From assembly GCA_958510825.1 (NCBI GenBank), contig OY294047.1:35871747-35935746 (forward strand): DNA of 64,000 nt. Reading direction: 5' to 3'. This DNA is from Brachypterus glaber. Its lineage: Eukaryota; Arthropoda; Insecta; Coleoptera; Kateretidae. The position numbers were made by a program, and so were the translations under genes. Shown one piece after another: positions 1-64,000 of the stretch. A model generated the notes under the pieces. The model was not told where the DNA came from, made no database searches, and saw only the letters and a program-made list of their open reading frames with translations. How positions within the stretch are numbered: the stretch's first letter is position 1; each line of letters starts with the position of its first letter.

Positions 1-555
1 GTTGGAAATATTGTTAAGAAAGCTAACAAAACTACCTACATAATGTTCAAAACTTTCCAAAATCCCTCTCCATCCCTCTTTAATCTCCTTTATAAATCAT
101 ACATTAGACCTCAACTGGAACATGCAGCATTAATATGGACTCCTAACTTGATAAAGGACATAAATTTGTTGGAAGGTGTTCAGCGTAGAGCAACTAAATC
201 TGTGCGTAGTATTAGCAATTTACCCTACCATGACCGTTTGGAGGCACTCAGTTTGCCAGTCTTGTCTGAAAGACGTCAAAGAGGAGAAATGATTTTTACC
301 TATAGGATAGTTAATGGACACTTCAGTGGTGATATCAATAATATGCTGACTTTAAGTGATAATCTGCAACTACGTGGTCACTCATTTAAGTTAAAGAAAG
401 AAAACTACAAGTCAACAATCCGTCAGAACTTCTTCTCGAACAGAGTTTTCAACCGCTCGAATGGACTTCAGTCAAGTGTAGTAACTGCCACAACTGTTAA
501 CTCTTTTAAAAACAATTATGATAGAACCCAAAGACACTTAGTTTCTTATATTTAA
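1..555 (+). pseudogene. 3' end of a LINE reverse-transcriptase ORF (CR1/L2/jockey-like)
   Basis: The frame is open from base 1, so the ORF enters from outside the window, and it stops at 555 (about 184 codons). The product is the region after the polymerase domain of a non-LTR retrotransposon. The usual signature of that region is readable: YIRPQLEHAALIWTP, then LLEGVQRRATK, then LSERRQRGEMIFTYRIVNG. In complete elements this part follows the catalytic core in ORF2; the core itself is not in view. No internal stop is seen in this stretch, so it may be a fairly young copy or the end of a longer one. The (TAA)n tail just downstream fits the same class. The class is well supported; the exact clade is inference. 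Confidence 0.85.
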
Positions 556-650
556 TTCTTATTTTTAGTCCCTACTTTTGAGCTATAATAGGTTTCGATC
601 TCAGCTCTAAATTGTATTTTAATAATAATAATAATAATAATAATAATATT
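556..650 (+). repeat. LINE 3' UTR and (TAA)n tail
   Basis: About 65 bases of 3' UTR lead into a run of AAT/TAA triplets (about 621-648). Triplet tails like this end many CR1/L2/I-type LINEs, so this marks the 3' terminus of the element that begins at the left edge. The next repeat, a hairpin element, follows directly. Confidence 0.7.
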
Positions 651-654
651 TGCA

Positions 655-752
655 GTCGAAGAAAAAGTATAGTCTACAACACGTATGGAATAGTCATTCC
701 GCGCTAGCAGTACCGACAAACTTCCATACTAGTTATAGAATATACTATTTAA
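655..752. repeat. Hairpin repeat H1, copy 1 (tip deleted)
   Basis: It begins TTTGCAGTCGAAGAAAAAG and runs into AGTATAGTCTACAACACG, like the copies at 22919 and 29531. The GC-rich tip of the hairpin found in those copies is missing, and only the outer stem (TATGGAATAG against the closing TCCATACTAGTTATAG) remains. It is probably a non-autonomous element or the terminal hairpin of one. Confidence 0.6.
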
Positions 753-796
753 AATACTAAATGTGACAAATGACAAAATTTGTGTTTAAAATATTA

Positions 797-868
797 AAAA
801 GCCGTGAAGATATGTAATGCTACGCATTCCATTATATACTATTCACAGTAAATGGTATATTGCATTTT
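797..868. repeat. Short hairpin repeat H2, copy 1
   Basis: GTGAAGATATGTAATGC pairs imperfectly with GCATTCCATTATATAC further along. The same ~70-bp block recurs at 29823-29890. In both places it follows an H1 hairpin, so H1 and H2 probably belong to one larger element. Confidence 0.5.
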
Positions 869-1287
869 CCAAAATGCTTGAAAAAAATCTGTTTCAGAAG
901 AAAAAGTAATAAAATTAAATTTTTTTTTCAAATAAGATATTTTCTTGAAAAACAAAAAAATATATATTTTTTTATTTTTCAAAGAAAAACCTTTTTTTTA
1001 TTTTGTTTTTGCGAAAAACGAAAAACGAAAAAAATAAAAAAGAAATTATAAAAAAGTTTAACCCCCCATAACTTTTTTGTTTTTGGGGGGATTACTTTCA
1101 AAATTGAAAGAATTAATCATTATAATAAAAGTAATTTTTTTCTGAAAAAGTTACGTTAATCGGAATTTTCTTTCAGCTTTTTCGATTCGTGTCTACAAAA
1201 ATCGTGACAAAGGACAGCCAAAAAAAATATAAAGTTTTTCTTTTTTCATAAAACAAATTTATATCCAAGAATTTTTTGTTTATGGAA
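869..1287. other. AT-rich low-complexity DNA
   Basis: Runs of A and T with a short inverted pair of C6/G6 tracts around 1062-1090. No coding signal or recognisable repeat was seen. Confidence 0.5.
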
Positions 1288-1423
1288 CGTTCAAGTATTA
1301 CGTAACGCAAATTTTGATCATTTTGTACCCCCCCCCCCTGTAACGCTACTTTTCTATACCATTAACATGGGCGTAACACTCCAAAGTGACCCCCCCCTAG
1401 GAGCGTTACGTAATACTTGAACG
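1288..1423. mobile_element. Short fold-back MITE with CGTTCAAGTATTACGTAACGC termini
   Basis: The 21 bases starting at 1288 (CGTTCAAGTATTACGTAACG plus C) are repeated as their reverse complement ending at 1423. The inside holds a C12 run and a second, shorter C run. A second copy (56015-56113) has the same left end and middle but is cut off on the right by a Tc1-like fragment. No transposase is present and no clear TSD was found. Confidence 0.65.
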
Positions 1424-1547
1424 GACAACTTTTGAAAATTTTGGGAAATTCGAAACTGTCGTATAATACTATTATAGCGCAGACGCTGTGAACAGTATAA
1501 TAGGTAATAGTACATTATTTACCAAGTAACAGAAGTTTAACATTTTT

Positions 1548-1603
1548 GACCTGCGTCAAATTGCGGGATGAGCGCGCTAGCGCGAAGCCCGCAAGACGCG
1601 GTC
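1548..1603. repeat. GC-rich hairpin in left arm of fold-back element
   Basis: GACCTGCGTC pairs with GACGCGGTC, TTGCGGG with CCCGCAA, and the tip is AGCGCGCTAGCGCG. It is absent from the matching place in the right arm (around 3530-3545), where only short AACATGTTAAAATGTTAAAC sequence is found. It was either gained on one side or lost on the other. Confidence 0.7.
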
Positions 1604-1859
1604 TAAAATGTTAAATCTTCGCTCACGTGGAAAATATAGTATTTTTTCACTACCAGTACAATTAATTAGCTATTTATTTATTTATTTATTTTACTATTTA
1701 ATGAAAACGTTTATAAATTTAAAATATCACGCTGGCCGTTCGAGGCCATTAAACAAACAAATGAATAACTTGACATTTCTGGCAGAAATTTTCTGGTGAT
1801 CTGCTAAAATTATTAAGTTAGAAAGTGTTTCCGTGTTAAGTGTAATAAAATATATAAAA

Positions 1860-2000
1860 ATGGAAAGTGAAATGCAAAGTGATGATTCTGGTACTCCTCC
1901 AGAAATAAGGGGACAGGCGAAAACTGTGAGGGAGAATCTATTGCCTCAAAAATCAATATATAGGGGTTGTACCTCTAATAATCTATGTTCCTTACGGTAA
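1860..2000 (+). pseudogene. Truncated transposon ORF start, left arm (46 codons)
   Basis: An ATG in a favourable A-rich context opens MESEMQSDDSGTPPEIRG, continues QAKTVRENLLPQKS and then falls out of any coding look to a stop at 1998. The mirror copy in the right arm (3154-3282) has the same start with one Q-to-H change. Conservation of a start in both arms suggests the 5' coding part of an autonomous parent. The ENLLPQKS segment resembles, from memory only, the N-terminal region of insect tyrosine-recombinase-like (Crypton-type) proteins. That is a weak inference. Confidence 0.4.
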
Positions 2001-2423
2001 TATATGGGTTGTATAGTCTATGGTTGAATATGATGGACCAATGATTTTCACTTTTCGAAGTGTTTTTTGTAAAACATGTTTTATAGTTACTAAATACTAA
2101 ATATAGGTACTTAATTTAGTTAATATTTTTGAAATTATCATGCAATAAATAAATTTGGTGCCTAAAGACACTTGTAAATAGCAACGGGATTTAATAATTA
2201 AGTGAAACGTCAGATGCCAAAACAGCTGAATAAAAATTCATTATTAACCATGGTGCAATTTTATTATTTTTAGAACCTCTGACGTCATAGGTAGAGAAAT
2301 AATATTTCTACCAATGAAAAGAACAGTAATAAAGATGTGGTTTTAGGCTGGTAGTGAAAAAACTAATTTGGTAGCGAGGACAAACAAACAAAAACGTAAC
2401 GATTTATTAAATTAGCAACCCAA

Positions 2424-2534
2424 ATGGATCCTAATTTGCATTATGGCAATTACGTAAATAAATCAATTGAGGTCCACGATGATTCCTACGACATTTTAGC
2501 CAAGTTCCAATTTAAACAATTTATGTCTCAGTAA
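2424..2534 (+). other. 36-codon ORF in loop of the fold-back element
   Basis: An ATG preceded by CCAA opens MDPNLHYGNYVNKSIEVHDD and ends SQ-stop. It is GC-richer than the surroundings and lies in the unique loop between the arms. It could be a second exon-like piece of the parent element or chance. No family was recognised. Confidence 0.2.
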
Positions 2535-3153
2535 GACAAAGTAGATATACAGAGTTTTGGTGTGCAAGTCGCTTGCAAAACAGCTTTACACTACGATATT
2601 TTAAGAACGCTTTGACATAAAGACTTAAATTTTTTTTCTATTAGTAAATCTTTGTTCCAAATTTTCAGTCTCCGTTTTTAACGTATAAATTAGAAAAATC
2701 TATGCCGGCATTGTTAAGGATCCAAGAAAACAGGACATGTTACATGTCATTTTAAAGGTTTTTTTATGCCTAATACAATAAAGATTTTCAATCGAAAATC
2801 ATTTTTTTCACTACCAGCCTAAAACCACATCTTTATTACTGTTCTTTTCATTGGTAGAAATATTATTTCTCTACCTATGACGTCAGAGGTTCTAAAAATA
2901 ATGAAATTGCACCATGGTTAATAATGAATTTTTATTCAGCTGTTTTCAGCTGACGTTTCACTTAATTATTAAATCACATTGCTATTTACAAGTGTCTTAA
3001 GGCACCAAATTTATTTATTGCATGATAAATTAAAAAATATTAACTAAATGAGTACCTATAAAACATGTTTTACAAAAAACACTTCGAAAAGTGAAAATCA
3101 TTGGTCCATCATATTTAACCATAGATTATACAACCCATATATTACCGTAAGGA

Positions 3154-3282
3154 TCATAGATTACTAGAGGTACAACCCCCATATATTGATTTTTGAGGCA
3201 ATAGATTCTCCCTCACAGTTTTCGCATGTCCCCTTATTTCTGGGGGAGTACCAGAATCATCACTTTGCATTTCACTTTCCAT
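3154..3282 (-). pseudogene. Truncated transposon ORF start, right arm (42 codons)
   Basis: Mirror copy of the frame at 1860-2000: MESEMQSDDSGTPPEIRG, then HAKTVRENLLPQKS, stopping at 3154. Both copies lose coding character at the same point, just after KS, so the truncation predates or accompanies formation of the palindrome. Confidence 0.4.
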
Positions 3283-3802
3283 TTTTATATATTTTATTAC
3301 ACTTAACACGGAAACACTTTCTAACTTAATAGTTTTAGCAGATCACCAGAAAATTTCTGTCAGAAATGTCAAGTTATTCATTTGTTTTTTTAATGGCCGA
3401 GAACGGCCAGCGTAATATTTTAAATTTATAAGTTTTTGATTAAATTTTAGTAAAATAAATAAATAAATAGCTAATTAATTGTAGTGGTAGTGAAAAAAAT
3501 ACTATATTTTCCACGTGAGTGAAGATTTAACATGTTAAAATGTTAAACTTCTCTCACTTGGTAAATAATATACTATTACTGAATCTCGAGATAATGGGAC
3601 ACAAATGGGTAAATTATTTTAAAATTTGTAATTAACAAAAAAAAAATAAAAGAAAGCGCTAAATATTATTTTTAATTTTTATCCAAAATGTTCTAAGAGT
3701 CATGCCTAATCGACACATAAAGAAAAAATTTGGGTTTTCGAAAAAAGAAAATAAAACGCTAAAAACCTATAGTGTAACGTTTAAGGCGGTGCCGTGAATT
3801 AT

Positions 3803-4044
3803 TTATAAGCAGAGTTGATACTTTTATTACAATAACAGGGTCGGACAACAGGAATTTTAAATTATTTCTAATTTTTGGTGAGTTTGTTTAATACATACCC
3901 ATACCGAATAAGATTATATGTCTGTATACAGACATATAATCATATTAGGCATGTATTAATAAAACTCACCAAAAGTTAGAAATAATTTAAAATTCCTGTT
4001 GTCCGACCCTGTTATTGTAATAAAAGTATCAACTCTGGTTATAA
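3803..4044. repeat. 242-bp near-perfect palindrome
   Basis: The arms (TTATAAGCAGAGTTGATAC on the left, GTATCAACTCTGGTTATAA on the right) converge without a real loop on TATATGTCTGTATACAGACA. This is a cruciform-prone structure. It is probably a MITE without coding capacity; no TSD was identified. Confidence 0.75.
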
Positions 4045-6011
4045 GTGGAACAAAAAAAAAACACACAAAAGACGTTGGAAATTTGACGTCGCGATCTCCA
4101 AAGTAATTCTCAACCGGTAAAATGCACTCTTTTAAGGGTAAGTACATTTTAAAATACTTAAATAACTATTTAATGGCTGCAAGTGACTTGCAAACGGTGT
4201 GATAAATATAATTCAATAAAATAAAGTTAACAGTAGTTCACACACTTGATATTGGTCTCTCTAAGGGAAAAAGTTATCGACTGGCGAAATAAAGTAAACA
4301 ACAAACTTTATTTACCTTCCGATTTTTAAATTTAAGCACATAAACAAAATTGAGTTTATCAATTTAAAAGTACCTAAACAATTTTTATTCTATCACAGTT
4401 TTGTGAATACTAACTTCTTAATGCGATACTCCCGTTATAAGCTCAAATAAATTAAATTTACGTAAATTTGTAAAAAATAGGTAAAAATATCCACCCAGTT
4501 TATTGTCAATGGGACACTTTCCCGGGGCGAGTCCATTATTGCAAACTTCCCCAAACTGTTCTAGGTAAAATTCAATGCTAAAAGTTCACCTTCCAGCAAA
4601 CAGATGTCACTACTAAAAAAACAAATACAAAACAAAAGTTCTAGCCTTTGTGAACAGATGGCTTTTTTAATAAACAGTTTGCCTGTAATCTGAGTGTAAC
4701 AATTTTAGTACTGAATACATATGATTACCTAATATGTTTAACTGCATAATATGAAATTAAATTAGGGTTAAAATAAGTAAGGTAAATATAGTTTTTATTG
4801 CTTATATTGGCTACTCTGATTACTTTGTCTTTCTTGCGTTGGCTAAACTGCTAAAAACTGTTAGAAAGTCAAACCTAGCACTGTAGAACTAATTTTGACG
4901 GTCTTTGTCGTCAAGAAACTATCACATATTAAGTGGTCCACGAATAGATTTGGGTTTACAAAAATTAGCACCAAAAATTAAAGTTGGATCCTGATGGTAT
5001 GCTGTTATCCTTTGTTTATCTTTTACATCAATTTTATTGATGAAAAAACTTTTTGTTGATAAAGTTGTTAACCCGAATAGGCTTGCCCCCCTTATCAAAA
5101 ATCCTGCGGGCGCCCCTGAGGTAGGATATAGTTATTTGTGTGCCAAGGCACTCTATAGTGGTTAAAAAGTAAAAATTTAGGGTGAATTAATATCTGCTTA
5201 AGAAGAAAAAGCACCTGATTACTTACCTCGAAACAAAATTGAAAGTAAACTGATCGGCCCTTTTCCAGCCTCTCTACTTAATTTGAATAAAGGAGCTTCG
5301 TTTTCTGATAAATATTTTAAAAGCCCTAGATTGATGGAATTTTACGCAACGTAGGTATACAGTGTATACACTGATAAAAATATATTAAGTTTTTGCTCAC
5401 TTTAAGTGTTTTGACACGTTAAGTGCCATTTGTATTCAAACAGATACAGGTGGATTTTACAATCGGGCCGCATGTATTTATACAGTTACTTGCCTAAACT
5501 TTATATATCACTTTACTTGGTGGCCCAAGAGGACAGAAAAAATTTTGCATGGTGGCGCTTAACGTGTTAATAATGGTTATTTAAGCGTATACGGGGAAAT
5601 AACTATTATAAATATGATAAATTATTTTTTTAGTGGGTAATTTGTTTTTAATGGTGTCCCACGTTTTATCCTTAAATAAAGGAAAGGAAAACCAACTAGT
5701 ACCCATAAAAAATACAGGTAAATTATTTAAATGTTAATGCCTAAATCATATCAGCTCGGATTAGACCATTTAAAAGAATCCAGGCCGCTTAGTGATTTTT
5801 TTGGTTAAGTTAGTTTGCACCTAAAAAAAGGACATCAACTCGAACTCGAACAGTTAAAAAAAAATCTACATTTCCTATCAACTGTGCTCTCGGCTGTGCT
5901 TATGACCAACCTTCGAGGCAACCGTCCAAATTCCATATAATAATGTATTCATCTTGGTACAAGATTATTTTTAGTCATTTCCAAATTTTGAAAGGCACCG
6001 AACAAACTTTA
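4045..6011. other. Unassigned AT-rich DNA
   Basis: I see no ORF, terminal repeat or RNA gene here. There are small palindromes such as TATACAGTGTATA near 5360, which are not informative. Confidence 0.4.
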
Positions 6012-6019
6012 GTTACAGT

Positions 6020-6440
6020 TAGGGTTGCCAACCGTCCTTTATTTTAAAGGACAGTCCTTTATTTTCTACTATTGTCCTCTTTAGGTCTGTGTGTCACAAT
6101 TGTTTTTAAAGGTCAAACGTAAAAAAGGACAATTAATAATTTATAATAAAGCTTTTAGGTTTAAACTTGAAACAAATTGTAAATTTGTATTTTCTTATGA
6201 CTGCGCCTTACGGCTTAGGCAAAGATAGACGGGGTAGTGAGTTGGTACGACACGGCGCTCTGCCCACCTGTGTGGGGCACATCGCTATCAGTCTCGTATA
6301 CAAAGCTGTGGAAGAAGTCTGTTTTTGCTATATTCTGCAATGGGAGAGATTTCTGCAAAAAAGTGGTTTTGTTTTTTTCTCTTTATTTTTTAGAGACATA
6401 ATATGTCCTTTATTTTAATGATTCAGAGTTGGGAACCCTA
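6020..6440. mobile_element. hAT-like non-autonomous element with 8-bp TSD
   Basis: The termini are TAGGGTTGCCAAC and its inverse GTTGGGAACCCTA. They are flanked by GTTACAGT (6012-6019) and GTTGCAGT (6441-6448), an 8-bp duplication with one change, as expected for hAT transposition. GTCCTTTATTTT recurs at both ends, as subterminal repeats often do. The GC-richer centre (6200-6310) has a short open frame but no transposase motif that I recognise. At 421 bp it is an internally deleted or MITE-type copy. Confidence 0.75.
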
Positions 6441-6448
6441 GTTGCAGT

Positions 6449-7200
6449 TATACCGCAGGACTTTAAAAATTAAAACAATTTTTGTTTTTCTGTGTATTTG
6501 ACGAATTCTGAAAACCTCCAGGGTGAAAGTGGGGATGGGGCTAAAAGACAATGGCTGGTGATGTAACAGCGTTAATGTTTTTGCAAATTTCGTTTCAGTC
6601 TTTTTCGACAATCACAAGTGTCTCTTGAACGATTAAAATGTTAATATTTAACGAATACAGGTCTGGGCTCAGCACTGTAAATGCAAATATGGTAATTTTA
6701 CAGCAAATAAAGTAGGTCATATGTTGCCAGCAAAGAAAGTGGTAAATTTAAATCAGTACTGTAAATTCACAGTTATCTGTAAAAATGTGAATTTTTACCT
6801 GTGATTTCACAGTAATTTAAGCATCGAATTTAATGTGTATTTCAAGTAGTATTACGGGCTCTTGGAATTTTCGGAAAAAAGTGCCGGCTTTTTGGACCAC
6901 ATGCATGAATTTTAATGCAAAATTATTGTACCGACATGAAAAGAGATTTTACTAAACCCAGTAATATTGAGGTTAATTTAATAAATATTGTAAATTCACA
7001 TTCTGACATTGTAAATTTGCTTTAATTATTACAGTTAAAACTACTGTAAGATTGACGGACAAATTTAGAGTGAGAGGTGAGAGTGACACACGCCATCAAT
7101 GGGACAGTTCAAATATAAAACAATTTAGCCAACATGTTTTTTTTTTAATTTAATAACAATAATTACTAAACTTGAGCTTTTCCGATAACTACATATATAT
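6449..7200. other. Unassigned DNA rich in TGTAAAT words
   Basis: Many scattered TGTAAAT/ATTTACA words are present between 6640 and 7040 but there is no regular period. No gene was found. Confidence 0.4.
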
Positions 7201-7530
7201 TTATCCAATACATACAGATAATAAGACAATTACCAGCTTTATTTTAAATAGATAAACTCAATAATAACCCCCGCGTGTCCTTTACTTTATTGAGTGGATA
7301 ATTATTTATTTTACCCACTCAACTGTTACTTGTCAAATTATTTTCTTGTAAATGTCATTAAAATTTTTAATAAAAATATGAATTCCTAAGCTATTTATTG
7401 GATAAAACCTTGTATGGCACTCATGGGTAAACCGATATTGCCCTCTCGAAAATTAACCTGCTTGGCTGACGCGGTTAATTTTCTCATGGGCAATATCTTA
7501 CTTTACCCACTAGTACCATAAATAACTATT
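7201..7530 (+). mobile_element. Hairpin MITE S, copy A
   Basis: The ends are TTATCCAATACATACAG and CCATAAATAACTATT, identical in all five window copies. The inside holds an inverted pair TTATCCAATA...TATTGGATAA, a small hairpin (GAGTGGATAATT...TTTACCCACTC) and a large hairpin built from GGGTAAACCGATATTGCCC and its partner GGGCAATATCTTACTTTACCC. In this copy the hairpin tip is partly lost. There is no coding capacity, TIRs are weak and the superfamily is unknown. Confidence 0.75.
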
Positions 7531-8092
7531 ATACGTTTAGTTTATCTATGTCTAAGTAAGTAAAAGAAAACTTTCACTGAGAGTGCCATTAATTCAAAAA
7601 GTGTTAAGTAATTCGGAATACTTATGGTCACATTCAAACCCATACCAGCTTGAGTAAGAGAAAAAATCTAATGAGGGAGAGTACTTGCCTCAGTTAAAAT
7701 ATACCTTATGGGATTATATTGCATTTGCGTAGGTGACGCGAAGGTGAAACATGTTATACATTTAAGGGAAAAATTAAAAATGGCGTAAGTTTTTCGCGCC
7801 AGCTACATCAAGTAATTTATGTAAAAATGTGTTTGTTAAGAAAATATTATTAAATCTACAATCGTTATAACTTTTGATATTGATTTTACAATGGAAAGTT
7901 AGTATATGTAATGTAATTTAGTGGTTGAATGTGGATTACGGTTATCCAAATGTTTTTGAGGTTATGATAGAAGAAATTTTATTGATTTGAAACAATTATA
8001 ACACTTGTATCTGGTCAAAAAGGACGAAGTTCAAGACCATAAATGACCAAAAGGTCATAATTAATGAAGAGAAGAAGAAGTAAACATTTAAG
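7531..8092. other. Unassigned AT-rich DNA
   Basis: Nothing recognised. Confidence 0.4.
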
Positions 8093-8250
8093 AAGTCTTA
8101 CAGAAGACCAGGCCAAAAGAAAGCGATGGTATGGTAACAACCAGGCGAACCATCTGCAGAAACTAACAAGAGAGCAGCGAGCTGGCCAATTGACAAAGGC
8201 AAAGGCCAATAATAAAGAGAGAGAGAGAGAGAGAGAAAGAGAGGGAGGGA

Positions 8251-8340
<90 letters not shown>
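8093..8340 (+). mobile_element. GA-tailed short retroposon, copy 1, with (GA)n tract
   Basis: A ~120-bp body starting AAGTCTTACAGAAGAC is followed by a long GA run (about 8216-8340). The body matches the copy at 20654-20790 on the other strand, which has a perfect 11-bp TSD. The GA tract is therefore an expanded tail rather than an independent microsatellite. The body happens to be open in one frame (LTREQRAGQLTKAKA) in both copies. No pol III boxes were recognised. Confidence 0.65.
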
Positions 8341-8342
<2 letters not shown>

Positions 8343-9306
8343 GAATTATATTGGCAAATTTGTGTTGACCTCACTAACTTTCTTGGAACCTGTCCTGTAC
8401 GTTTTTTTTTGTATCCAGGGCTTGTTGAACTCTTGGATATTTTAATTTAAGTGTCAAAAGAGTAATTTATGGTTGCAAATCAATACGAATATATTAAATT
8501 CTATCGGAAGTTCGGCCTAAGAATACTGATTAAACCTTATGAAAAACTTGAATTTTATAAAATTTGACTTTAAGAAATTCAGTCAACCTTTAATAGAAAT
8601 CAGCGCCTTTTATAAAAAATAACGTATCCATAGATTGTTATAATCTCTTACGGATTTAATAAATTATTATTACTACATAAATCAAAATATCTTTTTAGTG
8701 CTTTAGATTACAATATTGAACCAAACTGTAGATATGCTTTAAACTTACATTTTCAAATCATACGATTGTTTTTCCTTTTGACTTTTTCAATTTTCACCTG
8801 AAGGTGCTATATATATTTTTTGCTTTTAAATTAAATTGTTTAATTTGAACCGGCCAACGTATACTAAGATATTTAAAAACGTATTTTGTGTCTTTTATAC
8901 AGGTAAGTGTTACTTGTTGCCTACATGTTAATAACAGATACAGTATAGGCTGACAAGTTATATAGATCTCCGTATATGTATTAAGGTCAAAATAAATAAA
9001 AATCTTAACTTTTGTAACGATTTTTAGCATCTGCATGCAGGTTCCTTTGAAAATGATAATATTAATCTCCAGCCTACGTGCTTGCAATATTTCACCGCGG
9101 AGATCCATGTATGGCATATCCGCTCACGCGTGTTTGGGCGCCATTGTATCTCAACATATCATCCACTGGACGTAATTTTTATGCATACTTATGTATGTGA
9201 ATCTATTAAGGTGGTCTGTGTTTTTTTGTTGTTGTCGTAGGTCTAATGTTTCACTGTGTCACAAAGGTACTACGACAATTTCGTGGCGAATTCTCTTGGT
9301 GTCGTC
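8341..9306. other. Unassigned AT-rich DNA
   Basis: Open frames here have no recognisable motif and are taken as chance. Confidence 0.4.
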
Positions 9307-9551
9307 CAACGAACTAACAACTCTTCTCTCTAGAATACGCATACCGTTAATATAAAGTATCGCCAACATCTCGGTTTGTTTGTAAACAAATAGTAGGTAT
9401 ATTCAGGCCTGAACAATAACAATTACCAGTTACTGTTATTGTTGTCTCTGTTAGAACAAAGCTGTGCGAGTAAGACAGACAAATGTATATGTTGGCTACG
9501 TTTTTGTCAGTTTTTACAAATGAAATGCCTCTTCTAGAGAGAAGAGTCATT
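9307..9551. mobile_element. hAT MITE T1, copy 1 (right end lost)
   Basis: It begins CAACGAACTAACAACTCTTC and is about 245 bp long, closely matching the complete copy at 43266-43515. The inner right stem (CTAGAGAGAAGAGTCATT) is present, but the last ~10 bases (AGTTCGTTG in the other copy) are replaced by unrelated sequence, so no TSD can be read. Confidence 0.7.
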
Positions 9552-10134
9552 CCGCATCAAATGCAACCACAACATCAAAAAATTAAATATTATAATTGCG
9601 TGATTCACCTAACACAAATCACACGATTTGTCGCTTTATTGATAAATCTATCAAAATAAATTTATACCAGAGAATATAGACCCAGCAAGCTACAAGTTTT
9701 CCTAAACAAAAGTTTTCCACTAGCTTTTGTTTTTGAGCTGCAATTATACTTACCTGAATTTTAAACATAACTTTAACCGAAAATCTAAAATTTAGATAAT
9801 TCATTTATTTTTCCTTCTAGTAAATTTATTTTTTAAACCAACTTTATTATTTTTGCTTAAAAAGTCCATATTTGATATTTAATATTTTTAACAACCCTCG
9901 TATATCAGTAAAAAAGTACCTAAGTAAGTAACGTTAAGTACCTAAACTAGCCCCTAGATGGAAATAGTGTTTTTAATTATATTTTAATCTGAATTAAGTA
10001 ATTTTTTGTCACTCCCGATGGTCCTTTGACGATAGCCGCACATTAAAAATGTTTCCTTTTTAAATGTTAATGTTTGTTTATCCAATTTAAAGAATATTTA
10101 AGTTTGACAATTTATAAAATTCTTTTGATATTTA
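9552..10134. other. Unassigned AT-rich DNA
   Basis: Nothing recognised. Confidence 0.4.
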
Positions 10135-10242
10135 GGCCCGGTTGTACAAACCTCGCTCAAATTTGAACCTAGCTCAACTGTCATCTGTTTCAACGGTAAA
10201 GGAACTCTGCTCAAAGTTAAACCAGGTTTGTACAACCGGGCC
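10135..10242. mobile_element. PIF/Harbinger-type MITE, 108 bp
   Basis: Perfect 18-bp terminal inverted repeats, GGCCCGGTTGTACAAACC and its complement, are flanked by TTA on both sides (left ...TTA, right TTA...). A 3-bp TWA duplication and GG(C)-starting TIRs are the PIF/Harbinger signature. There is no coding capacity. Confidence 0.75.
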
Positions 10243-10449
10243 TTAAAGTCTTATCTCAAAAATGTAAGTGGAGATCAAAATAAATAAAATTCATAGGATT
10301 CTTCTTAAATAATCCTTAAAAAAATTAAACTAAATATTACTAATGAATTTAAAAATAAAATAAATTAAAACTATTTGAATTGCGACACTATGCTTATAAT
10401 ACTACCGTTAAGTCTGATCGGAGGCACCACCAAGTCTTTATAATTAGAA

Positions 10450-10700
10450 GGTCTGAACACCATGACACAGGTTTTGTTGATAATACATCGTTCTCGCAAA
10501 TTTAAAGGGTAAATTTAAAGATTCAGCCAAATTCCCTATAAAACAGTAATTGCCTAGGGTCACTTCATCTGTACTTGGTCTGTTTTTGCTCTGGTTTTCG
10601 TTTTTTTCTTCCTTTCGGGTAGCGCCACACAACAAATGAAAATCGAAAATTTCCCCTTAAGGGGAAACCTTAAGCTTAGGGATACGAGATTTGGAATTTC
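10450..10700. repeat. Dispersed repeat R1, copy 1
   Basis: CGGGTAGCGCCACAC, CTAAGCTTAAGG and a CACTTCATCT-type block are found in inverted orientation at 12780-12965. The two copies have diverged. The class is unknown. Confidence 0.5.
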
Positions 10701-11399
10701 ATTTTATAAGGTTCCGGGGCCGGAGCTTAAAAAATATATGTAGAAGCCTTCATTAACTCAAAACGGCAACCCTATTACATTGATTTGACAATGTAAATAT
10801 TTTGATTTAGACAGGTGTCAGTAGAATAGAATTTTATAAATAAGGTTTTATAAGTAAGATTTAAAACCCTAATTCTCATTAAAAATCTAAAAAATATATT
10901 TTTCTATTAAATAAAATACTAAGGTAAGAAAATTATGTATAATCTTAGCAATAATAATAAAGAGGATTTAAAAGTATTTTTTGAACTGAAGTATAGTCAC
11001 TCCATACAGCACCAGCTCACCTCACCTCACCTCACAAACGTGTAACTTTTGACTTTCCTCAATTAACCAATAAGCTTAAGCCAATTTACTCTATTTTGTT
11101 TCTACTTCCTAAACTTAAATATTTTTGTGAACATAATATATATTATACAAAAATTATTATATTATTACTTAAAAATATATTAAAACCCAAAACCATGCAC
11201 ACATATTTACCTCCAGGAATTTTAAATAATTTAATATTTTTATTTGAATTGCTAAAGAACTTTTCCACACAGCAATATTTAACCATTTTTTCTTTAGTAT
11301 AGTCAACAATTAATGATGATTATTTCACAATCTGTCTTGATAAATAATTTGATTATACTGCCATGAATAAAAATGAATAAAAATAATTAAATTTTGTCG
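10701..11399. other. Unassigned AT-rich DNA
   Basis: A short CTCAC repeat lies near 11015-11034. Nothing else was recognised. Confidence 0.4.
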
Positions 11400-11905
11400 C
11401 AATTGCCTGTATACTTAAGTACAAACTACTCTTAAGAGCGTGGGTTCGAGTTTCCGCAGTGGAAGACAATTTTACATTCATGCGACGCATCGCGACGTGG
11501 CATCGAGACTTGCGGCCGACTGTGATTATGGCTACTCTCTTTGTATCATGGAGAATTGTGGCAGACAGTATGGTTGCTCGCCTTGTGACATGGTGAATTG
11601 TGGCTGCTCTTTTTGCGGTATTATCATAAATTATTAAATTTAATGGAAATAATACTTTGTTCAATTTCTATAAAAGAAGTAAACCTATCCATTGAGGGGA
11701 GAATAGGGACTACTTTAAGAATTGTTGTACAAAATTTTTATTTGTGCCTTACAAACAGTGGTTTGGGAGTCACTATAAGCCGATGGTCCACAGAAGGTAG
11801 TACACACTATCATACCGGGCATAATGGGCATTTGGTCTGCGTGCAAGTGATATTCTCATACATTACTGTGCACAGTACCACCTTTGGTATTATCCCCCTT
11901 CAATG
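11400..11905 (+). mobile_element. Possible decayed tRNA-derived SINE
   Basis: GGGTTCGAGTTTCC at about 11441 resembles a tRNA B box. CACTATAAGCCGATGGTCC near 11775 resembles the CAGTATAAGCCGGTGGTTCC block of the SINE at 23682. The A box is not convincing and the spacing is unusually long, so this may be two fragments. Confidence 0.3.
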
Positions 11906-11949
11906 CAACTTTGCCAACTCTTAAAAGCATTAAAATTTAATTAAAATTT

Positions 11950-12779
11950 AATGTAGTAATATTATGTAATAAATATACTTTATTACATAAGATTATAGTT
12001 TATTTTTATAATAATAATTTAGTAAGATTTATATTCAATAACCAAGAATTAAAAAATAATTCTAGTCCTGAGTAGAGCAAGATTGGAACATGACGCTAGA
12101 ATTACTAATAATTTTCTTAAATTTCAAAACAATATATTTAATTTAAAACTATAAAAAGTATTCATATTCTTTGTTCAGACCTTATTTTTCTTTTAAATTG
12201 GGATCTAAAAGTCATGTGATTCATCATTAAATGTTGGCCATCTCCTTAGTGTAAATAATCGCGCTTGTACTATAGTATATTAGGAATTATCTTCATTTTC
12301 GAATGTTAAATTAACCTTTTAATTCTTCTTTTAAACCAATATACTATTTTTATGCAAAAATATGTGTGTAGAATACTAAAAATAGGAAAGCTCTTCTCCC
12401 ATTCATGGCATGTTTCTCTAAAATGAACATAAATCGTTTATTGCAGTATAAAAATGGTTAATTATTATTAAAAATTTACCTTTTCACAATATTATTGTAT
12501 TCCATGACTGCAGATTTATTTTCAGGAATAATTTTAATTAAATATTGAATGTTGAGATCCTATTTAGTACATTAATGTATTTTATAACTTTTTACACCAA
12601 AATATACTCTACATTTGTATTACGTTAAGAATTTAAACATTTTGTAAACTAATTTAAAATTTGATAAATTACAAAATTGAAATGTCAGAAATTATTGCTG
12701 GGGCTGCCAAAGCAAGACAGAGCACGTTTCTTCGTCATGATTTTTTGACAAAATTGCGGAACTTTAGCCAAAAAAAAAA
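11950..12779. other. Unassigned AT-rich DNA
   Basis: Nothing recognised. Confidence 0.4.
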
Positions 12780-12965
12780 TCCACATATCGTACCCCTAAG
12801 CTTAAGGGTAATCGAGGGGAAGTGCGATGCTCTTTTTTTGTGTGGCGCTACCCGAAAGAAGAAAAGCCAAGTCCAAAAACCGAAAACTAACGAAAGAGAA
12901 CGAAAGAACAAAGTAAGACTAAGATGAAGTGACTCTATGTTTGCCCAGTCATTTACACTAAACTC
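12780..12965. repeat. Dispersed repeat R1, copy 2 (inverted)
   Basis: CCTAAGCTTAAGG, GTGTGGCGCTACCCG and GATGAAGTGAC match the reverse complement of 10450-10700 in the same order. Confidence 0.5.
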
Positions 12966-13069
12966 ACTAAGAAATTGACGAATTAAATATCAGAATTAAT
13001 TAATTAATTTTAAAACTCTTAAATTAGTTTAGTGATTAAATATTGAATAACCCTAACAAAATCGGTTTA

Positions 13070-13939
13070 CAGTCTGTTCAACAAAAGCGTGTCTTCAATA
13101 TATTTTTTTCTATGAAACATATTTATTTATTCATTTTTTTTGCATTAAAGTAGATAAAAAATGCTATTTCTCTCCTACTAAATACACCGTGAAATCTCCG
13201 TTCTTGCCCAGAATAGCTTGAAACCATTTTGGCATACTTTCTGCGTATTTTACTGTCACGACCTCCATTTATCACAAATGGCTGCTGCAAGCTGCTTCAA
13301 ATTCAGCAGTTTTGTTTCTTCAAGTTTGGACTTCAAAAGCCCCCTACACGTTTTCGATCGGATTTGCATCCGGTGGCTGTGAAGGCCAAAGTAACGTCGT
13401 GATGCCGTTTTTCCTCTTCCAGTCGGTTTTTGGATCATTGTCCTCTTGCAATATCCAATCTTAGTTTTTGGATCCAAACATACTTATAACTGACTTTATG
13501 AGTCCACGCTGGTAAATTTTCAAAATTTTCTGAGCCTTAAAATTCTCAGTAAACAACTTTAGGCAACCAAATCCACGTTCTGAAATGCATCCCCAAACAT
13601 GAATTTTTACGGGATGCCTAACTGTGTGCTGGACCAAATGCATTTCACAGTAAGACCAGGCATTTAGACTTTTTAATCACTTTTGATGCATTGGCGACCT
13701 CTAATTTAGGTCCTCGCGGATGCAGGCACAAAAAGACCGCGGTCGACCGCCTCAAATCTCTTGGCGTAAACCGAACTGATTTTCTTTAACGTGTGCTCGT
13801 CACGACAATTCGACTACTACGGTAACAAGTCAGTGCTACAGAAATAGTACAGAGATAGGAGAATTACGTTGTAAAATATGGCGGAGATACCTTTTGAATT
13901 TTTTCAATAATCAAAGACACACTCTTGTTGAACAGACTG
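13070..13939 (-). mobile_element. Tc1/mariner element with TIRs and TA target duplication
   Basis: The termini CAGTCTGTTCAACAAAAGCG and (reverse complement of the right end) CAGTCTGTTCAACAAGAGTG form ~30-bp TIRs, and TA lies at 13068-13069 and 13940-13941. At 870 bp it is shorter than a full Tc1-type element (about 1.3-1.6 kb). It carries only the middle and 3' part of the transposase, so the N-terminal DNA-binding part is missing or beyond recognition. Confidence 0.85.
13256..13643 (-). pseudogene. Decayed Tc1-like transposase
   Basis: Two overlapping minus-strand frames make up the remnant. The first reads HPVKIHVWGCISERGFG, the conserved segment before the second catalytic Asp of Tc1-type DDE transposases. 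The second contains DPKTK, then GLLKSKLEETKLLNLKQLAA, which corresponds to the region around and after the last catalytic acid. A frameshift near 13461-13477 separates them, and upstream sequence has stops. The expected PDxNPIEN block is degraded (HRMQIRSKTC). The gene is dead; the family call is firm. Confidence 0.8.
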
Positions 13940-13941
13940 TA

Positions 13942-14312
13942 AATCATATAAACTTAATAATTTAATCCTAATATTACTCTCTAATTAAAGCCCCATTTGT
14001 TTGTTACAGGGTATTTTAATTTGCTAAATGAATCACTAAAACAGAATCTCAGTTGACAAAACATCATTTCGCACTATAACCATATGCGATTATATGCAAA
14101 TAAATTAAAATTTACTACTATCAAATTAATTTATTGGCAGTTACAACAAATAATCATAAATTTGCGTGTTTGTTGTTCTGCGAAGCCTTGTAAGCTAATA
14201 GAAGGCATTGAAATCTTAAGTTTTATTTATTAATGCTTTTGCTGTGACTCATGTTGATATATTTAATTGTCCCTATTCTGTGCTTGCTATTGAAGAATAA
14301 ACAAAATTTGTT
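13942..14312. other. Unassigned AT-rich DNA
   Basis: Nothing recognised. Confidence 0.4.
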
Positions 14313-14646
14313 TTATCCAATACATACAGATAATAAGACAATTACCAGCTTTATTTTAAATAGATAAACTCAATAATAACCCCCGCGTGGCTTTTACTTT
14401 ATTGAGTGGATAATTATTTATTTTACCCACTCAACTGTCACTTTCAAATTATTTTCTTGTAAATGTCATTAAAATTTTTAATAAAAATATAAATTCCTAA
14501 GCTATTTATTGGATAAAACTTTGTATGGCAATCATGGGTAAACCGATTTGCCCTCTCGAAAATTAACCTGCTTGGTTGACGCCTCGCAGGTTAATTTTCT
14601 CATGGGCAATATCTTACTTTACCCACTAGTACCATAAATAACTATT
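14313..14646 (+). mobile_element. Hairpin MITE S, copy B (full hairpin tip)
   Basis: Same ends and internal hairpins as copy A. The tip CCTGCTTGGTTGACGCCTCG then CAGG is complete, making this and copy C the best models of the undamaged element. Confidence 0.75.
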
Positions 14647-14761
14647 AATCGTCTAGAATTATTGTATTGTTTGGCTAACTAGGGTTTTAGCCCAATGACT
14701 TTAGATTAAATTCGATATAAGAAAGAAACAAATTCGATTTTATGAATTACACTCTTGTCTA

Positions 14762-15589
14762 TGGTCTGTTTCATCAAGCAAGAGAGTAAATTAAAAATCG
14801 CACAGTGAATATTTTCAAAACAGATTCGAATATTGGATGTGAGAGTATATACTTCGCGCATTATCTATCTGAGTTGATGATCATTTGTTTCTTGTTGTAT
14901 GGTTGGCAGAATAAATTTAGTTTCCTATGTAAGGTTGCTATCTTGTTTCAAATTCATTGTCAATCAAAACATCATTTTAACGTTTATAAAAAAAATCCAA
15001 ATACGTTGCTTTAGCAAGAAGAAATGACAAGAAAAGCCCTTAAAAAGGTAACTAAAGCATCAATCTATAAACATTTTGTTTAAATGAAGCAATATAATGC
15101 AGTGCTCAATAAAATTTTTATGTAAACGCTGTAACTGAAAATTTTTAAGTTTAATACTGGTCTATAATTTTATTCAAAAAATATAATTTAAAGTATCGAT
15201 CACCAGCTTAGGTAACGTAAAATTTTATTTTAATCACATTTTGAATAAAAATTTACTTTTAATATAATTTTAAACAAGGTTTCACTTTTTAAAAAGATCC
15301 TTTTATTATTTTTAAGACGTAAAATATCAGTAAATTTAACCCAAATGTTAAAGATTGTCAAAAGCACAATGGACAACAAAAATATCACTAAAAGTCATTT
15401 TTAAACCACTAATCATAGCTTCCTTGATCCAATTTGTTACTCAGATAGATAATGCACCGAGTTTACTGCGTAGTTTATTATATAAAACATAACTATATTT
15501 TATACACAAACATATACTATTCAAACCTGTTGTAAAAAAAAATTACTGTGCGATGTTTCATTTACTATCTTGCTTGAAAAACCAGACCA
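14762..15589. mobile_element. TA-flanked MITE family G, long copy
   Basis: The TIR starts TGGTCTGTTTCATCAAGCAA and continues to about CGCACAGT. The right end is the complement, and TA lies on both sides (14760-14761, 15590-15591). A 217-bp version at 58551-58767 has the same ends without the ~600-bp middle. Neither encodes a protein. TA duplication suggests mobilisation by a Tc1/mariner-type transposase (inference). Confidence 0.7.
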
Positions 15590-15591
15590 TA

Positions 15592-17479
15592 GATTTTTTC
15601 TTGAAATCAAGCAAGGTCTTTTACTTCCGGGCTGCGCTACTGGACCATCTAGTTGGCTTTGATATGGCCCACTAGGGTCTGACAACGCTGGTACGCCAAC
15701 ATAAAGAAAAAGTTACTAAAAATAATACTAAGATTTTTTTATTGTCAGTTTGACATTTTTATATTTTTAGGCTTAACACTTGATTATAAAGTGGTGAAAT
15801 GTTTAAAAAATGTGGATGCAATTATAAAAATGTTATTGTTTCAATTTTGCCTTTAAATATCCTACACTGTATAAACTGCATGTAAAATAATGTAAAAATA
15901 CATGAATTTACTTAGTAAGGAATAGTAAATTTACTATTCTGGACTATGCATAATTCATGAATTTATGTAAAAGAATGTAAAAGAATGTAAAAAAATATAT
16001 TTACATTGATTTACATATTTTTACATGATTTTACAATGTCGGGCTATGTTATTTTAAGACGCGCGTGCACTTTGGACAATAACCAAGAAGGCGTCGCATC
16101 ATGAGACTGATCGTTTAATATTGTTATTGTTAGAGAGATAGCGACGCATGCTAAAGTGTAAAAAAAGGTAAATATTATTTATGTACGATATTTAAATGCT
16201 TTATTTGTGGCCTAAAATTTACGTTCATCATAAATTACGATCTTTATTAACGAATAGATCTTTAAAGAAAGATGTAAGCAGTTTATACTCGTATTAAGAG
16301 TGCAAATCGTTTGGTTTATTAAACCAAATAAACTTTACGCTACGATATTTCAAAAAAGCTTTGACACAGACTTGTAATTTGAAACAAACATTTTCTAAGT
16401 AGTAAATATTTTTTTTTCAAATTTCAAGTCTTTGCAAAACATTACCATTACGGACTATGTAATTTTTACCATTCCGGTCTATGGCAACATATTACCATTT
16501 ATGGACTATGTAATTTAATGTAATTTATTTTTACCGTGAAGTGCTAAATATAACATTTCGTAAAAAACAACACGAAACTACTCAAAAAATTTAAATTAAT
16601 TTTGGTATGTAAGAATTCTGAGACATTTACTAAAATAAAATGCAAAATTAAGCTGCTTGAATCAAAGAAGATACTGTAGTTTTAGTTAAGGCAATATACT
16701 AATAAATTAAGTTAGAATTTATTATATTTATTATAAGGTTTTTACGTACAAATTTCGGGAAATAAAAATACAATATTTTGTATCTGTAGGTACATTGTTT
16801 TATAATGTAATGAAAATGTAATGTAATGTATTATTAAAAAAAAAACACTGAAAATTGCTTCTTTATTTTTAACCTATTCACTATTACCACGCAATCACAT
16901 ATTCCGAATTTTAGTATTATTATATTTGCTGTTTTTCTAATAAAAAATAACAGATTTATTTTCTCTCACAAAATTATTTTTGACAAATATGTGACATTTT
17001 GCTTCAAACCTTTCATCCTAGCTGACATGGAATGGCCCTCTAGGAAATCTGGCACCTATGCCAGTAGCGCGGCCTAGAATTGAAGAACGCCTTGAATCAA
17101 TTCAAGACAAAAAATGGATAAAATGATATAATATCCAGCGATAAAATAACCCGGACCCTGTCCAAAATTCCTAACAAAAAACTATCCCAGCAACAAAATA
17201 TCTTAAAAAAATTACTCCAACAAGATATCCTGAATACATAATATTCGGAAATTTTATATTACTTATTGATTGGTTTATTTGGGATTGGATTTGTTGGAGT
17301 TTGTTTGGTTGGGATTGGTTTACATGAAGATTATTTTGAGTTTAGTGGGGTTGTTTTGGGGGTTCATTGTGTTTCTATTGATTTATTATTGTTTGTTTTT
17401 TTTTGCTACTTTGCTTTCCCATTTTGAAAATTTTCAAAATTTCGGAGAGCCTTGTATTCGTGCAAAAATTTTCAAATTT
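15592..17479. other. Unassigned DNA, TGTAAAT-word rich
   Basis: Short imperfect repeats of TTTACAT/ATGTAAA occur at 15880-16035 and 16440-16530, and (TGTAA)n near 16800. No gene was found. CTATGTAATTT and GGACTATG recur, but without clear boundaries. Confidence 0.4.
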
Positions 17480-17965
17480 TTTTTTTGAGAATTTTTGCGT
17501 TTTATGACGTTTTATGTCGATATAAATCAATTTCAAGCAAAAAAAATTGTCGGTCGGTCTGTCCGGGAAATGTTGTGGGCACGATAACTTAAGAACGCTT
17601 TAAGCTAGAGGCTTGAAATTTGACATACGGGTATGTTACCAACAGTTCTAGCTCGGGATTGTTTTTGGTGAACATTGGGCTGCGGCAAGGGGGGCAAATG
17701 AGGAAAAATACATTTTTTTTAGAAAAATTTGAAAATTGCTATATAGGGGTTTTTGAGGTTGCTGAAATTGAATCTGATAATAAATTTTTTCTAACTTCAC
17801 CCCCGAGGGAGTGAGGGGGTAAATATTTTTAAATATTTTTAATATTTTCGTCAAAATTTGTATATTTTTAAGGTTGCTAAAAGTAAATCTAATAATAAAA
17901 AATCCATTTTACGCGCGGAGGTGTAAAATGGGAAAGCTCTTTTACTGGGCAGTGTTTTATATATC
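17480..17965 (+). repeat. Family X repeat fragment
   Basis: It matches, in inverse orientation, the block at 54620-56005: a TCGATATAAATCAATTTCAAG start, ACTTAAGAACGCTTTAAGCTA, the GC-box TCACCCCCGAGGGAGTGAGG, and the end signature GGAAAGCTCTTTTACTGGGC. The function is unknown and there is no ORF. Confidence 0.6.
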
Positions 17966-18672
17966 TTTTTAAAGAGCCAACAGGTGGTGAATATTGTGGA
18001 TATTGTATTGTTAAAATTGTTATTTAATTTTAATTGTTAATTCTTAGTTGATAATCTCATTAACATTAAAATTTATTCATACTTATATATCTATAATTAT
18101 AATTATATATTTATAATTATTTTTACTTAATGAACTTTTTGTTTTGTTTCAGGTAAGGAATAAAGGCATTATAATCCTGAAGATTAAATCTTTTACTTAA
18201 TTAATAGGTAAGCGTAAACAAAAAAGAAATTAAATACTCAATAAATTTAAAACGAACGAACAAAAAGCACAGGATAATATTGAGAACATTTTAATATTCT
18301 TATTTTTTTTTAAAGAAATCTGGAAATTCCGTCAAGAACAAGTTCAATGTCAATATACAGCGCGCGTGAAAAGTACGAAACACGTTGAATGATGGGTAAG
18401 TTGAGTGGCCAAGAATGTACGAAGCAAAATATTTGAAGGGTATAGGGGTATCTCAACGTCAGTGCAGTAGTAGGGATAGGAGTCGTTTCGGTAATCGTCG
18501 CGTCTGCAGTCTGCAAAACAAACCTTTGCGCATCTAATTTGAAAACGGCCAATGAGGGGCACTGGCACTGAGATTCCCCTATCCCTTCAAATCTTTTGAT
18601 TCGTTTATTCTTGGGCACTCAACTACCATCCAAAGTGTTCCATACTTTTACGCGCACTGTATATGAATTATA
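17966..18672. other. Unassigned AT-rich DNA
   Basis: The moderately GC-rich stretch at 18330-18640 is open in two overlapping frames, but neither has a recognisable motif. Confidence 0.35.
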
Positions 18673-18674
18673 TA

Positions 18675-19510
18675 CCGGGTGATCCAACGAAAACTTTAAC
18701 CTTGGATAAAATCGAAACTAATGAGTTTTCGAAAAAACGCCGAGACAGGTCAATTTTTATTTTAAGGGGGACATCTTTTGACATGTAACCAATAATTGAC
18801 GTAACTACCCCCACCACTCAGGAGCTACCAGTTCGAAAATCTTAAATATGAATTTGGGTCATGTAATACATTATTAAAAAGGTTTTTTAATTATGGTTAT
18901 AACGAAGCTTTATTTTTTTAAATCGGTTCAGTAGTTCTCGAGAAAACGTATTACAAAATTTTTAAAAAAGCATATATGCATTTTTAAAATTTATTAATTA
19001 ATATAAAAACATAATATTTTTACATTTATGTTTTCTTAATAATAATTTAAAAAACACACATAATAATACCCGTTTGTGGCATTTTTTTTTTCAAAAAAAA
19101 AATCAAAATTTTTTCTTTTTTCCACATATTTTAATTTTGTTTTGAAAAATTTTACCTGCCACAAACGGATATTATGTGTTTTTTTATTTATGTTTTTAAA
19201 TTATAATTATTTAATTAATGCATTTTTTATTTTTTTTAATACGTTTTCTCGAGGACTACTGAACCGATTTAAAAATAAAGCTTTGTTATAACCAGAATTA
19301 AAAAACCTTTTCAATAAAGTATTACATGACCTAGATTCCCATTTAAGATTTTCGAACTGGTAGCTCCTGAGTGGTGGGGGTAGTTACGTCAATTATTGGT
19401 TACATGTCAAAAGATGTCCCCCTTAAAATAAAAATTGACCTGTCTCGGCGTTTTTTCGACTCATTAGTTTTGATTTTATCCAAGGTTAAAGTTTTCGTTG
19501 GATCACCCGG
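18675..19510. mobile_element. TA-flanked palindromic MITE P1 (836 bp)
   Basis: It starts CCGGGTGATCCAACGAAAAC and ends with the complement. TA lies on both sides (18673-18674, 19511-19512). The arms stay complementary to near the centre (about 19100), for example TTCAGTAGTTCTCGAGAAAA on the left against its partner ending at about 19270. There is no coding content. Confidence 0.8.
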
Positions 19511-19636
19511 TATATAAAAATTGTAGGGGTATTACTTTGTTCTTTGGTTCCTGGTCCTCTTTTGCTCTGGTTTGGTTGGGTTGGAAAAAACAAAACAAGA
19601 CCAAGAACAACGTGAGCCCAGATGAAATTTAGATTT

Positions 19637-20090
19637 AAAATTGAAATTGAAATTTATTTATTGTGATACAATAGTTTACACTTATCAAATATAAATATAA
19701 AATATAAAAATGTGGACAACAAGGTCCAGTACTCAATACTAAAAAATAAAATAAAACAGTATGAATATACGACCTTGCACAAAAAAACCCGGTTAGTCAG
19801 TCAAATTTACGTATTCCTTTTTTTGTCGGATTCTTATGTAAAACACTTTGTGCAGGGTCACATATACAGACATAAAATTAAAATTAAAAATCTCTTTCGT
19901 ACTGTAACATGATTTTTTAGTAAAAGAGCTTTAACTTGCGTTTTAAAAGAATTTAGCGGTAGATTTCTAACGCGAACAGGCAAAAAATTATAACAATTTG
20001 GACCAAAAAAATTGGAATCGAATTTACTAATTTTTGGGAACTGATTGTTGCTAGACCTTCTATTTTCAAGATTTTCAGACTGTAGACTAT
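19637..20090 (-). pseudogene. LINE 3' end, antisense copy
   Basis: Reading the minus strand, the segment ENRRSSNNQFPKIS, then GPNCYNFLPVRVRNLPLNSF and TQVKALLLKNHVT leads to a stop at 19858-19860. YNxLPxxIRxxxSxxxFKxxLK is the classic C-terminus of LINE ORF2 proteins. The rest (to about 19637) is 3' UTR with a GAAATT-type repeat tail. The copy is 5'-truncated near 20090. Confidence 0.7.
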
Positions 20091-20642
20091 ATTATTATTA
20101 TTTTCTTTGACATAAAGTTATAAAGTTGCAAGGATATTTAGTTCAATAAAAGCTCTTTTTATCTCATCGATCATTTCCGTTTCCTTACCAACACTGTATA
20201 AAATCTTTCAAAGAAAAATACTTATTGATCATAAATTTAATGTTAGAATACTGCAAGAAGTTTGTTTTTCAATTCGATACATATTTTCAAACACGAGTTT
20301 ATAATAATACAATAACAATAAAATCAAATTAAATCAACTGGCGTCTGCAAAAAGGGCGTTAAAATCACAATACCGTCTATAAGCAAGTTTCTCTCCTACA
20401 CATATTCTGTGTAAAACTTACACAAGTAAATCAAGTTACTTTAATGGCGTCGCATTGAAACAAGAACAAATAAAGAGAAAAACAATTAGTAGTACGTGTC
20501 CGTCCTTAATTCAAAATAATGCACCATTACATTAGAAATAATTTTTTTCAGTCGACAAACTTTAATTTTTAATAATATAAGTTTCTTATTTTCTGATTTA
20601 TAAACTAACCTAATGGAACTAGCTTTTTCTGAAAGAAAGACA
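20091..20642. other. Unassigned AT-rich DNA
   Basis: Nothing recognised. Confidence 0.4.
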
Positions 20643-20653
20643 GGGCAAGAGCC

Positions 20654-20790
20654 TCTCTCTCTTTCTTTACTTTTGGCTTTTGCCTTTGTCAATTGGCCAG
20701 CTCGCTGTTCTCTTGTTAGTTTCTGCAGATGGTTTGCCTGGTTGTTACCATACCATCGCTTTCTTTTGGCCTCGTCTTCTGTAAGACTTT
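20654..20790 (-). mobile_element. GA-tailed short retroposon, copy 2, with 11-bp TSD
   Basis: A 137-bp insertion is bounded by perfect direct repeats GGGCAAGAGCC (20643-20653 and 20791-20801). On the minus strand it starts AAAGTCTTACAGAAGAC and ends in a short GA/AAG tail next to the left TSD. An 11-bp TSD plus a 3' simple tail is the mark of LINE-driven retroposition. The body is too short for an enzyme. The source RNA is not recognised. Confidence 0.75.
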
Positions 20791-20801
20791 GGGCAAGAGC
20801 C

Positions 20802-22354
20802 ACGGAATAGATCATGGATGTTATATATCATTGCCCTCAAGGCTGGTAACCATAGACAAGAAAAGAGGACTAATAGTCCAGCCTGCGCAAGATTATTTTG
20901 TGACAGAACGGGGCATAGAAATGACGTAACGCGATTTATCTGACCTTGCGCAGTACGCATCTCTGTCAGCTGTGAAATACTGTCGGTCATAAAACAATTC
21001 GTTACCCCATTATTCGTATCTCCAAAAATCCCCCAGTAAAAATCGTAAAATGTCGGAAAATAGAGATATGACAAACCAATACTGGGGTGACGAATTATTA
21101 GTATAAGTGTATTTAATTTCAAGATTCAGTGGGTGTAAACAAACGCATGTGAATAAACGGATTTAGTGACAGGGTAGGACATAAAATAAGGAAACTTCTA
21201 TATGACGGTTAAAGTAAGAGAAGAATGGTCAACGGTGACGAACTGCAAGGGCAAACGATTTCCTTTCCGGCCCAAGCAAGTCAAAAATCATATGGCTACT
21301 AAAAAGCGGAGCCACTCTTAATCAACTCAAAGTACGTATCACTTTAGTGCACTGTGGGCAAGGGAAGCACCTGCCTAAGATGAGGTTTGGAAACAATGTA
21401 ATCTATTCGGGTTTTTAGAGGGACGAAGAATCGCCATTCCACTTTCCAGGACAATGAGATCTGGCAGAATACAACGGAAGATTTTATTTTTATTAAGGAG
21501 GTTTGGTTAAGCCAAATTGGTTAAGGGGGACAGTTCGGAGCTCTCAAAAAGGGTTTTAATTGCTTAGTTTTCTGATTAATGGTTTGGGAGCTGATTTGTA
21601 AACATAATATTTGGTTTGGGTGATTTGGAGGGATATAAGATATTAATAGTGAAGATTATCTATTCTAAATTCTTTGTAATCATTTCAGTCAATTATCGTG
21701 TAAAACACCTGTACTAATAGGTCCTAGAAAGACTTTAACCAATAAACTAAACTAAACTAAACTTAAAGCTTTCTTACCCTTACTGTCCTAATAAGAGTGC
21801 ACACGTCCGGAACTTGACCCTGCTGATAATAAAATTTTGAAACCCCAATTTTTTTTAAGGGAGATTAAAAAAATAAAAAAAAATCGGCGTTGGCGCCACC
21901 ATTAAAAACTTTACGCAATTTAAATATGAGCTTTCCTGTTGAAAAAGGCCCAATGGCTTGTAATAAATAAAAAACATGATTTTTCAGTGTATATTAGAAA
22001 CAAAAGATAAAACGGAAACAAAACAAGCAAAGGAATTGTCCTTTTGTGTAGTCAATAAAATGATGAAAAATCAGGACTATTTAGGTTGACCCTTGATCCT
22101 TTGTTTCTTATCAAAAGGATAATCTAGTAATGTAGGGTCCTTTTCGCGATTTTAGAGATATCCTGGAATACAAATAGTACCATATTAGTCACAAACAACC
22201 CCAATTAACTAGTTTTTTTAATTCAGTTTGAAATATTAGCAGAACATTTATCCTTGTTTTGTTTGAAAAGTTTTTTAAATATTTTTTTTTTCAAACAAGT
22301 AACAAGATCTTTTGTAACAACAAAATAACAATAATTGCTAAAACAAAAATGTAT
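20802..22354. other. Unassigned, less AT-rich DNA with an (AAACT)n tail
   Basis: The stretch 21120-21740 is richer in GC than its surroundings and ends in ACTAAACTAAACTAAACTT (about 21745-21765). This could be the 3' end of an unrecognised retroposon. No coding motif was seen. Confidence 0.35.
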
Positions 22355-22918
22355 TTTTCTTTGACTGCTTTAGAATGTAAGCAAACACAGAATGAAACCA
22401 TCCTAGCTCTGGATACGGTATGAATATTCCGTATCAAGTGTTAGAATGAGCACATATAGTGCCCTCTCTTGATTATAAAAGTAAAGAAAACTGTAGCAAA
22501 ATAAGCAAAATTTTATATATTTTACCATAAAATATTGAATAATTTAATGCAATTTAAAGTTTTGCGTTAAAATGACATAAAGTTTATTAGTTTTTCTTAA
22601 TATTTGACCAGTTTCTTATCAATTTAGTTCAAAAAATTAAAACTGCTCCATCTATTGTTAATTATTTAAACATGATATCTGTTACAACAATCTGACATAA
22701 CCCTCAATTTTTGCATTATAATTTGTAAATATGCGCTAAAATTAAATAAAAATCTTTTTTAAGTACTAATTTGATAAAATTATTAAATAACATTAATTGC
22801 TTTATTTAAAAATATGTGTTTTGTTGCATTTTCAATGTTGAGTCACAAAAAACATTGTCTTTAACCTTGTCCGCAGTTTAAAGCCATACAATGTTTCATA
22901 TTTGCAGTCAAAGAAAAA
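22355..22918 (+). repeat. Dispersed repeat R2, copy 1
   Basis: About 560 bp matching 28960-29530 closely and co-linearly, for example GACTGCTTTAGAATGTAAGC and ATTTGACCAGTTT. In both places it runs straight into an H1 hairpin, so R2 plus H1 forms one element of ~0.7 kb. Confidence 0.7.
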
Positions 22919-23053
22919 GTATAGTCTACAACACGTATGGAATAGTCATTCCGCGCTCGCGGGACCGTCATACTCGCCTGCCGGCTCTTATGACAAACTT
23001 TCCGCTCGCGCGGAATATTGTTTATTCCATACCAGTTATAGAATATACTATTC
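22919..23053. repeat. Hairpin repeat H1, copy 2 (full tip)
   Basis: The outer stem GTATAGTCTACAACACGTAT / ATACCAGTTATAGAATATAC and inner stem ATTCCGCGCTCGCGGGACC / CCGCTCGCGCGGAAT enclose a second small stem. The GC-rich tip contrasts with the AT-rich surroundings. Confidence 0.7.
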
Positions 23054-23289
23054 TAGAACAAGTATATATGCATTACTTTCTAATTCTCTTCATCTAAGCT
23101 TTCATAAGTTTTTTCAGGTATTTTATTTATTGTTGGCAAGTTATTATTGCAATGCTAACATCACATGTCAGAATTGCAACTTTTGTGTCAAAAGTTATAA
23201 TTCTGGCACTCAGTCAGTTTTACCTTATCTATGCACTCAGTTATTTTAAATAACTTATTTTTGTCCCAAGGCCAGAATTCTAGAAACAA

Positions 23290-23680
23290 CTAATAATAAT
23301 AATAATAATATTTATTGTTTCAAAATGTTGTTACATATATAAAATAATTCACAACAGAAAAAAAAACAAACTGTCAGATACTAAAAAATCTCGGTACATA
23401 TAAAGATGATAACTCGGTACCTACAATACCTACAATCTAAAATTTAAAAAATTTAAAGACTTTAAACCTATTTTTATTCTTAATAAAATCTGGTTTGGAC
23501 TTTTGAAAAAGGTTAGTGCTGAGTAGAACCAGCCCTTTTTAGAAGTGACTAACCGATGTCTAATAGTTTTGGCCGTGTCGCACACAGTATTTTTAAGATG
23601 GCCATGATAAAAGTAATGCGCTAAAATTAAGAACCAAAATAATTTCCAATTGTTTTCAAGGTTATGTTTCAAGGTTATTA
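23290..23680 (-). repeat. Possible LINE 3' UTR with (TAA)n tail, antisense
   Basis: Read on the minus strand, the block ends AACAATAAATATTATTATTA, like the LINE tails elsewhere in the window. The open frame above it (ending SLNFLNFRL) has no motif that I can name, so the call rests on the tail. Confidence 0.4.
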
Positions 23681-23681
23681 T

Positions 23682-23936
23682 GGGAGGATTGGTGTAGTGG
23701 TCTACCGCGTCTGTACATGACAAGCCTACTACAACTAGCGTGAGTTCGATTCTCACTGGAGCCGATTTGCCTTTTTCGGTTAATTAATAATTGAAACTTG
23801 GCGAAGGCGTAAGTGAAGCGGACACTCCCTATAACAACTGCTTCGAACGTCAGTATAAGCCGGTGGTTCCCTCTAGGGGATGCTTAATTAAGTAGAATAG
23901 TACGAGGTTAAACAAACATGTAATGTAATGTAATAT
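23682..23936 (+). mobile_element. tRNA-derived SINE, copy 1
   Basis: The tRNA-like head has an A-box-like GGTGTAGTGGTC and a B box GAGTTCGATTCTC. It is followed by a tRNA-unrelated body (GCCGGTGGTTCCCTCTAGGG, then GATGCTTAATTAAG and TACGAGGTTAAAC) and an (ATGTA)n tail. The same body occurs at 25262 and 48842. It would be transcribed by RNA polymerase III from the internal boxes and moved by a LINE. No TSD was confirmed. Confidence 0.75.
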
Positions 23937-24734
23937 ATCTGTCAAGTTTCTGTCATTAACAAATATGGATTGAACGTAAATTTGCCTACTAATAGATAAA
24001 CCTAAAGTTTTTTTTTCGTACGGAGACGTTTTTTGTTTTACTGTTAGTACATTCGTATGAAATCGACACCTTTCTCTAAACAAATTAGTACCGAATAAAT
24101 ATACTTTTCCTACGACCCAGTTAGTGGTTAGTGCTTAATTCCCACCCGTTGCCTATGACAACGGTTGGGAAGTGACAATCAGCTGATTTTACATATCTGC
24201 TGTCAAAAAATGAGTAAAAGTCAAACACATAACCTCAAATTGACAAATTAATTTTAAGACAATTATTTTGTTTTTTGGATGTTTAGAAAAAAAAAGTCCA
24301 ACCATTTTCAGTTCGCGTACTCGGTGCGTAATATACTATTGGAGTTTGACTTCATTTTGTATGTGTACTTTTGAGTATGGTCATCTAAAACAGAGTTTTT
24401 TGATAACTTGATTGCGTTTCTGAGACACAATTAGAAAAATAACATTTCGCACTCAACTCTACAGCGCCAAGTTGCCTTCGATAACATTTAAAATTTATCG
24501 CCCTTGTAATGATGTCACTATCGTTCCGCTGGCCCACATGCCGCCTAACCACGTTCGCCCGCCACAGAATGACATAATTTTTGCAAATAGCCTTCCTTTG
24601 CTCTATTTAATTGTGCACTTTTCGGCTCGCTCGCTGCTAAGTTGAATGAACTGCATTTAAAAATAAAGATGGGTGCAAATTTCTTTAGTTTAAGATTTCA
24701 CTTCTGTCTGGTTTTTGGGGTCGACAAAACTGAT
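23937..24734. other. Unassigned DNA
   Basis: Nothing recognised. 24480-24660 is somewhat GC-richer, without an ORF. Confidence 0.4.
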
Positions 24735-24895
24735 AGTAATATTTTTTTTAACTCGACCCTCGTGGGCGAGGGGTAATTTTCGTTAAAATTTGTATATTAA
24801 GGTTTTTGGGGTTGCTAAAAGTGAATCTAATAATAATAAAAAAAAACATTTCACGCGCGAGGTGGAAAAATGGAAAAGCTTTTTTACTGGGCTTT
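24735..24895 (+). repeat. Family X repeat fragment
   Basis: TCGACCCTCGTGGGCGAGGG, then AGGTTTTTGGGGTTGC and the end signature TTTTTTACTGGGC match the 17480 and 54620 copies. Confidence 0.55.
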
Positions 24896-25261
24896 TTGTG
24901 TGTATTTTTTAGATGCATTTTCTTGCAGTGTACTGCAAAAAATACGTTTTAAGAAGGATATCGTTTTAAAGGCGAGTTTTGGGCTAAATAAGAACAATAT
25001 GTTTTTGTTTAAAAAAAGTGCAAATTAATGAAAAGACAAGATGAAAAACGGTTAACTAAGTTTATTTCTTAAAAAAAACAAACATTTTTTTTATTAAAAA
25101 TTCATTAAAAATCGTAAATATGACAACAATGCACCATTCATCGTGATAAACTAAATGCTTTATCATCTTGAAAAAAAGTGATATTTTTTTGTTTATCTGA
25201 ACATCAACAAACATTTGGAATATATAATATAAATACTGTTCAATATTAAATTAATGTATCT
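24896..25261. other. Unassigned AT-rich DNA
   Basis: Nothing recognised. Confidence 0.4.
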
Positions 25262-25385
25262 AATTGGTTCGAAAGTCAATTAAAGCCGGTGGTTCCCTCT
25301 ACTACTAGCCCACACAAGTCTTGGACTTAGGGGATGCTTAATTAAGTAGAATAGTACGAGGTTAAACAAAATGTAAATGTAAATT
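25262..25385 (+). mobile_element. tRNA-derived SINE, 5'-truncated copy
   Basis: Contains only the body, GGTTCGAAAGTCAATTAAAG through TACGAGGTTAAAC, and an ATGTAA tail. It is nearly identical to the 3' half of the copy at 48842, including the ACTACTAGCCCACACAAGTC insert that the 23682 copy lacks. Confidence 0.7.
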
Positions 25386-25839
25386 AAAACTACATCTTAA
25401 AAGTCTCTTAAAACTTTTTCATGGAAATAAAGTTATTTAACACGTTGAAATCCACATTAAATTACTAGTCTGGGGTCACACTGTCGCATAGGACTGCAGG
25501 CTTTAGGTTACTATACAATAACGTTGGATTGAAGTATTGGTATAAATACCTCAAAAAAAAAAAAACTCGATAATCACTGAAAAACTAGTCTGATAAGTCT
25601 AACCTAATTACACATTGTATATTTTATATCATGTTAAAGCCGTAAAAATTAACAACATAACAACAAAATATTTTAATTTTACAGTCAAGCGCAGTAAACA
25701 AAACACTATACACTAAGCGCTGGGCCCCAAAATAGATCTTAATGTGCAAAGTTATTATTTTGACATGACATGAGACTTGACATTTGCACTATCGCAATGT
25801 TGCCAAATCATGCATTGACATATGTAAAAATTCGTATTT
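25386..25839. other. Unassigned AT-rich DNA
   Basis: Nothing recognised. Confidence 0.4.
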
Positions 25840-26166
25840 AATAGTTATTTATGGTACTAGTGGGTAAAGTAAGATATTGCCCATGAGAAAATTAACCTGC
25901 AAGGCGTCAGCCAAGCAGGTTAATTTTCGAGAGGGCAATATCGGTTTACCCATACAAGGTTTTATCCAATAAATAGCTTAGGAATTCATATTTTTATTAA
26001 AAATTTTAATGACATTTACAAGAAAATAATTTGACAAGTGACAGTTGAGTGTGTAAAATAAATAATTATCCACTCAATAAAGTAAAAGCCACGTGGGAGT
26101 TATTATTGAGTTTATCTATTTAAAATAAAGCTGGTAATTGTCTTATTATCTGTATGTATTGGATAA
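25840..26166 (-). mobile_element. Hairpin MITE S, copy C (full hairpin tip)
   Basis: Inverse orientation: AATAGTTATTTATGG at the left and TGTATTGGATAA at the right. The tip ACCTGCAAGGCGTCAGCCAA then GCAGG is complete. A few bases are missing near GGTTTACCCATACAAGG compared with copies A and B. Confidence 0.75.
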
Positions 26167-26577
26167 AATAATTAATTCAAGTATGTTCCGGGATATGAAA
26201 AGGGATGAAATTTTGGCTTATTTTTTATGCATCTATAAGCATGTAAAATCTTATCGTTGAAGGCCCAAAATACGATACCCTCCTATATAGTATAGTTGTA
26301 AATTTTAGTTTACTACATTGTTATTTTGGATGCATTGTTGTGAATGTTTATTTGACCACAGTCAACATCGCTTTTCTTCCCATCTCTAAGTTTACTCGTA
26401 AAATTTGGCATTGAATGCGGTTTTTTAAGCCGCAAAGTTGATTGTATGACTTACATTGTATGCGAAGTTCGTGAGAGTAAATTTAAGCGGGTTTTAAGAA
26501 TGTTTATTCATTCACAGCTCTCTTGAAAATAAATACCATCCTAAAGAGGCCCGGAAGACAGTCTTTTCGGATAATAC

Positions 26578-27333
26578 GTCCCCTAAAATTAAGATTAATT
26601 TTCAGTCGATAAAAACAAAACTTTGTTAATTTAAATAGTTTTACATTGGCTATAAAATGGCGGTTTATTTTTTGTTTGTTTTACTTCCGGTTTCGTCGGA
26701 AATTACCTCAACTTTTAATTTTTAAATTGAACACCCTGTATATTTTTACATATTTTGATTCAGAATTAAATTATCATTTGTCAGGTCTTGAAAGAACATG
26801 TAATTTTTTATTTTAATTTTAAATTTAGTTAGCTTTGAAATATGTAAAATTAATCTGGACTTTCCTTAGGAAAAATATGAAACAACGTTTTATTTAATTG
26901 TTAACCAATTTGGAGCTCTTTAAAACTAGGCAAATCATTTTTTTTGTCAATAAAACGCATTTTTTTAATGGCCCCGTAGTACCATTAAATCACATATTTT
27001 TTTCTTAAAAGACTGGTACCAATATCATTGTATTTTAATCAAAATTTATGGGCCAAACATGACTATTAACATTTATTTAAAAATGACATGTTCTGTCAAA
27101 AATTGACAAATAATACACGGTTGTACCCAGAATTTAATTCTGAATCAAAATATATACAAATATAAGGTTGTTCCATTTAAAAATCCAAAGTTGAGGTCAT
27201 TTACGGCGAAACCAAAAGTGAAACAAAAAAAAAACAAAATAAATCGGCTATTTTATAGCCAATGCAAAACTATATAAATCACAAAAGTTTTGTTTTTATC
27301 GAATGAAAATTTATCTTAATTTTAGGGGTGAAC
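26578..27333. repeat. 756-bp inverted repeat (fold-back)
   Basis: CCCCTAAAATTAAGATTAAT on the left and its complement near 27310-27330 form the outer edges. Inner parts also pair (TGGCTATAAAATGGC with GCTATTTTATAGCCA). ACACCCTGTATATTT, the end signature of TA-flanked P elements, lies inside the left arm, so the arms are inverted element ends plus flank. There is no ORF. Confidence 0.65.
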
Positions 27334-27597
27334 ATAAATAAAACTTACCTGGTGTATATTACTGCGTGTAATGCGTATACGTATACGTGTAATGCAAAAA
27401 AAGTTTTGCTGGTAGATCAATTTCTAAGTAGACTTTATATTAGATAACTATAGCCTGTTTATTTCTACCATATCTGGCAAGACGAATAGGCTACCTGCTC
27501 TAATATGAAAATGAACAACACCATTTTTTCGCATAGTATAAATTGCAGTATCACCTACGAATCGTAGGTGTATGTCAAGATTGTGAACAAAAACACA

Positions 27598-28633
27598 GGC
27601 CCACAAAAAAAATTAAATTATTTATTATAAACCAGACCATATTTACATCGGCACTTAGTGCTACTAAGAGTGCAGATGTATTGAAATCTTCGCCGAAAAG
27701 TCAAAATCTTTGATCATGCTTTTTTACATTACTCGACGTTTTAGACCTTTCTGAGTCGAAATCAGTAAAAAAAAATGTTTCGTCCGTCTGTCTGTAAACT
27801 CGATAACTCCATTTCTAAATAAGATATCGACAAGTGGTTTTTTGCATATTGTTTTTTATTGTATTTCTAAGAGCTGATTAGATTTTGGGGATAAACGATT
27901 GGGGGTAAGAATGGGGTAAAACTCCTATTTTTAGCGTTTTTTGTTTATAATTAAGGCAATATTATTTCATAACACCAATATGACCCAACAAAATTTTAAA
28001 ATGAAAAATGTTGAGGTCTCACCCCCCAAATTTGTTCACTGGAGTAAGAGTATCATCCCTGATTTTTTTCATAATTTTTGAAAAAATGTATTTTAAAATT
28101 TTGGTGGGTCATATTGGTATTAAAATTTCCGACACAACGCACTTAAAATTCATGTAGCGCCACTTCTAGAAGCTCCCCGTTAAAATTTAAAAACAAAATA
28201 CATCCAGATAAATACAGAATGTTTTAATTCCCATTACGTTGAAAAAAATCCATCTTTTAAAAACTTGACAGCAAAAAAAATAGGGGTCGATATTTAAAAA
28301 AATCTTCCAAAGTCTTAAAAGCATATCCTTTTTTTATAAGTGACCCGAATTTGATTAAAAAATATTCATAAAAGCAAATTCTACAGTCATTTAAAAAAAT
28401 GTGTTTTGTTTTACTAAAACACCCTGTATATAAACTGTGCGGTCCTAGCCCAAATCTGGAAAAAGATTCAGAATCAGGAGAAAAAATGCTTTAAGATAGG
28501 TTATATCAGAAAAGTTGCCTTACACCCGAAAGGATACAAGAAGGCGTATGGATTAAGTATGTCGGAAAAAAAGTATGCTTCAAAAATTTCATTTTGCGGG
28601 ATATTGTAGTAATTGAACTTTTTTTTGTGGGCC
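27598..28633. mobile_element. Possible TIR element with GGCCCACAAAAAAAA ends
   Basis: GGCCCACAAAAAAAATTAAA at the left is matched by the complement of GAACTTTTTTTTGTGGGCC at the right. The flanks do not show a TSD and the poly-A part could inflate the match. The middle includes a half P element ending ACACCCTGTATAT near 28430. No transposase was seen. Confidence 0.35.
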
Positions 28634-28959
28634 GGTATAATTTTTATATATTACTTAGGCATGCTTTAATTCCTGTTAATTAAGGCCTATCCAGAAGCTT
28701 GCATAAGAACATAAAACATAAGAATGCAATGCCGTTATTGGTGTACAAGATACATGGCGGCACATCAAGCCAATCACGGCATCGCATTGTTATATACTAT
28801 GTCGTTATGCAAGCCTGTGGATATGCTCTAAGCTGTAAAGTGTTTATTCAGTGTTAAATTTATGCACGGGAATAATCGATAATAAACCCATTTACCTGTT
28901 TTAAATAAAGTCTAAAGAAACTTGAATTATTTATACCAACTAAAACATTTTTTTCTACG
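28634..28959. other. Unassigned DNA
   Basis: Nothing recognised. Confidence 0.4.
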
Positions 28960-29530
28960 ACTGCTTTAGAATGTAAGCAAATACACACACTTTTCAAACA
29001 CAGAATGAATCCATTCTAGCTCTAGATACGGTATGAATATTTCGTATCAAGTGTTAGAATGAGAACATTTAGTGCCATCTTTTGTTATGAAAGTAAAGAA
29101 AACTTTAGCAAAATTAGCAAAAATACATATATTTTACCATGAAAAATTGAATAATTTAATGCAATTTAAAGTTTTGCGTTAAAACTACATAAAGTTTATT
29201 AGTTTTTCTTAATATTTGACCAGTTTTTTATCAGTTTAGTTCAAAAAATTAAAACTGCTCCATCTATTGTTAAATGTTTAAACCTGATATCTGTCACAGC
29301 AATCTGACATAACCTTCAATTTTTGCATTATAATTTGTAAATATGTGCTAAAATTAAATAAAAATCTTTTTTAAGTACTGATTTGATAAAATTATTAAAT
29401 AACATTAAATGCTTTATTTGAAAATATGTTTTTTGTTGCATTTACAATGTCGAGTCACAAAAAAAATTGTTTTTAACCTTGTCCGCAGTTTAAAGCCATA
29501 CAGTGTTTCATATTTGCAGTCGAAGAAAAA
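28960..29530 (+). repeat. Dispersed repeat R2, copy 2
   Basis: Second copy of the 22355-22918 block, in the same orientation and also followed at once by an H1 hairpin. Confidence 0.7.
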
Positions 29531-29663
29531 GTATAGTCTACAACACGTATGGAATAGTCATTCTGCGCTCGCGGGACCGTCATACTCGCCTGTAGGCTCG
29601 TATGACAAACTTTCCGCTCGCGCGGAATATTGTCTATTCCATACTAGTTATAGACTATACTAT
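29531..29663. repeat. Hairpin repeat H1, copy 3 (full tip)
   Basis: As the copy at 22919. Its GC tip ATTCTGCGCTCGCGGGACCG pairs with CCGCTCGCGCGGAAT. The H2 hairpin follows at 29823-29890. Confidence 0.7.
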
Positions 29664-29822
29664 TCTTTTGAATACTATCGCTGTAGTACTTATTATACCT
29701 ACATCCAATATATTATTAAAATTTTAACTTTGAAAAGTAAAGTGAATTAGCATAAAAATAACCGCAATTATAATAGTTGCATTACGCTAGTTATCGTGAT
29801 TTGTTGCAAGTCTATTATAAAA

Positions 29823-29890
29823 ACAAGCCGTGAAGATATGTAATGCTACGCATTCCATTATATACTGTTCACAGTAAATGGTATATCGCA
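29823..29890. repeat. Short hairpin repeat H2, copy 2
   Basis: GCCGTGAAGATATGTAATGC onward, almost identical to 797-868. Confidence 0.55.
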
Positions 29891-29894
29891 TTTT

Positions 29895-30495
29895 TCCAAA
29901 AAAATTATATATTGTTTTACTAAGAGGAAAAGTAAAGCTTTTTTTACTAGTCTGTAGAATTTACGGACGACGCGAAGCGGAGTCCGGAAACTACAGACGA
30001 GTAAAAAAAGCACTTTTCCTCTGGGTGAAACATATTTTTTTTTCTTCAAGCATCCTATAAATTTGTTTTTAAATATTAATTTTTGAATTTAATTTATTCA
30101 GTAATAAAGTATGTTTTTTTTTTAAATTAAACCTTCCTTACCTCATTTTAAATTTTTTTCGTAGGCTAAATCGTACACTTTTCGCGATTTCGATGGTAAC
30201 TTGTCTAATGTAGCATTTGCAATTTCGGAGAGATTTGTAGGTGTATAAACCATATATTCTGCTTCAATCATTTTTAATCAATTTCACACAAGGGTTTTGC
30301 ATAGAATCTCGAGTCAACCACCTGTTTACATAATAAACAAACAAGTTTGAAGTCAAAGAGTGCTGCCGCCAGTGGTGGTTATGCTAACTTTTTTTTACCG
30401 CGTACATCAATGAACTCATTTTTTTACTGTAAAAAAATAGACCACTTCTAACTAGTGTGTTCAGTTATAAAATATGAACATTTTAGTAGTCTTGA
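29895..30495 (-). mobile_element. Hairpin-ended element Y, copy 1
   Basis: About 600 bp, inverse of 54009-54621. It has a long hairpin at 29922-30024 (GAGGAAAAGTAAAGC pairing with GCACTTTTCCTC, and CTGTAGAATTTACGGAC with GTCCGGAAACTACAG), an inner boundary TTTTTTCTTCAAGC, and a short reading frame at 30143-30271. The 54-kb copy sits inside another repeat, which fixes the element limits. Confidence 0.65.
30143..30271 (-). pseudogene. Truncated element-Y ORF, copy 1 (42 codons)
   Basis: It starts MIEAEYMVYTPTNLSEIANA and goes on TLDKLPSKSRKVYDLAYEKN to an early stop. The other copy (54263-54427) differs at a few residues and runs 12 codons longer. Mostly amino-acid-level conservation between two copies suggests a real coding start of an autonomous parent. 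LPSKSRKxYDxAYEKF-type sequence recalls the N-terminal region of insect tyrosine-recombinase-like proteins (memory-based, weak). Confidence 0.45.
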
Positions 30496-32041
30496 AGAAA
30501 AAAATACTTTTCAAAAAAAAAATATATAAAAAAGCTTAAAATTAACAAGTTATAGTTAGCGGGCCAAAAAAAAATTTTGGCCCTAGACCACAAGGTCCAA
30601 CTTTTCGCCCGCAAAACATAAACAAAAAGTGACGCTTTTGGAATTAATCGAATAAAAACTATCGTATAATACTCTTCCAGCTCGAGAGCTGTAAGGAGTA
30701 ATCTCGTGAAATCACCGTTAAAAAAATAATAGTCGTTAATAAATCAACGGAAGTACACTTATTACTTAGACTAAAAGTATGTTTAGAAAGGTAATTATTA
30801 TCTATTAACTGTACCGGTAACCATTAAAATGTCAATTTACTATTATTAAACTGTTAAGATTGTGGAAACAGAACATACTCAAAGTTTATACATGCAATTT
30901 AGAATAAATTGCAAATGTACACTAACTATGCAGCCTAGGGCATTTAAAAAAACACATTTTTTTTAATTTTACTCAAGTCCCGCTTAATTTTTAAATGAGT
31001 TAGGTGCATTCCAAATTTAGTTTGTTTGAGCTAAAATTTGGCAGATTTTTTGTATTTTGTATACCAGATATATTTAAAAAAAAAAATATTTTTTTTACAA
31101 TTTTCAAATGAAGTGGCCACCTAGAAATGTTAATTTATTAGCTATTAGGTTACTTACTTTTTTATTAGTACACCATACCATACCGGTAAAAATGGCATTG
31201 TCGAAAGAATTCATAAGAGTGTCATTTCAGAAGACACTTAATAATGAACCTTCAAAAGTCCAAACCAAATGTTAAATTGAGACTTTTTCGTAAAATACAC
31301 AAAGAATAAAAAGTTTTAACTTAAAAAATTCGCTAGGTAGTGTTTTTCTCTAATAAAAAAAGACAGAAAGACAGGTTAAAAGTTACCTATAGGTACCTAA
31401 ATTAAATTTATATAGAAAGGTATATCTATTAATAACTATTTGTTTTTCTTGCAACTTATATTGTTTATATAACCAAATTTCAGTTCTCTAGCGAAGTGGG
31501 TCAAAAATCAATCGGCAAATTCCGGAAAGAACATAGCTGAAGTAAATTACTTCACTTGCCCTTCTGTCTGTCTTTCCTGGAATCTGTCGAGTTTTAACAC
31601 ACTAACTTGTACATCTGTTGTCCTCTATCTGTCTGTCCTTCTGTTTTCCCAAGAACTTTTTTCGGTGTACTTTTAACCCACCTCGAATGCACCTAGGGGG
31701 ATAACATTTGGATTGTAGCCCTAATTTTGTTAGCAATGCTGTCATAATATGATGAATATGTATAATATATATATATATATATACATATATTAAAATATGT
31801 CAACTTGACAAAAATTCTAATACTGATTTTTTCGGTAACACAATATTTTTATAAGATTAAAAAAAATCCTTTGCGCACAATGATAACTTGTGACTTTTAA
31901 ATAAATATTTTGTTGTAAAACTGAATATAAAAGGAGTTGCGGTGTAGTGACACAATCATGATGATCCTAACCTAACCTAACATTGTTTTACTTGACCTAT
32001 GAGATTAGCAGTAATTTACATTCTTTATTATTCTGCTATTA
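30496..32041. other. Unassigned AT-rich DNA with a (TA)n tract
   Basis: TA dinucleotide run at about 31766-31785. 30900-31130 shares ATTTGGCAGATTTTTTGTAT-like wording with 36760-37140. No gene was found. Confidence 0.4.
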
Positions 32042-32043
32042 TA

Positions 32044-32854
32044 CCGGGTGGCCCATTTAAAGTGTTACAGGTCGATGTCTTAGAAACCGTAATAGATAGG
32101 TTTTTCAAATTTGTTACTAAGCTTCAATATCAAGTGGGGCACCTCGGGGGAACACCTTTTTATCAAAGCAGATTTTTTTTTTACTCAAACCCTTAGGCGG
32201 GGAAGGGGTAACTTTAAAATTTTAAATGTAATGAGTATTTTTTTCTTCAGATTCGAATTCAGCATAAAAAGTTATATAATTAACAAAAAAAGTTTTTTTT
32301 TTCAACTGTCAAATTAGGCTGTTAAAAAATTAGAATAAAAAACACGTCAATGGAAGTTTTACAAGTCGTTATCTCAAAAACCGTACAGATATGTTTTTGA
32401 AATTTTGTAATAAGCTTTAATATTAAGGGTGGCCTTTTTTTATTAAATCACTCTTGTTTTTTACCCACACCCTTGGGCGGGGGAGGGGGTAAGTTTAAAT
32501 TTTTTTTTATATTGAAGCTTATTACCAAATTTCAAAAACATACCTGTTTCGGTTTCGTAGATATCGACTTGTAACACTTTAAATGGCGTGTTTTTTATTC
32601 TAGTTGTTTAACAGCCTAATTTGACAGTCGAAAAAAAACTTTTTTGGTCAATTATATAACTTTATGCTGAATATGAATCTGAAAAAAAAACACCGCCATT
32701 CCAATTAAAATTTTAAAGTTAACCCCTTCCCGCCTAATAGTGTAGGTGAAAAAATCTGCTTTGATAAAAAGATGTCCCCCTTGATATAGTACTTTACTTA
32801 GTACTTACTTAGTACTTAGATATCGACCTGTAATACTTTAAATGAACCACCCGG
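32044..32854. mobile_element. TA-flanked palindromic MITE P2 (811 bp)
   Basis: Ends CCGGGTGGCCCATTTAAAGT and complement (CCACCCGG at 32847-32854), with TA on both sides (32042-32043, 32855-32856). The arms repeat CAGGTCGATGTCTTAGAAAC-type and TTTTTATCAAAGCAGATTT-type sequence in inverted order. It is non-coding, with the same design as P1. Confidence 0.8.
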
Positions 32855-32856
32855 TA

Positions 32857-33972
32857 TATAAAAACAACAATTTACAATTTATGTACTCTCAGTTATTAAT
32901 TATTTTTTTTTATTTTAATAAGCAAACTATTTTTAGAATTTTATAGCCCAGGTTTATGGATATTTATTTGTTATAATTTTTTTATATCCTGGTGTGTATT
33001 TTTTTTAATTATTTAAAAGTACCAATTTTAGGCAAGAAAATAAGTAATTATAATATATTTTTTTAAGTAATAGGTATTTTAAAACTTTGTTAAACTCAAA
33101 TTGTTTTCAAAATAATATTTTAAAAAAATATTATGCATCATAAACTTTGCCACATATGGAAAACTTGGTATAAAGTGGCAAATTTCTTATTTTGCTACCG
33201 TTAGCGAAATGGTATGGAGAGGTTAATACTTTCAGCTCTTAAAATGTTGGCAGGGCGGCATGGGGGGGGGAGTTTTTTTTTATGGAAATCGGGGTCGTGT
33301 GATAGATCATTTTAAAGCAAATAAAATTCTCTATTGTATATGTTTTTTTTATTTTTTTAACATTATTTTAAGATTTTGATTTTTCAATTTTTTGTGCTAC
33401 AGTGCGACAGTCAGCACAATTTTACAAGTTTTTATCTTGGAAGAGCACGAAATGCGTTTTTGTGTACGCCATTACCAACTGAATACAAATACATAATATT
33501 TTCAGGCATCTTTTCGATATAACACTGGCAGTGCCATCTGTGACACAGAGGACGACCTAATAATTTTAAGAGGGGTGGCAATATTAGGAACATGGTAATA
33601 ATTGGCTCACCTACCTTATAATTAAATCAAATTAATGATGGACTTTTTGCTAAAATAAATTCACGTTTCTCAATATGTAAGATTAACTTGATTTAATTTA
33701 AAAAATTTATATCCTATTTACGTAATTCAGTTTAAGGTCTTAGAAACATTTAAATCGACTACACCCTTTCTTACATTCCATGCATTAGCTTAATTACATT
33801 TTATTATGGTCTACCAGCTTGACAATTAGTCAAATTAGACTAAGTAGTGCAAAGAAATAAATCACATAAAACGGACATTTGCATATAAGAAATATGACGT
33901 CAGTAAAGATAAATACTAAAATTTTATTATACTTTCCGTTTACAAGATTTTACTTTGCCTAGACTAGCCATA
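32857..33972. other. Unassigned DNA with a fragment of P3
   Basis: 33215-33385 (CTTTCAGCTCTTAAAATGTT, a GGGGGGGGG run) matches the interior of the element at 33975. The rest is unassigned. Confidence 0.4.
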
Positions 33973-33974
33973 TA

Positions 33975-34664
33975 CAGAGCGGTCCAAAAGTCACCCCCCC
34001 CCCTCTTAACTTTTGAATGAGTTGAGATATCGACTTCAAATTTGGAACACTTAAATGAGACAACCAAAACCCAAACTATTTTTTTGTATACCTAATATTT
34101 TCAGCTCTTAAAATGTGGGCAGGGGCATGGGGGGACATTTTTTTAAATGTAAAGCTTATAAAATTCTCTATTTAAACTAACATTTTTAAATTTTTTTTAA
34201 ATGTTTTTTAAGGTTTTGCTTTTTCAATTTTTTGTGCTATAACATTCGATTTTTTAAGTTTTTTTTTTATAAATTTTTATTATGTCAACTAAAATTAGTT
34301 TAAAAGTATAATTAACATTTTTTATGAGAAATTAGGCATTTTTTAAAAAATATTTGTTTTTTTAGAGGAATTTTGACATTAATACCCATTTTCAACCCCA
34401 TTTTAAACCCAATTTTTTTTTATTTAAAAATATGGAGTTAAATGGAGAATTTTATAAGCTTTAAAATGATGTATTACGCGAACCCCCTTTCCATTTAAAA
34501 AAATGTGCCCCCATGCCCCCCTGACCACATTTTAAGAGCTGAAAGTATTAAATATATGCTAAAAGATAGTTTAAGTTGTCTTATTTAAAAGTTCCAAATT
34601 TGAAGTCGATATCTCAACTGGTTCAAAAGTTAAGAGGGGGGAGGGTGACTTTTAGACAGCTCTG
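33975..34664. mobile_element. TA-flanked palindromic MITE P3 (690 bp)
   Basis: The left end CAGAGCGGTCCAAAAGTCAC and the right end (complement CAGAGCTGTCTAAAAGTCAC) lie beside TA at 33973-33974 and 34665-34666. The arms carry matching C-run/G-run and TTTCAGCTCTTAAAATG blocks. Confidence 0.75.
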
Positions 34665-34666
34665 TA

Positions 34667-35152
34667 TAATAGAACATTACGGCTTGTTCTTTTGTTTCGA
34701 TCTAATTTTACGGTATGATAAGTTTGAACGGAATACAGATTCGCACCCAAAAAAACGATCCCATCTGTCATTCTGATCCAACTTGTGGCCTTACTTTGAG
34801 GAAAAAACGCGACAAGTATCCTTACAATTCGATACCCTAAAAATTTAAATTATTATATAATAAACTGAGTTTAAAAGTTTAACTCTGTATTAATAAATTG
34901 TTTTATATTGATTGAACCAATTTGGTTCATAAAATAATAAACATTTTAATATTAAAACATAAAGTGTAAATGGTATTCCATTATTTAAAATTTAAATAAT
35001 AAAAATATACACCTAATCAAAATAAGTATTGAACGTGGGAGAAATTGATCTATTTGTTATTATACATAGTATTTTACAACTGTTTTATTATATCAAATAA
35101 ATAAATATACGAGTGTACATAACGAATAATATTCAATATTTTCAATATAAAA
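34667..35152. other. Unassigned AT-rich DNA
   Basis: Nothing recognised. Confidence 0.4.
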
Positions 35153-35460
35153 CAGGGCCGTAACTATGGGGGGAGGACAGGGAGGGGCTAAGGCCCCCTG
35201 GCCTTGGTTTGAGTCCCCCCTGGCGTTTTCGCTGAGCCCCCCCTGGTATTTTTTAAGTCACCTACCTTTGGGCACCATTTTTTTTGGACAAAGCTTTTTT
35301 TCTTAAAGGTAATTTTTGGGGCGCCAATTTTTTTTGTAGGGGCGCCAAGTTTTGATTCCGTTAGGGACAAAGCTTTTTTCTTAAAGGTAATTTTTGGGGC
35401 ACCAATTTTACTTTTTTTTCTGTTGGGTTGGCAACATACAAAAGCCTCTCTTGCGTGCAA
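35153..35460. repeat. GC-rich repeat with a ~75-bp internal duplication
   Basis: CTTAAAGGTAATTTTTGGGG occurs twice (about 35304 and 35382), each time preceded by AAAGCTTTTTT. The block opens GGGCCGTAACTATGGGGGG. Its long open frame on the minus strand is repeat-driven (KKIGAPKITFKKK twice) and not a protein that I recognise. Confidence 0.45.
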
Positions 35461-35720
35461 ATGTCAATGTCGATTTAAAGTTTAATTTTTTACAAAATTT
35501 TGTGTTTGGGTTATTTTTTACCGTGTTAAAATTGTGGACTGGTTAATTGCAGTGAAAAAAGAAGAGATGACTGTAAAATATATCAAAATATAATTTGTTA
35601 TTAGAATTATAAACATAGTGTAAACTGTAATGCCAACCCAAAACAAAAATCCCTAAATCAGTCATCAATTTAAATGTAAGTTTTTTAAATTTTAGAGCAA
35701 AATAGAAAAAATTGAATAAA

Positions 35721-35835
35721 GCACTCGTTTCATAACACGTTTTTAGAGCACTAGTACTTTAGAAAACTCGCCGCAAGCGGATCGTTTTCTAAACTTGTAC
35801 TCGTGCGCTAAAAACGTATGTTATGAAACTAGTAC
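35721..35835. repeat. 115-bp GC-tipped hairpin
   Basis: GTTTCATAACACGTTTTTAG pairs with CTAAAAACGTATGTTATGAA, and TTTAGAAAACTCGCCGC with GCGGATCGTTTTCTAAA, around an AA loop. The tip is GC-rich as in H1 and Y. Confidence 0.7.
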
Positions 35836-37791
35836 TTTAATATACTATATTGTGCAATTTTATAGGTATGTTTATTCATATTCAAATATCTTCCTCTTTT
35901 TTAACCTAATTTTTCACGCTTTTTTTATTAATAACTTTTCTCTAGGTGCTGGTTAGTTTTAAATTACATAAATTCCTTAAAAATGTCTACTTAGGCCTAG
36001 ATCTTTAGAAAGACGGTAATTTCTTAACGGTAAATTAGGTATTAATACACACAATAATTTAATTCGTTACAGTTTTTAACCAGAGAAAAGAACAAGATCT
36101 AAGTTTCCTTCTTTAAATTCTTAAAATTCCATTTAAAATAAAATATATAAATATCTTAAAAACTGACATTAAAAAGAAACGCAAATTTTAATTAATTCTT
36201 TATGGTGACTTCCTTATGAGATGATGCGTGACCTCCCCAGATATTTTGCTTAAAATCGTTTTATTTTTTTCATAAAATTCAAGACACTGTGATTGTTTTG
36301 TAATTTTATGGTCTCTTGATTTGTCATCTTTGATGAGTGTTTCTCATTCGAAATGAAACTTCCTTATATGACTGACGTGGGATTTTATGCACAACACTTA
36401 AAATAATTATGCCACTATGTTTAGAAAATTGTACTTTGCGACTATTAGGTTCATTTGAATACATTCATTTTATATTAAATATTATATTGTCATATTTGGG
36501 TCAAATTATGAAACTTTTATTATGTTTGGTGTAGGCGCGCCATTTCAGTAACATGTACACTAGGATATTAAAAAACACGATTTTTTGAAATTTCCCCTTC
36601 TTATGTTGTGAAAAATAACATAACATAACAAAATTTCACCTCAAAAAAATGAATTAAGATTTTGCCTTCATTTGAAAATTGGAAAAATATTAAAAATTAT
36701 ATTTTTTTTAAAGCACGGTTTTTTTTAATCCAATATATCTGGCATTAAATTAAATATGTCCCTTTCAGCTCAAACAAACGAAATTTGGCATAAATCTACT
36801 TCATTAGAAAATTATAAAATAAATAAATTAAAAATTAATTTACTGTTATAATTTTTTTAATGAAAAAAAAGGTGATGTGCCAAATTTTAGCTCAAAATAA
36901 CAAAATTAGACCTCTTCCACTTCGTTTGAAAACAGGTAAAATATGTTAAATTATAATTATAACAAATCAATAATAATAATCATTGATTTTTTTCATTTTG
37001 ACATGGATGCCAAATTTCGTTTTTTTTTTTTAAGTTAAAATTTGGCACAGATTTATATTTTTGCACTTTGGTATACCAGATAAAAATAAAAAATCGTGCC
37101 TCATAACAAAAAATTCTTATTTTTTACAATTTTCCAATGAAATTTTACTGTGTTAAAATTACACATTTTTACACAATTTAACACGATACCGTGACAGTTC
37201 AGATCTACACGTGTGTAATTTTTTTTTATTAGTGTGTAAACTCCAAACATTTCTCATTTTACATGTAAACATAATTTATGAATTTTGTATGTAAACAAGC
37301 AAGTGACAAATTTATTTTAGTGTACTTATAAACAACTTCCTCAATTACTTTTGTCAAATATATCACATTTCTTTCGTTAAATATATCACATTTCTTTCGA
37401 AAAATTCTTTCCTGTATACGTGTTTAGGTTGCATAATTTATTTTTAATAAGGATAATAGATTGCAGTCTCCTGAAATTTATCTTGGGTTTTATGTTATCG
37501 ATGAGGGGATATTTTTTACGCAGTTTAATCAAAAAGGTATATGGGTCATTTTCAAATATAAATTCTAAAAATATCAAATACCAAAATACTTTTTTGCTTT
37601 GCTCATAACCACTTTTATCCTTCTATGAATAATTTGGCTGAAAAATCGAAAAAAAAACAATTTCACCCCCAACATGGTCATTTTTGAATATTTTGAACTC
37701 GATTGAGATTACCCCTAAAATTCAAGATAGCGACACCCCTTATGCAAATCACCCGGTGAAAAACTAACAGGAGTTACTATCCACTACTACC
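35836..37791. other. Unassigned AT-rich DNA
   Basis: 36560-37140 holds T-rich and A-rich blocks repeated in loose form (AAATTTGGCA words) that also occur near 31040. No gene was found. Confidence 0.4.
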
Positions 37792-38246
37792 CACACATCC
37801 CCTGAAGGCAAAATGGGTTTCAGAATGAAATCCCGCGGGATTTTTGCGGGATTGACTTCAATCCCGCGGGATTGTGATTTTTTATTTACCGATATACAGG
37901 GTTATTCAGAAATAGGGTCATTAATTTTAAGGGGTGTTTCTACATAGGAATACATGAAAAAAAGTTCTCATAAACATATGTCTAAAAATGCGTCGTAAGG
38001 GAGCTAGGCCCTTTGAAAGCGGCTAAAAAATTCGGTTTTTATTTAATAACTCAGGAACTCTTCAAGATATAGCAACGAGGTTCTCATGTACTTATTTTAA
38101 CCAGGGACGTGCGAAACGGGGGGGCCTTGTCAATTTTTTGTCCCAAAATTATATCTGTGTAATTTTTTTGTGATTTTATTTTTGGTATATGAATTTGCAA
38201 AAGTTGCTTTCATTTTGAAACCCATTTTGCCTTCAGAGGATGTGTG
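37792..38246. mobile_element. TIR element enclosing a half P element
   Basis: The left end CACACATCCCCTGAAGGCAA continues AAATGGGTTTCAGAATGAAA, and the right end is the complement over ~40 bp. Between them lies GC-rich CCCGCGGGATTTTTGCGGGA-type sequence and a one-sided P-family end, ACAGGGTTATTCAGAAATAG (from 37907). The TSD is unclear. Confidence 0.55.
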
Positions 38247-39769
38247 TATCCATTAAAATATCAGCCCAGGTGCATTTATTGCAATTTTAATATAGAAATT
38301 CCTCGTTGTTTGCCAGGGGTAGAAAAAAATTGGGGGTGATGAGCTTTTTTTTTAGTCAGAAAAATTTTACTTATTAATATTAACTTGTGGGTCCCTAACG
38401 GGTCACAAATCTCATTAGCCTCGGGCTTCCCAGTCCGACACTGTATTCAATACAATACATACCAAATTTAATTTATCAAAGAAATGTCTATTTATTTGAT
38501 AAATTGGATTAGGATCCTGCGGTAAAAATTCTCAACAAAAACCATATATTATTTCTCGCCTGAACATAAATTTAAAAAATGTGTAACACGTCGATATTAA
38601 ATCATTATTAATATTTTTTCATCGCTCATTTTCCCGATTTTCCTCTTCATATAATTTTCCCTTCGGTTATTTTTTTTTTTTCGTAACTTATGATATGGTT
38701 AATACTTTTACAAATAAATCAAAAAGTTTTTTCGGTTGGAAATAAATTACGTAAAAAAATTGATAATATTTTTAGATAGCTCCAGGATAATTTGGCGAAA
38801 AAGGAATCTGGATTATAACTTTTACTAAACTTTATTTTCATGACAGTTTAAAAAAGTTAAATTACCAAAAAAAATGGGTTAAACCAAGGCGTTATTCACT
38901 TCCAGGCCATGCTCTAGTCTCTGCCAGAGATATAAGAGAATTTTTTTTAACAGCGATTATTTTTATCTGGCGCGCCATCAAACTGTTCGTCCAATCGGGA
39001 CATTGCATAGTTTTAGACTCATTTAAACTATCGAGTCCACGTTGACTGATTATAGCCAGTTAACGTTCGACCCTATCCAATCATATTTCGCAAAAGATTT
39101 AGCCACATCCACAAGGCATTAGTAGCAATAAATATTTACTGGACCGGCTTTAATTTGTTTTATTTGTGTTCCGTGCATCGAGCTATATAAGATAAATACT
39201 CGGATAAATACGTATTTAATAAAATTAAATTTAATTACGTCCCTGTCTCACATTAATCTGTTTTAAATGTAAACATTCTACCATAAATGTGACACCGACT
39301 ATACTGGCTTTGGACGCCTTGGTTAAACTCATTGAGTTTTTAATAGGGTTAGAGTCATATGTGGCGAAGTAGTTATAAACCTGACTAAAAGTTACTTTTA
39401 AAAATTTGCTTTATTGTTTTACCTGCATGTTAAATATAAAAAAAAGTATATAATTTAGGGCTGATCACTGTCATTAAAATTACAAAAGATTAAACAATCT
39501 ACAAGAGATACTATTCGTTTTTAACATTTTTTTTAGACAACGCCTACCAGGCATATTACAAAATAGTTAAAAGAGTGTCCGTTCCCATACTCGTAAATAT
39601 TTAGTAAAATATCTAGATCAAATCATTTTTTCTGAACACATTCCAATGTAATATGCTCTACCAATGAAAACAGTCCTATCTTCGAATACCACTGAGGCAA
39701 TTGGGCAGGAGTAGGGACCCTAAATAAAGTGACATTTAACTTCAACTTGTGTGAAGTTTAATGTCCATA
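38247..39769. other. Unassigned DNA
   Basis: Nothing recognised. Confidence 0.4.
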
Positions 39770-39771
39770 TA

Positions 39772-40498
39772 CAGCCTGTTCCAGAACTCGCGTACCGAAA
39801 TTTAAGAGGTGATTCTACATCCAAAAATATGAAAAAAAGTTTTTATAAAGGTTGGTCCGGAAATGAGCCCTAAGGGAGCTACGGCCCTTCGAAGATGACG
39901 TATTGAATGGGGAACAAAAAAAAGCATCAATAAAATTTTAATGCTGCAGGGTGATTCTTCATTTAAAACTGAGCAAAAAAGTATTATACACCAAAACACC
40001 TAAATTTAATATTAAAGGAGTAATAGCCTTTTAAAAAGTAACGTTTTTGGTGGCACAAAATTCCTCTTAATTGCATTTTTTTTTTTGATAACGGTTGCTC
40101 CTACAGTGTTACACTATATGATATTTTATATGTATTTTTACTCTAGAAATCTATATTTTTTACAACAAATCCAAAAAACATACACATAGAAAAGTTTGGG
40201 GCAAAAATGTTTTAAGCCTCATATATTTTGTCCGTCTGGGCACGCCTCTGGATAAATTAAAAAAATAAATTAACATAAACTTATTGCCCTTATTAATACT
40301 AGTATACATGCAAAAGCTCGCCGCTCTAGCTTAAACGGTACCCGAGTTATTAATTAAAAACCTTATTTTATTACAATTTTAAAGGGCCCTAGATCCCTTA
40401 GGGCTCATTTCCGGACCAACCTTTATAGGAACTTTTTTTATATTTTTGGATCTAGAATCACCTCTTAAATTTTGGCATGCCAGTTATGGATCACCCTG
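39772..40498. mobile_element. TA-flanked palindromic MITE P4 (727 bp)
   Basis: Right end (complement) CAGGGTGATCCATAACTGGC and left end CAGCCTGTTCCAGAACTCGC are diverged partners, with TA at 39770-39771 and 40499-40500. Inside, AAATTTAAGAGGTGATTCTA and GAGCCCTAAGGGAGCTACGG occur in both arms. Related to the 42486 half copy and to the copy at 47642. Confidence 0.75.
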
Positions 40499-40500
40499 TA

Positions 40501-40847
40501 TATAGGGTCCCTAGGCAGGAGACGCCTCAGGGGAGGGGAACAATTAATATTTGTTGTTTTAAAGTTGGTATACATGCGTACTTTTGTTCAAGTGAGTGAA
40601 GAATTGACAACAGGTGATCCTTAATTTGAGTTTTGAGGTTATATCTGTTGACATTTACAAGTGTCAAAAGATATAACCTCAGAATACAAATTAATTATTT
40701 AACGTCAAACAAAACCGTTATTTTATATGCAGTTAAAGTTAGCAACACAGGTATACCATTACAAAAGAGGTCTTTAAATGATCTTAAAGGAGAAAAGTGA
40801 GTGAACTCGGGCGAAGTGAAAGTCCTGTCAAATTCCAGCTGAAAAAT
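40501..40847. other. Unassigned DNA with a small hairpin
   Basis: TGAGGTTATATCTGTTGACA (40634) pairs with the complement ending at 40681. Otherwise nothing. Confidence 0.4.
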
Positions 40848-41159
40848 AATAGTTATTTATGGTACTAGTGGGTAAAGTAAGATAATGCCCATGAGAAAAT
40901 TAATTAATTTTCGAGAGGGCAATATCGGTTTACCCATGAGTGCCATATAAGGTTTTATCCAATAAATAGCTTAGGAATTCATATTTTTATTAAAAATTTT
41001 AATGACATTTACAAGAAAATAATTTGACAAGTGACAGTTGAGTGGGTAAAATAAATAATTATCCACTCAATAAAGTAAAAGCCACGCGGGGGTTATTATT
41101 GAGTTTATCTATACAAAATAAAGCTGGTAGTTGTCTTATTATCTGTATGTATTGGATAA
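40848..41159 (-). mobile_element. Hairpin MITE S, copy D (hairpin tip deleted)
   Basis: Same ends as the other copies. The stem GAGAAAATTAATTAATTTTC closes without the GC-bearing tip that copies B and C keep. Confidence 0.75.
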
Positions 41160-42071
41160 ATATTTTAATGTTTTGTCAGGGACGCCATTTCAGATTTGGG
41201 GGGGGGTCGTCTTCACAAAAAAATCAAAACGCCACTATACCTAAAGATAAAGTGGGCATGGGTGTCATCCTATACTAAACAGATATCTAGTGTATTTTGA
41301 AAATACTGAAATCGAATCTATTATTGGAAGTTAATAGTTCAAAATGGCGAATCTAACATGACTGCAAAATATAATAAATTTTTAATATTCACTGCTAGTT
41401 TGTTAAATAGATATGTTTTAAACGCATTTTGTTTCAAAAGAGTAAAAATTTAAAAATTAAAAAAATTTGGGTACGGACCTGGGTCCAACGACGGCTAATA
41501 ATAGTCATTGACATTTACAGGTATGACACTTTTTAGTAGAAGCGCAGTTTTATCTAAAAGAGAAAGTCTTTGAATATTGTTTACGTATTTCTTGATTAAC
41601 GGTATAAAATAGTTTTCTGGATTTTTTTTAATTAAAGAAACATGCCGTAAAATTAACAATGCTTCGTAACTAATATTATACTTTTAGTCTTTTCAAAAAA
41701 GTCTCTTTTGTTTTTACTTTCGAGCGACTCGGAGAGAAAAAAGTATTATATGTCGAAAAAAAAAAACAGTTTTTCAGATATTGATAATCCGTTTTAAGGT
41801 CTATAGTTACATTTAGAAAACCCTATTTTTAATACATTGTGTACATTGCAATTTCAACATATGAATTCGTCTTTATTTGAATGGACTTTTAAGATTTTTA
41901 GGAGATTGTCCAGGGGTTTTTTTACTTTTTCACTATTCCCCCAAATAAGTGTTTAATGATTGAACTTTTACCTTTCTTGATATTTGACATATTGTTTAAA
42001 TGGAGATTTCTCCCGTTAGATTAGACAGGGACAAAAGTTCTACCCAAAAAGGATAGAAGACATACATACAC
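41160..42071. other. Unassigned AT-rich DNA
   Basis: Contains a G8 run near 41200. Nothing else recognised. Confidence 0.4.
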
Positions 42072-42150
42072 TCCCACTTCCACCCAACCAAACAAATTCT
42101 GTATTTGTTCTTTGTTGAACAAATACAATATTTACCTGGCCGGGCGAAAA
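42072..42150. repeat. Degenerate copy of the 42250 hairpin
   Basis: CCAACCAAACAAATTCTGTA...AACAAATACAATATTTACCT keeps the hairpin plan of 42250-42339 with several mismatches. Confidence 0.5.
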
Positions 42151-42249
42151 GTTAAACTATATTAAAGAAATTACTGGCGCCATCTAAATTTTAGTAGAAT
42201 TATCTTATTCTACAGATTCACATTAGCTATGTTCGTTCGTGCCGCTCAC

Positions 42250-42339
42250 TGCTACACTTTCCGGCCAACCAAATAAATACTGTATTTGTTGTATGAAAAA
42301 CAAATACAGTATTCATTTGGTTGGCTGGAAAGTGTAGCA
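42250..42339. repeat. 90-nt near-perfect hairpin
   Basis: Arms of ~41 bases with two mismatches, starting TGCTACACTTTCCGGCCAAC and ending in the complement, enclose a loop of ~8 bases. The size and shape would suit a small-RNA precursor, though it is equally a short MITE. Confidence 0.7.
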
Positions 42340-42485
42340 CAAATGAGATAGAGATAGGGTAGATAGGTCTTTTGTTTCATAATTCTAGTTGTAGAGAGCT
42401 CCATTGCTAAATAATAGTACTAATAAGGTACAAATCTAAAAAAATAAATCCACTTTTATGGCAAATTTCAAATTCCTAGGTTATA

Positions 42486-42612
42486 CAGGGTGATCAATAA
42501 CTGGCATGCCAAAATTTAAGAGGTGATTCTGCATCCAAAAATATCAAAAAAAGTTCCTATAAAGGTTGGTCCGCAAATGAGCCCTAAGGGAGCTACAGCC
42601 CTTTAAAATTAT
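42486..42612 (+). mobile_element. One-sided P4-family fragment
   Basis: CAGGGTGATCAATAACTGGC after TA, then AATTTAAGAGGTGATTCTGC and GAGCCCTAAGGGAGCTACAG. The other arm is absent. Confidence 0.6.
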
Positions 42613-43257
42613 ATATATAAAATGGATTTTTTAAATTTTAGGGGCTGGGGGGTAAGTTTTGTATAAAATTGTATTGTTATTGCCGAGTTAAGCATGTGTA
42701 CCAAATTTTAGCTTTCTAAGTATATTCTAATTGGTCGAAAAAGTCTTTGGCAGATTTGCCCTAAACAAACAAATAAATAAATAAACATTGTAAGTTAAAT
42801 AAAAGCTTGTAAAAATGCTCACTATTAATGCTGTGCTATTAATGCTGTAAAGTTTTAGCCATCTTGGTGTGGATTAAAACTAAGATAGATAATGATTTTT
42901 TTACAGTGTATACTATTTATGCAGGTGTGTTAGACACCATGTCTAAGTATTTTACTAACATTAAGAATTTAGTACATACACATGTTTTCAGTTAAAGTTA
43001 TGTAAAATGACATTTCTTTGCAAATTCTTCCAATAAAAAGATTATAATTTATTTAAATTTATACGAATTAAGGAAAAATGCGTGGAATAAATATCATATA
43101 AAAATAAATAATATATTTTTAAAGGCAATTACATGTAAATTATATAATTTTAATTAGACATCAACCCCGAGACTATTGGCAAAGGCTGAATCTTTGAATT
43201 TATATTGGCAATTAAAGTTTTGACGGCCTTAGGTGCTTTGTCGTATAGAAATAGCGT
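42613..43257. other. Unassigned AT-rich DNA
   Basis: Nothing recognised. Confidence 0.4.
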
Positions 43258-43265
43258 ATTATATC

Positions 43266-43515
43266 CAACGAACTAACAACTCTTCTCTCTAGAATACGCA
43301 TACCGTTAATATAAAGTATCGCTAACATCTCGGTTTGTAAACAAATAGTAGTTATATTTAGGCCTGAACAATAATAATTACCAGTAACTGTTATTTTTGT
43401 CTCTGTTAGAACAAAGCTGTGCGAGTAAGACAGACAAATGTATATGTTGGCTACGTTTTTTTCAGTTTTTACAAATGAGATGCATATTCTAGAGAGAAGA
43501 GTCATTAGTTCGTTG
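43266..43515. mobile_element. hAT MITE T1, complete copy with 8-bp TSD
   Basis: The termini CAACGAACTAA and TTAGTTCGTTG, with the inner stem ACTCTTCTCTCTAGAATA, form the TIRs. ATTATATC is perfectly duplicated at 43258-43265 and 43516-43523. An 8-bp TSD supports hAT-type transposition. The inside is a loose inverted repeat around AATAATTACCAGTAACTGTT. 250 bp, non-coding. Confidence 0.85.
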
Positions 43516-43523
43516 ATTATATC

Positions 43524-43628
43524 CCGGGATGCGTAGCATCGAAATATATTATCAGTGATATGGAGTAAAAGATTGCGCATTGGCCCTCTGCGCACACACA
43601 TTTTTGGTTTCACCCTGATGTCAGCCAT
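43524..43628 (-). other. Small ORF interrupted by the hAT MITE
   Basis: Minus-strand ATG with ATAATGGCTGAC context, frame MADIRVKPKMCVRRGPMRNL and on to YASRDI. Insert plus TSD is 258 bp (86 codons), so the frame stays open through the MITE and ends RPSKL at 43212. Without the insertion the frame would be about 52 codons. No family recognised; it may be chance. Confidence 0.25.
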
Positions 43629-43639
43629 TATCTTTTTAC

Positions 43640-44052
43640 TTACTTACATTTAATAATAATGAATTTCATTATGCTGTCTCATGCACCAGTTTTAACGCTA
43701 TTTTTTAATCGTAAAACCGTTAAAGTTAGTATTTTTTTTTTGGACTTTTTGTTATAGTTATTTTATTTATTTATTTTATTTATTGATTGATTGAGCTTAA
43801 CACGTAGTCATGGAGAGTCCCAAATAAGCTTCTGCCTTGTGCTAGGGGCTATCCATTAATTTTTTTACAATATTTCCAAATAGTATAGTTTTAGGTTACA
43901 ATAATTTCATCCGCAAACTTACTTGGTAATATATAATCAATCCCAATCTGGCTTCGGTATAAGCATCATTCTACACTTGTTACAGAATATACTATTTTTA
44001 AAATTTTCATAAAAATCAAGTAGCCATGATCAGTAACATTAGCACAAATAAA
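43640..44052. other. Unassigned AT-rich DNA
   Basis: Nothing recognised. Confidence 0.4.
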
Positions 44053-44220
44053 TACTTTAAACTGAATAGGTTCTTGAAACCAATAACTGCTTCCTTTTTT
44101 GGACTGTCGATAGGTTTATCCAGTCTCTGCTTTTAGCAGTAGATGTCGCTAGCTGTTTTTGCTTTTCCTTACAACGATTTTTAAACTCTATATAGAGATA
44201 AATGGAAAGGATTTGATTTT

Positions 44221-44305
44221 CGTAGTTGTCCCTACTACCGATATGTGGCTCTGAAGAGTGCTAAAAAGCACGAAATCGATCAGTCACTTCGGAGGGACGA
44301 CTGCG
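44221..44305 (+). ncRNA. Type I hammerhead ribozyme, unit 1
   Basis: Core CTGAAGA (44251-44257), stem II GTGC/GCAC with loop TAAAAA, then GAAA (44272-44275). Stem III is the self-complementary ATCGAT, too short for a hairpin and suited to pairing between two copies. C44281 is the expected cleavage nucleotide. Stem I: GTGGCT pairs with AGTCAC (one G-U), then CCGA with TCGG and CGTAGTTGTCCCT with AGGGACGACTGCG, separated by small internal loops. All invariant core positions are present. Confidence 0.85.
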
Positions 44306-44656
44306 TTAATCAAACAAAAGTCGTTTTAAGGAATAGTAAAATGTTTTATATAGATTTTTTAAATTTGTAAATATCAAACAATTTAATTTAGTTTATTAAT
44401 TCAGATACCACTGTAAAAGGTGACCTTCTAGCGTTTAGGATTCAATTGGCGGCAATGTCCACCGTGGCATTGATTAATCTGCCCCCTATCGACAGCGTGC
44501 AATAGGTTCTTGAAACCAATAACTGCTTCCTTTTTTGGACTGTCGATAGGTTTATCCAGTCTCTGCTTTTAGCAGTAGATGTCGCTAGCTGTTTTTGCTT
44601 TTCCTTACAACGATTTTTAAACTCTATATAGAGATATATGGAAAGGATTTGATTTT

Positions 44657-44741
44657 CGTAGTTGTCCCTACTACCGATATGTGACTCTGAAGAGTGCTAA
44701 AAAGCACGAAATCGATCAGTCACTTCGGAGGGACGACTGCG
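44657..44741 (+). ncRNA. Type I hammerhead ribozyme, unit 2
   Basis: Same as unit 1, 436 bp downstream: core CTGAAGA at 44687-44693, GAAA at 44708-44711, cleavage expected after C44717. Stem I reads GTGACT here, which turns the G-U pair of unit 1 into A-U and makes GTGACT/AGTCAC fully Watson-Crick. The only change seen in the ribozyme keeps the fold. Confidence 0.85.
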
Positions 44742-45020
44742 TTAATCAAACAAAAGTCGTTTTAAGGAATAGTAAAATGTTTTATATAGATTTTTTAAAT
44801 TTGTAAATATCAAACGATTTAATTTAGTTTACTTTAAACTGACGTTTAAAAAAATTCAGGTTATTAAAATTTTTGAAGATTTATATAGCCATATTAAATA
44901 ACTAAAGTGACTGTCATTACTTTACCCTACTTTGCTAGGAGCAACGTAGGATATTTTTGTAAACTCGTTTAGAAAAAAAAAATTAAAAATCTACTAAAAT
45001 ACAGAAAAATTAAACTATAT

Positions 45021-45475
45021 TTAGGTATAAAAATAATAACTGACGGTCCTAATTTCTTAACAACCGGTTTCGGCGCTAGCCATCTTCAGGTTAGGTATAA
45101 TCTAAAAATTAACATTTTCATAGTAAAAATTAAACCAGAAAGAAAGATACAGTCTTGGACGTTTTTGGGTTATGTTAAAAAACACTTACCAAAAAATGCA
45201 TATTACACCCAGTGACATGGAATCAGTAGGGTTAAAATCAACATTATGCAGTATCTTAATAAAAACAATTAAAAAACTACATTAAATTTAGAATTTTAAA
45301 CGAATTCTTCGGAAAACACATGAGGGATGTACAAAAAAAGCAAAAAGTGTGTTGGCAACACTTTTTGACCAGTCACTAGCAGGGTATGACCAACCTAAAT
45401 TTTGAAAAAGGTGGCGCCAAAATGTGTTTAAAAAGAAAGAGAATTAGGACCGTCAGTTATTATTTTTATACCTAA
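45021..45475 (-). mobile_element. 455-bp element with perfect 34-bp TIRs and a hammerhead-like core
   Basis: TTAGGTATAAAAATAATAAC continuing TGACGGTCCTAATT is found at 45021-45054 and as an exact complement at 45442-45475. A hammerhead-like core lies just inside one TIR, as in the element at 60443. There is no ORF. It could be a Penelope-type terminal piece or a TA-inserted MITE that captured such a piece. Confidence 0.7.
45055..45094 (-). ncRNA. Hammerhead-like ribozyme core (Penelope-type)
   Basis: Minus strand: CTAAC, CTGAAGA, T, GGC-TAGC-GCC, GAAA, with self-complementary ACCGGT as stem III, U as cleavage base, then GTTA pairing with TAAC of stem I. There is one extra base between the core and stem II, so it is not an exact consensus hammerhead. 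Minimal hammerheads of this look are known from the terminal repeats of Penelope-like retroelements. Confidence 0.6.
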
Positions 45476-46349
45476 TCATTTAACTCTCACAATGGACTCC
45501 AACCACAAGTAAACTATATTTAATGGCATTTGTAAAATTTGTTAACCCCCTAAAGTTTATTTTTTTAAGGTATATTTATTTTAAATTTTCCGCTAAATAC
45601 TCCACAAAGTCCGATTTACACTGAAGCATGTGGCTTGTTTTGAATGTCAACATAACCAAAATTTATAATTTTTGTTTACTTACTTTGTTTTTATGACGTT
45701 TTGATGTAAAAAAAGAGAATTGATAAAGCTGTTGCTAAAAATACTTTTGTGTTCCTGTAGAAACAAAATTTGCTTATAAAATCGCTTTTATTCCAATAAT
45801 ATAGAGGAATAAACCATTGTTTTGTTCTCGTTAATGGCACGTCAACGTATTACGGTTATGTAAATTGGGCCTAGTCATTTCGCTTACGACGCATGCGTAT
45901 CTTACGTTGCTATGGTAATTTCAAGATTGTTTCCAAGCGGGAAATAAATAAAATAACTATACCTTAAAAAAATAAACTTTAGTACCCTAAATAGCTATAA
46001 TAATTAAAGGTGTGGGTACGATAAATTTGCTAAGCAAGTTGCATTATAGTAATAACGTTAATAATTTTTGTCTGAAATCGTTATTTTAATGCATTGTAAA
46101 CATTTATGTTTATAAGAAATTTTTCATTCGTACTTTATTGCCAGACTATAAGAATAATTATGACTGTATTATGGAATTTCACTGTTACATACTTAAAACT
46201 TTGTAATAAATTCCTAATTTAAAATATACCTACCTCTTACCAGAGGCGGTACTTTTGCTATTCATTTTCCGGGCACAGTGCCCCCCAATAAAAATACGAA
46301 AAAAACGGACTATGTCACATTATAGCCACATGCCTGGGGAGCATATAAC
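45476..46349. other. Unassigned AT-rich DNA
   Basis: An inverted pair TTTATTTTTTTAAGGTATA (about 45558) and TATACCTTAAAAAAATAAA (about 45958) encloses 45540-45985, possibly another MITE of ~440 bp. No ORF. Confidence 0.35.
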
Positions 46350-47355
46350 CATTACAACATTAATGGTGTAGTTTTGGAGCGAGTTAATACAATCAAAGAC
46401 CTGGGAGTAACTTTTGACTCAATGTTATCTTTTAAGGATCATATTTCAAACACTGTAAAGTCTTCACTAAAAATGCTTGGGTTTATTAACAGAAGTTGTA
46501 AAAACTTCACAAATAGTGATTGTCTTTTTGTTTGGAAAAAGTTTTGTTTTATTCATTTGTCAGATCTAAACTTGAATATGGGTCCCTCATTTGGTGCCCA
46601 TATTACAATATTTAAATAGATAGAATTGAATCTGTACAGCGTAGGTTCATTAAATTTCTTACTTTTAAAACAGATGGAGTAAATCCTTTAAGAGGTGCTG
46701 ATTTATCTGGTTTAATGTTAAGATTTAATATTAAGTTTTTAAATATACGCAGAAAGATATCTTCAGTAACATTTTTATATAATTTATTGCATAATATAAT
46801 TGATTGTAGTGACTTATTGTCAGTCATAGGCGAATTTCCAGTGCTCGCATAGGCGCCGCGTCTATTCTATCGTTGACGCGAGGTTTTAAATATTTACATT
46901 TTTATTTTCTTCGAAAAACACCGATATATTTACATATTTATAGTTAATATGTATATTCAATATTGTTGTGTGTAACAAATTAGTCATCAAATGTTTCGAT
47001 TTAGTGACCTTTATAGAAATTTCCCTCATAATTCGGCAAAATTATTCCGTAAGCCTATGTTTCTGTGTTTATTTTCAACGTTGATGAGTCATAACTGAAT
47101 TTATTTCGATTAATGCTTATTGTCTAGGATTAATTTTTTGGTACCTAGTACAACACGTCAATCTAAAACTTTTTTATGCCTAGAGCAAATAATTTATTGT
47201 ACAAATCACCAATTTACTTAATGTGTAATAATTTTAATGAAATTTAATTACATTGTGATATTAACTTTTCTAGTTTAAGATCTATTGTTAACTTTATAGA
47301 ATAATTTAATGTATTATTTGAATGTCCTGTTAGTTTGTAATGTTGGGCAATAAAC

Positions 47356-47417
<62 letters not shown>
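46350..47417 (+). pseudogene. Decayed LINE (jockey/I-like) 3' end with (TTA)n tail
   Basis: The frame reads YNINGVVLERVNTIKDLGVT, then FVRSKLEYGSLIWCP and RIESVQRRFIKFLTFKT after frame changes near 46550 and 46617. This is the reverse-transcriptase C-terminal region (IKDLGV.FD, RS.LEY.S..W, IE.VQR.F). Sequence from 46832 to about 47148 has no LINE character, and the frame resumes TRQSKTFFMPRANNLLYKSP. The element ends CAATAAACG plus about 20 TTA triplets (47357-47417). It is interrupted and inactive. Confidence 0.8.
46832..47148. other. Insertion within the LINE
   Basis: About 317 bp separates two readable LINE segments. It starts near GCGAATTTCCAGTGCTCGCA and contains GCATAGGCGCCGCG. No terminal repeats or TSD could be defined. 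Confidence 0.4.
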
Positions 47418-47420
47418 CAT

Positions 47421-47641
47421 AAAATCGAAACTGTCACACCTTGTAAAAGAATTTTAAAAGCTCTTGAGTTACTGTCAGTGGTTAGTGCGATTTACGAACA
47501 GTAAAATATGGTTTAGAAAATTTACGTAATAATATTTAGGTATTATATAATAATATATTTTTTAAAATTGTAAATTTTGGGAGCCCCCGGTAAATGAATA
47601 CCAAAAGTCCGGTCTCTGCTCATTTTGAGTTATTTTTTATG
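47421..47641. other. Unassigned AT-rich DNA
   Basis: Nothing recognised. Confidence 0.4.
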
Positions 47642-48835
47642 TATACACGGTGTTTGCAGACTTATGACATATATTAAAGGGGATGATTCTACATCACAAA
47701 AGATGAAAAACTAACAAAGGAACATATGTCTGGAAATAAGCCCTAGGGGAGCTACGGCCCTTCGAAGATGTTGAATGCGGAAGAAAAAAAAGCACCAATA
47801 AAATTTTAATGCTGCAGGGCGATTCTTTATTCAAAAAGTAACATGTTTGGTGGCACAAAATTTTACTTCCTCTTTATTGCATTTTTTTAAAAGGCTGCTT
47901 CCACAGTGTTACACTAGATGACATTTTTTTATGTATTTTTAAGGAATCTATATTTTTTACTTAAAATCCATAAAAATACACATAAAAAAGTTTGGGGCAA
48001 AAATGTGTTAAGCTGCATACATTTTGTCGGTCTAGGCATGCATCTGGATAGATTCAAAAAAATAAATTAACATAAACTATTTAATTGCCCTTATTAATAC
48101 TAGTATACATGCAAAACCTAGTCGCTCTATCTTAAAGCCACTTTACACGCAGCAATTTGTGCGCAAGTTTGATGCTATGCAAGTTTGTTGCAAGAATGAT
48201 TCAGTCACTGCGCATGCCTTCAGGCAAGTTTGAGGCCATTTTCAAGCCATCAAATTATTTAGAACATGTTCTATTTTTCGGCGATTTTCATGCAAGTTTT
48301 ACGGTTATTTTCGTGGTACCAACCTGGAAAAAAAGTTACCAAATCGATTTCATTTTACTAATATAGTAGCAACTGCACATGTTAATAATTATTATTATTA
48401 ATAATAGGTCGGTCTGTCTAACTAAAAAACTTCCTTAAAAAAGCAAATGCTAGGTTATGTTTTTGTCAACAAAGGCAGAGACACGTCAAAATTGTCTGTT
48501 GGCAGCACTGTTTACCTTGCAATATATAGCACCAAACTTGCGTAGAACTTGCTCCGTGAAAAGGCAAATCAATGTCCAATTGTCCTCATGCTATATCTGG
48601 CAGCAAACTTGCATAGCATCAAACTTGCGTACAAATTGCTCCGTGTAAAGTGGTCTTTAAAGAGTACCGGAGTTAATCATTAAAAACCTTATTTTTAATA
48701 CATTTTAAAGGGTCGTAACTCTCTAAGGGGTCCTTTCCTGACCTATGTTTCCATGCTGGTTTTTCATATTTTGTGATGTAGAATCATCCCCTTTAATATA
48801 TGCAAGAAGACTGCAAACACCATATGATACATAAC
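47642..48835. mobile_element. Palindromic MITE P5, split by a TTAA MITE
   Basis: The left end ATACACGGTGTTTGCAGACT and right end (complement of AAGACTGCAAACACCATATG) enclose P4-like blocks: AAGCCCTAGGGGAGCTACGG on the left and its counterpart near 48715. Without the 521-bp insertion and its TSD the element is ~670 bp. Where P4 reads CTTAAACGGTACC, P5 has been opened at TTAA. Confidence 0.7.
48136..48656. mobile_element. TTAA-site MITE (521 bp) nested in P5
   Basis: The ends AGCCACTTTACACG and (complement) AGACCACTTTACACG are flanked by TTAA at 48132-48135 and 48657-48660. Removing the insert and one TTAA restores the P4-like sequence exactly. TTAA duplication is typical of piggyBac-type transposition. 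GCAAGTTTG/CAAACTTGC recurs at least six times near the two ends as subterminal motifs. No transposase. Confidence 0.8.
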
Positions 48836-48841
48836 TAGTAT

Positions 48842-49109
48842 GGGAGATTTAGCTCAGTGGTCAATGGCATCGATATAGCCTGACACTGATCTAATGATCG
48901 TGAGTTCAAACCTCACTGGCGCCGATTGCCTTTTTCAGTTAATTAATAATTGAAATTTGGCGAAGGCGTACTCCCTAGATATATTGGTTCGAAAGTCAAT
49001 TAAAGCCGGTGGTTCCCTCTACTACTAGCCCACACAAGTCCTGGACTTAGGGGATGCTTAATTAAGTAGAATAGTACGAGGTTAAAAACAAACATAAAAC
49101 ATAAAACAT
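48842..49109 (+). mobile_element. tRNA-derived SINE, copy 2 (full length)
   Basis: GGGAGATTTAGCTCAGTGGT gives a good A box (TAGCTCAGTGG) and GAGTTCAAACCTC the B box. The body matches the copies at 23682 and 25262 and ends in (ATAAAAC)n. The tRNA head is better preserved than in copy 1. The missing fold beyond the B box and the long body rule out a true tRNA gene. Confidence 0.8.
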
Positions 49110-49361
49110 TCTTAAAGAATTCGTTGCATAATAAACTAAATATAAGCAATGTTGTAGTAGCCTTTAGGGATTTATGCTAATTCTTCACGGAAATTTTGAA
49201 ATTCTTTGCAAAAAACTCAATGTGTGTGTATTCGTAATGTCAAACATTATGTTTAAAACATAATTTAATGATTGATAAAAAATCTAATATTTATTTATTA
49301 TTTTTCAGGTATGTTGAAAGTATTTTGCCCACGAGTTCGTAAGTACATCATTATGAAAACT

Positions 49362-50409
49362 ACACAGAAAAAAAGGATGTCTTGAATCAAAGCAAAACGA
49401 TCTTGAACTTGAACCAAGGCCGCCATGGCTTTCGAAATGTTCAACGCCATGACTGTCTTGATCAAGTCCGCCGTGATCTTGGCATTTGAGGTCCTAGATT
49501 TAAGGACATTTCCCTAAATCAAAGCCTCTTAAACCATTTATTTAAGATCATATTATCTTAAACCAAGTATGTAATTATCTTGATTTAAGATCATATTTTC
49601 TTTATCCAAGATCATATTATCTTACACCAAGTCTTGGTTTAAGATACTATAATCTTGAATGAAGGGAATTATAATATTGATTTAAGATTATGATTCTCTT
49701 GATTCAAGATCATATTGACCCCACAGTCAGGTTCCAGGGTTAATAGAATGGTAAATATTTTGAAAACATTTCCCACACATTTATAATATTATTAGGCACG
49801 CCTATGAAATATGATACTTTCTTACTCTGTTAATCGTGTGAAATTTGGTTTCATAGGTGGTCGTAGGAAAAAGCACTTGTTTTTGAAGAAAAACTTGTTG
49901 CAACGCCATTGCAAAATGGCGCTTATAGGTATAAGTAAATTTGAAAATCCCCATCGTTTGAGGGTAACATACAAATTCGTCCATTTTAAAGCAGATAAAA
50001 ACAATGATACAGCTTTAAAGACAAATGACGGCAAAAAAAAACAAACCTAACTTCTCTCCCGAGCATTTCTTGAACTACTGCGCAAATTGTCTGCCAGCCA
50101 ACAACGGTCGAGTCTACTGTATATCTACGTGGGGTGAGGCCGGCAATCTCTTTACCGTAAGACAACAGGGGCTTTGAGTCAAGATAATAACTCTTGATTC
50201 TCTGTTACTATTTTAAATGTCATGCATTTAAGGAAAAAATCCTTGACACAAGGTTTTTTCTACCAAGAGAATAATTAAAGAAAACCAAAGTCACAGATAA
50301 TCTTAAACCGAGGATACATGATCTTAAAAGAAGATTATTACCTCGATTTAAGATAATATAAATCTAAGATAATTTATTATCTTCTGCCAAGATACTTTTT
50401 TTTCTGTGT
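49362..50409. mobile_element. AAGAT-rich TIR element, long copy (1,048 bp)
   Basis: Ends ACACAGAAAAAAAGGATGTC and complement (ACACAGAAAAAAAAGTATCT). The outer ~350 and ~240 bp are packed with AAGAT/ATCTT words in both orientations (for example AAGATCATATTATCTTA). The GC-richer middle (49800-50160) is unlike the arms and may be captured DNA. A 165-bp relative sits at 58060. Confidence 0.65.
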
Positions 50410-51689
50410 GTGGGGTTTTTACCAAAAATCCACTTCTTTAATATAGATCTTTCTTTTCAACAGAAACCACACAAGCCCGCTGTGTTTGGACTTTTTAGGG
50501 TTTCTGAAATATGTGATTCAGTAAAAAAAAACTTCAGTGAGATTTTTTTTCTGTGCTAATATTTAGAGAAGTATTTTTCCGTCAACCTATAATAAATCGC
50601 ACTTTTAATATAATTAAATTTTCAAAACTTTAAGCTGATACGGATTTGGAATAAAAATGAAGTGGCGTGATTTAACTTTTGATGAGCTCGGTTATGAGTT
50701 ATAAAAATGGCTCAAATTAAACTTTAGACGTTGAGAGCGTCGCACTATGTGGACAAACAGAAAAAAAGTGTTTAAACAAATATATTTTGGTAAAGTAAGT
50801 CTAAAAGGGTTTCGTGTACATAAATTACTATTTCTAAATCAAAATTAAGATTTAACATTGAAAGGTGCAGAATGCGTAAAACTTAAAATGAAAAATAATT
50901 AACAGCGAGTTCGTACGCTTTTGAATAAATTAATTGTTTCTTGTCAATATTCAATTAAAACCATCTAATATTTTAGATTATGCACAAAAATTAATCCCAT
51001 TAGCTCACACGGTTTCTGAGATATTAGGGGTCGTCCATAAAACACACCTTTTTAGGTGATTTTAGACTCCCCTCCCCCATGTTACACATTGTCACAAAGT
51101 CTAGCATAAAACAATGACTTTAATAGTAGATTACAGGTCGATTCGGAAAATAGTACTTTTAGGTCGAGAAAAAGTGCCATTTTCCGGGAGACCTGTATAC
51201 TATTTTATTGCAACTGTTTTTATTTAAAAATAAAGTACTAATTTTTTTGAAACCTAGATGTTTGAATTCAAATGCAGAAAATAATACTATAATACTTAGT
51301 TTTTTCATATGTGCCACAAATATTTTTTCCTGCATTTCACAAGAAAAGCACAATTATATATAATTAAGTTCCACATACGCGTAACCCAAATAAACAACCA
51401 CAAAAGGCATTTGTTGATAGCTCACAAGGCACCGTTTATAACATTTATTATCCTTCTCAGTCTCAAAAGTAAAAAAACATTGATTAAAACTGTACATTTA
51501 GGTATTTTAAACGAAATGTATTAGATTATATTCATGTTTATCATGACAACAGCAGTTTAGCCATCTTGCTTTAAGCATTAATAATGATATTTTAACTGGC
51601 GGCGACATCTAACGTAAATTAATGATTTAAATTGCAGACCAGTAATAATTAGTTTACTGGTCTCTATTTTTCATTACAGGTCAGGTTCA
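50410..51689. other. Unassigned AT-rich DNA
   Basis: AAAAAGTGCCATTTTCCGGGAGACCTG near 51170 partly complements nearby sequence. Nothing else recognised. Confidence 0.4.
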
Positions 51690-52200
51690 GGCGTTTTATA
51701 TTTTCGGGGTCGCTGAAACCGAATCTGACCTCAGAATTGCTCCATCAGATCGCAATTTTTTTTTACACTCAAAAAAAGGGTGCGAAAGTTCCTTAAATTC
51801 AGATGTTTTTAAGTGTAGAAAAAAATTGTGACCTGATGGAGCAATTCTAAACTCAGATTCGATTTCAGCGACCCCGAAAATATAAAAATTAGTTGGTCTA
51901 GTCTCTGGCACATATTTTTTTTGGGTGGCTGTAGCTAACCAAAAAAAAATTAAGTGTCAGGGACTAGACCAACGCATTTTTATATTTTCGGTGTCGCTGA
52001 AACCGAATCTGATCTCAGAATAGCTCCAACAGGTCACAATTGTTTTCTACACTTAAAAAAGTGTGCGAAAATTCCTTAAATTCAGATGTTTTTATGGGTA
52101 GAAAAAAATTGTGATCTGATGGAGCAATTCTGAGATCAGATTCGGTTTCAGGGAACCCAAAAATATAAAAATGCATTGGTCTAGTCTCTTGATATTATTT
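51690..52200. repeat. Two stacked palindromes of one family
   Basis: Each unit (51690-51905 and 51960-52190) is a self-inverted repeat: TATATTTTCGGGGTCGCTGA and CTCAGAATTGCTCCATCAGA on one side, their complements on the other. The spacer 51890-51965 is itself inverted (GGTCTAGTCTCTG / CAGGGACTAGACC). The whole region could fold into a three-hairpin structure. Confidence 0.7.
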
Positions 52201-52293
52201 TTTTTTGCGTGGCTGTGTTATTATTATTATTACTGATTTTCAGCCGGTTTTATTTTTTATTTTTAAAATATTTTTTTTTTTTACACCAAAACA

Positions 52294-52480
52294 TGGCTCG
52301 GGCGGCATAGTGCGTCGTTTCGAGTTCGAATCTTCTTTGTCTTAATAATTAATTGAAGTTAGAAATTCGGTATTCGGTTTACAACATAAACGTTCTTTAT
52401 GATGTATAAGGGACCCGATAAAATTTTCTCAAGACGGATAGAGGAGAATATGCTTTGAGTTTAATAAAATTGTATTCACC
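52294..52480 (+). mobile_element. Possible second SINE family
   Basis: GGCTCGGGCGGCATAGTGCG is A-box-like and GAGTTCGAATCTT B-box-like at tRNA spacing. TTAATAATTAATTGAAG afterwards loosely resembles the SINE body at 23682. The tail is not obvious. Confidence 0.45.
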
Positions 52481-52502
52481 TTAATAATTTCCTTTTATTT
52501 TT

Positions 52503-52548
52503 ACCCGACTGCACCCGGCTAACCGGTGTCAATCGGGTGCAGTCGGGT
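52503..52548. repeat. Short perfect hairpin beside TA
   Basis: ACCCGACTGCACCCG and its exact complement CGGGTGCAGTCGGGT are separated by 16 bases, with TA at both outer edges. It is likely a very small MITE. Confidence 0.6.
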
Positions 52549-53948
52549 ATATGAAATTTTGCAAAAACAAAATGGCGGCTATCAGACGCCATATTTTCTT
52601 AATGTAAAACTCAAATAAAAAATAAACTTATTATGTATCAATTTAAAGGAAATCAAAAAATAAGAAAAAAGTTTCTATGAACATGGTTTCGAAAATGCTT
52701 TTCAACAAAGTTACAGCCTACTGTGTATTTTAATGTATGTACAGGGTGATCCAACTTTCAGTACAAGGGTTTTACGAAAAGAAAAGCCTATTTCAGCGTC
52801 AATAAAACTGTACCTTCCTCGTAAATAATATGGAGCATATTATTAAATCCATTGTAAGAAACGAAATGGCAATTTTCACGTCCGACGTCACATGACCTAA
52901 TTATTTGGTTTGTTTTGGTTTTTTCGTTTGTTTGGTGTTTTTGATGCTATCGTAGCGTAGCGTTTTTCTCCGAAACTGGTCTTTTAATTTGTCTGCAATT
53001 TTCCTAATTTAATTTTTACCCCAGAAATTACAAAATATCAAAATTTGAGGCAGTTTGACTGACGCCTAAGAACCCCGCTATATGTGTGCCAGGTTCTTTA
53101 TTTAAAAACATCAAAATTTTATTTTACCTATGATTGAAAGTTTACTAGTGTCAAAATTTGACATCTAATTACATTTTTAAAAATATATATCAGCATTTAT
53201 TAAAATGCCTATATCTCGAAAACTAATAGTCCTACGATAAAAATGATCACATGTTTTTGTAGGGAATTAAACATTATTTTTTTTTATTTTCATTTATGCA
53301 AAAAAAAATGTCGTACTATGTATAAATAATAAATAAGTGAGATATCGCTTAAAATTATAGTTTTTGTCCATTTTGCCCCCTTGTCCTACGCTAATATTAA
53401 CCATATTTTGTAAAAATCGGGTTAAGGAGGTAAAATAAGGAAAAACAATTTTTTCAATTTTTTTAATGTATTTTTCGTTTTACGAGAAAAGGGTATTTTT
53501 TTGAGAAAATTAAATTTTTTTTGTTTTTTTTTTAATTTTTTATCATTTTTTTGTTTTTTTCGTTTTTGATTTTTATGAACCTAGGCCTTAGGGGAAAGTA
53601 TTATTTTGTTGGCAGCATTTTTTTTAATATAACCATCTTCAGTTTCTGTTGGCTGCTGTTAGAGAGGATATTAGATATTAATTAATTAATTACTAATTTA
53701 ATTACTAATTAAAACGTACTTAACACACTCGAAATCAAACAAAAAAGCTTCAAGAATTCTAGTCTTGACATATTAAAATTTGAGTAAGAAAAGTTTAAAA
53801 TAATATTCTAACTGTAGAAAGTTCTTTGAAGTGCATAAGTAATTAAATACTTATTAATATACCTGACTACGAGGAATGTTATCATACTCTTCACAGCACG
53901 CAGTGCTAGAATAGTATTATACGATGGTTTTCAAATTTCGAAAATGAT
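52549..53948. other. Unassigned AT-rich DNA with one P-type end
   Basis: TACAGGGTGATCCAACTTTC at 52740 is a P-family terminus without a partner. The remainder is T-rich low-complexity sequence. Confidence 0.4.
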
Positions 53949-54008
53949 CAAAAATACACTGCCCAGTAAAAGAGCTTTCCCATTTTTCACCTCTGCGCGT
54001 AAAATGGT

Positions 54009-54621
54009 TTTTTTCTTCAAGCGTACTAAAATGTTCATATTTTATAACTGAACACACTAGTTAGAAGTGATCTATTATTCTACAGTAAAAAAAATAAGTT
54101 TATTGATAAACGCCGTAAAAAAAAGTTAGTTAGCAAAACCATCACTGGCGGCAGCACTCTTTGACTTTGATGACAGCCATACTTCAAACTTGTTTGTTTA
54201 TTATGTAAACAGGTGGTTGAATCGAGATTCTGTGCAAAACCCTTGTGTGAAATTGATTAAAAATGATTAAAGAAGAATATATGGTTTATACACCTAAAAA
54301 TCTCACCGAAATTGCAAATGCTACATTAGACAAGTTACCATCGAAATCGCGAAAAGTATACGATTTAGCCTACGAAAAAAATTTAAATTATTTTAATGAA
54401 AAAGCACTTAGCCTACTTTATTACTGAATAAATTAAATTCAAAAATTAATATTTAAAATATATATATAGGAAGCTTGAAGAAAAAATAGTATTTTTCACT
54501 CAGAGGAAAAGTGCTTTTTTTTGCTCGTCTATAGTTTCCGGACTCCGTTTCGCGTCGTCCGTAAATTCTACAGACTAGTAAAAAAAAGCTTCACTTTTCC
54601 TCTTAGTAAAACAATATACTA
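54009..54621 (+). mobile_element. Hairpin-ended element Y, copy 2, nested in family X
   Basis: In the second family X copy GGATTTTTTATTATCAGATT is continuous. In the first copy the same place is opened by ~613 bp starting CTTCAAGCGTACTAAAATG and ending near AACAATATACTATTTT. This matches the inverse of 29895-30495, with the long hairpin at about 54505-54600 and the ORF at 54263. Confidence 0.7.
54263..54427 (+). pseudogene. Truncated element-Y ORF, copy 2 (54 codons)
   Basis: MIKEEYMVYTPKNLTEIANA, then TLDKLPSKSRKVYDLAYEKN, LNYFNEKALSLLYY and stop. It has an AAAAATG start context and shares 36 of the first 41 residues with the 30143 copy. It is probably the first exon or 5' end of a recombinase- or transposase-type gene; the rest of the gene is not in the window. 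The functional class is a weak inference. Confidence 0.45.
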
Positions 54622-56014
54622 TTTTATTATCAGATTCACTTTTAGCAACCTTAAAAATATACCAATTTTCACGAAAACTACCCCCCGCCTCTTAGGGGGT
54701 GGAGTTATAATTTTTTTATTATCAAATTCTCTTTCAACAACCTTAAAAAGCCCAATATACCAATTTTCACAAACACTACCCCCCGCCCCTTTGGGGTGGA
54801 GTTATAATTTTTGTATATTCGGATTCACTTTAAGCAACCTCAAACAACCCTAATACACCAATTTTTATAAAAACTATCCCCCACCCCTCAGGGGGTGGAT
54901 TTAGATTTTTTCACGAAAACTACCCCCCAGCCCTCAGGGGGTGAAATTAGAAAATAATTATTATCAGATTCAATTTTGTCGACCCCAAAACCCCTATATA
55001 CCAATTTTGACGAAAATATTGAAAATATTTTAAAATATTTACCCCCTCGCCCCTAAGTTGGGTGAGTTAGAAAATTTTTATTATTAGATTCAACTTCAGC
55101 AATCTTAAAAACCCCTATATAGCAATTTTAAAATTTTTGTAAAATTTTTTTTTTCCCATTTGCCGCACCCTAATGTTCACCAAAAACAATCCCGAGCGAG
55201 AACTTTTGTTAACATACCTGTTTGCCAAATTTCAAGTCTCTAGCTTAAAGCGTTCTTAAGTTATCGTTCTTACAAGATTTTCCGGACAGAACGATCGACC
55301 GACCGAGCGACAATTTTTTTTTGCTTGAAATTGATTAATATCGACATACAACGTCATAAAACGCAAAAATACGCAAAAAAATTGAAAATTTTTGCACGAA
55401 TACAATGCTTTTCGAAATTTTGAAATTTTTCAAAATGGGAAAGCAATACACTGCCCAGTAAAATCGCTTTCCCACTTTTGACCTCCGCGCGTTAGATGGA
55501 TTTTTTATTATCAGATTCACTTTCAGCAACCTCAAAAACCCCAATATACAAATTTTCACTAAAACTACCACCCACCCTCCAGGGGGTTGAATTAGAATTT
55601 TTTTCTCGATTTTTTTATTATCAGATTCACTTTTAGCTACTTTTTATTTATTATGAGATTTACTTTCAGCAATCTCAAAACCCCCTATTTACCAACATTC
55701 ACAAAAAGCACCCCCCCACCCCTTAGGGGGTGGAATTGAAAAAATGTTATTATCAAATTCAGTTTCAACGTCCTCAAAACCCCCTATTGAAAATATTTAA
55801 AAATATTTACCCCCTCACCCCCGTGGGGGGGAGTTAGAAATTTTTTATTATAATATTCGATTTCAGCAACCTCAAAAACCCCTATATAGCAATTTTCCAA
55901 TTTTTGTGAAAAATTATTGTATTTACCCCAGCCCAATGTTTACCAAAAATAATCCCGAGCGAGAACCTTAGTAACATACCTGTATGCCAAATTTCAAGTC
56001 TATAGCTTAGGGAA

Positions 56015-56113
56015 CGTTCAAGTATTACGTAACTCAAATTTTGATCAGTTTGGACCCCCCCCCCCCCCCCGTAACGCTATTTTCCTATACCATTAACATG
56101 GGTGTAATACTCC
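56015..56113. mobile_element. CGTTCAAG fold-back MITE, truncated copy
   Basis: CGTTCAAGTATTACGTAACT, a C16 run and ACCATTAACATGGG match the copy at 1288. The right arm is missing because a Tc1-like fragment abuts at 56114. Confidence 0.6.
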
Positions 56114-56413
56114 AACACTAAGGTTGGCATTCTTGATTGGCCATCATGCAGCCCGGATCTTAATCCTATAGAGAACCTTTGGGATCATTTCCAGAGGCGT
56201 ATTCGTCGTCGTCCAGCCAGGCTACTCTTTAAAAGTTACAGTGGCCCTTTAAGAACAATTTAAAGGAATTTCAGAAATGTGCTTAGATTTGATTAAATCA
56301 GAAGAAGAAGCGTGTTTTTCTGAATGGATCTTCAACCCAGTACCATTGTCAAATTAAAGTAATTAATATTTATGCAATGATTTCGATGTGGACGGTTTTT
56401 TTGCCGGTCATTG
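56114..56413 (+). pseudogene. Tc1-like transposase 3' end with terminal repeat
   Basis: 56114 onward reads NTKVGILDWPSCSPDLNPIE then NLWDHFQRRIRRRPARL. This is the catalytic-end block (PDLNPIENLWD) of Tc1 transposases, holding the last acidic residue of the DDE triad (E in the PIEN motif). Frameshifts follow. The element ends GGTTTTTTTGCCGGTCATTG next to TA at 56414-56415, which looks like a Tc1-type TIR. The 5' part is gone. Confidence 0.8.
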
Positions 56414-56415
56414 TA

Positions 56416-57179
56416 TTTCTAGAATTCGTATCAGTTTGGAAAGAAATTATTTATAAACAAAAAAAGTTATAGAAGGCGCAACTTTTTATTACGAAGGCGA
56501 AACTTTTTATTACAGTATAAAAAAGTGCGGGCACCAGCACATAGAAATCATTATTTTGGGAAGTAAGTATAGAGTAAAGGCAATAATCCTTCCACTGTGA
56601 GGAGTATGCTATGGAATGCGAGGCATTACAATTCTTTAAGGATTATTGAAAATTATGTTTGTAAATGCCCGGCAGATGCATGTTCAAATTATAAATGCAT
56701 GTATACAGGTCTGTCTAGTAATAATGAAGATAAGATAATGAAATAGTTGTTTGGTATTTCTGGTATGCTATCACCTTTTAAAATTAAAAGTAGGTTCTTC
56801 ACGTGCCATAGGTTTTAAATTAGCGTTAATATTTTAACCAGACTTTATAAGAATACATGGAAAAAAGAGTATATGCGAATGCACAGCAGTCAAATACGTT
56901 AGGCAACATAAATTTAGGTCTTCAATACCAACTCAAAAAGAAAATTCCCTAAAAATATTATATTTGGATTTTATCACAGTGCGACAAAAAATGTGCATTT
57001 TATGCAAAATTATTAAAAATACATAAAACAGTTTATTAAACACAAAAACAAGTACAAATATGCACACACAACGGGGTATTATCAATGACTGTCAAATTAA
57101 GTAGGTCATAAGTTCCCTAGTAAACTTTAGACCTACTGTACACATAGCTGTGTCATAAAAATTAAAAAAAAAATAGTTT
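56416..57179. other. Unassigned AT-rich DNA
   Basis: A short tandem pair, AACTTTTTATTACGAAGGCG, lies near 56480. Otherwise nothing. Confidence 0.4.
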
Positions 57180-57496
57180 TTATCCAATACATACAGATAA
57201 TAAGACAATTACCAGCTTTATTTTAAATAGATAAACTCAATAATAACCCCCGCGTGGCTTTTACTTTATTGAGGATAATTATTTATTTTACCCACTCAAC
57301 TGTCACTTGTCAAATTATTTTCTTGTAAATGTCATTAAATTTTTAATAAAAATATGAATTCCCAAGCTATTATTGGATAAAACCTTGTAGGGCACTCATG
57401 GGTAAACCGATATTGCCCTCTCGAAAATTAACCTGCTTGGTTAATTTTTTCATGGGCAATATCTTACTTTACCCACTAGTACCATAAATAACTATT
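57180..57496 (+). mobile_element. Hairpin MITE S, copy E (hairpin tip deleted)
   Basis: Same ends. The tip is reduced to ACCTGCTTGGTTAATTTTTT, removing the second half of the tip stem. Confidence 0.75.
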
Positions 57497-58059
57497 TACT
57501 TAAAAAAACAAATACCTTAATGTAATTTAAAATATAATCTAAAATGTTATTTTTTCCTAAAATATGCATAATTTTATTTTAAAACATTAATACTTTTATC
57601 TCTTTCTGTAGAACTTCTCTCTTTATCTAATCTAAATAGGCGGCAGTCCATTCACACGATTGCTGTTTCAGTTTACATTAAATAATAATTTTTTTATACT
57701 TTTCTTGATTTTATGTCGTTTTTTAAAACTTTACGTATTAGGAATCTGACATATATTCAGTCAGCTGAATCATTTTGATACAGGTATTATCTACTATATT
57801 TTTTCCAATATTAAAAATATTTTTTTAAATATATCTCTGAATATTCATATAGGTAAGTGCGCGCAGTCTTGAACATAATTTAAAGAAGCGTTTGTATCAT
57901 TGCTTTTTTTTTCAATTTCATGTCGTTGATAGTTACTCACATTTATTTCCAATAAAGGAATTTCTAAGCGTGTTTTTCACTTAATATATTATGGAAAAAT
58001 TTGTTTCATAAATTTTAAGGCGGTCTCACACCAAGTACGACGAATATACGGTAAAGTAC
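57497..58059. other. Unassigned AT-rich DNA
   Basis: Nothing recognised. Confidence 0.4.
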
Positions 58060-58224
58060 ACACAGAAAAATATTGTCTTAAATCAAGAATATCTTCTTTA
58101 ATGCATACCATATTCTTATCATTTCATATTTAAATACAATTTTGCTTTAAAGGAGAATATATTCTCTTCGTTATATCGAAATTATCTACACCTTCTTAAT
58201 TTAAGACAATATTTCTTTCTGTGT
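58060..58224. mobile_element. AAGAT-type TIR element, short copy (165 bp)
   Basis: ACACACAGAAAAATATTGTC and TTAAATCAAGAATATCTT at the left are matched by the complement of TTAATTTAAGACAATATTTC and TTTCTGTGT at the right. It has the same terminus as the 49362 element. Confidence 0.65.
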
Positions 58225-58239
58225 ATAGCAATAGACTTT

Positions 58240-58450
58240 TCAAAATCCCGGGGGGGGGGGGGCAAAATTTTTTGAGTTAAAAAAAATTACATAAAAGTTA
58301 TAAATTTTCATTAAATGAATAAATATATATATTTAAAAATTGTGAAGCTTATATAATATTTAAAAGTATAGGCCCGGCCCGGCCCCCCTTGTTTCAAGTC
58401 CAGGGGGGGGGCATGGCCCCCGGGCCCCCCGGAGTCGGCGCCTATGTGTA
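58240..58450. repeat. G/C-run repeat
   Basis: G13 (about 58250), GGCCCGGCCCGGCCCCCC and CCCCCGGAGTCGGCGCCTAT. GGCGCCTATG complements CATAGGCGCC in the 46832 insertion, suggesting a shared family. No coding content. Confidence 0.4.
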
Positions 58451-58550
58451 TAGCAAAGCAACAGCATGTACGCACATGATTAAGCTACTATTAGGACCGC
58501 AATTTATTTTCATTTGACTGCGGTCCCACACCACTCACCAAGTAGTACTA

Positions 58551-58767
58551 TGGTCTATTTTTTCAAGCAAGATAGTAAATTAAAAATCGCACAGTGAATA
58601 TTTTCAAAACAGATTCGAATATTGGTTGTGCGAATATACCGCGTGGTTTATTTTATAAAACATATTAACTATATTCTTCTATACACAAACATATGCTATT
58701 CAAACCTGTTGTAAAAATATTTACTGTGCGATTTTTAATTTACTATCTTGCTTGATAAAACAGACCA
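58551..58767. mobile_element. TA-flanked MITE family G, short copy (217 bp)
   Basis: TGGTCTATTTTTTCAAGCAA at the left and the complement of TTGCTTGATAAAACAGACCA at the right, with TA on both sides (58549-58550, 58768-58769). It retains only the two ends found in the 828-bp copy at 14762. Confidence 0.8.
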
Positions 58768-58769
58768 TA

Positions 58770-59176
58770 CGTATATTCGGACAAGTATAATAAAACAACA
58801 GCATGTACGCACGCTAGCACTTGCTTTGACCGACTGTGATTTACTGTCACTTGACCGAATATTCGTCGTAGTGGTGTGGGACCGCCTTAATTAAAAATTA
58901 GACGTTTTACTTATGCGCTTTAGCCATAATTGCGAAAGTTTTCATACAATTCCATAAAATGCTATGACAAAGGCGTATTTACAGATATGAACTGCGGCAG
59001 TGAAGTCAAATCCCGCGGGTGAAATTGGCGGAAACGTATATACAACGCCAAAACAAATAGGAAAGAAGAAGAAGACAGATATGAACTACACTTGCCCACT
59101 ACGCAAATCTTTTTCGTACCAATTTTTTTTTCACAAATGAATCATAGTCATAATTTATAACATATTTTATATATTA
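58770..59176. other. Unassigned DNA
   Basis: GGCGGTCTCACACCAAGTAC (58019) and GTGTGGGACCGCCTTAA (58875) are inverted partners, so 58018-58890 may be one larger TIR element enclosing the two MITEs above. No gene. Confidence 0.4.
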
Positions 59177-59289
59177 TACAGGGTGGCCCATAAGTCACTT
59201 TACCATTTAAAGATTAAATAACTTTTGGTTTGTAATATTTTTTTTATATATATTTCTTTTACAATATACAGGATACGGGAAATGGATTT

Positions 59290-59800
59290 TTTTTAAATAT
59301 ATATAAAAAATCATGTCTTTTAAACGAAGTCCATTTTCCACTTTGCAAGCACGGGCTCTTTTCACGACATTTTCCATGACGGCTCCTAACATGTCTGGCG
59401 TAAGTTGTTGAATAGTCCTGGGCTTGTTAACATACATCTGATCTTTCAGGTAGCCTTAAAGACAAAAAGTCCAGTGCTGTCAAATCGGGCGATAGTGAAG
59501 GAAAATGAAAATCCGAATTTCGCGGAAATTATTCGCTCTTCGTAAATCTGCGTTAAAAACTGCATTATGGCTCTGGCCGTGTGGGCATTTACCCCATCAT
59601 GCTGCCAACATGTCTCTGGCATGTCCTCCACTGCAGGGCGCAACAAATTTTCCAGCATTCCGCGATGTCGGTCGCCGTTCACCGTAACCGTATTACCATT
59701 TTCCTAGCCGAAGTAAGGTCCGATTACCATTTTGAATGTTACACCGCACCAAACCGTGACCTTAAGGGGGTGCAATTCACGTTGATGCATGACCCTAGCT
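59290..59800 (-). pseudogene. Decayed mariner-like transposase
   Basis: Minus strand: HPLKVTVWCGVTFKMVIGPY, then NTVTVNGDRHRGMLENLLRP, DMPETCWQHDGVNAHTARA, a frame change near 59446, then MYVNKPRTIQQL and TPDMLGAVMENVVKRARAC to the stop zone. WCGV... and QxDGAxxHTA mark the catalytic core, the latter holding the second catalytic Asp; the usual PPRSPDLTPLDFFLWG block is partly eroded (SFSFTIARFDSTGLFVFKAT). An internal stop follows GPYFG. The product is not functional. Confidence 0.8.
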
Positions 59801-59821
59801 GGAGTCATACATGTTAAGAGC

Positions 59822-59908
59822 CGTCATGGAAACTGTCGTGAAAAGAGCCCGTGCTTGCAAATCGGAAAATGGACGTCATTTAAAAGACATGATTTTTCAT
59901 AAATAGTT
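59822..59908 (+). pseudogene. Inverted copy of the transposase C-terminus
   Basis: Reads DMLRAVMETVVKRARACKSE then NGRHLKDMIFHK and stop, matching GAVMENVVKRARAC on the other strand at the left end. It shows that the right terminus was derived from the same 3' end as the left terminus. Confidence 0.8.
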
Positions 59909-60024
59909 AAATAAAATTTCCATTTCCTGTACTCTACATTGTAAAAGAAATAAATAAAAAAAATTGACAAACAAAAACGTTATTCAATTTTTAAATGGTA
60001 AAGTGACGTATGGGCCACCCTGTA

Positions 60025-60442
60025 TATGTTAGGATGATCAATTTTTATAATCGAGCTAAAATAGTTTTTAAATCAAGTTATCAGTGCTGAAACTGGTTTG
60101 AGGAAGCTTTACAATCCATCCTACGTTTTATCACCAGCTTTCAAAACAGTTTTTGGCGCCGTTATAGCACCGTCTAGGTCTGCTTACACCCTACATCCTT
60201 TTTATTATATTCTGCCTTTACCAGTTCGCTCTACGTTGTAGATTCTTCAAAATATTTTTAGGTATGTGACTCACTATTTTTTCCCTTCTTCAACACGCTC
60301 TCGCTTGCAACTCTATCTGGGCACTGTTTTGTAAATTTAAATATTGTTCTTATCTGTTACTTCTATTGTCCATATTTAGCAACTTTACAAAGTTTTACTC
60401 CAGATAAAGGTGTTTAAAAACCTTTCTGAGTTACTAGTTACT
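60025..60442. other. Unassigned DNA
   Basis: Nothing recognised. Confidence 0.4.
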
Positions 60443-60691
60443 ATTATATATTGATTTTAATCTTGCTTTTAGGAACACAGTGAAAAAAAGTGTCAAATTT
60501 TTTAAATTTTTTAATGTAAATTTAATTTATTAATATTTTTACCATTTAAACTAGTTTTTATATTTAATTATTATATTGTTTTAATAAATTTGCCCTGAAG
60601 AAGCCCCAACAATAAGGGGCGAAACGTTGGCTCTATAATTTTAAGTTATTTCACTGTGTTCTTAAAAGCAAGATTAAAATCAATATATAAT
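60443..60691 (+). mobile_element. 249-bp TIR element with a hammerhead-like core
   Basis: ATTATATATTGATTTTAATC and TTGCTTTTAGGAACACAGTG (60443-60484) are matched by the complement at 60648-60691 with one or two changes. A hammerhead-like core sits just inside the right repeat, the same plan as 45021-45475. No ORF or TSD was identified. Possibly a terminal piece of a Penelope-like element. Confidence 0.65.
60592..60631 (+). ncRNA. Hammerhead-like ribozyme core (Penelope-type)
   Basis: GCC (stem I), CTGAAGA (60595-60601), extra A, stem II GCCCC/GGGGC (60603-60607, 60616-60620), GAAA (60621-60624), self-complementary ACGT as stem III, U60628 as cleavage base, GGC pairing back to GCC. The extra base before stem II parallels the 45055 motif. 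Stem I is only three pairs before a loop, so activity is uncertain. Confidence 0.6.
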
Positions 60692-61284
60692 ACATAAAGA
60701 ACAAGAAAAAGAACTACCCTATGAAAAATGACCAATAGAGAACAGAAGAAATTTTCTATTGGTTTTTTTGAGGTTTCTACTCGGTTATTGAACTGGTATA
60801 TACCAATACAGACCAATAGAAAACGACTTACGTAAGTCGGTTTCTATTGGTAAACTCCAATATAGACCAGTACAATAACCGAATACAAACCGAAAAAAAA
60901 CCAATAGAGACTCGAAAAACGTATTATTGGAAATTACCAATACAATCTTGTGTAAGTCGTTTTCTATTGGTTTATAATGGGCTTTCCAATAAAATAACCG
61001 ATAGAGACCAATACAGACCAATAGAGAGGCATACAATGTATCTTATTGGAAATTACCAATATAATTTGTAGAAGTTGGTATATTGGTTTATATTGGATTT
61101 TACCGGTACAATAATGTACCAATACGGACCAATAAAGATAAAATGTATCTTATTGGAAATTGTAGGGGAAGGTTCAACGACTAGTGCCAAAGCCAAAAAG
61201 CTTTTTGCCAAAAAATTTATATCTTTGTAAAATATAAATATTTCAAAATAATTTTTCCATTGTCGTAAACTTCAAACCTTTGTC

Positions 61285-61293
61285 TATAAATAG
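61285..61293 (+). promoter_or_regulatory. Possible TATA box in Z1
   Basis: TATAAATAG about 70 bp before an ATG. Identical in Z2 at 62504. It is a candidate only. Confidence 0.3.
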
Positions 61294-61362
61294 CTGTAGT
61301 TAAAAATTTTATAAAATAAATATTTAATATTTTTTTTTGCTGTTTAAATCACAGGCTGCAAA

Positions 61363-61425
61363 ATGGCTGAATCAGCCCCAGAGCGAGGCAGATTCAACCC
61401 AGACAAGGGGCAGTTTCAAACATAA
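61363..61425 (+). other. 20-codon ORF in Z1 (exon-like)
   Basis: MAESAPERGRFNPD then KGQFQT and stop. TTTAAATCACAG just before GCTGCAAAATGG looks like a 3' splice site, so this could be a captured exon start. The block is GC-rich against AT-rich surroundings and identical in Z2. Not recognised. Confidence 0.3.
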
Positions 61426-61763
61426 ATAATATTAAAAGTTTTTATATTGGTATTTGCCAATAAATATAATATAAAATATAAACCAATAGAAAAAATATTT
61501 TTTTTTTATTGGTACTTACCAATATATATAATATCAAATATAAAACAATACAAACCAATAGAAAAAAAAGTTTTTTTTATTGGTATTTACCAATAAATAT
61601 AATATCCAATACAAACCATTAGATACCAATTGGTATTAATATTATAATATAAAAAAAAATATTTGAAAAAGACCAATACGTATTGGTCTGTACAGACCAA
61701 TAAGTGTTTGTATTGGTATGTGCCAATAAATATAATATAGATATTTCGACAAATATGAACCAA

Positions 61764-63731
61764 CCCTATGAAAAATGACCAATAGAGAACAGAAGAAATT
61801 TTCTATTGGTTTTTTTGAGGTTTGTACTCGGTTATTGAACTGGTATATACCAATACAGACCAATAGAAAACGACTTACGTAAGTCGGTTTCTATTGGTAA
61901 ACTCCAATATAGACCAGTACAATAACCGAATACAAAGCGAAAAAAAACCAATAGAGACTCGAAAAACGTATTATTGGAAATTACCAATACAATCTTGTGT
62001 AAGTCGTTTTCTATTGGTTTATAATGGGCTTCCCAATAAAATAACCGATAGAGACCAATACAGACCAATAGAGAGGCATACAATGTATCTTATTGGAAAT
62101 TACCAATATAATTTGTAGAAGTTGGTATATTGGTTTATATTGGATTTTACCGGTACAATAATGTACCAATACGGACCAATAAAGATAAAATGTATCTTAT
62201 TGGAAATAACCAAACCATAGACGCCGGCTTTTTAAACGAAACCGCGAATAAAAAACCATTGTTTTTATATTCATTCAATTTGAATAATTCAAAAATAATG
62301 GTTTAACTTAAACTTTAGTAATTTTTATCAAAGTTGGAAAATGTTGCCTTCATAAAGTTAGGAAATTGCAATAAAAAATTGTAGGGGAAGGTTCAACGAC
62401 TAGTGCCAAAGCCAAAAAGCTTTTTGCCAAAAAATTTATATCTTTGTAAAATATAAATATTTCAAAATAATTTTTCCATTGTCGTAAACTTCAAACCTTT
62501 GTCTATAAATAGCTGTAGTTAAAAATTTTATAAAATAAATATTTAATATTTTTTTTTGCTGTTTAAATCACAGGCTGCAAAATGGCTGAATCAGCCCCAG
62601 AGCGAGGCAGATTCAACCCAGACAAGGGGCAGTTTCAAACATAAATAATATTAAAAGTTTTTATATTGGTATTTGCCAATAAATATAATATAAAATATAA
62701 ACCAATAGAAAAAATATTTTTTTTTTATTGGTACTTACCAATAAATATAATATCAAATATAAAACAATACAAACCAATAGAAAAAAAAAAGTTTTTTTTA
62801 TTGGTATTTACTAATAAATATAATATCCAATACAAACCATTAGATACCAATTGGTATTAATATTATAATATAAAAAAAAAATATTTGAAAAAGACCAATA
62901 CGTATTGGTCTGTACAGACCAATAAGTGTTTGTATTGGTATGTGCCAATAAATATAATATAGATATTTCGACAAATATGAACCAATACAAAAAAGAAGGT
63001 TTTTGTACTGGTATTTACCAATAAATATAATATCCAATATAAACCATTAGATACCAATATAAAAAAAATATTTGAAAAAGACCAATACAGACCAATAAGT
63101 TTTTGTATTGGTATTTACCAATAAATATAATATCGATATTTCGTCAAATATAAACCAATACAAAAAAGAAGGTTTTTGTACTGGTATTTACCAATAAATA
63201 TAATATCCAATATAAACCATTAGATACCAATATAAAAAAAAATATTTAAAAAAGACCAATACAGACCAATAAGTTTTTGTATTGGAATTTACCAATAAAT
63301 ATAATATCGATATTTGGTCAAATATAAACCAATACAAACCAATACAAAAATAAGGTTTTTGTATTGGTACTTACCAATAAATATAAAGTCCAATATAAAC
63401 CATTAGATACCAATATATATTAAAAAAAATATTTAAATAAACCAATACGGACCAATAAGTTTTGTATTGGTATTTACCAATAAATATAATATCCAATTTA
63501 AACCAATACATACCAATAAAATAACATATATTTTGGAAAAGAACCAATACAGACCAATACGTTTTGTATTGGTAATAACCAGTAAAAATTTTTTCCAACA
63601 CAGACCAATATAAACCAATAGAGTTTAATTTTAATACCAATAAAGACCAATAAAACCAATAGAGACCAATAAAAACCAATACAAATTTCTATTGGTTTGT
63701 ATTTGATTTCTATTGGTCATTTTTCATAGGG
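61764..63731 (+). mobile_element. ACCAATA element Z2, complete, nested in Z1
   Basis: TIRs of 23 bp start CCCTATGAAAAATGACCAAT (61764) and end as the complement at 63731. Flanking AA (61762-61763 and 63732-63733) is duplicated relative to the uninterrupted GAACCAATACAAAAAAG that Z2 itself has at 62979. The interior is dominated by ACCAATA/TATTGGT in alternating orientation, with a unique GC-richer part (62205-62650). The right third has ~190-bp tandem units (starting GTTTTTGTAYTGGTATTTAC near 62998, 63171 and others). No transposase. Confidence 0.75.
62582..62644 (+). other. 20-codon ORF in Z2 (exon-like)
   Basis: Identical to the 61363 ORF, with the same TATAAATAG upstream (62504) and the same splice-acceptor-like sequence. 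Confidence 0.3.
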
Positions 63732-63733
63732 AA

Positions 63734-64000
63734 TACAAAAAAGAAGGTTTTTGTACTGGTATTTACCAATAAATATAATATCCAATATAAACCATTAGAT
63801 ACCAATATAAAAAAAATATTTGAAAAAGACCAATACAGACCAATAGGTTTTTGTATTGGTATTTACCAATAAATATAATATCGATATTTCGTCAAATATA
63901 AACCAATACAAAAAAGAAGGTTTTTGTACTGGTATTTACCAATAAATATAATATCCAATATAAACCATTAGATACCAATATAAAAAAAAATATTTAAAAA
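63734..64000 (+). mobile_element. ACCAATA element Z1, right part (runs off window)
   Basis: TACAAAAAAGAAGGTTTTTG continues precisely where 61763 left off, judged by the same junction inside Z2. The end is not in the window. Confidence 0.75.

Follow-up and report, generated by a model that had tools for sequence, protein, structure and literature searches.

The closest described relatives of the locus reported here are the animal retrozymes, among whose named hosts are insects (Cervera & de la Pena 2020, PMC7229834). The same paper treats Penelope-like elements (PLEs) as strong candidates for moving retrozymes, on the grounds of co-occurrence, shared hammerheads and tandem copies, while a 2024 review still names either LINEs or PLEs as the movers (PMC11722881). 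Possible target-site duplications (TSDs) have been noted at one hammerhead-bearing W-element type of Schistosoma (PMC8490949). For PLEs themselves, an insertion is described as consisting of direct pLTRs with an adjacent inverted pLTR and a TSD, together with an optional 31-bp tail at one inverted pLTR (PMC3846280), and the PAc protein cleaves and extends the two target strands, using two start sites whose intervening sequence is the tail (PMC11167929). Our comparison draws on passages of a literature that includes PMC7229834, PMC4918200, PMC7761336, PMC6155905, PMC2837043, PMC3846280, PMC11167929, PMC11722881 and PMC8490949, with preprints and most subscription papers outside its scope, and in those passages we found no report of PLE-type ends for retrozymes.

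The window, by which we mean the whole 64,000-nt stretch of the Brachypterus glaber assembly that was analysed, contains an insertion that is an animal non-LTR retrozyme, a previously known kind of element, of a family that is itself new. A first reading of the letters alone (the sequence-only reading) had proposed a retrozyme-like tandem element with two hammerheads and a TSD, and the repeats, the ribozymes and the 13-bp duplication bear this out. The two repeats of about 330 bp that it placed 436 bp apart align over 331 nt (44065-44395 and 44501-44831) at 99.1% identity, with 3 mismatches and a start-to-start distance of exactly 436, and the 13-bp TSD that it saw flanking the insert is likewise confirmed. 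This duplication, TACTTTAAACTGA, is the sole exact 13-mer pair at a spacing of 777 within the 64 kb; because of repeats in the 64 kb, spacings of 300-3000 hold a mean of 1.1 exact 13-mer pairs per spacing (median 0). From base composition, the chance of a 13-bp match at two given ends is about 9e-8.

Table 1 Features of the retrozyme insertion and of neighbouring elements in the 64-kb window.
Feature	Position	Strand	Remarks
Retrozyme insertion	44066..44829	+	764 bp = 1.75 units of 436 bp
Left TSD TACTTTAAACTGA	44053..44065	no strand	13 bp, identical to right copy
Right TSD TACTTTAAACTGA	44830..44842	no strand	13 bp, identical to left copy
Direct repeat copy 1	44066..44395	+	LTR-like in position only
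Direct repeat copy 2	44502..44829	+	
Single-copy part of unit	44396..44501	+	106 bp; not an LTR-element interior
Hammerhead 1, type I, extended stem I	44221..44305	+	predicted cleavage after C44281
Hammerhead 2, type I	44657..44741	+	predicted cleavage after C44717
Predicted 436-nt circular RNA unit	44282..44717	+	rod-like fold
Site A (u286)	44351	+	terminal position of genome copies; second copy 44787
Site B (u328)	44393	+	terminal position; second copy 44829 = insertion 3' end
PLE-type inverted-repeat element	45024..45509	-	486 bp; arms 45021-45058 / 45437-45475; right end ~37 bp longer
Left TSD TAAACTATATTTA of neighbour PLE-type element	45011..45023	no strand	13 bp
Right TSD of neighbour PLE-type element	45510..45522	no strand	
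Minimal hammerhead-like motif CTGAAGA-T-GGC..GCC-GAA-ACCGGT	45067..45089	-	inside 45024-45509 element
Inverted-repeat element	60442..60692	+	251 bp, 47-bp inverted repeats; minimal PLE-type hammerhead motif at 60595

The ~330-bp repeats of the window insertion are not true LTRs. The repeat-interior-repeat layout would suit an LTR retrotransposon derivative (a TRIM or a plant-type LTR retrozyme) with 330-bp repeats round a 106-bp interior, but it does so in the window copy alone: the other copies in the genome are arrays with varying 5' ends and no constant repeat ends. Further evidence against such a derivative, which we regard as practically out of the question, comes from the 13-bp TSD, from repeats that start with ATAGG and end with GTTTA, and from a hammerhead of type I rather than type III. 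By eye, neither a TGG near the start of the interior nor a purine run at its end was seen, and neither a PBS nor a PPT was seen in the spacer.

No pol III A or B boxes were found within the retrozyme and no tRNAs in the window, and the TATA-like box about 30 bp 5' of each hammerhead (44189, 44625) is too weak to serve as an argument. Ten of the 30 window frames of at least 85 aa were compared with Pfam, and no family matched. The earlier statement that the sequence belongs to no named family stands within the phages and plasmids (blastn) and the viral and prokaryotic collections (pattern search) in which no match was found; since none of these collections contains animal genomes, their nulls carry little weight. 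Elsewhere in the window, 1.8 tandem copies of a 283-bp unit built of inverted repeats occupy 51694-52216, where one window folds at z -16 and the hammerhead descriptor is negative, and nested tandem and inverted repeats with ACCAATA-type units fill 60700-63998, where a 285-bp piece occurs again at 99% after 1047 bp. A short frame at 46326-46619 resembles, by eye, the end of a LINE reverse transcriptase and has no Pfam match.

Each repeat carries the hammerhead order CTGAAGA / GTGC-TAAAAA-GCAC / GAAA / ATCGAT / C (44251-44281 and 44687-44717). Stem II is GUGC/GCAC with a 6-nt loop, while stem I comprises 6 bp, an internal loop and then 4 + 13 bp, and is open-ended, which makes the ribozyme type I. 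A strict type I descriptor matches the window at these two sites only, with 1 match in 200 dinucleotide shuffles of the 64 kb, and the core is intact at both; the two hammerheads of the sequence-only reading are confirmed. Nothing in the window matched Rfam at the curated cut-off. Hammerhead_HH9 is the best sub-threshold family at both sites, with the core aligned (30.0 and 28.4 bits, cut-off 52); its E-values are 3e-5 and 1e-4 in 1.1 kb and 0.0017 and 0.006 in 64 kb, in a scan whose 23 sub-threshold matches are mostly to microRNA families, several of them with better E-values than HH9. The 87-nt hammerhead regions fold at z -6.8 and -7.0, and 0/200 shuffles are equally stable. Across the 40 genomic loci described below there are 156 hammerhead copies, 108 of which have the commonest sequence and 8 of which are identical to it plus one end base.

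The ATCGAT had been read as a self-complementary stem III. The sequence is present at both sites, but the loop-less 3-bp stem that it would form is impossible in a monomer; helix III is either a single A-U pair capped by a palindromic UCGA loop or, when two copies pair with each other, a helix of 6 bp. In isolation, the hammerhead is predicted to prefer an inactive fold in which the core UGA pairs with UCG of the helix III loop, and about 1.7% of the predicted ensemble has stems I and II together with a free core. A double hammerhead of two copies is predicted at -82.1 kcal/mol. This comes at no cost relative to the two copies folded optimally on their own (-40.7 and -41.3) and represents a gain of 4.7 kcal/mol over a pair of monomers in the active fold (-38.4 and -39.0), whereas the best predicted fold of two copies is an inactive one at -84.4 kcal/mol. 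Because helix III is so short, the hammerheads here would probably act in pairs. Salamander hammerheads have the same helix III design and work best as dimers (PMC7229834).

Predicted cleavage at the two hammerheads spans exactly 436 nt, as the sequence-only reading had calculated. The 436-nt circle that would result is predicted to fold as a rod with 69% of its bases paired (z -7.4; 0/100 shuffles), and its non-hammerhead part reaches z -4.6 (0/100 shuffles). Strong folds are not rare in this DNA, since z <= -4.6 is also attained by 16 of 118 control windows taken from the 64 kb, and the fold of the circle is thus consistent with a retrozyme without being proof of one; the same control weakened the circular fold as a candidate proof of selection. 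The longest open stretch on the circle is 61 aa on the plus strand and 84 aa on the minus strand, and the GC content is 36% in the unit and 31% in the window. We infer a transcript that would cleave itself and form a circle.

The assembly (648 Mb, 842 contigs) contains 2127 exact hammerhead cores, and a reversed-pattern control gives 0. A search with the element yielded 138 matches in the best 40 of 902 first-look candidates. The 40 loci dissected here were scored among the 902 as those that best match a 777-base query, and they favour long (young) arrays for that reason. Every piece in them was mapped to unit coordinates, in which u1 is 44066. The arrays comprise 1.76-6.04 units at 436-bp spacing, and their 5' ends vary. 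The sequence-only reading had tied its proposal to tandem occurrence in the genome, which these arrays show, but 31 of the 60 clusters among the first 100 listed hammerhead cores, a sample independent of similarity, have a single hammerhead. In 33/40 loci a head-to-head inverted piece lies 5' of the array (40-666 bp in all). The first 100 listed cores also form 38 pairs closer than 1 kb, 26 head-to-head, 12 same-strand and 0 tail-to-tail, with 1 tail-to-tail pair within 1.5 kb.

Constant-length tandem units, up to 6 of them per array at the 40 loci, would also be expected of satellite DNA amplified by unequal crossing-over, with the hammerhead as a relic. That origin is barely credible given dispersed, TSD-flanked insertions (27/39) with defined ends and, as detailed below, variants shared by all units of an array that avoid the hammerhead.

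The window copy and 6 other loci have no inverted piece. At L019, L024, L030, L036 and L044, which belong to this group, the TSD is just 9 bp (L019) or none is detectable (the others), and the 5' end was perhaps closed in a different way. At L014 and L035 the array is preceded by two inverted pieces in succession, which looks as though the second cDNA had changed templates. A hammerhead subfamily with the loop TAACAA rather than TAAAAA occurs at several listed places, including G000:C1:12825743 and 15236438, and once in both halves of a head-to-head pair.

The ends of the insertions fall at two positions of the unit, about 42 nt apart, which we call sites A and B. The outer end of the inverted piece lies at site A (u284-304) in 21/33 loci and at site B (u328-331) in 12/33, and the 3' end of the array lies at site A (u283-296) in 16/40 and at site B (u328-337) in 24/40; the A and B windows were set after the ends had been seen and together make up 9% of the unit. 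The two ends of one insertion are at different sites in 32 of 33 cases (A/B 21, B/A 11, B/B 1). After correction for the TSD, the 25 loci that have both an inverted piece and a TSD of at least 9 bp end at opposite sites without exception (25/25; p 3e-7 given the margins; A = u282-295, B = u326-331). A TSD of at least 9 bp is present in 27 of 39 loci, L039 being excluded from these counts as it lies at a contig end, and 19 of the 27 are 12-13 bp long; mismatched flanks give 2/195, with lengths of at least 9 bp alone used in this control, the length-8 class being an N-padding artefact. The TSDs of the 25 loci are 87% A+T. The 12/39 loci in which a TSD of at least 9 bp is absent include 4 of the 6 testable loci that have no inverted piece. 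The window copy has its 3' end at site B and a TSD.

The inverted pieces bear on how many primers are used. Were they products of fold-back, that is, self-priming of one cDNA with no second primer, as has been proposed for a rotifer Penelope from palindromes at inverted junctions (PMC3846280), the inner ends of the two pieces should be related. They are unrelated in unit position, with the inverted and the direct piece ending within 15 nt of each other in 1/33 loci against 2.3 expected by chance. The pieces overlap by 0-4 bp in 19 of the 33 inner junctions, are separated by a gap of 1-15 bp in 10 and have a longer overlap in 4. The outer end at A or B in 33/33 loci is likewise unpredicted by fold-back, which we hold to be very improbable.

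Mobilisation by a LINE, through one-strand target-primed reverse transcription with 5' inversions arising by twin priming, would account for some of this anatomy, since extended TSDs and inverted 5' parts are features of LINE insertions as well. A resemblance to LINE insertions has been noted for Nematostella repeats with TSDs of 15 bp (PMC4918200). The window holds a possible LINE-like reverse transcriptase fragment at 46326, seen by eye and with no Pfam match, but neither AATAAA nor an A-run is present at the 3' end of the retrozyme. Two internal end sites, of which each insertion uses one of each, are to our knowledge no LINE signature. They do fit the tail of PLEs (PMC11167929, PMC3846280), and local PLE-type elements show the same anatomy, in a comparison that covers PLE-type elements only. 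We therefore consider a LINE quite improbable as the mover. The sequence-only reading had pointed to LINE- or Penelope-type integration rather than an LTR integrase; the ends and inverted pieces of the genome copies favour its Penelope half.

Variants within the arrays carry information on the template. Substitutions fixed in all units of an array number 25, in 16/40 loci, where 500 permutations give a mean of 0.6 and a maximum of 5; the 25 are not independent and represent 15 distinct changes. At the sites of fixed variants the inverted piece carries the same base in 9/9 covered cases. Four of these nine involve the same substitution at u107, whose frequency in the family is 15%; multiplied together, the nine family frequencies give 9e-11. 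The inverted piece lacks 66 of the variants confined to one unit of the array and shares 2; the corresponding numbers for partial array variants are 2 and 2, and 41 variants are confined to the inverted piece. Units diverge on average by 0.54% within an array and by 0.84% between arrays. The all-unit variants must either have gone through a one-unit stage, which a circle would offer, or owe their spread to later homogenisation. The 87-nt hammerhead region is free of fixed variants (0/25, or 0/15 distinct; expected by chance about 4% of the time). It does contain 35 single-unit variants, a density of 24.7 per 10 kb, against 21.7 over most of the unit and 34.7 near A and B. That fixed variants avoid the hammerhead and single-unit ones do not hints, weakly, that the ribozyme is needed for spread.

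The nine variants present in several but not all units speak against a pure circle model and are compatible with a template that is a linear multimeric transcript rather than a circle, its units copied as they are from a tandem source array. Multimeric RNAs have been described in the axolotl (PMC7229834), and insertion by PAc in vitro did not need hammerhead cleavage (PMC11167929). A linear template is nevertheless unlikely in our view, as the 25 all-unit variants (permuted mean 0.6) would need passage through a single unit or later homogenisation, and the hammerhead is without a fixed variant.

PLE-type proteins, candidates for the enzyme, are abundant in the genome. A PLE-type frame of 389 aa has a reverse transcriptase and a GIY-YIG domain, both above the Pfam cut-off, and its relatives (106 scored of 4802 candidates) have open frames of up to 861 aa; L061-L066 were left out of this locus analysis. 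L067 and L068 share 99% identity over 1.1 kb, and in both the RT/GIY-YIG match of the open frame (861 and 859 aa) is succeeded by repeats of about 160 bp. Nine inverted-repeat elements, hand-picked among inverted pairs and taken to be PLE-type, provide a local reference: five (L051, L056, L058, L059 and the window element at 45024-45509) have a TSD of 12-17 bp and one end longer than the other by 28-37 bp, which amounts to a tail, and 4/9 have no TSD. Swapped flanks give 0/72 at 9 bp or more. The window member of this set lies about 180 bp from the retrozyme and carries the same scar; on its sequence, the MITE-looking stretch 45011-45522 is a PLE-type insertion. No TSD was found at the second inverted-repeat element of the window, 60442-60692.

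Minimal hammerheads with the layout CTGANGA-N-stem II-GAA-palindrome occur at several sampled PLE loci. By eye, most of the minimal motifs (L053-L060, L071-L073, L076, L078, L082 and 45089 and 60595 in the window) contain an additional base between A9 and helix II. The minimal-hammerhead descriptor was widened by one base after both window motifs had been seen, and in this form has 0 matches in 500 shuffles; Rfam at E <=1 leaves these two motifs unreported. When the retrozyme was compared with 12 PLE loci and 16 three-prime flanks, no significant sequence similarity was found, the best family being matched by 342/2000 shuffles and 120/1264 genomic pieces. The retrozyme has a distance of 101 nt between its first core base and first start site; the figure is 99-102 in two local PLE families and 93 and 88 in two more, while in the window PLE-type element it is 66, with the tail end at 103 (all partly by eye). 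Without sequence similarity, this likeness in distance is a lead only.

Units, hammerheads, TSDs, A/B ends, inverted pieces, shared variants and PLE-type proteins make up the evidence at the level of sequence. On this basis, we place the probability that the retrozyme is moved by PLE-type two-sided target-primed reverse transcription at roughly 0.86. Mobilisation in trans, the enzyme and priming by both strands are the parts of this reading that we infer. In such a scheme, a transcript over at least two units would be cut by the hammerheads into a 436-nt linear RNA, which a host ligase would close into the rod-like circle. A Penelope-type RT/GIY-YIG endonuclease would make staggered cuts, about 12-13 bp apart, in the two strands of an A+T-rich target. 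The DNA 3' ends so freed would each act as a primer for reverse transcription of the circle, one starting at A and the other at B, a distance of 42 nt. One of the cDNAs would circle several times and give the array, while the other, usually short, would give the inverted piece; the two would then be joined head to head, and filling in of the stagger would leave the TSD. For the window copy, the second cDNA would be missing and the 5' end joined straight to the target.

We give even odds to the stronger proposal that both cut strands prime on one small circle, at two sites, in nearly every insertion, which would make the retrozyme a 'template-only' Penelope element that records PLE geometry. 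The hammerhead may also serve as a docking mark. The animal retrozyme copies studied here carry a specific and countable footprint of PLE-type integration, so that the question of which enzyme mobilises retrozymes becomes testable on any genome that has them. For the PLE mechanism itself, the opposite start sites and the variants shared by array and inverted piece favour priming by both strands and oppose fold-back.

The locus shares with the animal non-LTR retrozymes described in PMC7229834 non-coding tandem units, a type I hammerhead, a GC content below 45%, the lack of LTR, PBS and PPT and a TSD of more than 4 bp. The highly paired circle of those retrozymes may have a counterpart in the rod-like fold predicted here. 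The unit of 436 bp lies within the 150-450 bp given there for repeats and slightly above the 170-400 nt of the abstract. The words 'inverted', 'truncat' and 'tail' have 0 occurrences in the text of that paper available to us, and inverted 5' pieces and two fixed ends were not found there. In its salamander and newt hammerhead HHR_Amex1, a one-pair helix III with a palindromic tetraloop favours dimeric cleavage, a design that recurs here; the extended stem I (6 + 4 + 13 bp) sets the present hammerhead apart, in a comparison by description only. Among insect repeats, the pDo500 satellite of Dolichopoda cave crickets (463-505 bp) also has a hammerhead with a proposed extended stem I (PMC2837043), but is described as a satellite, the main text of that source using 'TSD' and 'retro' 0 times. 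Plant LTR retrozymes (PMC4918200) are alike in having two hammerheads in direct repeats and a circRNA intermediate and in being non-autonomous, and differ in their type III hammerhead, 4-bp TSD, PBS, PPT and Gypsy-type mobilisation. Unlike PLEs, the retrozyme unit has no ORF, reverse transcriptase or GIY-YIG domain and carries a canonical hammerhead in 436 nt of non-coding sequence, and its A-B distance is 42 nt where the ends of the five local PLE-type elements differ by 28-37 bp. In the anatomy of its insertions, however, it resembles PLEs as described (PMC3846280, PMC11167929) in having an inverted partial copy on the 5' side, partial tandems, a TSD, an optional tail of about 30-40 bp, two start sites for reverse transcription, A+T-rich targets and a type I hammerhead.
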